Source: Halobacteriovorax marinus (GTDB taxonomy: Bacteria > Bdellovibrionota > Bacteriovoracia > Bacteriovoracales > Bacteriovoracaceae). From it: a stretch of DNA of 64,000 nucleotides. A program made the translations under genes and the position numbers. Every line of letters begins with the position of its first letter. Position 1 is the stretch's first letter. Below the pieces are notes generated by a model. That model was not told where the DNA came from. It searched no databases and was given only the letters and a program-made list of their open reading frames with translations. Positions 1 to 64,000 of this stretch are shown here, one piece after another. The DNA lies in the NCBI GenBank assembly GCA_002163155.1, contig MAAO01000016.1, forward strand, positions 62,001 through 126,000, given 5' to 3'.

Positions 1-180
1 AGCATGAAAGTGTGTATTAATATAAATATTTTGTACGCCAAGAGATTTTGCAAAATCGACTTGTAACTCTAAGAGAGACTTTTCAAAAACTGGCCATAGC
101 AATTTTGGCAGAACTTTACCAACTTCACCCATGCGTGTTCCAAGACCAGCACCAAGGATAAAAGCATTTTCAACTTTCAT
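1..180 (-). CDS. MurU-like sugar-1-phosphate nucleotidyltransferase (N-terminal 60 residues, cut by window edge)
   Basis: The minus-strand frame opens with ATG at 178-180 and stays open to base 1, so only the first 60 residues are seen. They contain the nucleotidyltransferase signature, a glycine-rich GAGLGTRM loop at about residues 10-17 followed by LPKLLWPV, as in MurU/ManC/GalU-type enzymes that bind an NTP and a sugar-1-phosphate. It overlaps the end of the upstream AmgK-like kinase by 11 bases, so the two are translationally linked. In Pseudomonas, AmgK and MurU act consecutively to make UDP-MurNAc from recycled N-acetylmuramate, which is the basis for the MurU suggestion. Another nucleotidyltransferase specificity cannot be excluded from this fragment. 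Confidence 0.75.
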   Translation of the reverse strand, partial: MKVENAFILGAGLGTRMGEVGKVLPKLLWPVFEKSLLELQVDFAKSLGVQNIYINTHFHA

Positions 181-1189
181 AATACTTACCAATCAGAAGA
201 TTATACAATTCGAGATATTCAGGATATTTTTTTAACTTATTACGTACTTTTTCGAATCCGTAGCCTATGTATTTTACATAACGAATATCTTTTCTAGTTT
301 CGTATATATAGGAAAAACTTCCTATGGCCTTTAAAACTCTTTGAATAGTCATTAAGTCATATAGGCGGTCAAATTGTTCTTGTGATTGGTCTATCGAGGG
401 TGAGTGTTTGAAATAATATTCTTTTAATTTTTTTATATTATCGTCAGTTAGCTGAAAGTAACAGTCTTCAAGCATTGAAACTAAATCATATTGCGCAATA
501 CCTTGTCTTGCATCTTGAAAATCAATAACGACGAAATCCTCGGACTTTACCATTATGTTTCGAGAATGAAAGTCTCTATGACTTAAAACTTTGCTGGTCT
601 CAGATAGTTCCTTAACAAGTTTATTTAATTGGCTACTATATACTTTCTCTTCATCTAAACTAAGTGGGTTTTGAAGAAAGCAATTAAAGAAGAACTTATT
701 TGTAAAGTTCATTTCTGACATGTACTTTTCCACATCAAACTCCAACTTACCCCAATTAAACTTTTTATCCACTGGGATTTTATGAATTTCAATTAGAGTA
801 TTAATCACCTTCTTATATGTTTCGAAAATTTCTTCATCACATGTTAATTTCGTTACGTAACTTAAAAATGTAACATCCCCTAAATCCTCTTGCAGGAAGT
901 AGCCTTTAGTTATGTTTAAGTCGTGGATTGTTGGTACTCTTACATTAAATCTATTTAAAACTTTATAAACGTTTAGAAAGTCACTATGTTCTTCATCTTC
1001 TTTAGACTCACTAAGACAAGAAACAAAGCTTCCTTTATTAGTATGAACTCTATAGTAACGTCTAGTTGAAGCATCACCTGTGAGCTTATTCACTTTTTCT
1101 ATTTTCATATTTGTTAAATCAGCAATACGCGATTGTGTATTCGAAAATAATTCTTCAATTAACAATCTTTCACTTTCTTCAGGTCTCAA
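170..1189 (-). CDS. amgK: AmgK-like aminoglycoside-phosphotransferase-family sugar kinase
   Basis: A 339-residue protein of the APH/choline-kinase fold. The catalytic loop HRDFHSRN lies near residue 205 and the metal-binding segment VIDFQDAR about 15 residues later, matching the HxDxxxxN and (I/V)DF(Q/D) motifs of the family. Length and operon position next to a MurU-like nucleotidyltransferase fit AmgK, the anomeric kinase for N-acetylmuramate and N-acetylglucosamine in cell-wall recycling; this assignment is inferred from context. The start is TTG at 1187-1189, chosen because AGGAG lies 6 bases upstream (1196-1200). It overlaps the stop of the upstream lipoprotein gene by 4 bases (TTGA). 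Confidence 0.75.
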   Translation of the reverse strand: MRPEESERLLIEELFSNTQSRIADLTNMKIEKVNKLTGDASTRRYYRVHTNKGSFVSCLSESKEDEEHSDFLNVYKVLNRFNVRVPTIHDLNITKGYFLQEDLGDVTFLSYVTKLTCDEEIFETYKKVINTLIEIHKIPVDKKFNWGKLEFDVEKYMSEMNFTNKFFFNCFLQNPLSLDEEKVYSSQLNKLVKELSETSKVLSHRDFHSRNIMVKSEDFVVIDFQDARQGIAQYDLVSMLEDCYFQLTDDNIKKLKEYYFKHSPSIDQSQEQFDRLYDLMTIQRVLKAIGSFSYIYETRKDIRYVKYIGYGFEKVRNKLKKYPEYLELYNLLIGKYYES

Positions 1190-1959
1190 AGAGATCTCCT
1201 TTTTACTTCACCAATGAATGAATAAAATGTTTTGGTCGAGTTCTTTTCTCTTTTTAAATATTCAGAATCTGACAACTTTAATCCCGCTATAAATCTTTTA
1301 AATAAAAATTCTTCTCTTGAAATATCTTGGGTGTTTCCATATTGAATAGAAAAATCCAAAGTATTTTTGTTCATACTCTGTATCCACACTAAATAAGCAT
1401 ATGGGTCATGACCAGACCTTTTGATAACATGATAGGTCCAATTGTTAATTTGAGATTTAATCTCCACAGGAATCCTTGTGTAAGCAAGTAAGTCCTCACT
1501 ATCAATATACCCTTTAGGTATTCTTATTGATTTCGAATATAAGTTCCTATGACTTTTTACAATTTCACTCGCTAGAACAGCAACGAAGACTTCCTCATTT
1601 TTAAAGTACTTTAATACTAGTCCACTTGAGAAGAAGAACTGACCCTTTGGTAATGAAAAATAAAAAGGAACATCACTTTTAATTATATTAAAGGTTGGTT
1701 TAAAGGCTTTTTTCAGAAGTAGTTTATTATTTTCAATTATTTTGTAATAGTAATTCTCTAGATAGTTCTGGCTTCTTTTTGACAATTTAAGGCTTTTTAC
1801 GCTTTTCGTTTTAAGATAACTCTCTTTGAGTGATGATAGTTGATCGAGATAGTCAGCATTTTTTATAATGAAAGCTGAGTCATCTATTTCAAATTCATTT
1901 TTTTGAAAGATTGAGCACGAAGCCAAAAGAAGAGTAATAAGTAAAACAGGTATTTTCAT
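1186..1959 (-). CDS. M48-like lipoprotein lacking the zinc-binding HExxH motif
   Basis: I choose the ATG at 1957-1959 over an upstream GTG because it gives a clean lipoprotein signal peptide ending in the lipobox LLASC. The 257-residue product has a segment (about residues 105-140) that resembles the core of M48-type metallopeptidases: a LPKGQFFFSSGL stretch, then NEEVFVAVLASEIVKSH. Where active M48 enzymes carry HExxH, this protein has SEIVKSH, so both zinc-binding histidines of the motif are absent or displaced. It is probably a non-catalytic envelope lipoprotein. It is the first gene of a three-gene run with amgK and the MurU-like gene, overlapping amgK by 4 bases. The M48 relation is my reading of pattern similarity and is not certain. 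Confidence 0.6.
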   Translation of the reverse strand: MKIPVLLITLLLASCSIFQKNEFEIDDSAFIIKNADYLDQLSSLKESYLKTKSVKSLKLSKRSQNYLENYYYKIIENNKLLLKKAFKPTFNIIKSDVPFYFSLPKGQFFFSSGLVLKYFKNEEVFVAVLASEIVKSHRNLYSKSIRIPKGYIDSEDLLAYTRIPVEIKSQINNWTYHVIKRSGHDPYAYLVWIQSMNKNTLDFSIQYGNTQDISREEFLFKRFIAGLKLSDSEYLKREKNSTKTFYSFIGEVKRRSL

Positions 1960-2000
1960 TCTATAAAGTATACCAATCACAATTCACTTTACAAGCTTCC

Positions 2001-2032
2001 TTAAAAAATAGAAAGGCCCTCTTGCGAGGGCC
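2001..2032 (-). terminator. Rho-independent terminator after the LysM lipoprotein gene
   Basis: A 7-bp GC-rich stem (2015-2021 with 2026-2032, loop TTGC) is followed on the minus strand by an interrupted T-rich tract (2001-2014). It lies 25 bases beyond the stop of the LysM gene and ahead of the M48-like lipoprotein gene. Confidence 0.75.
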
Positions 2033-2057
2033 CTAAATATATATCAATTAATTCTTA

Positions 2058-2690
2058 TTAGATATCTTCAGAAGCAATATCTCTATCTGGGAGATAGTGA
2101 AGAGTAAATCCAGCAAAGATCAGATTCGGATCGTGAATCATTTCTTTATTATTATCCCAGATTTCCTTCCATCTCTTGTCTGATCCATATTTCTCACCAG
2201 AAATTGAACCAAGAGTGTCACCTGTTTTAATTAAGTGAGGAAGACCTTGAGGATTATAATCAAACCCTGCTGAGTCATGCTTTAATACCATCCCTATTGC
2301 TAGAGACTTTTCTTGAACACCATTATTCATTGACGATAGATGTTGCCATTGTCTGTAATCACCATAGAGCTTAAATGAAATCCACATTAGAGTGTCTCCC
2401 TTTTGAACAGTATAATCACCACCAGCAATGTCGATATTTGAAGAACCTTGAGCAATCACTGGATCACTTTCAGAAACTTCTGAAGCAGCAACTTCTTCGA
2501 CGACTTGATCATCAGAATCTTCAGCCAGTAGATCCTCATCTTCAGAATCAACAATGAAGTCTGCATCTTCAGCACTAACCTCTTGCGACATATCAGCAGT
2601 AGCTTCTTGATCAACATTCTTTCTCTTACTTGAACAACTAACCCCAAGCGTTAGTAACGCTAAAAGTATTAGTATTTTTGATAGTTTCAT
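2058..2690 (-). CDS. Lipoprotein with two LysM domains and an acidic linker
   Basis: The protein begins with a lipoprotein signal (MKLSKILILLALLTLGVSC). A strongly acidic, low-complexity segment follows (about residues 28-75), and then two LysM modules, one starting YTVQKGDTL and one starting HLIKTGDTL. LysM modules bind peptidoglycan, so this is likely an envelope anchor or scaffold facing the cell wall. Two in-frame ATGs lie 6 bases apart. The second (2688-2690) is chosen because the AAGGGAG ribosome site abuts the first ATG directly but sits 6 bases from the second. A terminator follows the stop. No catalytic domain is visible. Confidence 0.85.
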   Translation of the reverse strand: MKLSKILILLALLTLGVSCSSKRKNVDQEATADMSQEVSAEDADFIVDSEDEDLLAEDSDDQVVEEVAASEVSESDPVIAQGSSNIDIAGGDYTVQKGDTLMWISFKLYGDYRQWQHLSSMNNGVQEKSLAIGMVLKHDSAGFDYNPQGLPHLIKTGDTLGSISGEKYGSDKRWKEIWDNNKEMIHDPNLIFAGFTLHYLPDRDIASEDI

Positions 2691-2982
2691 AAACATCTCC
2701 CTTGAATATCTAAAAAAATTTATTATTTCTTCTTTAGTTACTCTTCGGAGAATTATATCAGGTAGTTAACTTTTTCTGACTTAATTAAAAAAAAGTTGCT
2801 TTTGATGAGATTTCAGATGGTTAGGTCAGGGATTTAGACTGGTATTTGGCTTCATTTCTCTATTTCACACAAATAATTGCCACTTTTAGCTCAAATATTT
2901 GCGGAGCCTTATTTTTTAACTGATAATGAAGCTAAGTTTTCCCTATTCTCATAAAGCTGACTTAAAAGGTATTATATAACAG

Positions 2983-3969
2983 ATGAAAACCAATATACTT
3001 CTGATTATTACATTCATAGCACTTTCTCTTTCCGCTTCAGCTCAATCAGTTATTGAAGATTTTAACGAGAACTCTGAATCCAATCAAATTCCTTCAGAAC
3101 TTGTTACAGAAAAAATTGTTCGTGTTTCAAACTCTAAGAGAACTTATATTATCTCTAATGAAAATGAATCCTTTTCTAAGGGTGATTTTATTACGCTCGT
3201 TCTTAATAGCAAGTTAGCCGCTAGAGCGATCGTAGCAAAGAGCATCAACAATGTTGCTGGAATAAAGATTATTAAAATCTATTCTCTCGATCTTTTCAAA
3301 TTATTTAGAACGAACTTAGAAGTGCAAGTTATTAGAGGTGACGATAGCTTTTTTGGTGCAAAGAAAAAAGAAGACGAAGAATCAGAAGATACCGCAGTTA
3401 TTAAAGATGAAGAAGATCTCTATAATGAAACTTTCCTAGAAGATGATCTTTCCATGGAAACCAAAAATAAAAGGTCTATTAAAACAGATAATATAGTCTC
3501 GATTAACTATGGTCTCATAGAAGGTCTAAATAATGATGGTTCAAGTCAGCGTTACACTCATTTAAACGGAATGTGGATGTACCAGTTTGAAGACAACATC
3601 TGGGCAGAATTGGGTTACGGACAAAACTTAATTAATGATTACCCAAGTCCTGGGCTCGATACCAAAATGACGAACCTTACTCTCAGAATTAAATATACTG
3701 TTGCAGCTCCTTTTTTCTCTTATGTACAACCTTACCTTGGTTTTCAAATTATCAATGCTACTAGTCCTAATGCTGGTGTTGATGACCCAACAGATGATGT
3801 TACTCCTAGCTCTGCAGAGCTAGATAACGAGATCAACATGGTTGAGAATTTGAAAAAGAAGAATATCATTTTTGGTGTAACTGTTTTAAAAAGGTTAGTT
3901 CCTGGCTGGTTCATTAGAGCGGATCTAGGATCTGATATTATTAACTTTGGATTTAGTCTTGAATTTTAA
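2983..3969 (+). CDS. Exported protein with C-terminal beta-barrel-like region
   Basis: A 328-residue protein with a Sec signal peptide ending near ASAQS. Residues of about 35-115 form a beta-rich periplasmic segment with a GDFITLVLNSKLAARAIV stretch resembling small SH3-like domains of envelope proteins. An acidic linker follows (about 125-160). The last 160 residues alternate polar and hydrophobic positions and end in FSLEF; a terminal aromatic residue is typical of outer-membrane barrels. I do not recognise a named family. The next gene overlaps its 3' end, suggesting co-expression with the small lipoprotein and folK. Confidence 0.65.
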   Translation: MKTNILLIITFIALSLSASAQSVIEDFNENSESNQIPSELVTEKIVRVSNSKRTYIISNENESFSKGDFITLVLNSKLAARAIVAKSINNVAGIKIIKIYSLDLFKLFRTNLEVQVIRGDDSFFGAKKKEDEESEDTAVIKDEEDLYNETFLEDDLSMETKNKRSIKTDNIVSINYGLIEGLNNDGSSQRYTHLNGMWMYQFEDNIWAELGYGQNLINDYPSPGLDTKMTNLTLRIKYTVAAPFFSYVQPYLGFQIINATSPNAGVDDPTDDVTPSSAELDNEINMVENLKKKNIIFGVTVLKRLVPGWFIRADLGSDIINFGFSLEF

Positions 3970-4156
3970 TTATATTCTTATCTTATTCACAATTTTCATC
4001 ACTGCTTGTGGAGTAAAAGGTCCCCCCAAGGCACCTGCAGGAACTTCTGTTCCTTCGTTTATAACTCCCTATATGAAACAAAGTATTCCTATAACTTCTG
4101 AGTCGAACAAAGAAGAAGAAGAAGAAGAAGACAAGAAATCTTCCAAAAAGAACTAA
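3959..4156 (+). CDS. Small LptM/YifL-like lipoprotein
   Basis: This 65-residue protein has a short hydrophobic leader and lipobox ITAC, followed directly by GVKGPPKAP. The C-G-x-K-G-P pattern after the acylated cysteine is characteristic of LptM (YifL), a small lipoprotein that helps assemble the LptD translocon in Enterobacteria. The tail is low-complexity and charged, with runs of Glu and Lys. The start is uncertain: TTG at 3959 is preferred because GGA lies 8 bases upstream, while TTG at 3947 is also in frame. It overlaps the preceding gene by 11 bases and precedes folK by 2 bases. Confidence 0.6.
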   Translation: MNFNYILILFTIFITACGVKGPPKAPAGTSVPSFITPYMKQSIPITSESNKEEEEEEDKKSSKKN

Positions 4157-4158
4157 TC

Positions 4159-4626
4159 ATGCCTCTTATTATAGCTACAGGTTCGAACTTAGGTGAACGA
4201 GAACTTAATTTACTGAACGCTCAAAATTGCCTTGAAGAGCACTTTCAATTGGTTTCCAAAAGTAGAATCTATGAATCAAGTGCTGTTGATTACCTAAGTC
4301 AACCAGACTTCTATAATCAAGTTTTAGAATTTGAAACCCCAGCTCTTTCACCCGCAGACACTATGACTCTACTATTAGACATAGAAAAGCAATTAGGTCG
4401 AGAGAGAAAAATTGCCCAAGGCCCACGGGTAATTGATATTGATATTCTTTTTTATGACAGTGTTATAAGTAACGACGAACATATCCTCCTCCCTCATCCA
4501 AGATTATTTGAAAGAAGCTTCGTAGTGCTTCCACTGAGGGAACTTAATTGCTTTAGTGACCTACAAAAAAAATATTTTTTTCCAGAAACTTTCACTAATT
4601 CGGCAAGGCCCATTAGGTTAAGATAA
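4159..4626 (+). CDS. folK: 6-hydroxymethyl-7,8-dihydropterin pyrophosphokinase (FolK)
   Basis: The 155-residue product carries the HPPK signatures: TGSNLGERELNL at the N terminus, YNQVLEFET around residue 52, and the substrate and metal segment GPRVIDIDILFYD near residue 92. It transfers pyrophosphate from ATP to 6-hydroxymethyl-dihydropterin in cytosolic folate synthesis. Length agrees with stand-alone HPPK enzymes (about 160 residues). It follows the small lipoprotein gene by 2 bases, so the two are probably co-transcribed, although their functions are not obviously related. Confidence 0.93.
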   Translation: MPLIIATGSNLGERELNLLNAQNCLEEHFQLVSKSRIYESSAVDYLSQPDFYNQVLEFETPALSPADTMTLLLDIEKQLGRERKIAQGPRVIDIDILFYDSVISNDEHILLPHPRLFERSFVVLPLRELNCFSDLQKKYFFPETFTNSARPIRLR

Positions 4627-4719
4627 ATTAACCCTCCGCCCATTTGACCCTGATCCTTTATGACCCTATAATTTCTTGCATACTTATTAACTTTTGACCC
4701 TACTGCAAGGATGCTTTTC

Positions 4720-5868
4720 ATGGTTAATTTTGAGCTCTCGAGCGAACAAAAAGAAATTACAGATATGGCAATGAAGTTTGCCAGAAATGAAATGATGCCC
4801 AAAGCAAATGAGTATGATGAGTCTGGTAAATTGCCCATGGAGATTCTAACTAAGGCCTGGGAACTTGGCTTGGTTAATACTTGTATTCCCCCAGAATACG
4901 GAGGAACAGGTTTTACAACTCTTGATTCAATGATTATCACAGAAGCCCTAGCTTACGGCTGTCTGGGAATGAATACGACTCTTATGGCGAATGACCTTGC
5001 TCTTCTTCCTATTACAATCGCAGGTAATGATGAGCAGAAGAAAAGATTTTTAACACCTTTCACTGAGTCCTATAAGTTAGCTTCTTTTTGTTTAACTGAA
5101 CCAGGTCATGGTTCAGATGCAGCTGGAATTAAAACGACAATTAAAGAAGATGGTGACCACTATGTCATTAACGGTCAAAAGATGTGGATCACTAATGCGG
5201 GTTACGCAGATCTCTTTGTCATTTATTGTACAACTGATCCAGAGCTCAAGCACAAAGGTATTTCTTGTATTGTTCTAGATGACAAGAATGTAGAAGGTTT
5301 AGAAATTGGTGCCAAAGAAAAGAAGATGGGACACAAAAGTTCCGATACGCGCGCTGTTACTTTTAACAATGTACGTATCCCTAAAGAGAATTTGCTTGGA
5401 AAGCTCGGAGAGGGTTGGAATATTGCAAAACAAACACTAGACCACTCAAGACCTATGGTGGCAGCCAGTGCAGTTGGAGGAGCGCAGTGCGCTCTAGACC
5501 ACGCTGTTAAATATGCAAAAGAGAGAGTACAGTTTGGTAAGCCAATTGCTAAACATCAAGCCATCCAGATGATGGTGGCCGATATGGCGATGAAAATTGA
5601 AAGTGCGAGGCTCCTAGTTCATAAAGCTGCATGGCAGTTAGATCAAGGAGAAACAAACACTTTATTAGCTTCCTATGCTAAAGCCTACGGGGCAGATATG
5701 TTTATGGAAGTTGCTACTGATGCCGTCCAAATATTTGGAGGATACGGCTACAGTAATGAGTACCCAGTAGAAAAGATCATGAGAGATGCCAAGCTTATAC
5801 AAATATATGAAGGGACATCTCAGATACAAAGATTAGTTATCGCTAAAGAAATTTTTTCAAGGAGCTAA
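4720..5868 (+). CDS. Acyl-CoA dehydrogenase
   Basis: A 382-residue flavoenzyme of the acyl-CoA dehydrogenase family. The FAD-binding signature CLTEPGHGSDAAG is near residue 125, followed by the beta-domain segment KMWITNAGYADLFVIY. The C-terminal YEGTSQIQRLVIA holds the catalytic-base region typical of short-chain enzymes. The ATG at 4720 is preferred over the one at 4711 because AAGG ends 9 bases upstream of it but touches the first. It precedes etfB by 4 bases, so dehydrogenase and electron-transfer flavoprotein form one operon. Substrate chain length cannot be read from sequence; short-chain (butyryl-type) is likely. Confidence 0.92.
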   Translation: MVNFELSSEQKEITDMAMKFARNEMMPKANEYDESGKLPMEILTKAWELGLVNTCIPPEYGGTGFTTLDSMIITEALAYGCLGMNTTLMANDLALLPITIAGNDEQKKRFLTPFTESYKLASFCLTEPGHGSDAAGIKTTIKEDGDHYVINGQKMWITNAGYADLFVIYCTTDPELKHKGISCIVLDDKNVEGLEIGAKEKKMGHKSSDTRAVTFNNVRIPKENLLGKLGEGWNIAKQTLDHSRPMVAASAVGGAQCALDHAVKYAKERVQFGKPIAKHQAIQMMVADMAMKIESARLLVHKAAWQLDQGETNTLLASYAKAYGADMFMEVATDAVQIFGGYGYSNEYPVEKIMRDAKLIQIYEGTSQIQRLVIAKEIFSRS

Positions 5869-5872
5869 ACGT

Positions 5873-6661
5873 ATGAATATCTTTGTTTGCATTAAACAAG
5901 TTCCGGATACGGAAACAAAAATTACACCTAACGGTGATGGTACTTACATCGAAACAACTTCGATTAAGTGGATTATGAATCCTTACGATGAGTTTGCTGT
6001 AGAGCAGGCCCTATTAACTAAGCAAGCTAACAGTGGTTCAACTGTTACTGTTGTTAGAGTTGGTGGTGTTAAAGACACTGAAACTTTAAGAACTGCATTA
6101 GCTATGGGTGCCGACGACGCAATTCTTGTAGAAGCTGATGACAATCTTGATTCTTTCATGACTGCCAAAGCACTTAAAGGTGCAATTGAAAAGTCTGGAA
6201 ATTCTGCAGATGTTATTTTTACAGGTAAGCAAGCCATTGATGACGATTGTCTTCAAGTTCCACAACTATTAGCGGGAATGTTAAACCTTCCTTCTGTTTC
6301 AGTTGTTGTTGGTTGTGAAGAAGCAGGTGGAAAGTTTACACTTAAGCGTGAAATTGAGGGTGGTACTCTTGAAGTTTACGAAGTAAATTCTCCAGCAATT
6401 ATTGCTTGTAACAAAGGAATCAATACTCCTCGTTACGCTTCTCTACCAGGAATCATGAAAGCAAAGAGAAAACCTCTTGCAAAGCACTCTCTTGCAGATG
6501 TTGGCGTTGCTGATAGCGACAGAAGAGTAAAGTATTCTAACTTTCAACTTCCTCCTGAAAAACCACCAGGAAAGAAATTTGATGCAATGGACGAAGCGAA
6601 CCAAGCTTCTATTGTAGCTGAAGTTGTAGGTCTTTTAAGAACCGAAGCTAAAGCGATCTAA
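5873..6661 (+). CDS. etfB: Electron transfer flavoprotein beta subunit
   Basis: A 262-residue protein starting with the EtfB N terminus (IFVCIKQVPDTETKI). It contains the domain III nucleotide region LRTALAMGADDAILV and FTGKQAIDDDCLQVPQLLA around residue 120. With EtfA it carries electrons from acyl-CoA dehydrogenases to the quinone pool. An AGGAG site lies just upstream of the ATG. It sits between the acyl-CoA dehydrogenase and etfA, 10 bases apart from the latter. Confidence 0.95.
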   Translation: MNIFVCIKQVPDTETKITPNGDGTYIETTSIKWIMNPYDEFAVEQALLTKQANSGSTVTVVRVGGVKDTETLRTALAMGADDAILVEADDNLDSFMTAKALKGAIEKSGNSADVIFTGKQAIDDDCLQVPQLLAGMLNLPSVSVVVGCEEAGGKFTLKREIEGGTLEVYEVNSPAIIACNKGINTPRYASLPGIMKAKRKPLAKHSLADVGVADSDRRVKYSNFQLPPEKPPGKKFDAMDEANQASIVAEVVGLLRTEAKAI

Positions 6662-6671
6662 GGAGAAAATT

Positions 6672-7628
6672 ATGGCAAAAGTATTAGTTTTTACAGAGTT
6701 GACTTCTGATCACGTTAAATCTGTAACATTAGAAATTTTAGGAAAGCTTACTGGTAACGACGTTGACGTTGCTGCTATTGGGCAAGTTCCTGCAGGAGCC
6801 GTTGCTGAATTAGCAAAATATGGAGCTGCAAATATTCATTCACTAAAAGGTGATAACCTAGATAAATATTCTCCAGAAGGGTATGCAAATGCTCTTAAAG
6901 AATTTATTGGTAACGGTGGATACGATTACGTATTTGCTGGAGCAACATCTCTTGCAAAAGACCTGTTCCCAAGACTTTCTGGAATGTTTGACGCTGGTAT
7001 GGCCTCTGAAGTGACAAACTTCACAATGGATGGTGGAACGTTCGCAGGAACAAGACCACTATTTTCTGGAAAGTGTTTAGCAAAAGTAGAAATTGAAGGT
7101 CCAAAGCCTCACTTTGTAACTGTTAGACCAAATGCTCTTGGTATGCCAGAAAATGAAAATGCAGCAGCTGGAAATGTAGTTGATGCAGCAGCTAATGCTG
7201 GAGAAATCAGAGCGGCTATTAAAGAAATTATTAAAGGTGCTTCAGAGAAGCTTGACCTTACTGAAGCAAATATTATTGTTTCTGGTGGTAGAGCGATGAA
7301 AGAAGCTGCTAACTTTAAAATTCTTGATGAGTTAGCTGATGTAATTGGAGCCACAGTTGGTGCTTCAAGAGCGGCAGTTGATTCTGGATATGCTCCACAC
7401 GCAATGCAAGTTGGTCAAACTGGTAAAACGGTTGCACCTACTCTTTACATCGCTTGTGGTATTTCTGGTGCCATTCAACATTTAGCAGGGATGAGAACAT
7501 CAAAGTGTATTGTTGCTATCAATACTGATCCAGATGCTCCTATCTTTACTAAAGCAGATTACGGAATCGTTGGAGATCTCTTCCAAATCGTTCCGATTCT
7601 GACTGAAGAATTTAAAAAGATTATGTAA
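6672..7628 (+). CDS. etfA: Electron transfer flavoprotein alpha subunit
   Basis: A 318-residue EtfA. The C-terminal FAD-binding domain shows SGGRAMKEAANFKILDELAD, then VGASRAAVDSGYAPHAMQVGQTG, then the segment ending YIACGISGAIQHLAGM. It pairs with EtfB to hold FAD and pass electrons from the adjacent acyl-CoA dehydrogenase. AGGAG stands 7 bases before the ATG. It is the last gene of the operon and is followed by a strong terminator. Confidence 0.95.
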   Translation: MAKVLVFTELTSDHVKSVTLEILGKLTGNDVDVAAIGQVPAGAVAELAKYGAANIHSLKGDNLDKYSPEGYANALKEFIGNGGYDYVFAGATSLAKDLFPRLSGMFDAGMASEVTNFTMDGGTFAGTRPLFSGKCLAKVEIEGPKPHFVTVRPNALGMPENENAAAGNVVDAAANAGEIRAAIKEIIKGASEKLDLTEANIIVSGGRAMKEAANFKILDELADVIGATVGASRAAVDSGYAPHAMQVGQTGKTVAPTLYIACGISGAIQHLAGMRTSKCIVAINTDPDAPIFTKADYGIVGDLFQIVPILTEEFKKIM

Positions 7629-7634
7629 AAAATG

Positions 7635-7660
7635 AAAGGCTCCGTAAGGAGCCTTTTTTT
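7635..7660 (+). terminator. Terminator of the acyl-CoA dehydrogenase/etfBA operon
   Basis: An 8-bp stem (7636-7643 with 7648-7655, loop GTAA) is followed by a run of T to 7660. It lies just past the etfA stop and before the convergent gene at 7688. The A-rich flank on the left means it may also serve the opposite strand. Confidence 0.9.
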
Positions 7661-7687
7661 ATGTCTAAATTTTATAACTCATTTATA

Positions 7688-8872
7688 TTATTTTGATGCA
7701 GGAACTCTTGAAGGTTGAGTAAAGTCAAAACCAACTTCTTTAGTGATTCTTGCAAACTCTTCTTCAGTTTCAGGCTCAATAATTTCTTCTTCTTCTTCGC
7801 TTTCTTCTTCATCTATTTCATAAATATTTTCGTCACTTTCTTGAGCTACTGATCTTCTTGAGAATTGAGCATCATTTTGATTTTCAACGATTTCAATTTG
7901 TTCAGCATTTAATTCTTGAGCTTCTTCTTTCGCAAGTTGTGCTTCCTCTTCTTGCTCATTCATTTGCTCTAACTTTTCTTCAGTAACAAAGTTAAGCACC
8001 GCACCTTGTAGAGGTCCTGTTGCAAACCTGATTCTATATCCATCTTTTCCATTATTAGTAATCAGTCCTGTTACTTCTCCAGCTTCTGTTTGTGCTGAAA
8101 ATTGTCCACCTGCTTTAATTTCTCCACCGTCAATAAAGGCCAGTGGCATTTCATAGTTTTTACCAATTCCGATAACAACATCGAATTCTTCAATTTTCTC
8201 AGAGCTAACTACAACTGTTCCAGTAATAATCTCTTCTCCTCTAAGAATATTTGGATCTTTTGTTGGATGAAGCGCTCTTTCTAAAATGAGATCCTGTACA
8301 CCTTCAACAACTACACCTGTACTACTTTGTACTTCTTCTTCAACAACTTCTGATATTTCAGAATCGTTAGCAACTTGATTTACTTCTACTTTATTTCTTC
8401 TAACTGCTTCAATAATCTCGTAACCTTTTCCAAATTGTCTAAATAGAGCGATTGTTTTACCACTCTCATCTAAGTATGAGATTCTAAAGTCCATTGGCTC
8501 TTCATCACCTATCTTAACAAGTGAAGTTCCAATTAGTTTGAATTCCATATTATCGATTTCTTCATCTCTTCCTACTTCAAAAACAACTTCATTATTTTCA
8601 TCTTGAATTCTTCTAATTTCCCACTCACCGTCAATAATTTGTGAGTTGATAGTATTTAAAGGAAGATACTGAACAGCTGGTCTCGCTGCTGCTGCAGATG
8701 CAACATGCCTTACAACCTGTTGATCATCTAGTCTCTTTACGACCTGAACCTGTGCCTCGTTCATAAACTCATTAGAGTTAAAGTTGGCATCATTAACGGC
8801 CTTTACTCCAACTATAACTGAACCTACAGTTAAGAATCCTGTTAATGTCTTAAGAGTCAGTAGTGACTTCAT
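7688..8872 (-). CDS. Hypothetical exported acidic protein
   Basis: The 394-residue product has a basic, hydrophobic N terminus (MKSLLTLKTLTGFLTVGSVIVGVKA) that looks like a signal peptide or membrane anchor. Two similar beta-rich segments follow: around residues 65-165 (WEIRRIQDENNEVVFEVG) and around 195-295 (ITGTVVVSSEKIEEFDVVIGIG). The C-terminal quarter is very acidic, with long Glu runs. I do not recognise a family. It stands alone between a convergent etf operon and a 200-base non-coding stretch. Preceding DNA carries CTCCC complementary to a GGGAG ribosome site 5 bases from the ATG. Confidence 0.65.
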   Translation of the reverse strand: MKSLLTLKTLTGFLTVGSVIVGVKAVNDANFNSNEFMNEAQVQVVKRLDDQQVVRHVASAAAARPAVQYLPLNTINSQIIDGEWEIRRIQDENNEVVFEVGRDEEIDNMEFKLIGTSLVKIGDEEPMDFRISYLDESGKTIALFRQFGKGYEIIEAVRRNKVEVNQVANDSEISEVVEEEVQSSTGVVVEGVQDLILERALHPTKDPNILRGEEIITGTVVVSSEKIEEFDVVIGIGKNYEMPLAFIDGGEIKAGGQFSAQTEAGEVTGLITNNGKDGYRIRFATGPLQGAVLNFVTEEKLEQMNEQEEEAQLAKEEAQELNAEQIEIVENQNDAQFSRRSVAQESDENIYEIDEEESEEEEEIIEPETEEEFARITKEVGFDFTQPSRVPASK

Positions 8873-9015
8873 GGTAATCTCCCGATTGAACTTACATATT
8901 AATAAGCAAGTCTCGTGCCATGTGTCATATTTCTAGACTGTCTAAAATCTGTGTCCTGACTCCCGTAAGGTATTGAAATTAGGTATATTGTTTTGGAGGC
9001 TACATTTTGAGCATT

Positions 9016-9043
9016 AAAAAGCCGTCCAAAGATTAGACGGCCT
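9016..9043 (-). terminator. Terminator after the small RHH-like gene
   Basis: A GC-rich 6-bp stem (9021-9026 with 9036-9041) is followed on the minus strand by TTTTTAA (9014-9020). It lies about 35 bases past the stop of the 63-residue gene and closes the four-gene minus-strand run that begins at 10993. The 204 bases between 8873 and 9076 hold nothing else I can support. Confidence 0.8.
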
Positions 9044-9076
9044 GTATAAACTTTCTATAGTAAATATCGTAATATT

Positions 9077-9268
9077 CTATTCGAATGTATACTTTCTACC
9101 TTCGAAATCACTATGACTTACTCTAAATCTCTTTAGCGCTATAACCACTAAATCATCCATCGATTGACCAGTGTTTTCAGACATTCTCTCAAAGGCCTCA
9201 ACAATTTCCTTCTCAACCTTTACGCTTAAGTCCTTTAAGTCACCTTTATTGTGTTCTTGTGTTTTCAA
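9077..9268 (-). CDS. Small ribbon-helix-helix-like protein
   Basis: A 63-residue protein. Residues 14-50 (LSVKVEKEIVEAFERMSENTG, then SMDDLVVIALKRFRVS) have the pattern of a CopG/Arc-type fold: a short beta strand, then two helices separated by a turn. Such proteins dimerise and bind DNA, often as small repressors. It is the last gene of a run with the PATAN protein and Mrp, separated from the former by 18 bases. The fold call rests on pattern only, and no target site is evident nearby. Confidence 0.6.
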   Translation of the reverse strand: MKTQEHNKGDLKDLSVKVEKEIVEAFERMSENTGQSMDDLVVIALKRFRVSHSDFEGRKYTFE

Positions 9269-9286
9269 ACGAATTCTCCAGTTATA

Positions 9287-9826
9287 TTAATTCTTATTTT
9301 TAACAACTTTTATTGCGCCCTTCTTTCTTAATGATACCAGTGCTTGAGTCACTTCAAAATCATAAAGATCAGAGTTGCTATAAATATCCGCTACTCTTGA
9401 GTACTCCGTCAAGACACTCATTACAGTAAATTCTTCTTTAGAAACCTCATCCCCTCGAGAAATAAAGTCTCCGCTCAGTATAAGTTTTAAATTTAATGGT
9501 GGCTTAAGAGACTTCGATTCACGATGCTTTCTATAAAGATGCTGAGAATTTGCTTTAAAGTCCTCAAAGCTCAAATGAATTTTTCTTTGAGAGTCTAAAA
9601 CCACCTCTGGCTCTGCAATGAATTTTAAAGGTGTATGCTCCATATCATCAAATAATGCCTGATACAGGGCCTTATCTGTCTTGAGACCACTGTATGAGCA
9701 ATCCACAATCTCACCTTCAGCTATTAAGACTAAGCCAAGAAATTGCCCTGTAGAACGGTGGAGAATGTTAATTCTCCCCGTAAAACCAAAAATTGTCTGC
9801 TCTTCTATAGTGCCAAGTAGTGACAA
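9287..9826 (-). CDS. DUF4388/PATAN-domain protein
   Basis: A 179-residue protein whose N-terminal 75 residues (LLGTIEEQTIFGFTGRINI, then GLVLIAEGEIVDCSY and KALYQALF) match the DUF4388/PATAN pattern common in Deltaproteobacteria-like groups and cyanobacteria. That domain is associated with signalling and surface motility. The C-terminal part (about 125-175) looks like a small winged-helix region (FTVMSVLTEYSRVADIYSN, then VTQALVSLRKKGAIKVV). It lies between Mrp (12 bases upstream) and the small RHH-like gene. A regulatory adaptor role is plausible but inferred. Confidence 0.7.
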   Translation of the reverse strand: MSLLGTIEEQTIFGFTGRINILHRSTGQFLGLVLIAEGEIVDCSYSGLKTDKALYQALFDDMEHTPLKFIAEPEVVLDSQRKIHLSFEDFKANSQHLYRKHRESKSLKPPLNLKLILSGDFISRGDEVSKEEFTVMSVLTEYSRVADIYSNSDLYDFEVTQALVSLRKKGAIKVVKNKN

Positions 9827-9838
9827 AGGAAGACTCCT

Positions 9839-10993
9839 TTATTTTCCTAATATTTTCGAGAAAAACCCTTTCTTCGTTTTCTCACTCATCGCCTCTTCTA
9901 TATGCTTCGCAAGATTCATATAGGATTTCCAAACGGGACGTCCTTCATATTCTTTTAAACTCATATAAGGTATCCCATTATCTGAGCTCTCACGTAGAGA
10001 AATTTCCATTGGAATTTCACCTAAGAATTGAGTATCAAGTTCGGCACACGCTTTTTTCACGCCTCCGTTACCAAAGATATAATACTTCTTCTCTAAGTTA
10101 TCATCCGGAACGAAATAACTCATATTTTCAATCATACCAATGATCGGAACATTAGTCTTTTCAAACATTTTCATCCCTTTCTTAGAATCCAAGATCGCTA
10201 CTTGCTGAGGAGTAGAGACTACAATCGCTGCATCAACCTCAGTCGCTTGAACCATACTCAACTGCATATCTCCTGTTCCTGGAGGAAGGTCGACGATCAG
10301 ATAATCTAATTCGCCCCACTCAACATCAAAGAGAAATTGATTTAGTACTCCACCTAACATTGGACCACGCCAAATCACAGCATCGTCCTCTTGAATAAAT
10401 AAACCAAAAGAAATGAATTTTAATCCATGCGCTTCAATTGGTAGAATTTTCTTATTATCGTTTGCAGCTGGTTTTGCATTCCTCTGTCCAAGTAATAAAG
10501 GCATCGATGGACCGTAAATATCAGCATCCAAAATACCCACTTTCATTCCCATATTTTTAAGAGTTATGGCAAGATTTACAGAAACTGTAGACTTCCCAAC
10601 ACCACCTTTACATGAAGACACCGCAAGTATCTTCTTAACATTAGGGATTCGTTTTTTATTTGCTCCAGCAGGGCCATGCCCAGCTTGAATAGAAGCTTTT
10701 GGCTGCTGAGGCTGCTCCTGCTTTTTTTCAGAAGCGCCAGTGAAGACATCTTTTGAGTCTTTAGAAACGGTCATAATTGTTATATTATCTTCTTCAAATT
10801 TAGACTTCAAAAGACCGTATATTGAATCTTCAATAACTCGTTTTTCCGTGGGGGAAATTCCTTCCCTATCATATTTTATTGTAACTTTCTCATCGTTTAC
10901 CAAAACCTCTTTTATACGGTTTTCGACCCCGAGCGTCTTTTTCGTTGCTGGATTAGCAATAGTACCTATTAAATTCATAATTTCATCATTCAT
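9839..10993 (-). CDS. mrp: Mrp/ApbC-family P-loop ATPase (iron-sulfur carrier type)
   Basis: A 384-residue protein with a short DUF59/MIP18-like N-terminal region (about 1-85), a low-complexity Gln/Pro/Lys linker, and an Mrp NTPase domain. Its deviant Walker A is SCKGGVGKSTVSVNLA near residue 128. DADIYGPSMPLLLG and DLPPGTGDMQLS follow, then the GMIENMSYF segment. Mrp/ApbC proteins move Fe-S clusters to apo-proteins. Oddly, the two cysteines (CxxC) that normally follow MSYF and bind the bridging cluster are missing; the sequence reads MSYFVPDDN. Cluster handling may therefore differ. It is first in a run with the PATAN and RHH-like genes. Confidence 0.88.
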   Translation of the reverse strand: MNDEIMNLIGTIANPATKKTLGVENRIKEVLVNDEKVTIKYDREGISPTEKRVIEDSIYGLLKSKFEEDNITIMTVSKDSKDVFTGASEKKQEQPQQPKASIQAGHGPAGANKKRIPNVKKILAVSSCKGGVGKSTVSVNLAITLKNMGMKVGILDADIYGPSMPLLLGQRNAKPAANDNKKILPIEAHGLKFISFGLFIQEDDAVIWRGPMLGGVLNQFLFDVEWGELDYLIVDLPPGTGDMQLSMVQATEVDAAIVVSTPQQVAILDSKKGMKMFEKTNVPIIGMIENMSYFVPDDNLEKKYYIFGNGGVKKACAELDTQFLGEIPMEISLRESSDNGIPYMSLKEYEGRPVWKSYMNLAKHIEEAMSEKTKKGFFSKILGK

Positions 10994-11162
10994 ATTAAAC
11001 CTCTTTTTAAGCTCATAAATATAACTTGAAATATCTTATTCGTTAAGAATTTTGATTAATACTTGAGCAAAGAGGTGGGCTTTTTATTTTACTAGCACAG
11101 GATTACAATCTCTTATAGAATAGTAACACTGAGCAATTTATTTGTTGAAAGGAATCGACTAA

Positions 11163-11735
11163 ATGGCCGCACCATACAAGCGAAGTATTATTTTAATCAA
11201 TCCAAGATTTCAGATCAAATTTAGTATTTTGGTGTGCTTCTTCTTGTTAGTATCTAGTGTTTTCTACCCTTTAACTATCTACGACCTTGTCACTAAGCTG
11301 GTAGAACAGGCCAATGCAGCCTCTCCAGACATGGCTGAGAAAATGAAGGCCTACAAAAATGGCTTAATTGTAATTCTTGGTCTATTTCAACTAGGGTTTA
11401 CTGCAATTACATTTATAGCCTGCTTACTCTTTAGCCACAAAATTGCCGGTCCAGTCTACAAAGTTCAGAAATATCTTTCCGCTATCAGAGACCGTGAAGC
11501 TAATGGTAAACTCTACTTCAGACAGGGTGACTACTTCAAAGAGTTGGCCGAAGACTTTAATGAGACTTTTGACATGATCCAAGAGGATTACAAGAAAGAT
11601 ATGGTTTACCTAAGTGAGGTATCTTCTTATATTAACAACTTAAGCATGGTTGTTCCCGATGATAAGAAGGTCGTTTTGGATGAGATTAATTTAAAATTAA
11701 ATGAAATCCAAGAAAGGTACCATACACTCTATTAA
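11163..11735 (+). CDS. Two-helix membrane protein with HAMP-like domain
   Basis: The 190-residue product has two transmembrane segments (about residues 20-40 and 62-85). A HAMP-like region follows (about 86-140), including HKIAGPVYKVQKYL and GDYFKELAEDFNETFDMI, and then a helical tail. There is no kinase, cyclase or methyl-accepting domain, so it is a HAMP-only protein that could act as a partner or adaptor. AAAGGA lies 10 bases before the ATG. It is followed after 33 bases by a lytic transglycosylase gene in the same direction. Confidence 0.75.
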   Translation: MAAPYKRSIILINPRFQIKFSILVCFFLLVSSVFYPLTIYDLVTKLVEQANAASPDMAEKMKAYKNGLIVILGLFQLGFTAITFIACLLFSHKIAGPVYKVQKYLSAIRDREANGKLYFRQGDYFKELAEDFNETFDMIQEDYKKDMVYLSEVSSYINNLSMVVPDDKKVVLDEINLKLNEIQERYHTLY

Positions 11736-11768
11736 ATAACTTTTTACTTAAATGACAGGAGGTCATTT

Positions 11769-13829
11769 TTGTCCAAATTAGCAACGATTGCTATTTTTAT
11801 TCTACTTTCTACCAGTACATTTGCTGCGAAAGAAATAAATTTACTGAAGTCCATCAGAACTAGTAAGAACGATCTCAAGTTCGGGAAAGCTTTCCGTCAA
11901 TTTTACAGAAACCTAAAGAAGAAGAAAATTGATCGTGTGGCAATTGCTCTCATGAATAAGAGCTTTAAATATTCAAAAGCTTTTAAAGAATATGGGCCTC
12001 TAATGACTACGCTCAATCAACTTCAAAAGAAGCCAATTACTGAAAAGTCGTTTCATAGTATTTGCTTAGCTAAGAAAAATACAGTACCAAATGCTCCCAG
12101 TCTTGTTAAGAGATCTTACGCTTACTTAGACGAGTACTGTCGATGGAAGTTCTTAAAAAACATTTCGAGATCAAAAAATAAAACGTCGATCTCATTTAAA
12201 AATTTAGATTACTTAAAATATGCTCTTCCTTACTATTTAAATGGAAGTCACAAAAAAGAGTTCGTAAGATATCTCTCACGCATAAAAGAAACTTCTAGCT
12301 TACAATTATTGATTTCTGAACTTATGACGGAACAATACCTGCAAAATCAACACACACCGAACTCAAAACATTTGAAGTTTATAAAAATCTCTACAGAACT
12401 TACTCAATATGTTCAATCGGCTGGCTTAAGGGATTCCTCAGAAAGGAATTATTTCACCAAAGCCTTTTATGCTATTAAAAGAGACATGCAGAAAGAAATT
12501 AAAGCAGAAAGATTTAATAGTGCCTTCGAAAAAGGACAACAACTTGTAACCTTCTATGATTCAAATAAGCAGTATATTGAAGCAAAGAAAGCGTGGATTT
12601 CGATTCTGACTACAGGTAAGAAGTTTCTTTATAAAAAAGAAGCCAAAAAGGCACGTTTCTTCTTTGAGTATGCATTAACTTTTTCGGAAAATGATCAATT
12701 AGATGAAACACTATTTCAACTTCTTTGGAGCAATATCTTATTTGGAAATTACAAAGAAGCTGTTGCAACAATTGAAAAATTTCAACTTATAAAAAACTTC
12801 TCTAAATATAATTCGAAAGTTAAATTTTGGATTGCTTATACTTTATATAAAAATGGGGAAGACGAACTAAGTAAACATTTATTTACAACACTAACAGAGT
12901 CATCACCTCTTAATTTCTACGCCATAATTTCCTATAAGAAATTACTAGATATCTTTGATGTTGAAGATAAGAAGAAACTATTATTTAAATATTCTGAAGA
13001 GATTAAACCCGACATTCCAAAGAACCAAAGATATTCAAAAAACTTCATAGCCTCTATGAAAAGACTATCTATTTGGCTTGACCTCAACCTAGATTCTTTT
13101 TCAAATAATGAAATCTCAGAAATCATCTCTAGAGATTCATCCTATATATTTCAAGATGAGAAGTTTGCGAAGAATGTTACTAACAAAGACCTGAGAAAAC
13201 ATCTTATTGAAAAACTAGTGAACCTATTTACCAAAGAGAAGAAGTATCTCCACTCTTTTAAGCTTGTACATCAATCTCTTGAAAAAGAAATGTTTGAGCT
13301 AGATGCTTTCACACTTAGAAACCTATTTCCTTTTAGATATCTTTCGAATATTAAGAAAATTGATAAGACAATTGACCCTCTTGTGGTGCTCTCTTTAATT
13401 AGACAAGAGTCTGCATTTAACCCACAAGCAAGATCCCATGTTGGAGCGAGAGGTCTTATGCAACTCATGCCAGCGACAGCGAAGCAGTTCAAAAAGAACC
13501 TTAGAACACACCACCTAAAGAGACCTAACTTAAATATCAAAATAGGAATTAAGTATTTAAAAGGGTTGTTTAAAAAGTACGATGGAAATCTTATTTATAC
13601 TCTCTCCGCCTACAACGCAGGTGAGTCGAGAGTAAAGAGATGGAGAAAAAATTTATTTATCAATAATGATCCAATGGTAACAATTGAATCAATTCCTTTT
13701 AAGGAGACAAGAAAATATGTAAAGCTTATTTACAGGAATATTTTCTTCTATAATTTATTATCTAATAAAACTGTCCTCGAAAAATCACTCGAAGACAGCT
13801 TCTTTATATCTTTGAATTCTAAACGTTAA
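11769..13829 (+). CDS. Soluble-type lytic transglycosylase (SLT domain)
   Basis: A 686-residue exported protein: signal peptide ending around TFAAKE, a long helical superhelix-like region, and a C-terminal SLT catalytic domain (about 530-660). The catalytic Glu is in IRQESAFNPQARS, followed by GARGLMQLMPATA and the substrate motif SAYNAGESRV. The arrangement matches Slt70-type enzymes, which cleave the MurNAc-GlcNAc bond in peptidoglycan with 1,6-anhydro product. The start is TTG at 11769, supported by AGGAGG at 11757-11762. Its 3' end overlaps convergent ychF by 11 bases. Confidence 0.9.
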   Translation: MSKLATIAIFILLSTSTFAAKEINLLKSIRTSKNDLKFGKAFRQFYRNLKKKKIDRVAIALMNKSFKYSKAFKEYGPLMTTLNQLQKKPITEKSFHSICLAKKNTVPNAPSLVKRSYAYLDEYCRWKFLKNISRSKNKTSISFKNLDYLKYALPYYLNGSHKKEFVRYLSRIKETSSLQLLISELMTEQYLQNQHTPNSKHLKFIKISTELTQYVQSAGLRDSSERNYFTKAFYAIKRDMQKEIKAERFNSAFEKGQQLVTFYDSNKQYIEAKKAWISILTTGKKFLYKKEAKKARFFFEYALTFSENDQLDETLFQLLWSNILFGNYKEAVATIEKFQLIKNFSKYNSKVKFWIAYTLYKNGEDELSKHLFTTLTESSPLNFYAIISYKKLLDIFDVEDKKKLLFKYSEEIKPDIPKNQRYSKNFIASMKRLSIWLDLNLDSFSNNEISEIISRDSSYIFQDEKFAKNVTNKDLRKHLIEKLVNLFTKEKKYLHSFKLVHQSLEKEMFELDAFTLRNLFPFRYLSNIKKIDKTIDPLVVLSLIRQESAFNPQARSHVGARGLMQLMPATAKQFKKNLRTHHLKRPNLNIKIGIKYLKGLFKKYDGNLIYTLSAYNAGESRVKRWRKNLFINNDPMVTIESIPFKETRKYVKLIYRNIFFYNLLSNKTVLEKSLEDSFFISLNSKR
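13764..13798 (-). terminator. Probable ychF terminator inside the convergent transglycosylase gene
   Basis: A stem with one mismatch (13771-13780 with 13789-13798, 8-base loop) is followed on the minus strand by TTTTATT (13764-13770). It sits 20 bases past the ychF stop, embedded in the last codons of the oppositely oriented lytic transglycosylase. Confidence 0.65.
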
Positions 13830-14928
13830 ATTTGAAGTGAATGATGTCTCCATCTTTCACTTCATATTCTTTTCCTTCAACTCTAAACTTTCCAGCTTCT
13901 TTAACTTTTAGTTCAGTTCCAAGATCAAATAGGTCATCGCAGTGATAGATTTCTGCTTTAATGAAACCTCTTTCAAAGTCTGTGTGAATTACTCCTGCTG
14001 CTTGTGGAGCTCTATCTCCAGCCTTAAAAGTCCATGCTCGAACTTCTTTTTCACCAGCAGTAAAGTAAGTTCTAAGACCTAGCATATCGTAAGCTGTACG
14101 AGTTAAGGCCTGAAGTCCAGATTCTTCAAGACCTGCGGCCTCAAGGAATTCAGATTTTTCTTCCTCTGTTTCAAGTGCAGCAATTTCAGACTCAAGCTTT
14201 CCACAAATAACACTAACTTGTGCATTTTCTTTAGCTGCTAATTCTCTAACACTTTTAACGTAATCGTTATCACCATCCGCACTATCTTCATCAACATTAC
14301 AGAGATATAGAACTTTCTTCATAGTGATCATATTTAAATCACTTACTATTTCTTGCTCATCTTCAGTTAGCTCTAGAAATCTAGCTGCTAAACCTTCATT
14401 TAGATGTACTTCTAATTTTTCTAGAATTGGATGTTGAGCCTTAGCTTTACTAGAAATTTCTTTATTTTGATTTTTCATTAGCTTTGGAAGATTACCAATT
14501 TTCTTTGTTACAACTTCAGCGTCAGCTAGAGCAAGCTCTATATTGATTGTTTCAATATCATCAATTGGATCTATTCTTCCTTCTACGTGAATAATTTCAC
14601 CGTCATCGAAACATCTTACAACGTGGACAATGGCATTCACTTGTCTAATATGACCTAGGAATTGATTTCCAAGACCCTCTCCCTTACTTGCACCCTTAAC
14701 AAGTCCAGCAATATCAACAAACTCTACAACTGTAGGTATTGTCTTACTTGGTTTAATTAGAGCTGTAATTTGTTTTAAGCGACTGTCAGAAACATTTACG
14801 ATTCCAACGTTTGGCTCAATTGTACAAAATGGATAATTAGCGGCTTCCGCTGGAGCTGCAGTTACGGCTTGAAATATTGTTGATTTACCAACGTTGGGTA
14901 ATCCAACAATTCCACAATTTAATGACAT
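13819..14928 (-). CDS. ychF: YchF/OLA1 family GTPase/ATPase
   Basis: A 369-residue Obg-superfamily protein starting SLNCGIVGLPNVGKSTIFQAVT (P-loop at about residues 8-16). FVDIAGLVKGASKGEGLGNQFL is the switch II region, and a C-terminal TGS domain (about 280-366) ends DGDIIHFKFNV. YchF binds ribosomes, prefers ATP, and is linked to stress responses. Length is the family norm (about 363). It is downstream of pth by 12 bases, a widespread pairing in bacteria. Confidence 0.95.
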   Translation of the reverse strand: MSLNCGIVGLPNVGKSTIFQAVTAAPAEAANYPFCTIEPNVGIVNVSDSRLKQITALIKPSKTIPTVVEFVDIAGLVKGASKGEGLGNQFLGHIRQVNAIVHVVRCFDDGEIIHVEGRIDPIDDIETINIELALADAEVVTKKIGNLPKLMKNQNKEISSKAKAQHPILEKLEVHLNEGLAARFLELTEDEQEIVSDLNMITMKKVLYLCNVDEDSADGDNDYVKSVRELAAKENAQVSVICGKLESEIAALETEEEKSEFLEAAGLEESGLQALTRTAYDMLGLRTYFTAGEKEVRAWTFKAGDRAPQAAGVIHTDFERGFIKAEIYHCDDLFDLGTELKVKEAGKFRVEGKEYEVKDGDIIHFKFNV

Positions 14929-14940
14929 ATTTTTTTCCTC

Positions 14941-15510
14941 TTAAATAATTTTCTTCTTACTATATGTTCTTGCTGCACTTTGAAAACCTTTTTCAATATA
15001 TTGCTCTATGGCCTTTGCAGCACCTTCTAAATAATTTCCTATAAAGTCTTTATCCTCTCCGTGATAACCAGACAAGACCCAACTACTGACAGAACCATGA
15101 ACCGGTCTGCCAATTCCCAAACGTAGACGTTTGAAATTTTGCTTTCCTAAGCATTGTGCTATAGATTTCAGTCCGTTATGTCCAGCAAGTCCACCACCAT
15201 CCTTAAAGCCAACTGTTCCAAAACTTAAATCAAGTTCGTCATGAATAACAAGGATATCCTCTAAATCTATCTTATAAAAGTTAGCAAAGGGAGCTACAGA
15301 CTCCCCACTAAGATTCATATAAGTTTGAGGCATAAGAAAAATGTACTTCTCTCCATCAATATCTTTAGTTGCGTGAAGGCCTTTATTCTTTTCAATCCAT
15401 CTTAAATCATTGAAAAAGGATAGCTTTTCAAAAGTATCCCACGCAATATTATGGCGCGTATTCTTATACTCAGAACCAGGGTTACCCAACCCTACTATTA
15501 GTTTAGTCAT
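14941..15510 (-). CDS. pth: Peptidyl-tRNA hydrolase
   Basis: A 189-residue Pth with GLGNPGSEYKNTRHNIAWDTF at the N terminus, which includes the catalytic His in TRHN. It also has MPQTYMNLSGESV, HDELDLSFG and GGLAGHNGLKSI further in. It frees tRNA from peptidyl-tRNA released by stalled ribosomes. It lies between prs and ychF with 12-base gaps on both sides, so the three form an operon. Confidence 0.96.
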   Translation of the reverse strand: MTKLIVGLGNPGSEYKNTRHNIAWDTFEKLSFFNDLRWIEKNKGLHATKDIDGEKYIFLMPQTYMNLSGESVAPFANFYKIDLEDILVIHDELDLSFGTVGFKDGGGLAGHNGLKSIAQCLGKQNFKRLRLGIGRPVHGSVSSWVLSGYHGEDKDFIGNYLEGAAKAIEQYIEKGFQSAARTYSKKKII

Positions 15511-15522
15511 AATTTCATCCGA

Positions 15523-16467
15523 TTATATAAACAGAGAACTTACTGAATCATTGTTAAATGTTCTGTGGATGGCCTTGGCCAAAATATCAGCAGTTTCTAG
15601 GACTTTTATTTTCTCTATACCCTCTGCTTCAGGAGCTAGCGGAATAGTGTCAGTAACAATAATTCTATCTAGAGCTTCACAGCCAGCAAGTCTTTCTAGT
15701 GCAGGATTAGAAAAAATTGGGTGTGTTGCAAATGCATAGACTTTAGTTGCACCGTTTTCTTTAAGGGCCCTACAGGCTTCAACCAACGTTCCTGCAGTAT
15801 CAACCATATCATCTATTATGATACATTCTTTGCCTTCGACGTTACCTACAATGTTCATCGCTTTTGCTACGTTCTTTCCAGTTCTACGTTTATCGATCAT
15901 AGCAATATCTGTCTTAAGCTTCTTTGCATAATGCCTAACTCTCTCAACACCACCGGCATCAGGAGAAACAAAGATCGTATTCTCATTAAAGAGTTCATTT
16001 TTCATATACTCTAAGAAAACTGGAGAAGCGAAAATATTATCAAAAGGAATATTGAAGAATCCCTGAATCTGATTCGCATGCAGGTCCATCGTAATAACTC
16101 GAGTAGCTCCTGCTGCTGTTAAGATATCCGCCATTAACTTTGCAGAAATTGGCGTTCTAGGGCATGCTTTTCTATCTTGTCTTGAATAACCATAATGAGG
16201 CATAACCGCAGTTATTGAAGCTGCTGACGCCCTCTTAAGCGCATCAATCATTATAAGAAGTTCCATTACATGATCATTAACTGGAGCGCTTGTGGACTGA
16301 ATGATGAAAACATCAGCACCACGAACATTCTTTTCAATTTCACAGTAAATTTCACCGTTTGCAAAGCTAACGATTTGGGGATCAACTAGGGGAACGTCAA
16401 GAAATTGGGAGATACTAGAAGCAAGCTTCGGGTTAGATGATCCAGAAACAAGTACTATCCGCTTCAT
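15523..16467 (-). CDS. prs: Ribose-phosphate pyrophosphokinase
   Basis: A 314-residue Prs. It shows the N-terminal VSGSSNPKLA, the catalytic flexible-loop region with YSRQDRK, ITMDLHANQIQGFF, the FVSPDAGGVERVR segment, and the PRPP loop IIDDMVDTAGTLVEA. It makes PRPP from ribose-5-phosphate and ATP for nucleotide, His and Trp synthesis. The ATG at 16465-16467 is chosen over an upstream in-frame start because GGAG sits 7 bases before it. tRNA-Gln lies 21 bases upstream on the same strand, so it may be co-transcribed. Confidence 0.95.
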   Translation of the reverse strand: MKRIVLVSGSSNPKLASSISQFLDVPLVDPQIVSFANGEIYCEIEKNVRGADVFIIQSTSAPVNDHVMELLIMIDALKRASAASITAVMPHYGYSRQDRKACPRTPISAKLMADILTAAGATRVITMDLHANQIQGFFNIPFDNIFASPVFLEYMKNELFNENTIFVSPDAGGVERVRHYAKKLKTDIAMIDKRRTGKNVAKAMNIVGNVEGKECIIIDDMVDTAGTLVEACRALKENGATKVYAFATHPIFSNPALERLAGCEALDRIIVTDTIPLAPEAEGIEKIKVLETADILAKAIHRTFNNDSVSSLFI

Positions 16468-16488
16468 ATAATCTCCAATCAAGAAAAA

Positions 16489-16563
16489 TGGTTGGGCTGG
16501 AAGGACTCGAACCTTCGCATAACAGAATCAAAATCTGTTGACTTACCACTTGTCGACAGCCCA
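16489..16563 (-). tRNA. tRNA-Gln (anticodon TTG), CCA encoded
   Basis: A 75-base minus-strand tRNA. The 7-bp acceptor stem pairs TGGGCTG with CAGCCCA. The D arm is GAC/GTC, and the anticodon stem CAGAT... carries the loop TTTTGAT with anticodon TTG. The T arm is GAAGG-TTCGAGT-CCTTC. Discriminator A and the 3' CCA (16489-16491 on the complement) are encoded. It decodes CAA/CAG glutamine codons. It sits directly upstream of prs. Confidence 0.93.
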
Positions 16564-16618
16564 ACATTTCATAGAATTATCTGAGAATATACTCACAAGC
16601 TGAAACTTTGACAAGACC

Positions 16619-18568
16619 CTATCTAGACAAAGGTTCATTTTTTTCACAACTTAATTCACCAAGACGACGTCCTCTGGTCAATAAAAAATCTTGAAAGATT
16701 CTATAGGACGTCGTTCCACCGAATAATCTAAGCCCTTTGCCACTTCTTTTGGAGTCTACACCTGTCCAAATGACTCCAAGATTCCATCCGTCATAGAAAA
16801 CAAACCAGTTATCGTAGCCATTATTAGATGTTCCCGTTTTTCCAAAAAACTTAAGGCCTCTGAGGTCTTTTGACACAATTTTTCGAATTGTTGTTTTTCT
16901 TGGGTCACTTAAGACATTAAGAACTGTCTCATCCCACTTCTTAACACCCTTAGAGACTTGAGAACACTCACTTATCAAGAGCTTACGATAGATCTCAAAG
17001 AGTTCGAACACTGACAATTCTATAGATCCCAATAATTGACTAGGATATTGATCAAGGGGCGTTTTTAAGCTTGGAATATATTCCTTCGTTAGTGTTTCTA
17101 ACTTTTTAAAGCCATATTGCTCAGCTAATCTAACCACTGGTCTATTTAAAGATTCCTGTAGGGCCCTCGTTATAGAAACCTCTTGATCGTGAACCACGTG
17201 AGATTCCCTTGGTGTCCACTTACCAGAAACTAGATTCATTGTAATAGGACTAGTGGAAACTTGATCGTCCCACTTCAGTCCAAGGTAAGTCATTAAGGTA
17301 TAATAAATTGGTTTCAATGAGCTACCCACCGAATGCCGCTCATTACTAATGGCCCTTATTTTATCCCTTTCCCATTTTGAGTAGTACGAGTACTGATTTT
17401 TACTATTTAAATTTCCAATCACTATTTTTACAGCCAAGTCTTCATCACTATATTTTTCTGAGATATCTGATAAAACTTTGTGAGTATTCTTGATTAGAAT
17501 AAATTGTTCGTAGGAGTTGATGGCGGAGATTTCATTTACTCTAGAAGCATAAATAAGTGGCTTATATCGATCTCCCATGACTCTATTTTTTAAATGAGTG
17601 AGCCACTTTTGCCACTCCTTATGACTCCACTTATGATCAACATCTTTGGAAAATAATTGCATGGCAATGAGTTTATTATAAACAATATTAGCGCGCTCTA
17701 TAAGCCTATCAAGATGATTTAGGGGGCTATAGAAATAAGGCCCCTTGAGTAAACTGATAAGAATTGCGGCTTCAAAGGGGGCAATTTCATTGGGTTTTTT
17801 TCCAAAGTAAAATATACTTGCCGAATAGAGACCTTTTATTCTTATGCCATTAAAACTTCCCCAGAAAACTTCATTAAAATACGAAGCTAAAATTTCTTCC
17901 TTTGAAAATTTAGTCTCAATATATACAGCAACAATAATTTCTTTAATTTTTCTCTTAAAAGATTTTTCGTTACTATAGAAGAGGTTTTTAACTAGTTGCT
18001 GAGTAAGAGTTGATGCTCCTTGAGCCAATCTTAGCTCTACAATATCTGTAGCAATGGCACGAAAAATAGACTTTAAATCAATACCAAAATGAGTAAGAAA
18101 CCTCGAATCTTCAATTCCAATCAATCCTTTCCAAAAAACAGACGGCATATTTCCAAAAGGAATTCTTCTTTGATAACAGGAAGTTCTTTTACACTCATTT
18201 AGAGAAAGAGTTGGCAGATCAATTTTCTTTAATGTTAAATATCCCTTTCGATATTCCTTAATTTTCTTAGTTTCTTTTAACAGTTGAATATTTTCTTTGA
18301 AACTCAAGCCGCTATTTGTAAATAATCCAAAATCATATAAGTCGGATTTATTGATATATGTGTCACTATCCAAACTTGAGGTACCTGAACTTAATGCTAT
18401 CGATTTATCAAATGTTCTAATTCTCTCTACCGGAACATCGCTAATCGTCTGAACCATAAATATGGATATAGCAATTGCCATAATTACCGTTAGTAAACAT
18501 ATGACCAATAAGATCGTTTTAATATGACGCACCATTACCGAACTATTTCCCTTCATTTTTGACTTCAT
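16619..18568 (-). CDS. Class A penicillin-binding protein (bifunctional peptidoglycan synthase)
   Basis: A 649-residue inner-membrane protein with one N-terminal transmembrane helix (about 15-38). The GT51 glycosyltransferase domain has IGIEDSRFLTHFGID, then GASTLTQQLVKNLFYS, then the RKIKEIIVAVYIE and EEILASYFNEVFWG segments. A penicillin-binding transpeptidase domain follows, with SxxK as SSLK (about 415), SxN as SLN (about 467) and KTGTS (about 585). It polymerises and cross-links peptidoglycan. It is shorter than E. coli PBP1a/1b and lacks an obvious extra C-terminal domain. Two further ATGs lie within the first 12 codons, so the exact start is uncertain. It diverges from the porin-like gene across 67 bases. 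Confidence 0.9.
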   Translation of the reverse strand: MKSKMKGNSSVMVRHIKTILLVICLLTVIMAIAISIFMVQTISDVPVERIRTFDKSIALSSGTSSLDSDTYINKSDLYDFGLFTNSGLSFKENIQLLKETKKIKEYRKGYLTLKKIDLPTLSLNECKRTSCYQRRIPFGNMPSVFWKGLIGIEDSRFLTHFGIDLKSIFRAIATDIVELRLAQGASTLTQQLVKNLFYSNEKSFKRKIKEIIVAVYIETKFSKEEILASYFNEVFWGSFNGIRIKGLYSASIFYFGKKPNEIAPFEAAILISLLKGPYFYSPLNHLDRLIERANIVYNKLIAMQLFSKDVDHKWSHKEWQKWLTHLKNRVMGDRYKPLIYASRVNEISAINSYEQFILIKNTHKVLSDISEKYSDEDLAVKIVIGNLNSKNQYSYYSKWERDKIRAISNERHSVGSSLKPIYYTLMTYLGLKWDDQVSTSPITMNLVSGKWTPRESHVVHDQEVSITRALQESLNRPVVRLAEQYGFKKLETLTKEYIPSLKTPLDQYPSQLLGSIELSVFELFEIYRKLLISECSQVSKGVKKWDETVLNVLSDPRKTTIRKIVSKDLRGLKFFGKTGTSNNGYDNWFVFYDGWNLGVIWTGVDSKRSGKGLRLFGGTTSYRIFQDFLLTRGRRLGELSCEKNEPLSR

Positions 18569-18635
18569 TTTGTATTTACATATATTATCATGGGAAGTTC
18601 ACATACTTAAATTGTATTATTAAGGGAGTAATTTA

Positions 18636-20120
18636 GTGTTACGCAAAAAACTCGAAAAATTTTCAAAAGTGACAGCTCTTGTTGCACTTTCTATGACTAC
18701 GGCCCAAGCGCTACCAATTGATTGGCACGGTGTATTTGGAGTAGATACAACACTTATCGATAGTTTTAGAAGAGTAAAATCTACTACGGCTAATAAACCT
18801 ATGTCTGCAAACCTTGGATCTCAAGAGATTGACCTAGCGACAGGTGCCGACAAGGCTTCTTTTCAAAGTTATATCTTTCGTCTTAATCCTCATATCATTG
18901 TAAATGATTCAGCTAGTTTTAAAGCAGAATTCACTTCTGGCTACGGTAGAGGAGGTTTTCTAGGAGATGACCGTGCAGTTGACGGTAATTCTGGAAATGG
19001 TTTTGGAAACGCGTTGTATGTTCAAAACAAATCAAGTGGATCTGACAGTTTAGTTATCAATAAAGCCTATATGGAGCTTTACTCTGACACTGCGACTTAT
19101 GTTGTTGGACGTCAATCTTCACACTGGGGACTTGGTGCTCTAGTAAATGGTGGCGATAATACATGGGACAGACATTCTTATACTAGAGATGGATTAACTG
19201 CAAAAATCAAAATTGGAAACTTCCAAATTGAACCATACTGGGCAAAGATTGATTCTTCAGGATCACTTGCTAGAACAACGAAAGTTAGTGAAATTGGTAC
19301 TGCATTAGTTTATGACAATGTAGATAGAGATATTGCTTTTGGTATTCTCTATTCCAAGAAAAAGAATAAGCCAGGAAATGCAACTACCGATACAAACACT
19401 ACGACAATTGGTAGTGGTAACTACGCTCTAGGTGAAACTAACATCACTGTTACTGATCTCTACTTTAAGAAATTATTTGGAAACTTTACTATTGAAGCTG
19501 AAGTTCCAATTATTAGTGGTGAACTTGGAAATGTTTACAATGCTCAAAGTGTAAAAGTTAATTCAAAGTCGTTTATTTTTGAAACTGGATATAAACTTAG
19601 TGACTCTTGGAAGTTAGAGCTCAACTTTGGATCTGTTAGTGGACACAATGGTTCAACAACAGGTTATGAAGCTATGTATCTTAACCCAAACTATCAAATT
19701 GCTAACTTACTATTTAGATATAACCTCCAAGCGATTAACGATCCTTCTAATCAAAATGTTTATGACTCTTATATGACAAACGCTAAGTATATTAAGTTTG
19801 CCGGTGTTTATAATTCAGATAAGTGGTCATGGGTTGCTGCTGTTATTTGGGCCAAGGCAAATGAAACTGCTAAGAATGGTCAATCATCATACAACCACAC
19901 AAATAACAAAATCTTTACTGCTGCAGATACTCAATCTGATGACCTAGGTGTAGAACTAGACTTAAATTTTGATTATCACTGGAACAATGCTGTAAACATT
20001 GGTGGATCACTTGGTTACCTATTTACTGGTGATTACTATGCTTTCACTAACGATCCAAACAGTAAGAATAAAACTGAGAACTCTTTTGCTCTTCAGTTAA
20101 GAACTTCAGTTGAATTCTAA
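18636..20120 (+). CDS. Porin-like outer-membrane beta-barrel protein
   Basis: A 494-residue protein with a signal peptide ending near AQALP. The mature part is rich in amphipathic beta strands (FIFRLNPHIIVNDSASFKAE, TYVVGRQSSHWGLGALVNGG, and others) and ends in LRTSVEF with a terminal Phe, typical of barrels recognised by BamA. GTG at 18636 is the start, with AGGGAG 7 bases upstream. It is monocistronic, with a strong terminator following. It is likely an abundant channel; the substrate cannot be read from sequence. Confidence 0.8.
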   Translation: MLRKKLEKFSKVTALVALSMTTAQALPIDWHGVFGVDTTLIDSFRRVKSTTANKPMSANLGSQEIDLATGADKASFQSYIFRLNPHIIVNDSASFKAEFTSGYGRGGFLGDDRAVDGNSGNGFGNALYVQNKSSGSDSLVINKAYMELYSDTATYVVGRQSSHWGLGALVNGGDNTWDRHSYTRDGLTAKIKIGNFQIEPYWAKIDSSGSLARTTKVSEIGTALVYDNVDRDIAFGILYSKKKNKPGNATTDTNTTTIGSGNYALGETNITVTDLYFKKLFGNFTIEAEVPIISGELGNVYNAQSVKVNSKSFIFETGYKLSDSWKLELNFGSVSGHNGSTTGYEAMYLNPNYQIANLLFRYNLQAINDPSNQNVYDSYMTNAKYIKFAGVYNSDKWSWVAAVIWAKANETAKNGQSSYNHTNNKIFTAADTQSDDLGVELDLNFDYHWNNAVNIGGSLGYLFTGDYYAFTNDPNSKNKTENSFALQLRTSVEF

Positions 20121-20140
20121 ATTTGAAATTAAATTTTAAT

Positions 20141-20171
20141 CAAAAAAAAAGCTCCGAAAGGAGCTTTTTTT
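20141..20171. terminator. Bidirectional terminator between convergent genes
   Basis: A GCTCC/GGAGC stem with a GAAA tetraloop (20151-20164) has nine A on the left and eight T on the right, so it can end transcription on both strands. It serves the porin-like gene (plus) and the large exported hypothetical (minus), whose stop adjoins it at 20171. Confidence 0.92.
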
Positions 20172-22201
20172 TATCGTCTTATTAGGTCGGAGGCAAAACT
20201 TGTATCCACACCCATATTGTACATAATCGATTGATCAGTCATACCTTGCTGACTACTTCTAATATTGAAGAAATCAATTGAGGATCCAGAAGCTCCAGAA
20301 GCTGGTCCACGCCCTGCTTGCTCAGCTCTTTGAGCTTCACTTAGGTATGCACTATATAAGTTGTAGTTTGCTTGCTGAGCATCCATTTTAGATTGGTAAC
20401 TATTCATTTTACTATCATTCATTCTAGAGCGGTAGTATTGACCTTGTTTAAATTGCTGACATTGAGTTGGGTTACTTAGGCTTCCCCAAAATCCAACCTT
20501 ACAGGCCTTTTGTCCACGCTCTTGTTCACGTTTTACAAATGAATTATGTTGCTTAATTCTTGAGCTCGCTAAAGACTCATATTTTCTTTTAGCAAAGAAC
20601 ATTGGAGTTTTACTACCTCTGATTGATTTCGCGACATTTTTCCACTCACCAGAATCTTTTGTTTTAAATAATTTTAATCTGTCTTCAATTTCTTCTTCTG
20701 CATCTTCAATATCTAATTGCTCATCACAATCCAAACATACTTTAGATAAGAATTTTGAACTTGAAGCTGCTCTTACAAACTCTTTTCCAAGTGAAGTTAA
20801 ACCATTTCTTTGCATGGCTTCAATTCCTTCACCAGTCTCTTCTGAAGAGGCAAATTCATCAAACTCTTCCAAGGTTTCATTAAGACTAGCAACTCTAGTT
20901 TCTATGGCCTCACGCTTGATAGAATCCGCATCACTATCACCAAGTTCTTCGTAGCTTTCAATTGATCTAGCAAGTACTTCTTTTGTTGGCTCTACAATCT
21001 CATTTTGATACTGCTTAAATAGGCTCTTTAATTCCTTTTTGATTTTATTATAAGTTCTTCCTTTCTTCTTCTTTATATTTGAATACTTTGAAAGTTTCTT
21101 TAATTGTACTGCAATATCATTACGAATTTCAGTAGCCTTTTCATCAAGACCTTCTGTAAGTAGAAGTGAATAAACTTCTCTAATTTTTTGTTGGAGTTCG
21201 GTTCTATTTCCTGTGTCCTTATCAATTAATCTCTTGATAGCATAGATGTCACCGTCTTTTGCGCTTTCACAGGCAATTCTAGCAAAGTCCCATTTCTTAT
21301 CTTCAACAGACTTAAAAACAAAATTATTATTGCTTTCACCTTTCTTAACTCCATACCCTTGTACTTTAGTACAGGCCCAATCGGAGTTTGTATCGTTAAT
21401 CATCTTGTCTTCATATTCAACAAAGCTATTGTTGTCTGACACAGGACTAGCAAAGAGAAGCTTTGAGCTTTTACTAATGTCAAATCCATCTCTTCCCTTT
21501 TTCTGTAATTTCAAAAGAGACCTTGAATAATCAAATTGTGTATTATTTCTATCCATTGTTAACCTTCCGTTAACAACAGTTATGTATTTTTTTGCTTTCA
21601 TGCAAAGACCAATTTTATCTTTCATAGAAAAAGAGTTTATATAGACCTTCATTTTCAAGTCAGCGTCGGTTACATTTGGCTCACTTTTCTTAACTTCTGC
21701 AATAAACGATTTAACTTCATCTTCTTCTATATTTGCAGTGTAATAAGCTGCAATATCAGGATCATTATCCTTAATGCCAAGATCAGATGCAGAGTAATCC
21801 TTCTTATTCATGAATTGCACGATATGATTATTATTAGCGTCTAGAATTCTATTAACTTCTAGGTTTGCACATTTTGAAGCATATTTTTTGAACTCTAATT
21901 TAAACTCAGTATCACTATGGGCAGACATAGAAGGAAATGTCCCTCCATTTAAAATTCTCAATTCTTCCATTGAGATCATACCGTTTTCTTTAATTTTTTC
22001 ACGACATTGTTTATCATCAAGTCTATTACTAGAAGCATCGTTGGGAGTAATATCTCCACCGCTAATACTTGTTCGTCTAGAAGAGTCTGTTTCAGACGAG
22101 CTATAATCCAAACTTCCAAAATCTACACGATCAATTGACAGAGCAGTTGGTGAAAGAAGTCCCATAGATAGTAAAAGTAATAGATTTTTGTTCACTTTCA
22201 T
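20171..22201 (-). CDS. Large hypothetical exported protein
   Basis: The ATG at 22199-22201 is chosen because it begins a clear signal peptide (MKVNKNLLLLLSMGLLSPTALS). An upstream in-frame ATG would add 17 non-signal residues. The 676-residue product is charged and mostly helical, with long Glu/Lys stretches around residues 350-470, a VCLDCDEQ cysteine pair near 500, and a Gln/Ser/Asn/Tyr-rich C terminus (about 600-676). No family is recognised. It follows the 22329-23357 gene on the same strand after a strong hairpin. Confidence 0.65.
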   Translation of the reverse strand: MKVNKNLLLLLSMGLLSPTALSIDRVDFGSLDYSSSETDSSRRTSISGGDITPNDASSNRLDDKQCREKIKENGMISMEELRILNGGTFPSMSAHSDTEFKLEFKKYASKCANLEVNRILDANNNHIVQFMNKKDYSASDLGIKDNDPDIAAYYTANIEEDEVKSFIAEVKKSEPNVTDADLKMKVYINSFSMKDKIGLCMKAKKYITVVNGRLTMDRNNTQFDYSRSLLKLQKKGRDGFDISKSSKLLFASPVSDNNSFVEYEDKMINDTNSDWACTKVQGYGVKKGESNNNFVFKSVEDKKWDFARIACESAKDGDIYAIKRLIDKDTGNRTELQQKIREVYSLLLTEGLDEKATEIRNDIAVQLKKLSKYSNIKKKKGRTYNKIKKELKSLFKQYQNEIVEPTKEVLARSIESYEELGDSDADSIKREAIETRVASLNETLEEFDEFASSEETGEGIEAMQRNGLTSLGKEFVRAASSSKFLSKVCLDCDEQLDIEDAEEEIEDRLKLFKTKDSGEWKNVAKSIRGSKTPMFFAKRKYESLASSRIKQHNSFVKREQERGQKACKVGFWGSLSNPTQCQQFKQGQYYRSRMNDSKMNSYQSKMDAQQANYNLYSAYLSEAQRAEQAGRGPASGASGSSIDFFNIRSSQQGMTDQSIMYNMGVDTSFASDLIRR

Positions 22202-22287
22202 AAATAATTCCCAATTATCATAACGATAAAATAAATATCTCGTTACTCTCATCGGAATTAAGTTAAATTACTTGAATAAAAGGCTTA

Positions 22288-22319
22288 ATAGTGTCTAATT
22301 CCAAACGCTTAGACACTAT
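22288..22319 (-). terminator. Strong intergenic hairpin, possible terminator
   Basis: A perfect 11-bp stem (22288-22298 with 22309-22319) encloses a 10-base loop. On the minus strand it follows the stop of the 22329-23357 gene and precedes a T-rich but interrupted tract (AAGCCTTTTATTC). AAAAGGCTTA-like direct repeats flank it (about 22278-22287 and 22322-22332). It may be a terminator or an RNA processing and stability element. Confidence 0.5.
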
Positions 22320-22328
22320 GAAAAGGGC

Positions 22329-23357
22329 TTAATATACCAGAATTGGTCTTTCGGTAGAAATAGTTTTTTCGTCTCTATTAACAGTTAGAGGGATTTCAGT
22401 TGCTAAATTTTTCTCTAATTTATTCTTCTTTTCTAAATTTTTCTCTTCAATTTTCTTATAACTCAAAGCTCTTTTAGTTAAAGAGTCTCCTTTATTAGTA
22501 TAAATTTTGTAGCCTAGAAAACGAATATTATAAATGTTCTTTTCCTGATCTTTTAGCATGATATGTTTTGGTAACTCATGCGTTCCATTAAATAATATAT
22601 AATCAGAAAAGTATGTTTCTACATCTGTAGTTCCCTTTGTAACCTTAAGACTTACAAGTTGGTGTTCTTCGTTTGTAAATCTCGCATTGATTCCATCTAT
22701 ATTTAAATTTAAGAAAAAGTTATTACCTATTTTCTCTAGTTTTAACTTTTCGTTTGATACATACATATTTGTAGATTTTAGTTCCGCAATTCTCTTCTTC
22801 TCTTCTTCATCTTCACTTTCCATTGGTGATTGAAGATCATCTTTTATTGTTTCATCATTATTTATAGCAACAAGATACTTCTTGTATCTGTCATAGAGCT
22901 CAATCTTTTCTTGATTTAAAGAATCTTTATTAGACATATACATCGTTGAATACTTCTTAAGTAAACCCGCCATACCATCAGATTTATTTAATCCATACAT
23001 TATTAAGAATGAGTAGAAGAGGTTTCTTTCCAATAGCTCATCATTGACAACTTTAGGGACAAGGTCGTTTAAAAACAAAGTACTCATTACTCCGTTTTTA
23101 GTCATTGCTCCATTTTTATATTCAATCTGAAGAAATTGAATTCTTGCTTCATATTCGAGACTGAAAATAAATTTAAAGAAACGAGGCTCAAACTTAGCAA
23201 GATCAGTCTCCTCTCTTTGAATTAATGCCTTGATAACAATTAAATCACCGTTAATGGCCTTACTGTTTGGGTTTCTAAAAAGGCCTTCAATGCTTGGATT
23301 TGCTGCTATAGAAAGAGCAGTATGAAACAACACACATAAAACTAAAAGTATTCTCAT
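22329..23357 (-). CDS. Hypothetical exported protein
   Basis: A 342-residue protein with a signal peptide (MRILLVLCVLFHTALSIAAN). The N-terminal half is helical (about 25-190). The second half is more beta-like, with GNNFFLNLNIDGINARFTNE around residue 218. A Lys/Glu-rich coil and a short C-terminal tail follow. No family is recognised. It abuts galU, whose stop is 2 bases upstream of its start, so it is probably co-transcribed with galU. Confidence 0.65.
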   Translation of the reverse strand: MRILLVLCVLFHTALSIAANPSIEGLFRNPNSKAINGDLIVIKALIQREETDLAKFEPRFFKFIFSLEYEARIQFLQIEYKNGAMTKNGVMSTLFLNDLVPKVVNDELLERNLFYSFLIMYGLNKSDGMAGLLKKYSTMYMSNKDSLNQEKIELYDRYKKYLVAINNDETIKDDLQSPMESEDEEEKKRIAELKSTNMYVSNEKLKLEKIGNNFFLNLNIDGINARFTNEEHQLVSLKVTKGTTDVETYFSDYILFNGTHELPKHIMLKDQEKNIYNIRFLGYKIYTNKGDSLTKRALSYKKIEEKNLEKKNKLEKNLATEIPLTVNRDEKTISTERPILVY

Positions 23358-23358
23358 A

Positions 23359-24243
23359 TTAAATTCCGTAAGTTTTGATTTTTTCCCGAATAATGTTCAT
23401 CATTATATCTTTAGTAGCATTATCTCTTAAAGCAAATTCTACTGTTGCATTTAAAAAACCTTCAATATTTCCGGTATCAAAACGATCGCCTTCAAAGATA
23501 TGAGCAAAGACTTTCTCTCTACCTGCTAACATATTAATAGCATCAGTTAGTTGATATTCGCCACCTACACCTCTTGGTATCCGATCTAAACAGTCAAATA
23601 TTTCACCTGTCAAAATATATCTGCCCGGCGTGGCGAGGTTAGTTGGAGCATCCTCTGGTCTTGGTTTTTCAATCATGGCCTTCATATGTAGAGTTAGCTT
23701 ATCTGAATCTAGAAATTCTCCGTCTACGATGCCATATTTAGACGTATCAAGGTTTGGAACCTCCATTACACCAATAACAGACTTATTATCATTTGCAATA
23801 GAAACTTCTGAAAGCTGCTTTGTCACAGGTTTTTTAGACCTTACTAAATCATCTCCAAGAATTACTGCAAAGGTATCATCCCCAATAATAGGCTTGGCAC
23901 AGTTGATAGCATGACCAAGACCCAATTGTTCTTTCTGTCGAACAGTGATGATTTCAATCATTGAACCAATGTTTTGAATAAGGTTTAGTTCCTTTTCCTT
24001 ACCATTTTGCTCAAGAAATTTTTCTAGTTCTAAATTTCTATCGAAATAGTTTTCAATTGTTTCCTTTCCAGAAGAAGTAACAAAAACAAGTTGCTCAATA
24101 CCTGACTCAACTGCTTCCATAACAGAGTAATGAATCATCGGAATATTAATTATGGGAATCATTTCTTTTGGGATTTGTTTAGTGGCCGGGAGAAACCTTG
24201 TTCCTTTCCCAGCAACAGGGATGACGGCCTTCCGAATATTCAT
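23359..24243 (-). CDS. galU: UTP-glucose-1-phosphate uridylyltransferase (GalU)
   Basis: A 294-residue GalU with the nucleotide-binding N terminus AVIPVAGKGTRFLPATKQIP. It also has KEMIPIINIPMIHYSV, the uridine-binding FAVILGDDLV segment, MIEKPRPEDAPTNLA and GGEYQLTDAI. It makes UDP-glucose for envelope glycans. The ATG at 24241-24243 is chosen because it aligns with the family start and has AAGGAT 8 bases upstream; an earlier frame-open extension runs into the divergent gene. Only 37 bases separate it from the divergent start at 24281. Confidence 0.95.
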   Translation of the reverse strand: MNIRKAVIPVAGKGTRFLPATKQIPKEMIPIINIPMIHYSVMEAVESGIEQLVFVTSSGKETIENYFDRNLELEKFLEQNGKEKELNLIQNIGSMIEIITVRQKEQLGLGHAINCAKPIIGDDTFAVILGDDLVRSKKPVTKQLSEVSIANDNKSVIGVMEVPNLDTSKYGIVDGEFLDSDKLTLHMKAMIEKPRPEDAPTNLATPGRYILTGEIFDCLDRIPRGVGGEYQLTDAINMLAGREKVFAHIFEGDRFDTGNIEGFLNATVEFALRDNATKDIMMNIIREKIKTYGI

Positions 24244-24280
24244 TATACTATCCTTAGTTAACTTTTTTCTGGAATCAAAT

Positions 24281-25168
24281 ATGAAACTTAGATTATCACA
24301 TTTAGCACTCTTGTCCATCTGCCTAAACATTGCGTTCAGCACAAATGCTAGAATTCTTGAATATGAAACGACAAGACAAAAGGCAACAGGCGGTGCAGGA
24401 GCTGGTGCCCTATTAGTTGAAGAGTCTGTTTTCCTAAATCCTGCTTCTATTGCTTTTTTTAATGTTAGTTCTTTCTATTTTCAAAAGGTAAATACAGAGC
24501 AAACATCTGATTCTTCAGAAGTTTCAAATTCCGATACGATGAGTATTATCGCGTCAGAAACTAAAGGCGACATGAAGGGAGCGATTGCTTACACGAAGCA
24601 GAAAAAGGGGTCTGAAAAGAGAAAGACAATTGGTGCTTCAATGGCATCACCTCTTAGCAAGACTTCAGCTTTTGGTATGAGTTACCAACATATTAAGGAA
24701 ACTCTTAAGAATGATCAAAATGTAGATCAAGAAGAAACTTACAAGAAGTTTACAATTGGCCTTATAAGGAATGTATCTCCTGAATTAACAATCGGTTTCG
24801 TCGTAATTGATCCTCTACGTGAGAGACCTCAAGATTCTAAAGCAATTGTTGGTTTCCAATATGAATTCAAAAATACTATTTCATTAATATTTGACAGTGG
24901 TGCAGACTGGAAAGAGGATCTCTCCTCTTCTCTTGTTTGGAAAGCCGCTGCTTCAATCAAGTTTTTGGATAACTTCTTTTTAAGAGTTGGTACTTATAGA
25001 GATAAGGCCTTAAAAGAAAGGGGATCAGGAGGAGGAATTGGTTGGGTTCAACCGAAGTTAACTTTTGAAGTTGCCCTTAAAAACTCCACTCTTGAAGAAA
25101 GTAAAATTCTTAATCAGGAAGGTGAGCAAATTAAAGAAACATCTCTTTCTATGTCGTACAGGTTTTAA
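24281..25168 (+). CDS. Exported barrel-type protein (hypothetical)
   Basis: A 295-residue protein with signal peptide (MKLRLSHLALLSICLNIAFSTNA). The ATG at 24281 is preferred because the longer frame would overlap galU. The mature N terminus RILEYETTRQKATGGAGAGALLVEESVFLNPASIAF resembles the plug-like start of FadL/OmpP1-type or PorV-like barrels, which also have a GAGxA...NPA pattern. The rest is beta-strand-rich and ends in LSMSYRF. It is first in a tightly packed plus-strand run. Confidence 0.65.
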   Translation: MKLRLSHLALLSICLNIAFSTNARILEYETTRQKATGGAGAGALLVEESVFLNPASIAFFNVSSFYFQKVNTEQTSDSSEVSNSDTMSIIASETKGDMKGAIAYTKQKKGSEKRKTIGASMASPLSKTSAFGMSYQHIKETLKNDQNVDQEETYKKFTIGLIRNVSPELTIGFVVIDPLRERPQDSKAIVGFQYEFKNTISLIFDSGADWKEDLSSSLVWKAAASIKFLDNFFLRVGTYRDKALKERGSGGGIGWVQPKLTFEVALKNSTLEESKILNQEGEQIKETSLSMSYRF

Positions 25169-25171
25169 AAG

Positions 25172-25867
25172 ATGGAAGATGATTCAAAAGAAGAACGTAG
25201 ACCAGAATCAGTTTTAACTGCTTACAGAGACAGACTAAAGGTTTTAAAACAAGCCAGGGATTACTCTTCTAGAGGAGATATCCCTAAGTCTGTCGAAAGG
25301 TACTCGACCTACCTTAACACTTTAGCTACTTACTTTAAAACGACTGAAGATAAACTCTCTCCTGCATTGTTTGATGCGGAAAAAGAAATCTCTGAACTAT
25401 TATTAATTAGTCATGCATATTGGGATTTATCTAAAGCATACGATCGAAGCCCTAACCTGCACAAAGAAGCCGTTAGATGTTTAGATCAGTTTGTTAAATT
25501 TAGTATTGGATTTAAATTTCAACATATTAACGCTCAAATGCTTAAGAAATTTATTAAAAGAAAACAAGCTCATAATATAAAAGCTTTTTCAAAGGCACAT
25601 CAAAAAATACAAGTTGAATCTAAGGGTTGTTTCATAGCAACCTATAGTTTTGGTACAGAACACCAGGTGACAAATGATCTTCGGGACTTTAAATCAATCT
25701 TGGTTAAGTCGAAGATAGGAATACGGCTTGTAGAGTTCTATTATTCTACCTCGCCTTCAGTTGTAAACTTATTTGAAAAGGCAGGCGCGACTGGGAAGTA
25801 TATTAACCTTCTATTCTTAAAACCTTTTCTATATTGTTTTTCAAAAATGGTAAAACTAATTAAATGA
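25172..25867 (+). CDS. Protein with C-terminal CFI-box domain
   Basis: A 231-residue protein. The first 140 residues are helical with a TPR-like feel. Residues of about 150-230 begin GCFIATYSFGTEHQV and continue LRDFKSILVKSKIGIRLVEFYYSTSP. This is the pattern of the CFI-box C-terminal domain (cysteine then FIAT, an LRxF(R)D stretch and YYxxSP). Its function is unknown, and it often ends with a hydrophobic segment as here. It lies 3 bases after the barrel-type gene and overlaps the LptF/G-like gene by 4 bases, so the three are translationally coupled. Confidence 0.7.
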   Translation: MEDDSKEERRPESVLTAYRDRLKVLKQARDYSSRGDIPKSVERYSTYLNTLATYFKTTEDKLSPALFDAEKEISELLLISHAYWDLSKAYDRSPNLHKEAVRCLDQFVKFSIGFKFQHINAQMLKKFIKRKQAHNIKAFSKAHQKIQVESKGCFIATYSFGTEHQVTNDLRDFKSILVKSKIGIRLVEFYYSTSPSVVNLFEKAGATGKYINLLFLKPFLYCFSKMVKLIK

Positions 25868-26970
25868 ATATTATACGTCGCTTAATTTTAAAGGAATGGT
25901 TTAAGTTCTTCATCGGAGCAGTTATTGCTCTTTTTCTACTTATTACTATTGCTAATCTAATTTCGGGATTTCTCCGAGGAAATGTTACAGCGACAGAAGT
26001 CATAATAAATCACTTCATAGAAATACCTGGCTACTTAAATAAAATCTTTCCAGTCTCGTGCCTTATGGCATCCCTTTTTAGTATTAATAAATTGAAAAAC
26101 AGAAGTGAGCTCACTGCTATTTTTGCATCTGGCTATTCAAGACAAAAGTATATTATAGATTTAGTATATGCCTCTCTTATCGTAACCTTTGTTCAATTCT
26201 TTATGACTTCTTATGTATCTCCCTTTTTCAAGCTACACAAAGAAACATTCATATCTGGTTCAACACATAAGTTTAAGAACCTTAGGAGCCAAGGGTTAAG
26301 GTCATCCACAATTGGTTCCGGAAAGATGTGGTATAAATCAGAAGGCTACTTTATTTCATTCACGAATTATGACCAAAGAAAAAAAGAGCTCTATAACGTT
26401 AATATTTATCGACTCACCGTTGATTCATATCTTGAAGAAATAGAATCTATTAAAAAAGTTTATTGGCAAGATGGCTTATGGATTGGTGATAAGGTTCTAA
26501 AACTTGATGGACTAAATGAAAAGTCATTCCCCAAGTCAACGTCAAACGAATTGCTGCCTGTCAGTATTACCGAACTACCAGAAGATCTGAGGCAAATTGA
26601 AGCCGACGTAACAACATTAAACATTGTAAAGTTATGGCAATACATTAAACAGTTACAACATAGTGGAATCAATATTAATGAATACATGGTTCTTTTTTAC
26701 GACAAATTTTCAAACTCTATTATCTGTATAATTTTTGCTATCTTAGCATCTGTTTCTATTTTTAACCCAAATAGAAGAAGTAGTTCATTTGGAAAGAACA
26801 TTGCCGCTGTATTCTTTTTTACAATTCTATACTGGCTGGTTTACTCATATTTAATAGAACTAGGGAATAACTCAAAGATTTCTCCTTTTATTTCTACCTT
26901 TTCTGTTCCTTTATCTTTCACTCTTATATTAATATTTATATTTTCTAAAAATAGGAAACTCTCAAGCTAA
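25864..26970 (+). CDS. LptF/LptG-family permease
   Basis: A 368-residue membrane protein with the six-helix YjgP/YjgQ layout. There are three N-terminal transmembrane helices (about 15-35, 55-75, 100-120), a periplasmic beta-rich domain (about 125-270), and three C-terminal helices. The segments ELTAIFASGYSRQKYI and FPVSCLMASLFSINKL are typical. These proteins, with LptB and LptC, extract lipopolysaccharide from the inner membrane. Usually two paralogues (F and G) sit together; here only one is present. It is coupled to the CFI-box gene (ATGA overlap) and to the downstream glycosyltransferase (TAATG overlap). Confidence 0.88.
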   Translation: MNIIRRLILKEWFKFFIGAVIALFLLITIANLISGFLRGNVTATEVIINHFIEIPGYLNKIFPVSCLMASLFSINKLKNRSELTAIFASGYSRQKYIIDLVYASLIVTFVQFFMTSYVSPFFKLHKETFISGSTHKFKNLRSQGLRSSTIGSGKMWYKSEGYFISFTNYDQRKKELYNVNIYRLTVDSYLEEIESIKKVYWQDGLWIGDKVLKLDGLNEKSFPKSTSNELLPVSITELPEDLRQIEADVTTLNIVKLWQYIKQLQHSGININEYMVLFYDKFSNSIICIIFAILASVSIFNPNRRSSSFGKNIAAVFFFTILYWLVYSYLIELGNNSKISPFISTFSVPLSFTLILIFIFSKNRKLSS

Positions 26971-28595
26971 TGTTTGTTCACAATACTGTTAAAAAGTTAA
27001 CTTACTTTTCTATATTTTTAATTTTCATTCTTTATTCATGGGATATTGGAAATGTAGATGCAATTAGACAAGGCACTGAAGGCTTTTATTTAAAAGTAGC
27101 TAAAGAGATGTTTGAATCTGGAAATATCCTTGTTCCGCAGTACGTAGGTGCAGATCATTGGTCCAAACCACCGCTACAATTTTGGGCCGCATATCTTGGG
27201 TACTTCATAGGAGGTGGCCCTAGTATTTTCATATCAAGACTCATTGTCGTACTTTTTACATTATTTTCATTGGTAATAACCAGTCGATTGATTTCTAAAT
27301 CCATTTCAAAACCATTTATATTAGTTTTTGTATTCATAGCCTCAACCTTTGGAATGTTTAAGTATTCTAGAATTTTCATGATGGAAGTTCCCTTAACTAT
27401 GTTAACGACACTAGCTAGCTTATATTTTTACGAATATTTAAAAGATAAGAAACATGCTTTAATTCTTTCATCTCTTTTTCTAGGTTTATCTGTTTTAATA
27501 AAAGGTCCTGTTTCAATTGTAATGTCGGTTGGTGGTTGTGGGCTATATCTTCTCTTTACATGGAAGAGATACGGTTTCAATTCTAAAGATTTGAAGAAGA
27601 TATTTTCTTGGAGTGTCGTTGGAACAGCTATTGCTTCAGTATGGTTTATTATATGTTTTATGAAGTATGGATATATATTCTTTGATTATTTCTTTCTAAG
27701 AGAAAACTTAGGTAAGTTTTCAACAAAGAGCTATCCCATGAGACACGTATTTCAAGGTTTACTCATTTTCTCATTACCTTGGAGTCTTTATCTACCAACA
27801 TCTATCTCTCAAATAAAGGATCATCTCAATAAAATCAAAGACGATGACTACTTAGTTTTTTGTATCTGTAATTTTATAACTTTTTTCTTTCTATGGTTAA
27901 TTCCGTCTCAAAGATCGCATCACTATGCTATGCCATCAATGATATTTTTCTTAGTTATTAACTTTATTCTGCTAAACAAATATGAACTTAGTCAAAAGCG
28001 TAAAAAAATGATGAAGCTAGCAAACATTGCTATTTCAATAATTATGTTTCTTGTTGCTACTTTATTATGTTCTCTGCTTGTCTTTGAAGATGTTCAAGCT
28101 TCTTATTCGTTAATAATAAAAGTTATTACAACAATATGCTTATTACTTTTTGGATCCGTACTTTTCTTAAAGTCTAAAAAGACGCTCTCACAATACTTCA
28201 TCAGTTTGTTCATTATAGGAAATCTTTGGAATATCCTTATTCCATCTTTCATTCTCCCCTACTTACCTAAAGAGGTAATTACTAAGATTGGAGATAGAAA
28301 AGTTGCAGCAGCCGTCAGAAAACCATATTTCATCGAGGAGGCACTGGGTAGAAAAGTTGAGTGGCTCGATGGGGGCAAACTTGAGCAATATGTAATTGAA
28401 AATAACCATTATTACATAATGCACAAAAGCACATTTGAAACACTTAAATTACAACGACTTACCAAGGTCGTGTCATCTTGGCGCATATGGAGACGAGGGA
28501 TCAAAGCCAATGAAGTCATAAGTGCCTTAAAATTAAAGAACATCAATAAACTAAAAGACACTGTATATCTCTTAGAAAACAAGCCCTTAAAGTAG
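26970..28595 (+). CDS. ArnT/PMT-like integral membrane glycosyltransferase
   Basis: A 541-residue polytopic membrane protein. The N-terminal loop SWDIGNVDAIRQGTEGFYLKVAKEM corresponds to the catalytic first periplasmic loop of GT39/GT83 enzymes (Asp and Glu near WDxDE in ArnT). SKPPLQFW further matches the KPP motif of this superfamily. About eleven transmembrane helices follow, then a soluble C-terminal tail. Such enzymes transfer a sugar from a polyprenyl phosphate to lipid A or protein. The 1-base overlap with the LptF/G-like gene suggests that the acceptor is an envelope lipid handled by that permease, which is inference. Confidence 0.82.
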   Translation: MFVHNTVKKLTYFSIFLIFILYSWDIGNVDAIRQGTEGFYLKVAKEMFESGNILVPQYVGADHWSKPPLQFWAAYLGYFIGGGPSIFISRLIVVLFTLFSLVITSRLISKSISKPFILVFVFIASTFGMFKYSRIFMMEVPLTMLTTLASLYFYEYLKDKKHALILSSLFLGLSVLIKGPVSIVMSVGGCGLYLLFTWKRYGFNSKDLKKIFSWSVVGTAIASVWFIICFMKYGYIFFDYFFLRENLGKFSTKSYPMRHVFQGLLIFSLPWSLYLPTSISQIKDHLNKIKDDDYLVFCICNFITFFFLWLIPSQRSHHYAMPSMIFFLVINFILLNKYELSQKRKKMMKLANIAISIIMFLVATLLCSLLVFEDVQASYSLIIKVITTICLLLFGSVLFLKSKKTLSQYFISLFIIGNLWNILIPSFILPYLPKEVITKIGDRKVAAAVRKPYFIEEALGRKVEWLDGGKLEQYVIENNHYYIMHKSTFETLKLQRLTKVVSSWRIWRRGIKANEVISALKLKNINKLKDTVYLLENKPLK

Positions 28596-28627
28596 ACCAA
28601 CGCGCAGCTCGCATGTTATAAGGGCTC

Positions 28628-29224
28628 ATGGAAAATTCAAACTTTTTAGAAAATTATAAACTAGAGGGAAACCTCTTAGAGATCTTAACTTATCCAGCTC
28701 CTGTCTTAAAGAAAGTTGCAGAACCTGTAACAGAATTTAACGATGATTTAAGAGCACTTTGTAAGGATATGTTTTACACAATGTACGATGCACCAGGGAT
28801 CGGGCTAGCTGCACCTCAAGTGGGAAAAAGTATTCGTCTCTTTGTTATGGACATTGACTTTGATAGAGAAGAAATCACAAAAGCAGATGACTCTGTTGAA
28901 TATGAACTTTCAAACTTCAATCCCATGGTCTTCATTAATCCAGAAATTTCGAATAAAGAAGGTGAAGTACTTTATGAGGAAGGCTGCCTGAGTGTTCCAG
29001 GAATTTTTGAAGAAGTTAAAAGGTTTGAAACTATAACAATTACTTACCAAGATATGTATGGAGAAAAACATACTATTGAGGCTGACGAACTGCTTTCTAT
29101 TTGCTTACAACATGAAAATGATCATCTTGATGGAATTGTTTTCTTAGAGAGATTAAGCATGTTAAAGCAAAACCTTTTAAAGAAAAAATTCTTAAAGAAG
29201 AAGAAAAAAAATAAAGGTTTTTAG
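28628..29224 (+). CDS. def: Peptide deformylase
   Basis: A 198-residue Def with all three family motifs: GIGLAAPQVG (about 56), EEGCLSVPG with the metal-binding Cys (about 119), and QHENDHLDG with the HExxH metal ligands (about 162). It removes the formyl group from nascent proteins. Insertion of an acidic stretch between motifs 1 and 2 and a Lys-rich tail make it slightly longer than E. coli Def (169). It precedes fmt by one codon boundary, the classical def-fmt pair. Confidence 0.95.
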   Translation: MENSNFLENYKLEGNLLEILTYPAPVLKKVAEPVTEFNDDLRALCKDMFYTMYDAPGIGLAAPQVGKSIRLFVMDIDFDREEITKADDSVEYELSNFNPMVFINPEISNKEGEVLYEEGCLSVPGIFEEVKRFETITITYQDMYGEKHTIEADELLSICLQHENDHLDGIVFLERLSMLKQNLLKKKFLKKKKKNKGF

Positions 29225-30166
29225 ATGAAAAAGTTAAATATAGTATTTTGTGGAACTCCTGATTTTTCAGTTCCTGCTTTAGAAATGTTGTACAACCATC
29301 CTAACATCAATATCGCATACGTCATCACTATGCCTGACAGACCGTCGGGAAGAGGCCAGAAGTTACAATCTCCTCCAGTCGCTACATATGCAAAACATCA
29401 GAAGATTCCACTAATACAAACTGAAAACATTAATAAAGAAGAAGAGTTTTTGAAAAAGTTGGACAATGAAAAGATAGATGTCTTTATCGTTCTTGCCTTC
29501 GCTCAATTTCTTGGAAGCAAACTTCTAAATATTCCCAAACTCGGTTGTTTTAATATACACACATCTCTTTTACCTGCTTATAGAGGAGCTGCCCCAATTC
29601 AATACGCTCTCTTAAATGGAGATAAAGAAAGTGGTGTGAGCATACAGAAAATGGTCAAGGCCATGGATGCTGGGGACTTAGTTCTCTCCCATCCCATGAA
29701 AATTGCTTACCAAGAAACGGGTGGACAACTTTATACGAGATTAAAATTTCAAGCTGCCCTTAGTTTGAATGATTTCATTTATGAAATTATTGAAAATAAA
29801 ATTACATACACACCTCAAGATCATAACTTAGCAACTTTTGCTCCTACTTTAAAAAAGGATGATGGATATTTAAAGTTTAGTGAGAAAAGCTGCGAAGAGA
29901 TTCATAATCAAGTTCGGGCCCTAATTCCATGGCCTGGAACGTGGTGTAAGCTCAACGGAAAAAGACTAAAAGTTTTTGCAGTAGAAAAATCATTAAAGAC
30001 AACAAGTATAGGTAATTGTGACACAAGTGATGGCAATATACTTGTAGGTTGCCTTGACGGAACCCTTAGACTCACTGACATACAACTTGAAGGTAAGAAA
30101 AGGGCCACTGATACATCTCTAATTAATGGAATGAAGAACTCAACAAGTGAGTTTCAAATAAACTAG
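29225..30166 (+). CDS. fmt: Methionyl-tRNA formyltransferase
   Basis: A 313-residue Fmt. NIVFCGTPDFSVPAL opens the Rossmann-like domain. The formyl-donor site is HTSLLPAYRGAAPIQ (about 113-127). The C-terminal OB-like tRNA-binding domain contains RALIPWPGTWCKLNGKRLK. It formylates initiator Met-tRNA using 10-formyl-THF. It starts directly after the def stop and is followed by rpe after 10 bases, so def-fmt-rpe read as one operon. Confidence 0.95.
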   Translation: MKKLNIVFCGTPDFSVPALEMLYNHPNINIAYVITMPDRPSGRGQKLQSPPVATYAKHQKIPLIQTENINKEEEFLKKLDNEKIDVFIVLAFAQFLGSKLLNIPKLGCFNIHTSLLPAYRGAAPIQYALLNGDKESGVSIQKMVKAMDAGDLVLSHPMKIAYQETGGQLYTRLKFQAALSLNDFIYEIIENKITYTPQDHNLATFAPTLKKDDGYLKFSEKSCEEIHNQVRALIPWPGTWCKLNGKRLKVFAVEKSLKTTSIGNCDTSDGNILVGCLDGTLRLTDIQLEGKKRATDTSLINGMKNSTSEFQIN

Positions 30167-30176
30167 TGAGTAAGAA

Positions 30177-30830
30177 ATGATTACAATATCACCCAGTCTA
30201 TTAGCATGTGATTTTTTAAATATTGAAAGTGAACTTAAGGCCTTTGAAGGCTTTACAGACCTTTGGTTTCACCTTGATATTATGGATTCTCATTTCGTAC
30301 CTAACCTAACTTTTGGTCACCCAATAGTTAATTTGATCTCAAAGAAAACCAGTATCCCTCTGGATGCTCACTTCATGGTGACAAATCCAGAATTCTATAT
30401 AGAAACATTTAAAGACTACAATATTCACAACTTCACTTTTCACTATGAAGCCTGTGAGAATCCAATGGAACTTATTTTAGAGGCAAAGAAAATATATCCA
30501 AGTGTTGGCCTATCCATAAAGCCCGGTACAGATGTATCAGTCTTAACTGATGAAATTCTAAAAGAACTTGATCTAGTACTTATTATGTCAGTTGAGCCAG
30601 GTTTCGGAGGACAGTCATTTATAGAAAGTACTTATGACAAAGTAGAATATTTAAATAATAAGAAAAGTGAACTCAAAAAGAAATTCGTCATTCAAATTGA
30701 TGGTGGTGTTAAGGACATAAATTCTAAGCAACTAATCTCTGCTGGTGCAGATAATTTAGTCGCTGGATCCTATGTTTTTAAGGACGGACCCTCAACATAT
30801 AAATCAAAAGTAGAAAGTTTAAGGAATTAA
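30177..30830 (+). CDS. rpe: Ribulose-phosphate 3-epimerase
   Basis: A 217-residue TIM-barrel protein. It shows ISPSLLACDFLNIESEL, then HLDIMDSHFVPNLTFG with catalytic and metal-binding His/Asp, then MSVEPGFGGQSFIE and QIDGGV with the second catalytic Asp. It interconverts ribulose-5-phosphate and xylulose-5-phosphate in the pentose phosphate pathway. It sits between fmt (10 bases) and hutH (1 base). Confidence 0.95.
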   Translation: MITISPSLLACDFLNIESELKAFEGFTDLWFHLDIMDSHFVPNLTFGHPIVNLISKKTSIPLDAHFMVTNPEFYIETFKDYNIHNFTFHYEACENPMELILEAKKIYPSVGLSIKPGTDVSVLTDEILKELDLVLIMSVEPGFGGQSFIESTYDKVEYLNNKKSELKKKFVIQIDGGVKDINSKQLISAGADNLVAGSYVFKDGPSTYKSKVESLRN

Positions 30831-30831
30831 T

Positions 30832-32376
30832 ATGTCTAAAGAAAAAATAGTTCTTAACGGTCAATCGTTAACAATTGAACAAGTCCATTACATTGCTTTC
30901 TCCAAGCCAGGAAAAGTTGAACTTGAAATCTGTAAAACTGCAATGGAGAAAATGAAAAAATCTCGTGCCTATGTTCACAGTATCGTAGATAAAAATGAAC
31001 CTGTTTACGGTATCAACACTGGATTTGGTGCTCTTGCAAGTATGCACATTAAAATTGATCAGCTAGCGCAACTGCAACTAAACCTCATTCGATCTCATTG
31101 TACAGGTACAGGTCGTCCATTTTCTAGAGACATAACTAGGGCCATTATGGTTTTAAGAGCTAACTGTTTAATCTCTGGCTTCTCAGGTATTCAGCCAGAA
31201 ATCGTTCAGTTACTTTTGGATTTTATAAATAATGAAGTTAATCCTATCGTCCCAGAAAAAGGTTCCGTTGGTGCCTCTGGTGACCTTGCTCCTCTTTCTC
31301 ATATTGCTCTTGCATTAATTGGTGAGGGAGAAGTTATCTATGATGGTAAACATGTAAATTCTGCCTTTGCTATTGATCAAATTGGAAAAAAGCCTTCTAT
31401 ACTTGGACCTAAAGACGGACTAGCACTTATAAACGGAACCGCTGTTATGGCGGCAATCGGAGCTTGTGCAGTAGTTGAAGCCACAAACCTAATGAAAATT
31501 GCTGACATAAGTGCTGTGATGACTCTTGATGGAGTAAAAGGAACAAGTAGAGCTTATTACAAAGGTATCACTCGTCTCAAGCCACATCCTGGTCAAATTG
31601 AATGTTGTGAGAATTTAAATAATCTTCTCGAAGGTTCTGAAATAAATATTTCTCATGATGATTGTGGGAAAGTTCAAGATCCCTATTCACTTAGATGTGT
31701 TCCTCAAGTTCATGGAGCTTGTAGACAAACATTAAGACATGCAAGAGAAGTTATAACAATAGAGCTTAACTCTGTTACTGATAATCCACTTATATTCCTC
31801 GAAGAAGATGAAGTTGTTTCTGGTGGAAACTTTCACGGCGAAGCCTTGGCACTTGTCATGGACTACCTAGCCATGGGAGTAGCTGAACTTTGTAACATCA
31901 GTGAACGAAGAATTGAAAAAATGATGAATCCAAGTTTTTCTGATCTTCCTGCTTTTCTTACCAAGAATTCAGGCTTAAATTCGGGTCTCATGATAGCTCA
32001 CGTTACTGCAGCGGCTTTAACATCAGAAAACAAGTATCTTTGTCATCCTGCTTCTGTAGATAGTGTTCCTACATCAACAGATAAAGAAGATCACGTCTCC
32101 ATGGGTGTAACTTCTGGTAGAAAATTATTAGAAGTTATTGATAATGCAAAAACAGTTCTAGGTATTGAACTTCTTTGTAATACGCAGGCCTTAGATTTTC
32201 AGAGACCTTTAACAACTTCTAAACCTCTTGAAGCTGTACATTCCTTGATTAGAAAACATGTTCCAACAATTGAAGAAGATAGAGTTTTTTATAAAGATAT
32301 GGATAAGATAAAGAAGTTAATTTCTTCAAATGAAATCGTTGAAGCTGCGATTGCACACATAGAAAAATTAAATTAA
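30832..32376 (+). CDS. hutH: Histidine ammonia-lyase
   Basis: A 514-residue member of the aromatic ammonia-lyase family. GSVGASGDLAPLSHIALALIGEG contains the Ala-Ser-Gly triad that forms the MIO cofactor (about residue 146). YGINTGFG at the N terminus carries the catalytic Tyr. The VPQVHGACRQ and SVTDNPL segments are also family hallmarks. It converts histidine to urocanate. It starts 1 base after rpe and is followed 10 bases later by hutI. Length matches bacterial HutH (about 510). Confidence 0.95.
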   Translation: MSKEKIVLNGQSLTIEQVHYIAFSKPGKVELEICKTAMEKMKKSRAYVHSIVDKNEPVYGINTGFGALASMHIKIDQLAQLQLNLIRSHCTGTGRPFSRDITRAIMVLRANCLISGFSGIQPEIVQLLLDFINNEVNPIVPEKGSVGASGDLAPLSHIALALIGEGEVIYDGKHVNSAFAIDQIGKKPSILGPKDGLALINGTAVMAAIGACAVVEATNLMKIADISAVMTLDGVKGTSRAYYKGITRLKPHPGQIECCENLNNLLEGSEINISHDDCGKVQDPYSLRCVPQVHGACRQTLRHAREVITIELNSVTDNPLIFLEEDEVVSGGNFHGEALALVMDYLAMGVAELCNISERRIEKMMNPSFSDLPAFLTKNSGLNSGLMIAHVTAAALTSENKYLCHPASVDSVPTSTDKEDHVSMGVTSGRKLLEVIDNAKTVLGIELLCNTQALDFQRPLTTSKPLEAVHSLIRKHVPTIEEDRVFYKDMDKIKKLISSNEIVEAAIAHIEKLN

Positions 32377-32386
32377 TAGGATTCTT

Positions 32387-33601
32387 ATGAGCTTAAAGGC
32401 ATTTAAAAATTTCTCACAAGTAGTCACTCTAAAAGAAGCTCACAAAAAAGATGGTCGCAACTTAGTTGCAAGTGATTTATCTATTTTAGAAAATGCTACG
32501 ATAGTTTTTGATGCCGATGAAATTAAATGGATTGGAAAGGATATAGATTTACCAAGCGAGTATAGTGGTATTGCCAGTGAAGACTTTACTGGCAAAACTC
32601 TCTTACCCGAACTTGTTGATTGTCACACTCACCTTATTTTTGGTGGAGATCGCTCTAGTGAATACTCTATGAGACTCAACGGTGCCGATTATCAAGAAAT
32701 CGCTAATGCTGGTGGTGGAATTCTAAGTACAATGAATGCCACTAATAACTCAACTTCTGATGAGCTTCTTCATTTAGCCATTGAGAGAGTAGAAAGAATT
32801 CATTCCTTTGGTGTTGGAACTATTGAAGTGAAAAGTGGCTACGGCTTAAATTTCGATAAAGAATATGAATGTTCACAAATTATTCACAAATTAAAGAAAC
32901 ATTTTGAAGGTAAAGTTCAAATTTTAAATACCTTTATGGCAGCTCATGCTGTTCCCAAAAAATTTAAAAGCTCCAATGAATATCTCAACCTCGAGGTTAT
33001 CCCTCTTTTAAAAAAACTTGCACCAGAAGGGATAATAGATGCCGTTGATATATTTCATGAAGGTGGATACTTTGATGAAATAGACACTCAACAATTATTT
33101 GATGTCGCTAAAATTTTAAATATTCCAGTAAAGAGCCATGCCGATGAATTTGCTGATAATAAAGGAGCTATCTTAGCTGCAAAAAATAATGCTCTCAGCA
33201 CCGACCATTTATTAATGACAGGTGACGACGGAATCAAGGCCCTAGCTCAAAGTTCTACTGTTGCAACATTACTTCCAGGAACTGGTTTCTTTCTTGGAAA
33301 ACCACAGGCCAATGCTAAAAAGTTTTTGGATTCTGGTGTAAAGGTAGCAATTGCTTCTGATTATAATCCTGGTTCTTGCCACTGTGATAATGTCCTACTG
33401 ATAGCTTCTCTCGCTGCTCCAGCTTATCAAATGAACATTTCTCAACTCTGGTGCTCGATTACATTAAATGCAGCCCACGCCCTTGGAATAATGAACCAAG
33501 GTGCACTAGTGCCCGGACTTGCCCCTAGATTTAGTATATTTGACGTAGATAACGTTGATAAAATCACCTATCACTGGGGAAAGAACTTAAGTATTAACTA
33601 A
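32387..33601 (+). CDS. hutI: Imidazolonepropionase
   Basis: A 404-residue amidohydrolase. The metal site HTHLIFGGDRSSEYSMRLNG is near residue 77, TIEVKSGYGL near 145, then AAHAVP, SHADEFA and ASDYNPGSC (metal ligand Asp). It hydrolyses imidazolone-5-propionate to formiminoglutamate in histidine catabolism. hutU (urocanase), the enzyme between HutH and HutI, is not in the window. It is the last gene of the def-fmt-rpe-hutHI run. Confidence 0.95.
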   Translation: MSLKAFKNFSQVVTLKEAHKKDGRNLVASDLSILENATIVFDADEIKWIGKDIDLPSEYSGIASEDFTGKTLLPELVDCHTHLIFGGDRSSEYSMRLNGADYQEIANAGGGILSTMNATNNSTSDELLHLAIERVERIHSFGVGTIEVKSGYGLNFDKEYECSQIIHKLKKHFEGKVQILNTFMAAHAVPKKFKSSNEYLNLEVIPLLKKLAPEGIIDAVDIFHEGGYFDEIDTQQLFDVAKILNIPVKSHADEFADNKGAILAAKNNALSTDHLLMTGDDGIKALAQSSTVATLLPGTGFFLGKPQANAKKFLDSGVKVAIASDYNPGSCHCDNVLLIASLAAPAYQMNISQLWCSITLNAAHALGIMNQGALVPGLAPRFSIFDVDNVDKITYHWGKNLSIN

Positions 33602-33684
33602 TTATTTCACTAAGTTAAATTACTCAAGTATCTCAACAAATTCTCACTTTTCAAGCTTTCGATTACTTTACCGATACGCTTAGT

Positions 33685-34074
33685 ATGAAAGTACTAATCT
33701 TTGCGATTTCAACATTCTTATTAATTTCATGTGGAGCAGATCAGCTCAACAAGAAAGAAACAACTAGTGGAGCAAGTTCTAGCTCGCCCATATCTCAATC
33801 TTGTAATTGTACATTTGAATACAATCCAGTTTGCTCTGGGGGACAAACATACGACAATTCATGTATTGCTGGCTGCAACGGTGTAGAAGTATATAGTAAT
33901 GGAAGGTGTGAATGTAATACTCAATCTGGGGAAGTCTGTGCACAACCACCAATGCCTGTATGTCCACAAGGTATGGCATGTGCGCAAGTAATGCCAATGC
34001 CTCTAATCTATCCTAGTGAGTGTGACATGAAGAGAGCCGGGGCTCAATTTATTAAGAATGGTTCGTGTAATTAG
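33685..34074 (+). CDS. Lipoprotein with Kazal-like domain
   Basis: A 129-residue lipoprotein: signal peptide with lipobox LISC, a Ser/Thr-rich linker, then a Kazal-type cysteine pattern. The core is CNCTFEYNPVCSGGQTYDN, continuing SCIAGCNGVEVYSNGRC, with C-x(3,8)-PVC, TYxNxC and C-x(n)-C as in Kazal serine protease inhibitors. A second Cys-rich part (CAQPPMPVCPQGMACAQ) may be a degenerate copy. The likely role is an envelope-anchored protease inhibitor or a disulfide-stabilised binding module. The neighbouring convergent TlpA-like thioredoxin could act on its disulfides. Its stop overlaps that gene by 4 bases. Confidence 0.72.
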   Translation: MKVLIFAISTFLLISCGADQLNKKETTSGASSSSPISQSCNCTFEYNPVCSGGQTYDNSCIAGCNGVEVYSNGRCECNTQSGEVCAQPPMPVCPQGMACAQVMPMPLIYPSECDMKRAGAQFIKNGSCN

Positions 34075-34625
34075 TTTTTTAGAATTTTATCGTATCTTTC
34101 ATAAATTTCTTCAGAGCTAAAGTCCTTAGCACCATTAGAAACTTCAATAACTTTTCCGTTATGATATGTGATCGAAACAGGTATTGCGGAGATCATAAAT
34201 TTTTCTAATATCACTCCATCTACATCAGCAATATTTGGAAAATTTAAATGGTATTTCTCTGCAATTTTCTTCATATTTTTGAGCTGATTCGAATCATCTT
34301 GATTAATACCAAAGACCTGAACCTTTTTAACTCCATATTTTTTTTGCATTTCTACTAGTGAAGGAAACTCAATTAAACACGGCTTGCACCAAGTTGCCCA
34401 AAAATTAAGAACAACGATTGGAGCTTTAACCTCTTTGAGTTTAAATGCTTTACCGACAGTTGGCTTTAGTTCGAGGGAATTATACAGTGATTCGTAATGT
34501 GTATAAATTTTTCTTTCCATTTTTGTAGCATCAGCTTTTAGGTCGAGCCAATTAAACATCAGCTGACCCACCGATAAAACGCTAGTTATGATAAAAACTA
34601 AATATATTGGAAAAAATTTCTTCAT
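34071..34625 (-). CDS. TlpA/ResA-like membrane-anchored thioredoxin
   Basis: A 184-residue protein with an N-terminal membrane anchor (about 5-27) and a periplasmic thioredoxin fold. The active site is FWATWCKPC at about residues 75-83, and the cis-Pro region is ISAIPVSITY. Such proteins reduce or isomerise disulfides in the envelope, for example in cytochrome c maturation. GGAG lies 7 bases before the ATG. It is convergent with the cysteine-rich Kazal-like lipoprotein and divergent from the TadE-like gene. Confidence 0.88.
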   Translation of the reverse strand: MKKFFPIYLVFIITSVLSVGQLMFNWLDLKADATKMERKIYTHYESLYNSLELKPTVGKAFKLKEVKAPIVVLNFWATWCKPCLIEFPSLVEMQKKYGVKKVQVFGINQDDSNQLKNMKKIAEKYHLNFPNIADVDGVILEKFMISAIPVSITYHNGKVIEVSNGAKDFSSEEIYERYDKILKN

Positions 34626-34662
34626 TGAGACTCCAGCCTCTCTGCCTTAGCATCTAAGTATA

Positions 34663-34929
34663 ATGGAAAATACAAAAATAATTAACCAAGAATTCAATGC
34701 CCCAGCTCAAAAGCAAGAACAGGCTCTCGCCGACAATATGCCCACAGAAGACGTAATAGTCAACGAGAATGGTCAGGCTTTTATAGAGTTTTTATTCATT
34801 CTGCTAGCGATGGTTCTCATATCTTTTGGAATGCTTAAAGGAATCAATGGGTCAATATCTCTAAGGTGGCTAGGAACCGTAAAGGCCATTGCTAAGCCTA
34901 CTCCGTCTAACATAGAATTAAGAAGATAA
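34663..34929 (+). CDS. Small TadE/pseudopilin-like membrane protein
   Basis: An 88-residue protein with a polar 36-residue N terminus. NENGQAFIEFLFILLAMVLISFGML comes next: a Gly, then Q-A-F-I-E-F and a long hydrophobic helix. That is the prepilin-type arrangement of TadE-like pseudopilins, with the conserved Glu at +5. A short basic tail follows. No other tad or pilus gene is visible nearby. The ATG at 34663 has no ribosome site; the start at Met26 (34738) is an alternative. It precedes glpK by 23 bases. Confidence 0.55.
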   Translation: MENTKIINQEFNAPAQKQEQALADNMPTEDVIVNENGQAFIEFLFILLAMVLISFGMLKGINGSISLRWLGTVKAIAKPTPSNIELRR

Positions 34930-34952
34930 ATTTCATTTATATAGAGGAAGTT

Positions 34953-36437
34953 ATGAACTATATACTCTCAATAGACCAGGGAACTACTGGAACAACTGCT
35001 GTATTAATAAATGCCAAGTCCCTAGAGTTTGTCGATAAAGTAAACAAAGAGTTTCCACAGATCTTCCCAAGGCCTTCCTGGGTCGAACATAACTTAAATG
35101 ACATTTGGCAAACAGTTGAAGAAACGATCCGTGAAATTTTAAATAAAAACAATTTAAACACAAAAGACATTGAATGCATTGGTATTACGAATCAAAGAGA
35201 GACAACTTGTGCCTTTTCTAAAGACGGGAAACCTTTAGCCAATGCTATAGTCTGGCAGGACAGAAGAACAAGTGAATTTTGTGACTCAATTAAGGATAAA
35301 AGTGAACACATTAGAGATCTCACAGGCCTTCCCATTGATCCTTATTTCTCAGGAACTAAGATGCGCTGGTTACTTCAGAACAGTGAAGAAGTTATAAAGG
35401 CGTACAAAGAGGATAACCTTCTCTTTGGAACCATAGAAACTTTTCTTCTATACAAGCTCACAGGAAATTTAATTCACAAAACTGAAGCGTCTAATGCATC
35501 CAGAACTTTACTAATGGATATATCAGAATGTAAGTGGAGTGATGAGCTTCTAGAAATATTTAGTGTTCCAAAATCTACACTACCAGAAATTTGTGATTCA
35601 TTTTGCGAGTTTGGAAAAACTAAAGGTTTAAGTTTTTTACCTGATGGAATAAAAATTACTGGGATGCTTGGTGATCAACAAAGTGCACTTTTTGGTCAAG
35701 CAGGATTATCCACTGGAGACATGAAGTGTACTTACGGTACCGGTGCATTCATGCTTTTAAATACAGGAACAGAAATAAAGAAGTCTCAAAATGGACTACT
35801 TACAACCGTTGCCTATAAAGAAAATGGAAAAGCTCACTATGCTTTAGAAGGGAGCACGTATATATGTGGTGCGGCTGTTCAGTGGCTTAGAGATAATTTA
35901 AAACTCTTTGAATCAAGCCCAGAAGTTGAGCAACTTGCAAAGAAAGTTGAAAACTTAGCAGAGATGGAACATGTTATGTTTCTCCCCTTCTTTACTGGTA
36001 TTGGCTCTCCTCACTGGAACGCAGAAGCCAAAGCTGCTCTCATAGGACTCACAAGAGACACAGGTACACACCATATTGCTAGGGCCTGCTTAGATGGAAT
36101 GGCCCTTTCCATTAATGATCTCATTAATGCTATGGTTGCTGACACAGGATCACCCATTGAAAGTCTAAAAGTTGATGGTGGAGCTGTTGCCAATAATCTA
36201 TTAATGAACATTCAAGCAACAATTTCTAATATCGAAATTATCCGTCCAAAAATTACTGAAACTACTGCCTTTGGTGCTGCACTAGCTGCAGCCATTGGTG
36301 CCGGAATCATCAAGAAAGAAAAAGTTTTAGATCTTTGGCAAAAGGATACGTCATTTATGTCTATTGAAAGTGAAGTGTCGCATTACAATATGAAAAAAGA
36401 CAAATGGACAAAAAATATCAAAAACCTGTTTCTTTAG
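34953..36437 (+). CDS. glpK: Glycerol kinase
   Basis: A 494-residue FGGY-family kinase. SIDQGTTGTTAVL is the N-terminal phosphate loop, AIVWQDRRT follows near residue 97, then GMLGDQQSALFGQ, YGTGAFML, and the C-terminal DGGAVANNLLMNIQA. It phosphorylates glycerol to glycerol-3-phosphate. GAGGAAG immediately upstream of the ATG is a good ribosome site. No glpF or glpD is adjacent in the window. Confidence 0.96.
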   Translation: MNYILSIDQGTTGTTAVLINAKSLEFVDKVNKEFPQIFPRPSWVEHNLNDIWQTVEETIREILNKNNLNTKDIECIGITNQRETTCAFSKDGKPLANAIVWQDRRTSEFCDSIKDKSEHIRDLTGLPIDPYFSGTKMRWLLQNSEEVIKAYKEDNLLFGTIETFLLYKLTGNLIHKTEASNASRTLLMDISECKWSDELLEIFSVPKSTLPEICDSFCEFGKTKGLSFLPDGIKITGMLGDQQSALFGQAGLSTGDMKCTYGTGAFMLLNTGTEIKKSQNGLLTTVAYKENGKAHYALEGSTYICGAAVQWLRDNLKLFESSPEVEQLAKKVENLAEMEHVMFLPFFTGIGSPHWNAEAKAALIGLTRDTGTHHIARACLDGMALSINDLINAMVADTGSPIESLKVDGGAVANNLLMNIQATISNIEIIRPKITETTAFGAALAAAIGAGIIKKEKVLDLWQKDTSFMSIESEVSHYNMKKDKWTKNIKNLFL

Positions 36438-36443
36438 AATTTC

Positions 36444-36468
36444 AAGGGTCTCTTCTTTAGAGATCCTT
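36444..36468. terminator. Possible hairpin between convergent glpK and radA
   Basis: A 9-bp stem with one G.T pair (36444-36452 with 36460-36468, loop TTCTTTA) lies between the glpK stop and the radA stop. The T-run is poor on both strands, so termination strength is doubtful. Confidence 0.4.
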
Positions 36469-37840
36469 AGAACATTTTCTCAATTTCTTTAATCGTTTTA
36501 ATTCCCCTCATTTGAATTTTTGTTTTACCTTTAAACTCATTTGCTAGTTTATATGACGTTACCAATCTTTTATAATTAAGTTGTTCCATTTCCGCTAAAC
36601 GTTTTTCAAAATGTGTTACTGATCTTACTTCGCCAGTTAACCCCACCTCTCCTAAAAAAATGGTTTGACTATCTATATACTTTCCTTGAAAAGAACTTAT
36701 TAAAGAGGCAATGATGCTTAAATCTGTATCCCTTGTGACCAATTTAATTCCGCCAACAACATTTAAAAAAATATCATTATAACCAAGTGGAAGATCTAGA
36801 TATTTTTCGATTACTGCCACTAACATAGAAAGCCTATTGCTTTCTATTCCTTGTGTTGTTCTTCTTCCATTTCCAAACTTATTTTCAATAACAAGTGCTT
36901 GTATCTCGACAAAGAGCGGCCTTGAACCTTCATTAATACAACTTAAACTTCTCCCGAAGACGTCTCTTAAATTTTCATCTAAAAAGTATTGTGATGGATT
37001 AAGAACTTCTTTCAGCCCATTTTCCTTCATTTCAAAAATGCCTACTTCATTTGTATTCCCAAATCTATTCTTAATCGCCCTAAGCATACGGTAATGTCCA
37101 AATTGATCTCCTTCAAAGTATATAACTGTATCAACCATATGCTCGAGTATTTTTGGTCCTGCAATTGATCCCTCTTTAGTTATATGACCTACAACAAAAC
37201 AAGTAATTCCGTGAGATTTTACATGATTCATTAACTCGTATGTTACTTCTCTTATTTGCGAAACTGTTCCAGGTGCCGACTGTATTTCTGAGGACGTTGT
37301 TGTTTGAATAGAATCTAAAACCATAAACTTTGGCTTCAATTTTTTAATTTGTTTTAAAATTCTCTGCCAATTCGTTTCATTGTAAATATAGAAATTTGAA
37401 TCTTTTAAACCCAATCGTTTTGATCTATTAGCGACCTGAGAGTTTGATTCTTCACCTGAGACGTAGAGAATTGAATTTTTTGGATTAAGTATTGTTAGTC
37501 TACTTAACAGCTCTGTTAACAATGTAGATTTTCCTATTCCAGGTTCGCCCCCAATAAGGATAAGACTGCCTTGAACTAAACCTCCTCCTAGCACACGATC
37601 AAATTCTCCAATGCCTGAAGTGCAACGAGTGTAAGTCTCTGCATCTATCTCTGAAATTCTCTTTGGTCCTTCAATTTCTCTCGATTCGTCTCTCTTGTGT
37701 GCCTTCATTTCGGCCCTAGAGGAGAAGGTTTGTTCCTCAAAAGAGTTCCATTCCTGACAATCTGAACATTTTCCTACCCACTTCGGGCTCTGAAAACCGC
37801 AAATCTGACAGGTGTAAGTTACCGAATTCTTATTAGCCAT
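36467..37840 (-). CDS. radA: DNA repair protein RadA
   Basis: A 457-residue RadA. There is an N-terminal zinc finger (CQICGFQSPKWVGKCSDC) and a RecA-like ATPase with Walker A GGEPGIGKSTLL (about 95). The RadA-specific KNRFG motif follows (IKNRFGNTNEVG, about 258), then a C-terminal Lon-like domain (NDIFLNVVGGIKLVTRDTDLS). It promotes branch migration in recombination. The ATG at 37838-37840 is chosen over an upstream GTG because AAGG sits 8 bases before it. Confidence 0.95.
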   Translation of the reverse strand: MANKNSVTYTCQICGFQSPKWVGKCSDCQEWNSFEEQTFSSRAEMKAHKRDESREIEGPKRISEIDAETYTRCTSGIGEFDRVLGGGLVQGSLILIGGEPGIGKSTLLTELLSRLTILNPKNSILYVSGEESNSQVANRSKRLGLKDSNFYIYNETNWQRILKQIKKLKPKFMVLDSIQTTTSSEIQSAPGTVSQIREVTYELMNHVKSHGITCFVVGHITKEGSIAGPKILEHMVDTVIYFEGDQFGHYRMLRAIKNRFGNTNEVGIFEMKENGLKEVLNPSQYFLDENLRDVFGRSLSCINEGSRPLFVEIQALVIENKFGNGRRTTQGIESNRLSMLVAVIEKYLDLPLGYNDIFLNVVGGIKLVTRDTDLSIIASLISSFQGKYIDSQTIFLGEVGLTGEVRSVTHFEKRLAEMEQLNYKRLVTSYKLANEFKGKTKIQMRGIKTIKEIEKMF

Positions 37841-37951
37841 CTGTAATACCTTCACTAAAATTAATTTGTTTTGCCATATGCATCATTTATATATATTTAA
37901 TGGTTGAATTAGTTTCGATCTAAAAAATATCAACCAACAAATAGGTGAAAA

Positions 37952-39388
37952 ATGAAATCATTATTTATCCTTTTACTAATTACACTCACGTCTACAACTT
38001 TTGCGAGTTCAGACTTTTATTCAAAATTCTCTCCTACAGAGGGAGCACAAGCTTTTGAAATCATGTATGACAAAGTTTCAAATGCTAAAAAGATCGTTTA
38101 TGCGACAATTTATTCTTGGTCAGACAGGGGAATCACTAAGGCCTTCGAACAGGCCCTAGCTAATGGTGCTGATGTACGTATTGTTCTTCACCCAAGTCTT
38201 GCTAAAAAAGATCGTATAAAGAAAACAGCGAAAGAACTCGAAGCTCTTGGTGCTCATTTAAAAATCGCAAAAATGAATATGCATGAAAAGTTCATTATTG
38301 TTGACAGCAAATTTTTAGTAAACTCAAGTGCAAATATGTCAGGTGGTGCAAAGAATAGATATAGTGAGAACTTTATTTATCATTCAGTGAAATCAACTCA
38401 AGGTAAGAAGCTTGTAAAAGATTTTGGGAATGAATTCGCAATTCTTTGGAACTCAGCAAAGGATATCATCACAAATAATGAAGAAAATGCTCCAAAGCTA
38501 AATATTGCAACTGTAAACAACCTTCCAAATACTGGTGAATCGACACTTTATTCTAGTTCAATGAACTATAGTATTAAAGATAACAAAACTACTTCTGCTG
38601 CCTATAAACAAGGTAAGTACATTAAACTTTCAAGAATTGGTGGAACAAGAAATCAAACTTGGCAAGTTAGAGACATCATCATTAAAAGAATAGACTCTGC
38701 TAAAAAGAACATTCTTCTATCACTTAACCATTTCAATATTAGGGCCATTTCAGATGCTCTTATTGAAGCTGTTAAAAGAGGTGTTGATGTTAGATTAACA
38801 GTAGATAACCAAGAATTTAAAACAAGACCAAATAATAAAGAAATGACTCCTCAATTCGTAAAAGATTGGAAAGCACTTGCAGGAAACAGTAGAAAGCAAG
38901 TTCCAGTAAGAGTTAAATACTACTCTCACTCACCATCTCCAAGACATTGGCTTTTAAATCATCATAAATTTATAATTGTTGATTTTGATAAAGACGAGCT
39001 AGAGAAAACAATTCTAATCTCAGGATCATACAATCTTTCAAAGACGGCAGAGCATAATCAATTTGATAATGTGGTTGTTTATACTGGTGCTGACAACGCT
39101 CAAATCTTTAAAGAATTCAAAGGTGAGTTTGATTACTTATGGTTTTTAAATAGAGATAATAGTGACAAACCAAAATCTGAGATAATGGCCAAGTTCACAA
39201 CTCTTAAGGGAGAAAGTTCAATTCCTCTGCACCTAAGAGAAGCTGTTTCACTTAAATGGTCAGAAGTATTCGCGATAAGAAAGAAAGTTGCAAAGTTTGC
39301 TAAAGGTATTTTTTCTCAAGCTTACAAGAATAGAAACTGTCTCTACTATGATTTTGCTAAGAAATCTTATTGGGGTTGTCCTAAATAA
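37952..39388 (+). CDS. Secreted phospholipase D-like protein with two HKD motifs
   Basis: A 478-residue protein with a signal peptide (MKSLFILLLITLTSTTFAS). Two PLD half-sites are visible: MHEKFIIVDSKFLVNSSANMS at about residue 109 and HHKFIIVDFDKDELE with SGSYNLS at about 335. Both have the H-x-K-x4-D pattern. Family members are phospholipases, cardiolipin synthases or nucleases acting through a phospho-histidine. With a cleavable signal and no membrane helices this is likely exported to periplasm or medium. In a predator it could act on prey lipids or DNA, which is speculation. A strong terminator follows. Confidence 0.87.
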   Translation: MKSLFILLLITLTSTTFASSDFYSKFSPTEGAQAFEIMYDKVSNAKKIVYATIYSWSDRGITKAFEQALANGADVRIVLHPSLAKKDRIKKTAKELEALGAHLKIAKMNMHEKFIIVDSKFLVNSSANMSGGAKNRYSENFIYHSVKSTQGKKLVKDFGNEFAILWNSAKDIITNNEENAPKLNIATVNNLPNTGESTLYSSSMNYSIKDNKTTSAAYKQGKYIKLSRIGGTRNQTWQVRDIIIKRIDSAKKNILLSLNHFNIRAISDALIEAVKRGVDVRLTVDNQEFKTRPNNKEMTPQFVKDWKALAGNSRKQVPVRVKYYSHSPSPRHWLLNHHKFIIVDFDKDELEKTILISGSYNLSKTAEHNQFDNVVVYTGADNAQIFKEFKGEFDYLWFLNRDNSDKPKSEIMAKFTTLKGESSIPLHLREAVSLKWSEVFAIRKKVAKFAKGIFSQAYKNRNCLYYDFAKKSYWGCPK

Positions 39389-39411
39389 TAGTTTTACCAT
39401 TTGTAGGATAT

Positions 39412-39438
39412 ATAAAGCGCTCGAATGAGCGCTTTTTT
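39412..39438 (+). terminator. Terminator of the phospholipase D-like gene
   Basis: A perfect 8-bp stem (39415-39422 with 39427-39434, loop GAAT) is followed by a six-T run to 39438. It sits 25 bases after the stop codon and before the convergent ligase gene. Confidence 0.92.
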
Positions 39439-39463
39439 AATATGCAACATGGAAAAAAGTTAT

Positions 39464-41341
39464 TTATGAAATTTTATCCATCAACTCTTTTTCAGTAACA
39501 ATTGATATCTCTAAAGATTGTGCTTTCTTTAGTTTACTAGACCCACTACTTTGATCATTCGTAAGAAGAATATCTGTATTTTTAGATACAGAAGTCACAA
39601 CTACTCCTCCAGCATCTCTAATTTTAGATTCGATGACAGAGCGTTTTTCCGAAAGTGATCCCGTAATACAAATCTTTTTTCCTGAGATTATTGAATCAAT
39701 TTTTTCGACTTCTTTAAAGTTAAATCCAAAGCTCTCTAGTTTTACTATTAAACCATCTTTTGATTTCAGAGAAGTTACAAACTCCGTAGAAGATCTTTCA
39801 GCGAAACCGTCTACTTCCATTAATTTTTCAGCAGTAATTGCATTTAATTTTTCTAGGGTATCGAAACCAGCAAAAACAACTTTTTCACATTTATTATAGG
39901 CTCCACCACTTATGCCAAGAGCTGAAAGAAAGGTTATCAGGTCAACTGATTTACTATTTTCAATTGCACTAATGAGTTTAGTTGCCAATTTTTCTTTTAC
40001 CTTATCGAGAGTCAATAGTTGCTCGTGCGTTAGTTCATAGAGATCAGAAATATTAGTGACTAATTTTGCTTTAATTAATTCTTCGAGTCTCTTACTACTT
40101 AAGTCATCGATGCCAATTTTTTGAATATAATTTAATATTCCTTCTTTGACGATTGCAGGACACTTTTCATTTTTACATACTAATCGGATATCTTCTGTTG
40201 CAACCATCTTATCGCAAGACGGGCAATTTGTAGGAATGACAAATTCGTTCTCAGAAGCTTCAATAACTGAAAGAAACTTTGGTATAACTTCACCCGAACG
40301 AATAATTTCAATAGTGTCTCCACTCTTTAATTCATACTGTCTTACGAGACCAAAATTATGAAGAGTTACTCTGGAAATTGTAGCTCCACTAATTTCGACA
40401 GGTTCTACATTGGCCACTGGTGTAAGAATTCCATTTCTAGATACTCCCCAAATAATTTCATTGATTTTTGTTGGCTTTGATTCACCTTGAAATTTAAAGG
40501 CCATTTTATAACGAGGGTGATGAGCTGTTTCCCCTAACTCTCGATGCCATTTTAAATCATTGTAGCTAAAAACAATTCCATCAATAAGAAAGTTTCCTTC
40601 GGCCATAAATTCTTTAGCAGTATCTATTACATCTTCTATCGTTTTTCTATTTTTATGAATTGTATAATCTAGTGTTTTAAATCCATAAGAAATCAATTTT
40701 TTTATTTTTGCTTCTTCTGTCTTTAAATGTTCGTTGGTAATAAGTTCAAAAGCTTTAAATGTTAAATTTCTTGAAAGTTCCAGATGATCTTTTCTAGAAA
40801 TTAAACCTGCTACTATATTTCTTTGAGAAGTAGGTTTGTCTAATCCTAAGGCAACCATTTCATCTGAAAGATGAAAGAAGCTGGCTTCTTCACAAAATAT
40901 TTCACCTCTTACTTCAATTCTCTCAGGACTATTTATGTTTTTTGGAATTGAATTTATCCAAAGAGTTTTTTGGGTAATATTTTCTCCAAAAGAACCATCA
41001 CCTCTGGTTTTAGCCAAGACCATTTTTCCATTTTCATAAATGATAGAACAACTCATTCCATCAATTTTATACATGGAGAGGACAGGTCTCTCCTCCATCC
41101 AAGATACTAATTCATCTAGTATATATGTCTTAGACAGACTCAACATTTTTTCATCATGCTTTACTTTAGCTTCACTTTTTACCAGACTCCCTACAACTTT
41201 AAGAATGGCGCTATTAGGACTCCGTTCCTTGAGTTCATCTTCTAACTTGTCATATTCATGATCAGCAATTTCTGCTCTACCTTGATAATAGAGCACCTTA
41301 TGATGCTTGATCAGTTTTTCTAGTTCTTCAATATTTTTCAT
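39464..41341 (-). CDS. ligA: NAD-dependent DNA ligase (divergent LigA)
   Basis: A 625-residue LigA-type enzyme. The NMN-binding Ia domain includes EIADHEYDKLEDEL. The adenylation motif KIDGMSCSIIYENG has the catalytic Lys (about 92) and is followed by KTRGDGSFGENIT. The OB domain is next, then a four-Cys zinc finger (CPSC...CKNEKC), helix-hairpin-helix repeats (about 405-545), and a C-terminal BRCT domain (SGKKICITGSLSEKRSVIES). It is shorter than typical LigA (about 670). The usual RNAAAGSLRQ segment reads RNIVAGLISRK, so it is divergent and may be a second, specialised ligase. The ATG at 41339-41341 is preferred over a GTG three codons upstream. Confidence 0.88.
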   Translation of the reverse strand: MKNIEELEKLIKHHKVLYYQGRAEIADHEYDKLEDELKERSPNSAILKVVGSLVKSEAKVKHDEKMLSLSKTYILDELVSWMEERPVLSMYKIDGMSCSIIYENGKMVLAKTRGDGSFGENITQKTLWINSIPKNINSPERIEVRGEIFCEEASFFHLSDEMVALGLDKPTSQRNIVAGLISRKDHLELSRNLTFKAFELITNEHLKTEEAKIKKLISYGFKTLDYTIHKNRKTIEDVIDTAKEFMAEGNFLIDGIVFSYNDLKWHRELGETAHHPRYKMAFKFQGESKPTKINEIIWGVSRNGILTPVANVEPVEISGATISRVTLHNFGLVRQYELKSGDTIEIIRSGEVIPKFLSVIEASENEFVIPTNCPSCDKMVATEDIRLVCKNEKCPAIVKEGILNYIQKIGIDDLSSKRLEELIKAKLVTNISDLYELTHEQLLTLDKVKEKLATKLISAIENSKSVDLITFLSALGISGGAYNKCEKVVFAGFDTLEKLNAITAEKLMEVDGFAERSSTEFVTSLKSKDGLIVKLESFGFNFKEVEKIDSIISGKKICITGSLSEKRSVIESKIRDAGGVVVTSVSKNTDILLTNDQSSGSSKLKKAQSLEISIVTEKELMDKIS

Positions 41342-41352
41342 TTTTTTCACTT

Positions 41353-42828
41353 TTAAAAATTAAATCTTACTCCGCCATTAAACGTAGTATCTTTTAAAGT
41401 TATTGATCTTCCGTTCGTGAATTCAGCCTTATTTGAACTAAAGTCAATTCCACCTTCTATCGACATGTTTGGACTATACTTATAACTTCCACCAATTTCG
41501 ACATTGTAATTACTACTTGATTCATCTTCTCCGTAGAGAACTTCTTGTTCCGAGTAACTAGAAGTTAACATGAATTCTAATCGTAGAAATGCCCTATATC
41601 TTTTCATGATTGGAAGACTTCCCTTACCACCAAGAATAATTCCACTAAATGAGACATCGCCAATTTTATCTGCAGATTGATTATCTAACCCGTAACCGTA
41701 CTTGGCATAACCTACATAGCCATCGAGCTGTGGACCATAGAAGAATCCAAGAGGAAGATATCTATATCCTCCCTTAATTTTCCAAATACTATTTGATGCT
41801 GAATTTGTGCTCGTTCCTAACGTTCCACTTTTTTGTTTGTAGGTTCCAAACTTTGAAGAGATTTCTAAACTTCCCCAATAATTTCTTGTGGCCCACAATT
41901 CACCATGAATGCGAACTCCTAAGAGCATACCACTCATATTATTAGTAGCTGAACCCGTTGAGCTTGATACTTTTCCACTTCCTAAGAGAGCAGATAAACC
42001 TACTGTTCCTAATCTACCGAAGCTATATTTTTTATTCTCATCCATTCGTTCGTATGGAAGCCTCAATAAATCACTTTTTCTCTTCTCTTCACTTTTCTTT
42101 AAAAGTACCCAATCATCAATCTCAACCCTTTTTCTTGTTGAGTATTTATCTATCTTTCCTTGCGATTGAGTCGTTGAAACATAGAATATTCTTCCGACTG
42201 CAAGTTTTTCTGTTTCCCAGTCTACAATTTCTTTAAATAGAGGATGTTTCTTTTTTCTTACAGGTCTTAGAATCTCTACATTATCACTTACGAATACACC
42301 GTAATCTTTACCCAAGTCCACAGTAAATTGATTACCCAAAATACCTAATATTCTACCATCATAGGGAATACTCTTTTCGTAGAGATTGAGCCAGTTTTTC
42401 ACTGTTTGACCTATAACCACAGCATCATTTGACTCTAGTTGTAGTTTTTCTTTAAAATATATATCTCTACCATTGGCACCAATAACAATAAGTTGTGCAA
42501 TTACACCCTTTCCGATATTTTCAATATCTACTTTAATTAAGCTTCCAGCTTTTGTTTTATCTGCAACTACTTTTAAAACATCTGGGTTATTTAAATGTTC
42601 ATTTAAGTTTCTTTTAAAATTACCTAGAATATTTATAATTTCAGAATTGGGTCTGTAGTAACACCATTGAGAGGATCGAAGATATCTTTCAACTTCTTCA
42701 TATACTTTATACCCTAAAGCTCCACCAACAGAGTCTTTAACTGGTAATAACATACATCTTCTCATGGAGTGAGATGCCATGGCCGGAGCCATTAATACAA
42801 ATATAAAAAATATAGACAATATCTTCAT
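41353..42828 (-). CDS. Exported protein with C-terminal beta-barrel-like domain
   Basis: A 491-residue protein with signal peptide (MKILSIFFIFVLMAPAMASH). The N-terminal 150 residues look periplasmic. Residues of about 160-225 (ILGNQFTVDLGKDYGVFVSD, then KLAVGRIFYVSTTQSQGKI) resemble the SH3-like C-terminal domain of FlgT-type proteins. From about 260 the sequence is a Gly/aromatic-rich strand series ending GGVRFNF, suggesting an outer-membrane barrel. The architecture recalls the protein at 2983-3969. Its ATG overlaps the stop of an upstream HTH gene by one base (TAATG), implying co-expression. Confidence 0.62.
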   Translation of the reverse strand: MKILSIFFIFVLMAPAMASHSMRRCMLLPVKDSVGGALGYKVYEEVERYLRSSQWCYYRPNSEIINILGNFKRNLNEHLNNPDVLKVVADKTKAGSLIKVDIENIGKGVIAQLIVIGANGRDIYFKEKLQLESNDAVVIGQTVKNWLNLYEKSIPYDGRILGILGNQFTVDLGKDYGVFVSDNVEILRPVRKKKHPLFKEIVDWETEKLAVGRIFYVSTTQSQGKIDKYSTRKRVEIDDWVLLKKSEEKRKSDLLRLPYERMDENKKYSFGRLGTVGLSALLGSGKVSSSTGSATNNMSGMLLGVRIHGELWATRNYWGSLEISSKFGTYKQKSGTLGTSTNSASNSIWKIKGGYRYLPLGFFYGPQLDGYVGYAKYGYGLDNQSADKIGDVSFSGIILGGKGSLPIMKRYRAFLRLEFMLTSSYSEQEVLYGEDESSSNYNVEIGGSYKYSPNMSIEGGIDFSSNKAEFTNGRSITLKDTTFNGGVRFNF

Positions 42829-43169
42829 TAAAGCTCCAATGGGATAGCAGGAAGTATATTGTTCTCTACCTTATTATTTTCATACAAATTCACTAACATT
42901 TTAAGTTCATCATTCTCCAACTTAATTGTCTTAACTTGGAGTTCTAACTCTTGAACTCTAAACTTAAGCTTTAAAGTTTCACCTTCAGTGCTCGCAGAGT
43001 TTTGCTTATTTCTCATATAATTTTCAGTTGAAATGCTAATAAGAAATTTTCCGTTTTCTTTTTTAAACTTTACCCGCTCCGCCTTAATATATCTGCGAAC
43101 CGTAGAAATCGATAAATCTCTCAATTGTGCGTATTCAAGAATAGATAGCCATATTCCGTTGTCTTCCAT
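42828..43169 (-). CDS. Helix-turn-helix protein with C-terminal coiled coil
   Basis: A 113-residue protein. Residues of about 8-45 (LSILEYAQLRDLSISTVRRY, then IKAERVKFKKENGKFLIS) match the MerR/excisionase-type winged helix-turn-helix. A leucine-rich helix of about 40 residues follows (LKLKFRVQELELQVKTIKLE), a likely coiled coil. The ATG at 43167-43169 has GGAG 5 bases upstream and is chosen over one nine codons earlier. Coupling with the downstream barrel gene suggests a regulator of envelope composition or a cytoplasmic partner. Confidence 0.7.
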   Translation of the reverse strand: MEDNGIWLSILEYAQLRDLSISTVRRYIKAERVKFKKENGKFLISISTENYMRNKQNSASTEGETLKLKFRVQELELQVKTIKLENDELKMLVNLYENNKVENNILPAIPLEL

Positions 43170-43295
43170 AATCACTCCATGATTTTGAGTACTCATTCAT
43201 TTTATTCGGTTTAACTTGAATAATCAAAGCTCTTCTAATATCTGACCAAAAAAGTTGTCTTTTTTTTAATTCAGTACCAGTTTATAATCATTTCT

Positions 43296-44471
43296 ATGGA
43301 AAGAGTTGATATATCAAATTACAAGAATATGAAAACTGCACTAGTTCTATCTGGTGGAGTTGTAAAAGCCGCTTCATGGCATTTAGGCGTGGCTTTGGCC
43401 TTAGAAGAACTAGGCTTCACGCTCAAAAATAATGATTCCAAGCCAAGTGATCTTGAAATATCCACTTATGTAGGCTCCAGCGCAGGCTCTCTAATTGGGC
43501 TCTATTTCGCTAGTGGTTTTAGACCAATGGACATTATCGATGCCACAATTAATAAAAATAACAGTAAAATTAGAGCAATTAACTATAAAGACATGCTCAG
43601 CTTGAGAAAACCAAGCATTTTATCTGCCACTTCTGGATTCTATGATCCTCTTGAAGGCTTTCCAGGACTTTTAAAGCGGCTATTAAAGCCCGTTATCTCG
43701 CTTCCTGGAATTTTTACAACACAAGGGCTACATGAGTACCTCTTAGAAAATGTAATCAACGTACAGACATTTGAAGAATTAAAGGCTGATCTTTTTGTCG
43801 TGGCTACACAGCTAGATCACTCAAGAAAAGTCATTTTCAGCAAATATAATTACCCGAATCCGGGACATGATAGTACAGCAAATTATTATACTGGAATTCC
43901 GCTGGCCGAAAGTGTTACCGCTTCTATGAGTGTTCCACCATTTTACAGCCCATATCCCATTAAAAATCCTGTTACTGGTGAAACTGACTACTATATAGAT
44001 GGTGAAATAAGAGAAACTCTTTCAACCCATGTAGCTAACGACCACGACTGCGATTTGATCATTTCCTCTTGGACACATACTCCCTATCATTATCACGATG
44101 AAATAGGCTCACTTGTTAATTTTGGTCTCCCTGCAATATGTACTCAAGCAATTTACTTGATGATACAAAAAAAGATTGTCGCAAGTAGAGCAAGAAGAGC
44201 TCGTTCTTCTGATATCATTAATACTGTTAATGATTATTTAAGGGCGAATAAGTTTGATGAAAAGCATAGAAAGCAGTTAACATCAATCTTAGAAAGAAAA
44301 TTAGAATTTAAACCAAATGTGCGAATGGTTGATATATACCCCAAGCACGAAGACTATAAACTCTTTTTTAGAAATTCTTTTTCACTAAATCCAGAAAAAA
44401 CCTCACAAATGGTATCTGCTGGTTACAAAAGAACTATAAATATATTTAAACGGCACGAATGGGAAAGTTAA
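43296..44471 (+). CDS. Patatin-like phospholipase
   Basis: A 391-residue patatin-family acyl hydrolase. The oxyanion loop is SGGVVKAASWHLGVAL (about 19-34), the nucleophile elbow GSSAGS at about residue 67, and the catalytic Asp in YYIDGEIRE (about 230). The rest is helical with no transmembrane segment or signal peptide, so it is probably cytosolic or secreted by a non-Sec route. A TATAAT hexamer at 43283-43288 ends 7 bases before the ATG, so the mRNA may be leaderless or translation may start at Met12. Its 3' end overlaps the next gene by 13 bases. Confidence 0.87.
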   Translation: MERVDISNYKNMKTALVLSGGVVKAASWHLGVALALEELGFTLKNNDSKPSDLEISTYVGSSAGSLIGLYFASGFRPMDIIDATINKNNSKIRAINYKDMLSLRKPSILSATSGFYDPLEGFPGLLKRLLKPVISLPGIFTTQGLHEYLLENVINVQTFEELKADLFVVATQLDHSRKVIFSKYNYPNPGHDSTANYYTGIPLAESVTASMSVPPFYSPYPIKNPVTGETDYYIDGEIRETLSTHVANDHDCDLIISSWTHTPYHYHDEIGSLVNFGLPAICTQAIYLMIQKKIVASRARRARSSDIINTVNDYLRANKFDEKHRKQLTSILERKLEFKPNVRMVDIYPKHEDYKLFFRNSFSLNPEKTSQMVSAGYKRTINIFKRHEWES

Positions 44472-45829
44472 CACTCTTATTATTATTTATTACTTCACTA
44501 AATTCAAATGCTCTCATACCTGAAAACTTTTTTCAGGATGATCTCACAATTATTGAAAGCATTGCTTTGAAAAAGAAAGTTACATATTTCGACTTAGGAC
44601 CGCTCTATAAAGGTGATCAATTTCACTTCTATGCGAAAGATCCTGAGAATAGGGTTTCCGCAGAGTTTCCAGTACCGAAGTACTTCTATAACTCGATCCA
44701 TTTCTGGTTTAATATTTATACGTTATATAATTCAAACTTTTCTGTTCTTCATGATAAGAAAAATTTAAATATTATTTATGATGTTATTGATTTCACTTCA
44801 CTTAGCAAGTCAGGTCTTAATCACCATACCAAGTTTGCACTGCAATCTAAGTTAACTTTGAATAAAGTTAAAGAACTTCGTAAGACTTTTAAGAACCTTG
44901 GAAAGAGAAAGTCATCTGGAATACAAGAGCAAAACATTTTAAAAGCACTAAAAAGTGCACGCATAAAAATCCCTAAAGGTAAGTCAAAAAGAAGGAACTT
45001 CTTTAAGAAGTTGTCCAATAACTTAAGGGCTCAAACTGGTCAAAAAGATAATATTCAAAGAGGTTTATCCAACATCCTTCCCTTTGAAAAATCAATGAAT
45101 AAGTATTTTGAAAAGTTTCGTCTTCCAATTGAACTGAAGGCCATTCCTTTCCTTGAATCCTCATTTAATACAAAAGCTAGATCAAAAGTAGGAGCTACTG
45201 GAACCTGGCAATTTATGAAGCATATTGGTAGACATTTCATGGACGTCAATAGATATACTGATGGTCGCTTAAATCCACTTTTATCATCTATAAGTGCTCT
45301 CCATTTGCTAAAACAAAATAAACAAATATTGAAGTCTTGGGATCTATCCATTACCGCCTATAATTCTGGTCCAAAACATTATATTAGGGCTAAGAGAAAG
45401 TTGAAAAAGAAGAATGCAGACCTAGAGTACATTTTAAAAAATTATAAACACCCACATATTGGTTTTGCTTCGATAAATTTCTACTCTGAATTTACGGCCC
45501 TAGTTTACGCCCTAGCATACAGAGAAAATTTCTACAGTGAACCTAATGGCAATGCTCATTCAAGGCTTAAAACATTCATTACGAAGTGTACACAGTCACC
45601 CAAATGGTACTTCGATAATATAAAGAAACTTGAACCAGATGCTAGAAAGCTTAATCTTCACTTCAAGAGGAAGAAGTTAAAGGTAAAACTTAAAAAAGGT
45701 CAGATTATTTTCTCGGATGTAAATTTAAATCCTAAAAGATATTACAGACTTCCAGATAAATATATTACGAAGAAGTACCCTAAGAATTGGGCGAAACTGG
45801 TTAGAAAATTAAAATGTAATACGATTTAA
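44459..45829 (+). CDS. MltD-like lytic transglycosylase without LysM
   Basis: A 456-residue exported protein: signal peptide (MGKLTLLLLFITSLNSNA), a helical N-terminal region, and a family 1 SLT domain. The catalytic Glu is in IPFLESSFNTKARS (about 229), followed by GATGTWQFM and the substrate motif ITAYNSGPKHYIRA. It matches the MltD type (ExSxF, GAxGxWQF) but has no LysM repeats; the C terminus is Lys-rich. It cleaves peptidoglycan glycan strands. Overlap with the patatin gene implies joint expression of a lipase and a wall hydrolase. Confidence 0.87.
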   Translation: MGKLTLLLLFITSLNSNALIPENFFQDDLTIIESIALKKKVTYFDLGPLYKGDQFHFYAKDPENRVSAEFPVPKYFYNSIHFWFNIYTLYNSNFSVLHDKKNLNIIYDVIDFTSLSKSGLNHHTKFALQSKLTLNKVKELRKTFKNLGKRKSSGIQEQNILKALKSARIKIPKGKSKRRNFFKKLSNNLRAQTGQKDNIQRGLSNILPFEKSMNKYFEKFRLPIELKAIPFLESSFNTKARSKVGATGTWQFMKHIGRHFMDVNRYTDGRLNPLLSSISALHLLKQNKQILKSWDLSITAYNSGPKHYIRAKRKLKKKNADLEYILKNYKHPHIGFASINFYSEFTALVYALAYRENFYSEPNGNAHSRLKTFITKCTQSPKWYFDNIKKLEPDARKLNLHFKRKKLKVKLKKGQIIFSDVNLNPKRYYRLPDKYITKKYPKNWAKLVRKLKCNTI

Positions 45830-45832
45830 TTA

Positions 45833-47902
45833 CTATAACTGCTCTACTACAATAGTGTCTGGTGAACAGAATGTTTGAAAGTAATCTTTCGATTTATCTG
45901 AGTATTCAATTTCTAAATTAATAGTTCCAGAAGTATCCCCAATCATAAACACTTTTGTTGCAAAGTCTGTAGCCTCTGTGTTGAACATACCATCTTTATC
46001 TAGATAGAGAGTTTCAAAGGCAATTGGACCGTTGTGACTTTCACTGGCTAGCTTCATTTCTACAATTGGCTTGGCAAAATTTATTTGAATAAGACACTGG
46101 TTCTCTAAGCTCGAAATTTCAAAAGTATCCTTAACGTAATTTAAATATTCTCTACTTGGTAAATGAATAGATTTATTATCCAAGTAGCCTGCAAAAATTG
46201 TTTGACCAAGATGGCTAAGCTCTAAATACTTTCTCATTCCAAGCGGAAGTATTGGGGCATCCATTTCATATAAGTTTAAGCCAATAGATCGTGAGGTTAT
46301 ATCTGAGTTAAAATATTTAATATCATTTTCTTCAATATTCAATTCTAAATCATTCTTCCCAAGAAGTTTTGTCTCATAGAGTTCAATCTTATCTCTTGTA
46401 CTTTCAATGTATGTATTTGATTCATAGAAAACATGATCTTCTACTAGGTGAACTATTCTTTCACCTACTTCATCATTTAAAGTTAAATATTGTATGAGAG
46501 TATTACCTGGCTCAACGCCAACATAGAGAATAAATCTATAATCATCACCTTCATCTACAACTCTAAACTTTTCACTTAGGTGAATTCTCTCGTGATATTT
46601 GTGATCAATATCTATACTATCTGTAGATTCATCCATTTCAATTAAAAGTAGAGCTCCTGGAATTCCTTCAAACCTCTTAAAGACGTCATCTCTTTCTAGT
46701 AAAGGAATATTAATAAGATAATCACCGTACTCAAGAGGAAGCTCAACAATTGTTGGAAACGTATCGCTACTTAATATTGTTCCTCTAATAGTAGAAACTC
46801 TTTCGTTAATCATTTCTTCAATTTCAATTGCCCCTATAGAACCACTCGTTTGTGGATCGCCGAAACTAACATCACTTACAAACTGAAAAGGAGTTGTGTT
46901 ATTCAGAAGACCCTTACCAATTACTCCCAGAGAAGTTTTTATTGTAAGCTTTGCATTTTTTGGATAGTCATACTTTTTTACAGAACTCATTATAGACTTA
47001 ACGCCTGAGTACTCATTCTTTAAATCTTTCGAAGGCGGACTCTTCTCCGCATGACTAGGCAAATGAGTACTCACACTACCGCCAGAAGATTTAGTTGGTG
47101 GCAACAATCTCATTGCATCTTCAATACTCAGAATTTTATCTTGTGTTTTTTTCTTAGGCGCCATAGCGACAACATTTTTTATTATATCTTTCTTCATTTC
47201 TTTAACAGTTTCGGTAACAATTTTTTGGTCATCTTTTGAGTAGTCAAAGAATAATAACTCATCCGAATCTTCGCTCTTTTTAGTTTTCTTATCTTCTTTT
47301 AAAACCTCTTCCACTTGAACATTATTTACAAGTTCATTTATCATGGCCTCTTCTACAGGATTTAATTTTTCTGTTGATGACATGGTTAATGATATTTTAT
47401 CTTGCTTCACTTCTTCTTTCTTATTGATCATTTTTGCAACGCTAGTATTTTTCTTTGCAGCTTCTATGTAATCAATATTTGGTGCCGGTAAAGTAAAGCT
47501 ATTAAGTAGTGTTGTCATGGCCACTGTTTTAATCATTGGAACCTCTAAAGCATGTAAACTGATCAACTCTTCATTATTAATAATAAATTCTGATAGATTT
47601 TCAGTTCGTTTAATTTGTTTGATATTTCTTTTCTTAGGTGCGTAGTTAAATCTCTTTAGGGCCATTCTATGAGAGGCCTTCAAGCTTTTATCTAAGTCGC
47701 TGAACAATGATTCGTCCTTGTTAACAACAAGTTTAGATTTCTCTTCATAGTCAATAGAGCTCAGGTTTTCTGTTAATAGTTTTAAACTTGTTAAATTAAT
47801 CTCTGTGTTGACGCTAAAGCGTTTATACAAAGGCGTTAAGACTTCGAACGAAGCTGCTGTAAAGAGCGTAAATAGGAGTAGAATAGATACATTTTTTTTC
47901 AT
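45833..47902 (-). CDS. Large hypothetical exported or anchored protein
   Basis: A 689-residue protein with a hydrophobic N terminus (MKKNVSILLLFTLFTAASFE). The first 300 residues are Lys/Glu/Ser-rich and low complexity. The C-terminal 400 are beta-rich, with DVSFGDPQTSGSIGAIEIEE and a later YGDYLINIPLLERDDVFKRF segment, and read as tandem beta-sandwich-like modules. I do not recognise a family. It is convergent with the MltD-like gene (3-base gap) and transcribed alone toward it from a 133-base non-coding stretch shared with the atp terminator. Confidence 0.65.
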   Translation of the reverse strand: MKKNVSILLLFTLFTAASFEVLTPLYKRFSVNTEINLTSLKLLTENLSSIDYEEKSKLVVNKDESLFSDLDKSLKASHRMALKRFNYAPKKRNIKQIKRTENLSEFIINNEELISLHALEVPMIKTVAMTTLLNSFTLPAPNIDYIEAAKKNTSVAKMINKKEEVKQDKISLTMSSTEKLNPVEEAMINELVNNVQVEEVLKEDKKTKKSEDSDELLFFDYSKDDQKIVTETVKEMKKDIIKNVVAMAPKKKTQDKILSIEDAMRLLPPTKSSGGSVSTHLPSHAEKSPPSKDLKNEYSGVKSIMSSVKKYDYPKNAKLTIKTSLGVIGKGLLNNTTPFQFVSDVSFGDPQTSGSIGAIEIEEMINERVSTIRGTILSSDTFPTIVELPLEYGDYLINIPLLERDDVFKRFEGIPGALLLIEMDESTDSIDIDHKYHERIHLSEKFRVVDEGDDYRFILYVGVEPGNTLIQYLTLNDEVGERIVHLVEDHVFYESNTYIESTRDKIELYETKLLGKNDLELNIEENDIKYFNSDITSRSIGLNLYEMDAPILPLGMRKYLELSHLGQTIFAGYLDNKSIHLPSREYLNYVKDTFEISSLENQCLIQINFAKPIVEMKLASESHNGPIAFETLYLDKDGMFNTEATDFATKVFMIGDTSGTINLEIEYSDKSKDYFQTFCSPDTIVVEQL

Positions 47903-47980
47903 TACTAGTATCTATATTGTGATGCTTAACTAACTAATTTTAAAGTAATAAATCTTTGCCTAGTAAGTTTGTGATTAGGC

Positions 47981-48008
47981 AAAAAAAAAGACCGTATAAA
48001 ACGGCCTT
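47981..48008 (-). terminator. Terminator of the atp operon
   Basis: An 8-bp stem with one wobble pair (47988-47995 with 48001-48008) is followed on the minus strand by a run of nine T (47981-47989 on the complement). It sits about 30 bases beyond the atpC stop. Confidence 0.9.
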
Positions 48009-48035
48009 TATTGGATATTCAATTTTGAGTACTCA

Positions 48036-48467
48036 TTAAATATTTCTATTTCTAACAAACTCAGAGAGTTGAATACGAAGTTTTGCTCTTTCGGCTTTTC
48101 TTCTATACTTCTCAATTTGTGTATCACTAAGTCCATCTGATGACTTTAACTTAGACTCAGAGTTAGCTAACGCCTTCTCTGCTCTTTCTTTGCTAACTTC
48201 ACCAGCTTCTTCAGCAACATTTGCTAGAACCATAATCTTATTATCTAGTACTTTACAGATACCAGTCGTGATAGAGAAAAATCTATCAGGATCATCGGCT
48301 CCACCAAATACTGACATCATACCAGTACTAAGTTTTGTAATGATATGAGTATGGTCTTTTAAAATATTAATTTGACCTCTTTCAGTCGGAACCAAAAGAG
48401 CTTCAGCAGGTATATCCTTCGCGATAATTGCACTTGGAGTCAAAATATCTACTGTAAAATTATTCAT
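48036..48467 (-). CDS. atpC: F1F0 ATP synthase epsilon subunit
   Basis: A 143-residue protein with the epsilon N-terminal beta sandwich (FTVDILTPSAIIAKDIPAEALLVPTERGQINIL) and a helical C terminus (about 90-140). It regulates rotation and ATPase activity as part of the central stalk. It is the last gene of the atp operon, 50 bases after atpD, and is followed by the operon terminator. Confidence 0.93.
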   Translation of the reverse strand: MNNFTVDILTPSAIIAKDIPAEALLVPTERGQINILKDHTHIITKLSTGMMSVFGGADDPDRFFSITTGICKVLDNKIMVLANVAEEAGEVSKERAEKALANSESKLKSSDGLSDTQIEKYRRKAERAKLRIQLSEFVRNRNI

Positions 48468-48517
48468 ACTAATCCCAATTTAAAAACTCAGAGCGATAGT
48501 TCACTCTCAGATTATTA

Positions 48518-50816
<2,299 letters not shown>

Positions 50817-50857
50817 TATGGCCCCTCAAAAAAAGGAAGAAGAATTCTTCTTCCAAA

Positions 50858-52360
50858 TTAGTATTTAAGTCCTGCGATACAATCTTTAATGATTTCTTGT
50901 AACTTAGCTTCGTCCTTAATAACTTTTGCATCACTAATTTCTTTCATAAAATCAGCGTGCTTATTATTAAGAACTTCAAGAAGTGCTTTTTCAGCATCTT
51001 GAATTCTCTCTACAGGTACAGAATCAAAAAGACCTTTAGTCGCAGCGTAAATACCAACAACTTGATCAACTACTTCCATAGGAACATATTGTCCTTGTTT
51101 AAGAAGCTCAACAAGTCTTTCACCTTTTGAAAGTTGTGCTTGAGTCGTGGCATCTAAATCTGATCCAAAAGCAGCAAAAGCTGCAAGTTCTCTAAAAGAA
51201 GCAAGATCAAGTCTTAATGTACCAGCAACTTTCTTCATTGCTTTAATTTGTGCAGAACCACCAACTCGAGAAACTGAAAGACCAACGTTAACTGCTGGAC
51301 GTACACCTGAGTTAAATAAATCTGACTCTAAGAAGATCTGACCATCAGTAATTGAAATAACGTTAGTAGGGATATATGCAGAAACATCACCCTCTTGAGT
51401 TTCAATAATTGGAAGTGCAGTCAAAGATCCCGCTCCAAGTTCATCAGAAACTTTACAAGCTCTTTCTAGAAGTCTTGAATGAAGATAGAAAACATCCCCA
51501 GGGAATGCTTCACGACCAGGTGGACGTCTAAGAAGAAGTGACATTTGTCTGTAGGCTTGCGCTTGTTTAGTTAAATCGTCATAAACAATTACAGCGTGCT
51601 TACCAATATCTCTATAGTACTCACCCATAGTACAACCAGTGTACGGAGCAAGGAATTGTAGAGGTGCTGTTTCAGAAGCTGATGCGTTTACAATAATTGT
51701 ATACTCAAGTGCTCCGGCCTCTTTAAGTTTTTGTTGTACTTGTCTAACCGTTGAAGCTTTTTGCCCAATCGCAACGTAGATACATACAACATCTTTACCT
51801 TTTTGGTTAATGATCGTATCTAGTGCAACAGCAGTTTTACCTGTCTTACGGTCACCAATGATAAGTTCTCGTTGTCCCCTACCGATTGGAATCATAGAAT
51901 CAATTGCCTTAATACCTGTTTGAAGTGGCTCATGAACTGGCTTTCTTGCGATAATACCAGGAGCTTTTACTTCAACTTGTCTAAAGTCTTTAGAAGCGAT
52001 TTCTCCTAATCCATCAATTGGCTGTCCAATTGCATTTACAACACGTCCAAGAAGAGCGTCACCAACTGGCACCTCTACGATTCTTTCTGTTCTCTTAACA
52101 GTAGAACCTTCTTTAATGTTGTTGTCTTCACCAAGAATTGCAACACCAACGTTGTTTGCTTCAAGGTTAAGAACCATTCCTGTTGTTCCTGTTTCGAACT
52201 CTACAAGTTCACCGGACATAACATTCTTTAGTCCAAATACTCTGGCAACACCGTCACCAACAGTAAGAACAGTACCTACTTCATCAACTTTTAACTTAGT
52301 TTCGAAGTTGGCAATTCTACTTTTAATAATGCTCGTAATTTCTTCTGGGTTCATCGACAT
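50858..52360 (-). CDS. atpA: F1F0 ATP synthase alpha subunit
   Basis: A 500-residue subunit. The nucleotide-binding P-loop is [15 protein letters not shown] (about 170), then [11 protein letters not shown], and the signature [18 protein letters not shown] near residue 360. GAGG lies about 7 bases upstream of the ATG; a second ATG follows at codon 3. It forms the alpha3beta3 hexamer with AtpD. Confidence 0.97.
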
Positions 52361-52378
52361 TTGATACCTCTTTAATAA

Positions 52379-52918
52379 TTATTCACTTAATACTGAATCT
52401 TTAAATTTTGTTAATTGATTATCTAACGATGCATCCAACTGTAGATCTTCAACAGTAACTTTGTAACCTGCAGTGATGTTATCATTTTGTTTATAAGTTA
52501 ATTCTGTGTTTATCCCTAATTTATCTTTTAGGTAAGTCGTCATCTTAGCTTTAAATTCAGCAGATACTTCTGAATCACTTCCTTCAATTACGCCTCTTAG
52601 GAATCCTTTATTGTGGTCATCTATAACAATTACTTCTTTATAGATTAGAGGAAAAATTCCAATTCTTTTTTCGCTAATTAAAAAATTAACAAAGTTAGTT
52701 ACAATTGGAGAAATACTGAGTTTTGAAAGAACTTCCTTCATAACATCTTCTTTTTCTTCAACTGTAAAAACGTCTAAGAATAAAAGATTTTCTAAATCGT
52801 TACTACTATTAATAACAACGTTTAAATCTGTTAATTCTTTTGCTGCATCTACCTTAGCTTCTTTTGCTAGGTCGATCAGTGACTGGGCATATGCTTTTGC
52901 AACAATTTGTTCTTTCAT
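52379..52918 (-). CDS. atpH: F1F0 ATP synthase delta subunit
   Basis: A 179-residue protein with the OSCP/delta pattern: VAKAYAQSLIDLAKE at the N terminus, a helical domain to about 105, and a C-terminal segment where LKDKLGINTELTYKQND and ITAGYKVTVEDLQLDASL match the family signature. It joins the F1 head to the peripheral stalk (AtpF and AtpF'). Confidence 0.93.
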   Translation of the reverse strand: MKEQIVAKAYAQSLIDLAKEAKVDAAKELTDLNVVINSSNDLENLLFLDVFTVEEKEDVMKEVLSKLSISPIVTNFVNFLISEKRIGIFPLIYKEVIVIDDHNKGFLRGVIEGSDSEVSAEFKAKMTTYLKDKLGINTELTYKQNDNITAGYKVTVEDLQLDASLDNQLTKFKDSVLSE

Positions 52919-52936
52919 TATTAATCCACCAACTAA

Positions 52937-53467
52937 TTAGATTTCAGCAACAAGTTTATTTGTAACTTTTGTTTTGAAATCTTTATTTTCTTTAATCTTA
53001 GATTTAGTCTTCGCTATTACTTCATCTACAAGTGATGCGTTTACATCTCTGATCGCTTGTTTTTTTTCATAAGCGACTTTCGAATCAGCATCTTCACCCA
53101 TTTTTTGAATCATATGCTTTGTTTCTTCAAGGCTATGCTTTTGATACTGTTCTGTTTGAACATGAGCATCTTTCATAACTCTTTCTGATTCAACCTTTAA
53201 TGAGCTCATCTTTTTTTCATACATGTCTAATTTAATCTGTGCTTCTTTATCTTTTTCTTCAGCAACATTATATAATGCTTCTACATCTTCAGCATTTTTA
53301 TTAAAGCTTTCTCTGAGTGGCTTTCTTAAAAACACAATCATTAAAATAACAAGCGGAACAAAGTTCCAAGCCGGTAATATTAAATCTGAAATATGAGCAC
53401 TATGTCCACCACCACCTGAGGCCTGAACATCAACTGCAGCAAGAATTAAAGTAAGTAACTTCAACAT
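52937..53467 (-). CDS. atpF: F0 subunit b
   Basis: A 176-residue protein with an N-terminal leader-like segment (LKLLTLILAAVDVQASGGGG), one transmembrane helix (about 30-48), and a long charged coiled coil. This is the stator-stalk b-subunit layout. The extra N-terminal hydrophobic part looks like a cleavable signal peptide. A second b-type gene lies upstream by 14 bases, so the stator is probably a b/b' heterodimer. Confidence 0.88.
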   Translation of the reverse strand: MLKLLTLILAAVDVQASGGGGHSAHISDLILPAWNFVPLVILMIVFLRKPLRESFNKNAEDVEALYNVAEEKDKEAQIKLDMYEKKMSSLKVESERVMKDAHVQTEQYQKHSLEETKHMIQKMGEDADSKVAYEKKQAIRDVNASLVDEVIAKTKSKIKENKDFKTKVTNKLVAEI

Positions 53468-53481
53468 TCTCTATATCCTTA

Positions 53482-53925
53482 TTAGTTTGTTAACTTGTTA
53501 ATCAATTCACCAGAAAGTGAATCAACTTCTTTTAAAATAGTTTTCTTATGCTCTTCAACTTCAACCATGAAAACTTTTCTTTGCTCATCTACTTGAACAT
53601 TTAATTGAGATTCAACTTCTTTGATTTTTACTTTTTGAACATCGAGGGCTTCATTCTTCTTTGAAGAGATTAAACCAAAGGCCTCTTGATTCACTTTATC
53701 AAGTTCAGATTTATATTTTTGAGATAACTCTTCAGCCTCTGCAAATTTCTTGTGAGCATTCCCTTCAAGTTTAGTCGTTTTATTTTCTCTTAAGTCTAAA
53801 ACTTCTTGAAGCTTATTAAAGAGAGAATACTTTAAAGTGAAGTAAAATATTATGACGAGAGCTAACTGATAAAAGAAAGTTATATCAGCTCCTAGACTTT
53901 TAAAAATGTTAAGAAAAGTTTCCAT
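53482..53925 (-). CDS. atpF': F0 subunit b' (second b-type stalk subunit)
   Basis: A 147-residue protein with one transmembrane helix (about 18-35) followed by a charged helix (KLEGNAHKKFAEAEELSQKY and onward). It is the first gene of the atp operon. Two b-type genes in tandem are known from alpha- and deltaproteobacterial groups and cyanobacteria. AGGAG lies 11 bases before the ATG. The a and c subunits (atpB, atpE) are not encoded next to it. Confidence 0.85.
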   Translation of the reverse strand: METFLNIFKSLGADITFFYQLALVIIFYFTLKYSLFNKLQEVLDLRENKTTKLEGNAHKKFAEAEELSQKYKSELDKVNQEAFGLISSKKNEALDVQKVKIKEVESQLNVQVDEQRKVFMVEVEEHKKTILKEVDSLSGELINKLTN

Positions 53926-54009
53926 TTTTTAAGGGCTCCTAATTTATCTATCCCATCCTCTTTAGACGGAGATTAATTTATTACGTTTTAAGGGTATAAC
54001 CGACCTTAA

Positions 54010-54038
54010 TAAATACTTTTTGAGCCGTATAACGTCAA
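54010..54038 (-). promoter_or_regulatory. Candidate sigma-70 promoter of the atp operon
   Basis: On the minus strand TTGACG (54033-54038) and TATTTA (54010-54015) are separated by exactly 17 bases. Transcription would begin near 54003, leaving about 78 bases of leader before atpF'. The -35 box is good and the -10 box is moderate. Confidence 0.5.
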
Positions 54039-54108
54039 GGAATTTAAGAGTCTATCTCTTATTATTTAAGTGTAGTTTTTTTAGGAGTTTTTTATTTATC
54101 GAAAAAAA

Positions 54109-54450
54109 TTAATTTTCTTGATCGCGCATCTTGGTAGTACCATGGAAAATAACGCCTTCCTCCACGATTAAACTTGGAGTGGTAATAGTCCCTTCGAACC
54201 GTGCTGGCTTGATGATCTCCACTCGACTCGAGGCATTAATATTACCCTTAACAGTTCCAGAAATTAAAATCACATTGGCGTTAATATCGGCATTAATAAT
54301 TGCGCCTTCAGAAACAACAACCGTATCGTTCGAAAAAATACTTCCATTAACGATCCCTGCTATCCTGGCAACTCCATTAAAAGACAGGTTCCCTTCGAAC
54401 TTACATCCCTCTTCAATAATTGCTGAAATATCTTTTTCGCTATGTTCCAT
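54109..54450 (-). CDS. Bactofilin
   Basis: A 113-residue bactofilin. The beta-helix core runs from GCKFEGNLSFNGVARIAGIV through GSIFSNDTVVVSEGAIINAD and GTVKGNINASSRVEIIKPAR to FEGTITTPSLIVEEGVIFHG. Bactofilins polymerise into filaments without nucleotide. In Myxococcus, bactofilins (BacNOP with PadC) position ParAB and the parS region, which makes its place directly downstream of parAB notable. Its upstream 66 bases hold two copies of the 16-bp site described separately. Confidence 0.92.
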   Translation of the reverse strand: MEHSEKDISAIIEEGCKFEGNLSFNGVARIAGIVNGSIFSNDTVVVSEGAIINADINANVILISGTVKGNINASSRVEIIKPARFEGTITTPSLIVEEGVIFHGTTKMRDQEN

Positions 54451-54466
54451 AGTTTATCCGATTTTT

Positions 54467-54482
54467 TGGTTCTATAGGACCA
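54467..54482 (+). repeat. 16-bp parS-like site, copy 1 of 8 (TGGTTCTATAGGACCA)
   Basis: This 16-mer is identical to the seven other copies in this window. It lies in the 66-base gap between the parB stop and the bactofilin start, 16 bases before the bactofilin ATG, so it could also act as an operator. All eight copies read in the same direction on the plus strand. Confidence 0.85.
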
Positions 54483-54492
54483 CACAAAAAAG

Positions 54493-54508
54493 TGGTTCTA
54501 TAGGACCA
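54493..54508 (+). repeat. 16-bp parS-like site, copy 2 of 8
   Basis: Identical 16-mer, starting 26 bases after copy 1. The 10-base spacer (CACAAAAAAG) is unrelated to the 11-base spacer of the array in mnmE, so only the 16 bases are shared. Confidence 0.85.
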
Positions 54509-54516
54509 ATGTATTG

Positions 54517-55440
54517 TTAGTTATTTATTAGGTATTCGAAAATATCATTAAATTCTGCTTCATTTGAGTATTTCAACACAACTTGTCCTGATCCATTCTT
54601 TTTTGAATTTAATTGAAAATGAAAACCTGTTTTCTTTTCTAACTTTTGTCTTAGAGAGTCTAACTTTCCATCAAAAAATGGATTAGATTCTTTAACATCA
54701 TTTGTAGATCTTTTAGATTTTATTAACTTTTCTAATTCTCTAACTGAAAGGTTTTCAGTCGCAGCAATATTAGCAAAACGTATAGATTTATCTCTATCTT
54801 TTTCAGATGCTAAAACTTTTGCGTGTCCAAAACTTAAAAGTTCTTTTTGAAGAAGTTCGATTACATCTCTTGGTAACTTTAAAACTCTTAAAAAATTAGC
54901 AACAGTTGATCTTTCCTTACCAAGTTTTTTTGCAACTTCTTCTTGAGTTAATTTATATTCGTCCATCAATTGGTAATAAGCTAACGCTTCTTCAACACAG
55001 TTTAAATCTGCTCTTTGAACATTTTCTATTATGGCCATGATCATTTTTTCACGATCAGTTGCCCTCTTAATTACTACCGGTATTTTTGTAAGACCTGCTT
55101 TCTTAGAAGCTCTTAATCTTCTCTCTCCAGCAACCAATTCAAAACCATTCTCTATAGCCACTACAATCACTGGCTGTATAACACCATTCTCTCTAATCGA
55201 ATTAGCAAGTTCTTCTAATTCTTTTTCTTTAAATATTTTTCTTGGCTGATTAGGATTAGTTTTAATTTGCGAAATATCAATCATTGATGGTTGAGTTTCT
55301 ACAATTGTTTGCTCTGTTTTTATTGTGCCAAGGGCATCATCAACAGACATTTTATTTTTAAGACTTCCAAGTACTGCTTCATTACTTGCACCTGAAATTA
55401 ATGATCCTATTCCCTTACCTAATGCAATTTTCTTTGCCAT
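54517..55440 (-). CDS. parB: Chromosome partitioning protein ParB
   Basis: A 307-residue ParB. The CTP-binding N-terminal domain contains GERRLRASKKAG (about 102) and ENVQRADLN (about 137). A helix-turn-helix DNA-binding domain follows (YKLTQEEVAKKLGKERSTVA, about 152-172), then a C-terminal dimerisation domain. ParB binds parS and spreads as a CTP-gated clamp. GGAG sits 6 bases upstream of the ATG. It is coupled to parA (12-base gap). parS-type sites lie 1 to 3.5 kb away. Confidence 0.96.
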   Translation of the reverse strand: MAKKIALGKGIGSLISGASNEAVLGSLKNKMSVDDALGTIKTEQTIVETQPSMIDISQIKTNPNQPRKIFKEKELEELANSIRENGVIQPVIVVAIENGFELVAGERRLRASKKAGLTKIPVVIKRATDREKMIMAIIENVQRADLNCVEEALAYYQLMDEYKLTQEEVAKKLGKERSTVANFLRVLKLPRDVIELLQKELLSFGHAKVLASEKDRDKSIRFANIAATENLSVRELEKLIKSKRSTNDVKESNPFFDGKLDSLRQKLEKKTGFHFQLNSKKNGSGQVVLKYSNEAEFNDIFEYLINN

Positions 55441-55452
55441 GTTACACTCCGC

Positions 55453-56328
55453 CTATTGTAGTTGATCTTGAGTTAATGTTGATTCATCACCAACACTTGG
55501 TACTTCTGGTAACTCTTGCTCAATTGTTGCTTCTTTCGAAACTTGAGATGCTACCGGGCCAGTTCTTTCTTTCAAGATCACTTCCTTGGCCAGTGCTAAA
55601 TATGCCTCGCTCCCCTTAGACTCAATATCATAAAGGATTATTGGTTTTCCAAAACTTGGACATTCCGCCAATTTAACATTTCTTGGTATTACTGATTTAA
55701 ATACTTTTTCACCAAAATGTTTTCTGATTTCACCAGTAACCTGCTTATGAAGACTTGATCTGCCATCAAACATAGTTAGAAGAATTCCATCCATCTTCAA
55801 ATCAGGATTTAAGCTTGTTCTAATGAGCCGAACAGTATTTAAAAGTTGTGCCAGACCTTCCATTGCCAAATACTCTGTTTGCATTGGAACAATAAAAGTA
55901 TGAGCTGCATTTAAAGCATTAACTGTTAAAAGCCCCAGTGAAGGAGGACAATCAATTAAAATATAGTCGTAATCAGCCATTATAGGCTCAAACGCGGACT
56001 TAAGCTTAGCTTCTCTTGCAAAAAGGCTTACAAGCTCGATTTCAGCCCCTGATAAGTTATTATCACTTGGGCATATATGTAAAAATGGTAATTCAGTTTG
56101 ATAGATGGCATCTTTCATTGGAACTAGACCAATGAGTGCGTGATATATATTAGCCTTCGTATGCTGCGACGCATCTAAGCCTAAGCTTATACTTCCGTTT
56201 CCTTGAGGATCAAGGTCGATTACCAGAGTTCTTTTCTCAGCTACTGCTAAGCAGGCTGCAAGGTTAATGGTAGACGTTGTTTTACCAACTCCACCCTTTT
56301 GGTTCATCAAAGCAATGATTTTAGCCAT
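55453..56328 (-). CDS. parA: Chromosome partitioning ATPase ParA
   Basis: A 291-residue ParA. It has a deviant Walker A MNQKGGVGKTTSTINLA, VIDLDPQGNGSISLGLDASQ, and YILIDCPPSLGLLTVNALNA as Walker B. A polar 40-residue C-terminal extension (about 250-291) goes beyond typical Soj length. ATP-bound ParA on the nucleoid pulls ParB-parS complexes. It is the first gene of the parAB pair and follows rsmG by 38 bases, the common origin-proximal order. Confidence 0.96.
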   Translation of the reverse strand: MAKIIALMNQKGGVGKTTSTINLAACLAVAEKRTLVIDLDPQGNGSISLGLDASQHTKANIYHALIGLVPMKDAIYQTELPFLHICPSDNNLSGAEIELVSLFAREAKLKSAFEPIMADYDYILIDCPPSLGLLTVNALNAAHTFIVPMQTEYLAMEGLAQLLNTVRLIRTSLNPDLKMDGILLTMFDGRSSLHKQVTGEIRKHFGEKVFKSVIPRNVKLAECPSFGKPIILYDIESKGSEAYLALAKEVILKERTGPVASQVSKEATIEQELPEVPSVGDESTLTQDQLQ

Positions 56329-56366
56329 TTAGGTATCCCCTAGGAAAGTTTGTTTTCATTTAAAAA

Positions 56367-57008
56367 TTAGATTAGATCAGATAGATTGACAAGATTTTTC
56401 CATTCTTTTTTTGTTCTACGTGGAACAATTTTATTTTTAAGACCTATCAACATTCTTCCTTCTGTACCTTCAAGGTCATAGAAACACTCTTCTATAATCT
56501 TCCAATTCTTCTCTACTGATTCAATATTTTCTTTCTCATAAAAGGAAGGTCCTTTGTAGAAAAACGCTAGTGATGAATCCTTCGTAAAGTTTAACTTCGG
56601 TGCAAAATCTTCAACTGTACCAACGGCCTTAAATGTAACTACTACTGGCAGATTCATCTTAATTGTTTCAACCCTATGGTGATAGCACTTAACATTTTTC
56701 AAGCCTAGCTTCTCTGCAATCTCCTGAACAACTTTAGCCTTTTTGGCACGTGCCTCGAATCCCACAAACTTCTTTTCTGGGTACAAGAAAGCTAGGGGCA
56801 AAATAGGAAATCCGCCACCAAATCCAACATCGACAACGACGCTAGTTTTCTCTATGGCATCTTTAAAGATTTTACTCGCCTCAAGGGGCAGTATTGAGTC
56901 GACTATTTGCTTACTGTAAAATTCTTCGAATGTTGTAATTCTGGTTAAATTTATTCCGGAATATTCTCCGGTTAGGAGATCTAGGTACTTTTGTGCAAAT
57001 TCTTTCAT
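56367..57008 (-). CDS. rsmG: 16S rRNA m7G527 methyltransferase RsmG (GidB)
   Basis: A 213-residue class I methyltransferase with the SAM loop DVGFGGGFPILPLAFLYP (about 68-85) and FVGFEARAKKAKVVQEIAE. It methylates G527 of 16S rRNA. Its start overlaps the mnmG stop by 4 bases (ATGA). A parS-type palindrome is embedded near its 3' end, where it encodes VPRRT. Confidence 0.94.
   Translation of the reverse strand: MKEFAQKYLDLLTGEYSGINLTRITTFEEFYSKQIVDSILPLEASKIFKDAIEKTSVVVDVGFGGGFPILPLAFLYPEKKFVGFEARAKKAKVVQEIAEKLGLKNVKCYHHRVETIKMNLPVVVTFKAVGTVEDFAPKLNFTKDSSLAFFYKGPSFYEKENIESVEKNWKIIEECFYDLEGTEGRMLIGLKNKIVPRRTKKEWKNLVNLSDLI
56412..56427. promoter_or_regulatory. parS site within rsmG
   Basis: TGTTCTACGTGGAACA differs by one arm position from a perfect palindrome and fits the bacterial parS consensus TGTTTCACGTGAAACA with few changes. 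It is identical to the site at 58891. It lies inside the rsmG coding sequence, 1 kb from parB. Confidence 0.85.
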
Positions 57009-58849
57009 TGTATTATGTTTCCTGCTACGTAAGCCAAAGTTGCTGGTCTTATTCCATCTATTCTTTGTAATTGAGAGAAGGTACTAGGTTTGATATCTTC
57101 AATCCTCTGTTTACATTCATTTGATATATTACCTTTAATTATAGAACTCCAATTTACCTTCTTCTTTCCTAAGCGGTAGATTCTATCGTTTTCAATAGAA
57201 GCTCTATTGATATATCCTTCATATTTTATCGAAATTGCACAGCTATAGATAACATCAGAGCTAAACTTAGCGCCTCTTTTAGCCAGCTCTCTTTCCAGGA
57301 GTTCTACTGGATTAATCTGACTCCTGCTCACTAATTCATCAAAACTAATGTTCTTAGAAAGCTCTCCGTATCCAACCTCTTTGAAGTATGACTTATTCTC
57401 TTCTGTGGCATATATCTTTGTTTGTTTAACGAGAGAAAGAAGGAGATCATATTCCTTAAGAAAAGACTCTTGATAAGAATCAATTTCCGTATCAAGGCCC
57501 AAGTGTGCTCTATATTTAGTCATTCGGTTAACAGTATTGTCCTCTCTTACATACAATCGATTCTCAGATCGTGCAGTAAAGAGTCTGTAAGGCTCATCTC
57601 TCTTATTGGATATTAAGTCTTCTACCATAACTCCAATGTATGAATCGTTTCTATCTAAAACTAGAGGCTCGCGACCTAAATAAGACAGGGAGGCATTAAT
57701 TCCTGCTATAATTCCTTGCCCAGCCGCTTCCTCATAGCCAGAAGTACCGTTAACTTGACCGGCGAAGTACAATCCAGGGATAGATTCATACTCTAGACAA
57801 TCTGTTAGCTTGGAAGTGTCTACGACATCGTACTCTACGGCATATCCATAAGTGATAATCTCACATTTTTCAAAACCTTCTATGGTTCTAAGGAATTCAA
57901 GCTGAATCTCCTTAGGCAAACTAGTAGATATCCCATTTGGATAAATTGTTTGCGCTTTAAGTCCTTCTGGCTCTACGAAAACATGGTGAGAATTTCTATC
58001 AGGATAGCGAAACGCCTTGTCTTCTATACTGGGGCAATATCTTGGACCAACACCTTTGATCTGACCATTGTAAATAGGAGACCTTTCCTTATTCTCACGA
58101 ATGATACCGAGTGTTCTTTCATTCGTATGAGCCAAGAAACATGATCTCTGCTCAACGAAGCGCTTATGTGGACTATTTAATGAGTGGAAATTCTTTGTTC
58201 TTATATCACTTTTTTGCTCGATGAATTTATCGTAGTTTAAAGTGTCTTTATCAAGTCTGGCAGGTGTTCCTGTTTTGAATCTAGTCCCAAGCGTTTCTAC
58301 ATTGGCAAACAAATCACTCATGCCTGGTGAGTTTTGACATTCTACTCGCCCACCTTCTTTCATCTCTTCACCGGTGTGAAGCTTTGCGTTTAAGAAAGTT
58401 CCAGTAGTAATGATCACTTTCGTAGACACAATTTTTCGATTTGTAGTTTCTATTATGAAAGGAGATGATGAACTAATCTTTAAAACCTTCTCTTTGATAA
58501 CGGTAATATTTTCTGTCTCAGCAATGAATGCTTCGGCATTTTCTGTATAGAGATCTTTGTCAACTTGAACTCTTGTCGACTGGACAGCATACCCTTTTGA
58601 TTCATTAAGGATACGATATTGAATAGCGCAGCTATCAGCAATTTTTCCCATCAAACCGCCGAGGGCATCAATCTCTCTGACAACTTGTCCCTTCCCGACT
58701 CCGCCAATGGCAGGATTGCATGGAGCAGAAGCAAGTCCAACCTCTGGCATAGAAACTATAACAACCTTTAAGTTGAACTGAGCGGCAAGCCAAGCAGCTT
58801 CTACTCCAGCATGGCCACCACCAACGATAGCAACATCAAACTTAGTCAT
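57005..58849 (-). CDS. mnmG: tRNA uridine 5-carboxymethylaminomethyl modification enzyme MnmG (GidA)
   Basis: A 614-residue FAD protein. It has the dinucleotide-binding start AIVGGGHAGVEAAWLAAQ, PCNPAIGGVGKGQVVREIDALGG (about 43), and the C-terminal helical domain that contacts MnmE. With MnmE it makes cmnm5U34 in tRNAs. It is coupled to rsmG (4-base overlap) and lies downstream of mnmE across 137 bases holding two parS sites. Confidence 0.96.
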   Translation of the reverse strand: MTKFDVAIVGGGHAGVEAAWLAAQFNLKVVIVSMPEVGLASAPCNPAIGGVGKGQVVREIDALGGLMGKIADSCAIQYRILNESKGYAVQSTRVQVDKDLYTENAEAFIAETENITVIKEKVLKISSSSPFIIETTNRKIVSTKVIITTGTFLNAKLHTGEEMKEGGRVECQNSPGMSDLFANVETLGTRFKTGTPARLDKDTLNYDKFIEQKSDIRTKNFHSLNSPHKRFVEQRSCFLAHTNERTLGIIRENKERSPIYNGQIKGVGPRYCPSIEDKAFRYPDRNSHHVFVEPEGLKAQTIYPNGISTSLPKEIQLEFLRTIEGFEKCEIITYGYAVEYDVVDTSKLTDCLEYESIPGLYFAGQVNGTSGYEEAAGQGIIAGINASLSYLGREPLVLDRNDSYIGVMVEDLISNKRDEPYRLFTARSENRLYVREDNTVNRMTKYRAHLGLDTEIDSYQESFLKEYDLLLSLVKQTKIYATEENKSYFKEVGYGELSKNISFDELVSRSQINPVELLERELAKRGAKFSSDVIYSCAISIKYEGYINRASIENDRIYRLGKKKVNWSSIIKGNISNECKQRIEDIKPSTFSQLQRIDGIRPATLAYVAGNIIQ

Positions 58850-58863
58850 TCGTTCTCCGTAAT

Positions 58864-58879
58864 TGTTCCATATGGAACA
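58864..58879. promoter_or_regulatory. parS-type site, perfect palindrome, between mnmG and mnmE
   Basis: TGTTCCATATGGAACA is a perfect 16-bp palindrome with parS arms and a CATATG centre in place of CACGTG. It starts 15 bases upstream of the mnmG start and exactly 27 bases before a canonical-centre parS site. Confidence 0.7.
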
Positions 58880-58890
58880 AAAAGTATAAA

Positions 58891-58906
58891 TGTTCTACGT
58901 GGAACA
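58891..58906. promoter_or_regulatory. parS site between mnmG and mnmE
   Basis: TGTTCTACGTGGAACA is the same 16-mer as the site in rsmG. It lies in the 137-base non-coding gap between mnmE and mnmG, and with the neighbouring palindrome forms a pair with 27-base spacing. The rest of the gap shows nothing further I can support. Confidence 0.85.
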
Positions 58907-58986
58907 TTTTGATAAAAATTGCACAAGAGATTTAAACATTATTAGGAAATATGTCCATAGGTAATTGAAAATATTGTAAAAATACC

Positions 58987-60525
58987 TTATTTTCCGATAC
59001 AAAAATTTGAAAAAATATTATTTAGTATTTCGTCTGGTGAAATAACGCCTACTAATTCCGCAACCTTAGCTCCTAAAATGTTCATTTCAGAAGAAATTAT
59101 AGCGATATCACCTGTATCCCTCATAACTTGTTGAAATTTAACAAGGTCTAAATAAATAGAGCTTATTACCTGACGATGACGGTCAACTAACAAGGGTTTA
59201 TCTTGAGTTAAGCTGTTGAATTTCTTTAAGATCAGGTTTTCTATGAACTGATCAAGTGGTTCTATAGGACCAGATTCCGATAGTGGTTCTATAGGACCAG
59301 ATTTCGATAGTGGTTCTATAGGACCAGATTTCGATAGTGGTTCTATAGGACCAGATTTCGATAGTGGTTCTATAGGACCAGATTTCGATAGTGGTTCTAT
59401 AGGACCAAGATCTAAAATTTCAAAGTTATCAATGGTAGACGTGAGGTCAACGAAAATAGAGCTAGAGAAAGTTGGTAACAAAGTCATCAATTCATCTAGC
59501 TTGAACTCCCCTTTTAAGTCACGATGAGTAACAATTAAAAGGTCAAACTCCTCGTCCCCCAAGAATGTATAATCCTCTTTTCTAGTTTGAAGTGGATTTA
59601 CCACTAACACCTTAAAGAAGGCCTTACTGGCTATTTCTATTGTTCGATCAATTCCAATTTTCTCAATTTTGTCGTTAGTCTCACGGAGCCCAGCAGTATC
59701 TATTAAGCGAAAATTGTTTCCACCAAGGTTTAAATACTCTGAAACATAATCTCTAGTCGTTCCTGCCTGTTCAGAAACAATTGAGCGCTCATTACTAAGA
59801 AGTAAATTAAAGAGAGAGCTCTTTCCAGCATTTGTTTGCCCTATCAGAGAAACTGCAGGACAAGCAAGATCACTTTTATCAGACTTGATTCTTTTATGAA
59901 GGGTATTAAGTTTAGTCGAAAATTCAACTTGAGCAGAATTCAAGAGGGCCTCACACTGCTCCTCCCCTATATCTTCAGCAAAATCTATACTCAACTCAAC
60001 TGAGGACTTCAGTTTCAAGAAAGAGCTATGTAAATCTAAATATTGCTTATATAAGTCACCCTGGAGCACGTCCAAACCTTGATCAAGCATATAAGAAGAA
60101 TTTGCGTTTAAAAGAAGGTCTAACCCCTCTACTTGAGAAAGCGATAGTTTTTTATTTCTAAGAGCGCGATAGGAAAACTCACCCTCATTAGCATGCCTAA
60201 CTAAATCACTTTCTATGAATAATTTAAGGATTCTCTGTATATTTAACTGATTTCCATGAACACCGAGCTCAAGAATATTCTCTCCATTAAAACTCTTAGG
60301 CCCTTCATAAAAACAAAGAACAATTTCATCAATAACTTTTTCATCACAAAATAGTTTTGAAAAATGATTAAATCGAGGTTTTATTTTTTGTAGATCAAAA
60401 GAAAAGAATTTTTGAAAATCAAGAAGGTTTCTAAACCCTGATATACGAATTAAGCCAATTGCACTATTAGACTGAGTTCCAGTACTGCATGCAATTATAG
60501 GCTTATTATCGTATAAATGAATCAT
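58987..60525 (-). CDS. mnmE: tRNA modification GTPase MnmE with repeat insertion
   Basis: A 512-residue MnmE, about 58 longer than E. coli MnmE (454). An N-terminal THF-binding domain is followed by a helical domain and an inserted G domain. G1 is GQTNAGKS (229-236), G2 TTRD (256-259), G3 DTAG (276-279). G4 reads THRD (333-336) in place of NKxD. The C terminus ends in the essential CIGK. Residues of about 374-423 are six 9-residue GPIEPL repeats, inserted after the G5 region and before the last G-domain helix (LDQFIENLI). With MnmG it modifies tRNA wobble uridine. It starts 1 base after the yidC stop codon region. Confidence 0.95.
   Translation of the reverse strand: MIHLYDNKPIIACSTGTQSNSAIGLIRISGFRNLLDFQKFFSFDLQKIKPRFNHFSKLFCDEKVIDEIVLCFYEGPKSFNGENILELGVHGNQLNIQRILKLFIESDLVRHANEGEFSYRALRNKKLSLSQVEGLDLLLNANSSYMLDQGLDVLQGDLYKQYLDLHSSFLKLKSSVELSIDFAEDIGEEQCEALLNSAQVEFSTKLNTLHKRIKSDKSDLACPAVSLIGQTNAGKSSLFNLLLSNERSIVSEQAGTTRDYVSEYLNLGGNNFRLIDTAGLRETNDKIEKIGIDRTIEIASKAFFKVLVVNPLQTRKEDYTFLGDEEFDLLIVTHRDLKGEFKLDELMTLLPTFSSSIFVDLTSTIDNFEILDLGPIEPLSKSGPIEPLSKSGPIEPLSKSGPIEPLSKSGPIEPLSESGPIEPLDQFIENLILKKFNSLTQDKPLLVDRHRQVISSIYLDLVKFQQVMRDTGDIAIISSEMNILGAKVAELVGVISPDEILNNIFSNFCIGK
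59257..59407 (+). repeat. Six-copy array of the 16-bp parS-like site inside mnmE (27-bp period), copies 3-8
   Basis: TGGTTCTATAGGACCA occurs at 59257, 59284, 59311, 59338, 59365 and 59392, each exactly 27 bases after the last. The six 16-mers are identical. The 11-base spacer is GATTTCGATAG in four intervals and GATTCCGATAG in one. The 27-bp period keeps the mnmE frame open and encodes GPIEPLSKS units. The orientation is the same as the two copies beside parB. Confidence 0.95.
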
Positions 60526-60526
60526 A

Positions 60527-61993
60527 TTAATCAGTAAGTTTGTAAACTAGAAGTTGTTGTCCAACTCCATAAATAGTTGATGTGAAAATATACAAATTTA
60601 GTCCAGCTGGAAGATCTTTCATAATAAATCCAAAAACTAATGGCATTATCATCATGACCTTCTGCTGAGTTGGATCAGCTGTAGGAGAAGGATTAAGCTT
60701 AGACTGAACAAGCATAGCAAGCGCCATTAGCACTGGTAAAACATACATCGGGTCTTTTATAGATAGATCAGCAATCCATCCAATAAATGGAGATCCAACA
60801 AATTCTTCTGCATTATATAGAACTTGATAAAAAGCAAAAAAGATTGGCATTTGAGCAAGTAAAGGTAAACAACCACCAAGAGGATTTGCTCCTGCTTTCT
60901 TAAAAGCGGCCATGGTTTCTTTCTGCATTCTTTGTGGATCATCTTTAAATTTTTCTTTTAATCTATTAAGTTCAGGTTGAATCTTTTGCATCTTCTTCAT
61001 TGATTTAAAAGATTTATACTGAAGTGGAAACATAAGTGTTCTAATTAAAAGAGTTAGAATAATGATCGCTAAACCATAGTTAGGAAAGAAGTCATGAACA
61101 TATTGAAGTCCTCTTAATATAGGAACCGCAATGATGCTAAAGAATCCAAAATCAATTGAATGCTTAAGGTTTTCACCAAGCTTAGCAAGATGATCATAAT
61201 TCTTCTTAGCAAAGACAATTGATCCATCAATATTTTTTAACTCGTTTACAAATGTAGTATTAAAAGCTCCACTTTCAAAACCTTGAACCCTCGATGCCAG
61301 AGGCGTTTTGAACGTCATAGCGAAAAGATGAAAGTTAAAATCAATAGATATCCATCTTAATTTTCCATCATCTTCAGAAGAGTCACCAACGTTTACGTAA
61401 TCAAGGTCTTGAGCGTAGTAAGCAAATTTTCTAATTTGCCTATTCTCTTCTTCCCTACTAGTTCCAGACAAAACAACACGGTATCTATAAGCATTTTCAG
61501 AACTAATTTTGTAAGAAACTTTACCCATATCATCTAAGATAAAATCAACATTTATCCCTAGATCAGAATTTGAGCCTTGAATATGTGATGCAGACACCTG
61601 ATTGAATGAAAAATTCTTAGATGAGTAAGCAACACCATTATATATTTGAATTGCGAAAGGTTTTTCATGACCAGTAGTTGCAAAGAAATCAAAAACTGCA
61701 TTGGGGTTTTGAAAGTCTTTTATAGATAAATCAGAATTAATGATTACTGCATAGCCATTATTAGAAATAGTATAAGAGGATAGCACTGTAGAAGTTTCAC
61801 TAGGAACAACTACATTCTTTACTCCAGCTACCTGTTCAGTCTTAGTTATAACTTTAGTCGTTTGTTTTTGAGTTGCTTCAATAGGCGCATCCCCTACAAC
61901 TGGCTTAGGTGGAGCAAAATAGGTTTGCCAACCAAACAGAACAAGCCCTGACAACACTACTGCTAAAAACATACGTTTTTGTTCATTACTCAT
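60527..61993 (-). CDS. yidC: Membrane protein insertase YidC
   Basis: A 488-residue YidC. There is an N-terminal transmembrane helix (about 8-25), a periplasmic beta-supersandwich domain (to about 270), and a five-helix insertase core with IIILTLLIRTLMFPLQYKSF, FKSMKKMQKIQPELNRLKEK and LPLLAQMPIFFAFYQVLYNA. It inserts and folds inner-membrane proteins, including F0 subunits. The ATG at 61991-61993 is chosen over an in-frame TTG because GGAG lies 9 bases upstream of it. It sits between rnpA and mnmE; no yidD gene is visible in the 79-base gap to rnpA. Confidence 0.96.
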   Translation of the reverse strand: MSNEQKRMFLAVVLSGLVLFGWQTYFAPPKPVVGDAPIEATQKQTTKVITKTEQVAGVKNVVVPSETSTVLSSYTISNNGYAVIINSDLSIKDFQNPNAVFDFFATTGHEKPFAIQIYNGVAYSSKNFSFNQVSASHIQGSNSDLGINVDFILDDMGKVSYKISSENAYRYRVVLSGTSREEENRQIRKFAYYAQDLDYVNVGDSSEDDGKLRWISIDFNFHLFAMTFKTPLASRVQGFESGAFNTTFVNELKNIDGSIVFAKKNYDHLAKLGENLKHSIDFGFFSIIAVPILRGLQYVHDFFPNYGLAIIILTLLIRTLMFPLQYKSFKSMKKMQKIQPELNRLKEKFKDDPQRMQKETMAAFKKAGANPLGGCLPLLAQMPIFFAFYQVLYNAEEFVGSPFIGWIADLSIKDPMYVLPVLMALAMLVQSKLNPSPTADPTQQKVMMIMPLVFGFIMKDLPAGLNLYIFTSTIYGVGQQLLVYKLTD

Positions 61994-62072
61994 ATATGTA
62001 TTCTCCAAAGGAATTTAAAAAATTAGTTTTCAGTAAATACCACATAGCACATAGGTAGGAAAGTTTTTGCTT

Positions 62073-62438
62073 CTAAATACTAGTAAGTAATTGGGCAAAT
62101 GATTTCTTTAGAAGAAGCTCTTGCTCTAGCGGGGAATCAATTTTTTTTGTTAAATAAGGAGATACAATGACTAGAATATCATAGGTCTTTTCTTTCAGTG
62201 GAGACTGCCTAAACATATCTCTCATTATTCTTTTATATCTATTACGAAGAACTGCCTTTCCGACTTTCTTAGTAATGGAGAAACCTATTCGAGAATGGTC
62301 TGAAGTTGCACTAAGGCGCGAAGGTCTATAATAGGCCATTAACCATTTGTTTTTAAATCGTTTAGAACCACGTCTAAGGTAGGAAAAATCCTGGGTCGAC
62401 AAGAGGCGATAAGATTTATCGTAACAATTATCGACCAT
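62073..62438 (-). CDS. rnpA: Ribonuclease P protein component
   Basis: A 121-residue basic protein with the RNR motif VGKAVLRNRYKRIMRDMFR (about 64-82) and the N-terminal LLSTQDFSYLRRGSKRF. It binds RNase P RNA and aids tRNA 5' maturation. It follows rpmH by 7 bases, as in nearly all bacteria. Confidence 0.93.
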   Translation of the reverse strand: MVDNCYDKSYRLLSTQDFSYLRRGSKRFKNKWLMAYYRPSRLSATSDHSRIGFSITKKVGKAVLRNRYKRIMRDMFRQSPLKEKTYDILVIVSPYLTKKIDSPLEQELLLKKSFAQLLTSI

Positions 62439-62445
62439 AGATAAC

Positions 62446-62598
62446 TTATTTTGAACCAGTAGTAACTGTAAGTTGTTTTCTACCTTTAGCTCTTCTGGAG
62501 TTGATTATATTCTTTCCACCAACAGTAGCCATTCTCTTAAGAAATCCATGAACTCTTAGTCTTTTCTTTCTTTTTGGTTGCCAAGTTCTTTTACTCAT
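62446..62598 (-). CDS. rpmH: 50S ribosomal protein L34
   Basis: A 50-residue protein starting [20 protein letters not shown] and containing [20 protein letters not shown], the L34 signature (usual form RTYQPSxRKRxxxHGFRxRM). AAGGGTGAAGCG precedes the ATG at 62596-62598. It is the first gene of the rpmH-rnpA-yidC-mnmE-mnmG-rsmG series and diverges from dnaA. Confidence 0.96.
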
Positions 62599-62828
62599 CG
62601 CTTCACCCTTATCTTTATTAACATTTAACTTTAATATACGAAGATTAACGTTTACACATAGCTTTCAAAAAGGTCAATGGCCCTTTGCAAAATTTTCCAT
62701 AAACTTTTACTATTTTTTGGCCCTGCGAAAAAAACTTTAAGAATTCATTGGAAAAGTTATTGGGCCATGCTACAAAATTGCACCCACACAGGCAGAAGAA
62801 CTACACATATTACAGGAGATCGATAGAG
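62599..62828. other. Putative oriC region between rpmH and dnaA
   Basis: A 230-base AT-rich gap between divergent rpmH and dnaA, the usual place of oriC or its part. Two near-matches to the DnaA box TTWTNCACA, each with one mismatch, are at 62650-62658 and 62693-62701. The hexamer GGCCCT appears twice (near 62679 and 62719) and a GGGCC near 62762, each followed by A/T-rich stretches. No perfect DnaA box is visible, so the origin call rests on context. Confidence 0.5.
62748..62776 (+). promoter_or_regulatory. Candidate dnaA promoter
   Basis: TTGGAA (62748-62753) and TACAAA (62771-62776) are 17 bases apart, each matching four of six consensus positions. Transcription would start near 62783, about 46 bases before the dnaA ATG. 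Confidence 0.45.
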
Positions 62829-64000
62829 ATGAGTCAAGAATTCCCATTCGAACACTTCCTGAAAACAACAAGCAGCACAACTGATGATGTTTTCAATAAT
62901 AACAAAAGCTTAAAAGAAATTAAACTAACAAGTACCCCTCCAGTTCAAGCAACAAGTAATAATGACTTAATGCAAGACAATGAGCAGGAAGCCATTTTTT
63001 CTAAAGATGAACTTGAAACTATTGAAGAAAGTTTTCTTGAGTCATTAAAGAACCTTGTAAATCCCCAGAAATATAACGCATATTTCACTGGTGTATTTGA
63101 ATTAACAAATATCACTATGGATTCCATTGTTTTTATTGTTGCAAATTCACTCATCAAGACAATGATTGAAAAAAACTGTATTTCAGAAGTTAGATCAGCC
63201 ATCAAACAAGTTCTTGGTAAAGAATATGAAGTCATAATTAACACTTCAGTTCAATCCACAATAAAAGATAATGAAAATCATCTTACAGCCAAACCAAAAA
63301 CTGCCTCAGAAGCAACATTTACTTTAAACTTATCTCCCACGACTGAAGACAAGCTATCAAAAGTAGAGAGTCAATACATTCAACACATGAGTGACTCTGG
63401 AAACAATATTGATCCATCTAAAACTTTTGATAATTTCATTGTAGGGCCTTCAAACAATTTAGCTCATGCTACAGCACTAGCTATTTCGAGAATGCCAGGA
63501 GACAAAGGTAAATACCCATCTTTATATATCCATTCAAATTCGGGACTCGGAAAGACTCACCTACTCTATGCAGTAGCAAACGGTATAAAAGATAATTTTC
63601 CTCAGTATGTAGTTTACTTAACTACTGCAAGAGACTTCATGAAAGAATACATTGAGTCTGTAAAAACTAAGACCGTTGATGCCTTTCAAGAAAAGTTTAC
63701 TAAGAAAATTGATGTCTTAATGATTGATGATATCCATGAACTAAAAGGCAAAAAAGGAACACAAGATGAACTCTTTCATGTGTTCAATGGCCTATACACC
63801 AATGGAAAACAATTAATATTCACTTCAGACAAAGCCCCTGAAGAAATTGATGGTATCGAAGAAAGAATTAGAACTAGACTTCAGTGGGGCCTAGTAATCG
63901 ATATTCAGAAACCAGATTTTGAAACTAGAACTGCAATATTAAAAAGAAAAGCTTACGAATTAGATCTCTATCTTCAAGAGGATATCTTAACTCTCATAGC
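62829..64000 (+). CDS. dnaA: Chromosomal replication initiator DnaA (5' part, runs off window)
   Basis: The frame is open from ATG at 62829 to the window end (390 codons and 2 bases). After a polar N-terminal extension (about 1-60) comes domain I-like ELETIEESFLESLKNL, then a variable linker. The AAA+ domain has YNxxVG-like FDNFIVGPSNNLAHA, Walker A SNSGLGKTHLLYA (about 235), Walker B VLMIDDIHELKGKKGTQDEL (about 297), and sensor TSDKAPEEIDGIEERIRTRL. AGGAG lies 10 bases before the start. DnaA binds oriC and opens DNA for replication. Domain IV lies beyond the window. Confidence 0.95.
   Translation, partial: MSQEFPFEHFLKTTSSTTDDVFNNNKSLKEIKLTSTPPVQATSNNDLMQDNEQEAIFSKDELETIEESFLESLKNLVNPQKYNAYFTGVFELTNITMDSIVFIVANSLIKTMIEKNCISEVRSAIKQVLGKEYEVIINTSVQSTIKDNENHLTAKPKTASEATFTLNLSPTTEDKLSKVESQYIQHMSDSGNNIDPSKTFDNFIVGPSNNLAHATALAISRMPGDKGKYPSLYIHSNSGLGKTHLLYAVANGIKDNFPQYVVYLTTARDFMKEYIESVKTKTVDAFQEKFTKKIDVLMIDDIHELKGKKGTQDELFHVFNGLYTNGKQLIFTSDKAPEEIDGIEERIRTRLQWGLVIDIQKPDFETRTAILKRKAYELDLYLQEDILTLI

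Follow-up and report, generated by a model that had tools for sequence, protein, structure and literature searches.

Within mnmE, which encodes a conserved tRNA-modification GTPase, the origin region of Halobacteriovorax marinus carries a tandem array whose units are translated as a repeated nonapeptide. The question which this locus raises is whether selection acts on that peptide or on the DNA which encodes it and, if the latter, which protein may read the repeated sites.

The array and its copies in the window

The window analysed here, a stretch of 64,000 nucleotides of the H. marinus genome, lies at the end of its contig that faces the origin and contains dnaA, rpmH, rnpA, yidC, mnmE, mnmG, rsmG, parA and parB, together with a bactofilin gene and the genes of the atp group (Table 1). 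A first-pass annotation of this DNA had described six in-frame 27-bp units in mnmE with a 16-mer identical in all of them, and a search of the window confirmed this description: TGGTTCTATAGGACCA starts at positions 59257, 59284, 59311, 59338, 59365 and 59392, with a period of exactly 27 bp and six identical copies out of six, the linkers of the encoded repeats reading SES once and SKS otherwise. The array obtained a Tandem Repeats Finder score of 299, by a wide margin the highest in the window. When the palindrome was scored on both strands, 17 matches with up to three mismatches were found in the window, as compared to a mean of 0.37 and a maximum of 2 following shuffling.

The 16-mer is a near-palindrome composed of two half-sites, TGGTYC-TATA-GRACCA. 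This property is an addition to the earlier description, as are the two copies that start at 54467 and 54493, the variant at 46829 and three sites of the canonical parS type. The exact 16-mer occurs eight times in the 4.55-Mb genome, corresponding to the six copies in mnmE and the two in the parB-bactofilin gap. The variant site TGCCCCTATAGAACCA is kept at the same place in four genomes of the same genus, and another variant copy is located approximately 16 kb past the end of the window. Scanning of the window with the DnaA-box consensus was uninformative.

Table 1. Positions of the sites and genes discussed, numbered from the first letter of the window.
Feature	Position	Strand	Context
Array of six 16-bp parS-like palindromes	59257..59407	-	In frame in mnmE, encodes (GPIEPLSKS)n
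Two further exact 16-mer copies, 26 bp apart	54467..54508		Noncoding stretch of 66 bp separating parB from the bactofilin gene
Variant array-type site TGCCCCTATAGAACCA	46829..46844		In ORF 45833-47902, encodes GSIGA
Canonical-class parS TGTTCTACGTGGAACA	56412..56427		In rsmG
Two canonical-class parS, TGTTCCATATGGAACA and TGTTCTACGTGGAACA, starts 58864 and 58891	58864..58906		Gap between mnmE and mnmG
mnmE, 512 aa	58987..60525	-	ORF; Pfam TrmE_N, MMR_HSR1, MnmE_helical
parB (ParB1), canonical chromosomal ParB	54517..55440	-	parS-type specificity residues
parA (ParA1)	55453..56328	-	Pfam
Bactofilin gene, downstream of parB	54109..54450	-	PF04519

DNA and peptide as targets of selection

MnmE has a length of 512 aa in this genome and approximately 454 aa in E. 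coli. The insert had been placed after the last strand of the G domain and before its last helix, and the AlphaFold model agrees with this placement in assigning a strand to residues 368-370 and a helix to residues 424-440. The same holds for the proposal that the protein tolerates the array as a loop, since the array residues (373-419) have a pLDDT of approximately 30 and are predicted to be disordered, such that MnmE is predicted to carry the array-encoded segment as a disordered loop. The occurrence of the array in mnmE would be explained by the tolerance of the loop between strand and helix to insertions, together with the location of the gene beside parAB. A literature search for insertions in the MnmE of Bacteriovorax returned no paper. 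As a separate observation, the G4 motif, which is NKxD in most GTPases, reads THRD just before the insert (residues ~333-337 of the product of 58987-60525) and T/S-H-x-D or similar throughout the family, which may reflect an altered nucleotide specificity of MnmE.

If the peptide were the selected entity, the GPIEP-type repeats would constitute a functional and possibly ligand-binding linker of MnmE with the DNA following suit, a reading with which it is consistent that the mnmE copies mostly occupy codon phase 2 and there encode Gly/Pro-rich pentapeptides. As choosing repeats by their DNA would bias a test of codon usage, they were chosen by the peptide pattern [GA][PS][IVLMT][EGDQ][PA] after residue 250, which yielded 172 repeats; the DNA pattern was exact in 154 of these and had a single mismatch in 14 more. 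Isoleucine in the repeats is encoded by ATA in 131 of 136 cases, by ATC in five and never by ATT, as against 1066 ATT (58%), 434 ATA (24%) and 326 ATC codons in the rest of mnmE. Glycine is encoded by GGT in 162 of 163 cases and glutamate by GAA in 75 of 75, while a T directly precedes 167 of the 172 repeats (background 43%). Binomial P values for these biases were below 1e-15, although they overstate the strength of the evidence because repeats within one genome are not independent. Relatives that retain the GPIEPL peptide with freely changed synonymous codons had been proposed as the finding that would speak for peptide-level selection, and none was found among the 172 repeats. The two comparisons suggested for related strains were borne out: the array copy number in mnmE varies from 0 to 10 between genomes, with spacings of 24, 27 or 30 bp or more, and the linkers have little in common from one genus to the next, in contrast to the nearly unchanged 16-mers.

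The reading frame of the sites is likewise not constant. An array site encodes GPIEP in frame 2, WSYRT or CPHRT in frame 0 (in MnmG or MnmE of genomes G006, G068, G011 and G036) and VLWGQ in frame 1 (in MnmE of G008), and GPIEP-like peptides are present in YidC, RsmG, ParB, DnaA and bactofilin precisely where a site lies in frame. Against selection on the peptide, therefore, stand the unused synonymous codons, the presence of the same DNA in noncoding sequence and in other frames, the variation of the encoded residues themselves (GPIEP, GSIGP, GPMGA, APIEP), the predicted disorder, and the MnmE of G007, which lacks the insert while one decayed site remains in another frame; the notion of a selected linker is scarcely credible in this light. 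The codon bias, the other frames and the noncoding copies all agree with the earlier suggestion of selection on the DNA array and not on the peptide, and by these sequence comparisons selection acts, almost certainly, on the 16-bp palindrome, the insert being an array of sites at the DNA level.

The accompanying statement that a coding gene hosting such an array would be novel was, however, too strong, since site arrays within genes are already known from the iterons of lambda gene O and from parS in rsmG of the genomes studied here. The first-pass annotation proposed neither a protein that binds the array nor a broader class to which its sites belong. The lambda origin comprises four iterons of 18 bp, located in gene O (PMC3349717), and resembles the present case as a tandem array within coding sequence, binding at the mnmE array being suggested by the selection on its sites. 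In lambda, gene O encodes the iteron-binding protein and its array is a replication origin, whereas mnmE encodes a tRNA-modification GTPase, not a replication initiator, and has no known link to the sites. What appears to be new, as judged from sequence, is a further class of ParB-type site, its tandem form, and its location in a conserved tRNA-modification GTPase with a loop imposed by the DNA. The sequence of a protein would then be set by a DNA function, with a chromosomal array forcing a disordered loop into a conserved protein. In this clade the insert would otherwise be mistaken for a feature of the protein, both by annotation tools and in studies of MnmE.

Two classes of palindrome in the origin region

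Across the family, the array pattern may be written as TGGTYC/TGCCCC–NATN–GRACCA/GGGGCA, with the 6-4-6 layout that is also seen in parS. The arms are TGGTYC or TGCCCC, with two TGCC arms in only one of 234 sites, and the centres are TATA, TATG, CATA, TATC or GATA. Conservation drops at the 16-bp boundary, flanking bases carrying approximately 0.3 bit each. Sites outside mnmE are symmetric whereas those in mnmE are asymmetric, as expected where a coding constraint is added. Spacing between sites ranges from 22 to 36 bp overall, being mostly 24, 27 or 30 bp in mnmE and 22-34 bp in the parB-bactofilin gap, where it does not follow multiples of three; the minimum of 22 bp would be compatible with one dimer per site.

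A census of palindromes that accepted either arm type was performed on 44 extracted origin regions (797 kb) and returned 239 array-type sites, 72 parS-type sites and a single hybrid (312 sites), with one site in total in the reversed-sequence control. Array-type sites (for example TGGTCCTATAGGACCA) comply with the parS layout in being 16 bp long, in their 6-4-6 arrangement and in their proximity to the origin and parAB, and they further resemble parS in occurring in several copies, some of which are intragenic. They do not fit the parS consensus TGTTYCACGTGRAACA, however, from which their TGGTYC/TGCCCC arms and TATA-type centres depart. Compared to true parS sites (for example TGTTCCACGTGGAACA), with which they coexist, they differ at the third base of the arm, TGGTCC versus TGTTCC, and at the centre, which is of the ACGT type in parS, and they are arranged in tandem. 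At the level of their sequence, the array-type sites constitute a family-wide, origin-proximal class separate from parS, and the fact that the two classes do not intergrade, with only one hybrid, suggests two reader proteins.

The array pattern, with one mismatch at most, was identified in 120 of 129 Bacteriovoracaceae genomes, in 71 of the 73 with a completeness of 90% or more and in 47 of 48 genera, its sites lying almost always within approximately 20 kb of parAB; both of the more complete genomes without it belong to a single genus, g4. In other families of the same phylum, 2 of 38 genomes yielded a single match with one mismatch, and 76 mnmE loci of unrelated bacteria, which served as controls (1.03 Mb), yielded one match. 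Within the 44 origin regions, 157 sites fall in the kilobase bin of mnmE, 32 are located 5-7 kb from the mnmE start, around parB and the bactofilin gene, and 17 at 12-14 kb, past the atp genes, the stretches in between being nearly devoid of sites. The parB-bactofilin gap measures 33-150 nt where it contains two to five sites, as opposed to -4 to 75 nt where it contains none or one.

These figures bear on the possibility that the repeats represent a mobile or neutral palindromic element, comparable to the Rickettsia palindromic elements, or a tandem duplication of recent date, which in either case spread into genes in frame. In-frame insertion, identical copies, a palindromic unit and a variable copy number would all be in line with such an origin, but the exact copies are confined to the origin region of the genome and do not exhibit the dispersal of Rickettsia-like elements, while the conserved unit is limited to 16 bp with linkers that are unrelated between genomes, and extends across nearly all genera of the family. 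This explanation is accordingly considered highly improbable.

Several local departures from the common arrangement were also noted. A third array-type cluster is present beyond the atp genes, at approximately 15.9-18.4 kb (oriented), in loci L085, L087, L091 and L097, which represent several genera. Genus g4 (G007 and G163; L097) has lost most array sites as well as the MnmE insert, and a few decayed sites remain. In L101 (G035), the yidC-rnpA-rpmH-dnaA segment is inverted relative to mnmE, the mnmE array is retained with eight sites, and no bactofilin match was obtained behind parB. Genome G103 has 21 array-type matches distributed over contigs C45, C109 and C140, two of which are matched near their start, which points to mnmE fragments in this assembly that are duplicated or vary between strains.

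Candidate readers of the array-type sites

Candidates were sought among the ParB_N proteins of the genome, which comprise ParB1 and three more. According to the residue rule that distinguishes parS- from NBS-specific members of the ParB/Noc group (PMC7383237), ParB1 is of the canonical parS type, with Q162, K171, R173, N178 and G201 in Caulobacter numbering (16 sequences scored by script; the remaining sequences, as printed, have the same residues). One possibility is that ParB1 reads both classes, the array sites acting as auxiliary or weak parS that aid its loading or spreading near parAB. The common layout, the difference of one base between the half-sites and the position of the array sites on either side of parAB and parS are compatible with such a role, but the near-complete separation of the two classes in the census, the differing centres, the strictly parS-type residues of ParB1 and the lack of the motif in families of the phylum that possess ParB1 but not ParB2 render it improbable.

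ParB2 is encoded with its own ParA2 at a separate locus (L117:7366-9100), with approximately 375 kb between it and the array in G001, and was detected in 119 of 129 family genomes and in 72 of 73 of the more complete ones, although its co-occurrence with the motif amounts to approximately one evolutionary event as both are ancestral, core features of the family. ParA2 was adjacent to ParB2 in all 29 relatives checked, searches outside Bacteriovoracaceae returned similarity at the level of ParB1 only, and neither parS-like nor array-type sites were found near parAB2 in 30 genomes. Its apparent absence from G029 was rejected as counter-evidence, since the assembly breaks at this locus and parA2 is cut at the contig edge.

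The ParB_N domain of ParB2 is matched by PF02195 (63.2 bits, cut-off 26.3) and the protein by TIGR00180 (87.7 bits, cut-off 58.45), and a GERRxRA box is present. The Pfam HTH_ParB model gives no match, from which it may be gathered that the DNA-binding part has diverged; this part was consequently aligned by hand, and at the Caulobacter positions carries E162, I171, K173, R178 and Y201, near-invariant among 30 orthologues. A structure model of moderate quality (pLDDT 73, pTM 0.44) matches the folds of Noc, ParB and KorB. With a ParB_N CTPase domain, a predicted HTH fold and a ParA partner, ParB2 has the features of the ParB superfamily as far as sequence and model indicate. A Lys-rich disordered linker is present at residues ~235-263 in this genome, and the C-termini vary in others.

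A close precedent is Noc, which acts in nucleoid occlusion in Bacillus. It is paralogous to ParB, recognises a palindrome derived from parS but distinct from it, the NBS, and is likewise a CTPase with an HTH fold (PMC7383237, PMC8429893). NBSs are scattered round the chromosome (PMC4331003), whereas the array sites are packed beside parAB, and ParB2, encoded at a distance from parAB, is paired with a ParA2 of its own. NBS differs from parS at base positions 1 and 6 only (PMC7383237); the array sites do not follow this rule, as they retain the G of parS at position 1 and differ elsewhere. Nor is ParB2 a Noc orthologue, given that it has K173, S179, K/R184 and Y201 in place of the Noc signature Q173/K179/K184/R201 and scores 93.8 bits against a TIGR04285 cut-off of 315, so that its specificity residues are neither those of ParB nor those of Noc.

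Based on these features, ParB2 is probably the reader of the array-type palindromes. The main competitor is an unrelated DNA-binding protein of the origin region, such as a replication regulator, a nucleoid-associated protein or a transcription factor. Binding of ParB2 to the sites is itself deduced from sequence, two sites lie directly upstream of the bactofilin gene in an operator-like position, and genus g4 possesses ParB2 yet few sites. A transcription factor would nonetheless leave unexplained the up to ten sites deep in mnmE and their restriction to the origin region; the sites are, moreover, laid out in the manner of ParB/Noc sites, and a family-wide orphan ParB with altered specificity is at hand. 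An unrelated reader is therefore regarded as unlikely, if less so than a double role of ParB1. In genus g4, parAB2 is retained with an unchanged recognition helix although most sites are lost, which implies that ParB2 can make do with few sites or else acts on a different target; a second ParB2 specificity in this genus was rejected on account of the unchanged helix.

The mechanism that we propose takes the insert as an array of putative protein-binding sites near the replication origin, belonging to a second parS-like class, here named parS2. Dimers of ParB2 would nucleate at the individual sites and be loaded there in the form of CTP-gated clamps, in the same way as ParB at parS and Noc at NBS, and ParB2 and parS2 would form a second nucleoprotein complex beside that of ParB1 and parS. 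This complex may tether or position the origin region in a Noc-like manner, or may serve as a second partition complex that is driven by ParA2. We hold the account as a whole, with ParB2 on a parS2 array forming a second complex at the origin, with moderate confidence. That it amounts to a complete second chromosomal partition or anchoring system, ParA2-ParB2-parS2, with a respecified ParB and a centromere-like tandem array in mnmE beside the ParABS centromere, has in our estimation somewhat less than an even chance, and any specific downstream role of the complex is put forward tentatively.

Should ParB2 read these sites, they would represent a further natural ParB specificity class besides parS and NBS, and a natural experiment in which a ParB paralogue and its site have diverged without cross-talk. 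They would do so in relatives of Bdellovibrio, whose handling of the origin during growth is unusual and under study. Bdellovibrio bacteriovorus, of the same phylum, shares the gene order parA-parB-bactofilin and carries two parS in the vicinity of its origin (PMC10547168, PMC7186360), and no second ParB has been recognised beside its extra ParA proteins (PMC7186360); a report of an mnmE-type array in this species was not found in the literature. In Myxococcus, the ParB-like PadC and bactofilins organise the chromosomal ParABS system (PMC5703909), and a bactofilin gene follows parB here as well, although no site array has been described there.

Two other ParB_N proteins were considered as readers and rejected on account of their range: the C1 protein is patchily distributed in the family and absent from the well-assembled genomes G009 and G020, which have four to five mnmE sites, and the C14 protein is present in this genome alone. 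The patchily distributed one, a third ParB_N protein besides ParB1 and ParB2 (L122:847-1752), is encoded without an adjacent ParA.
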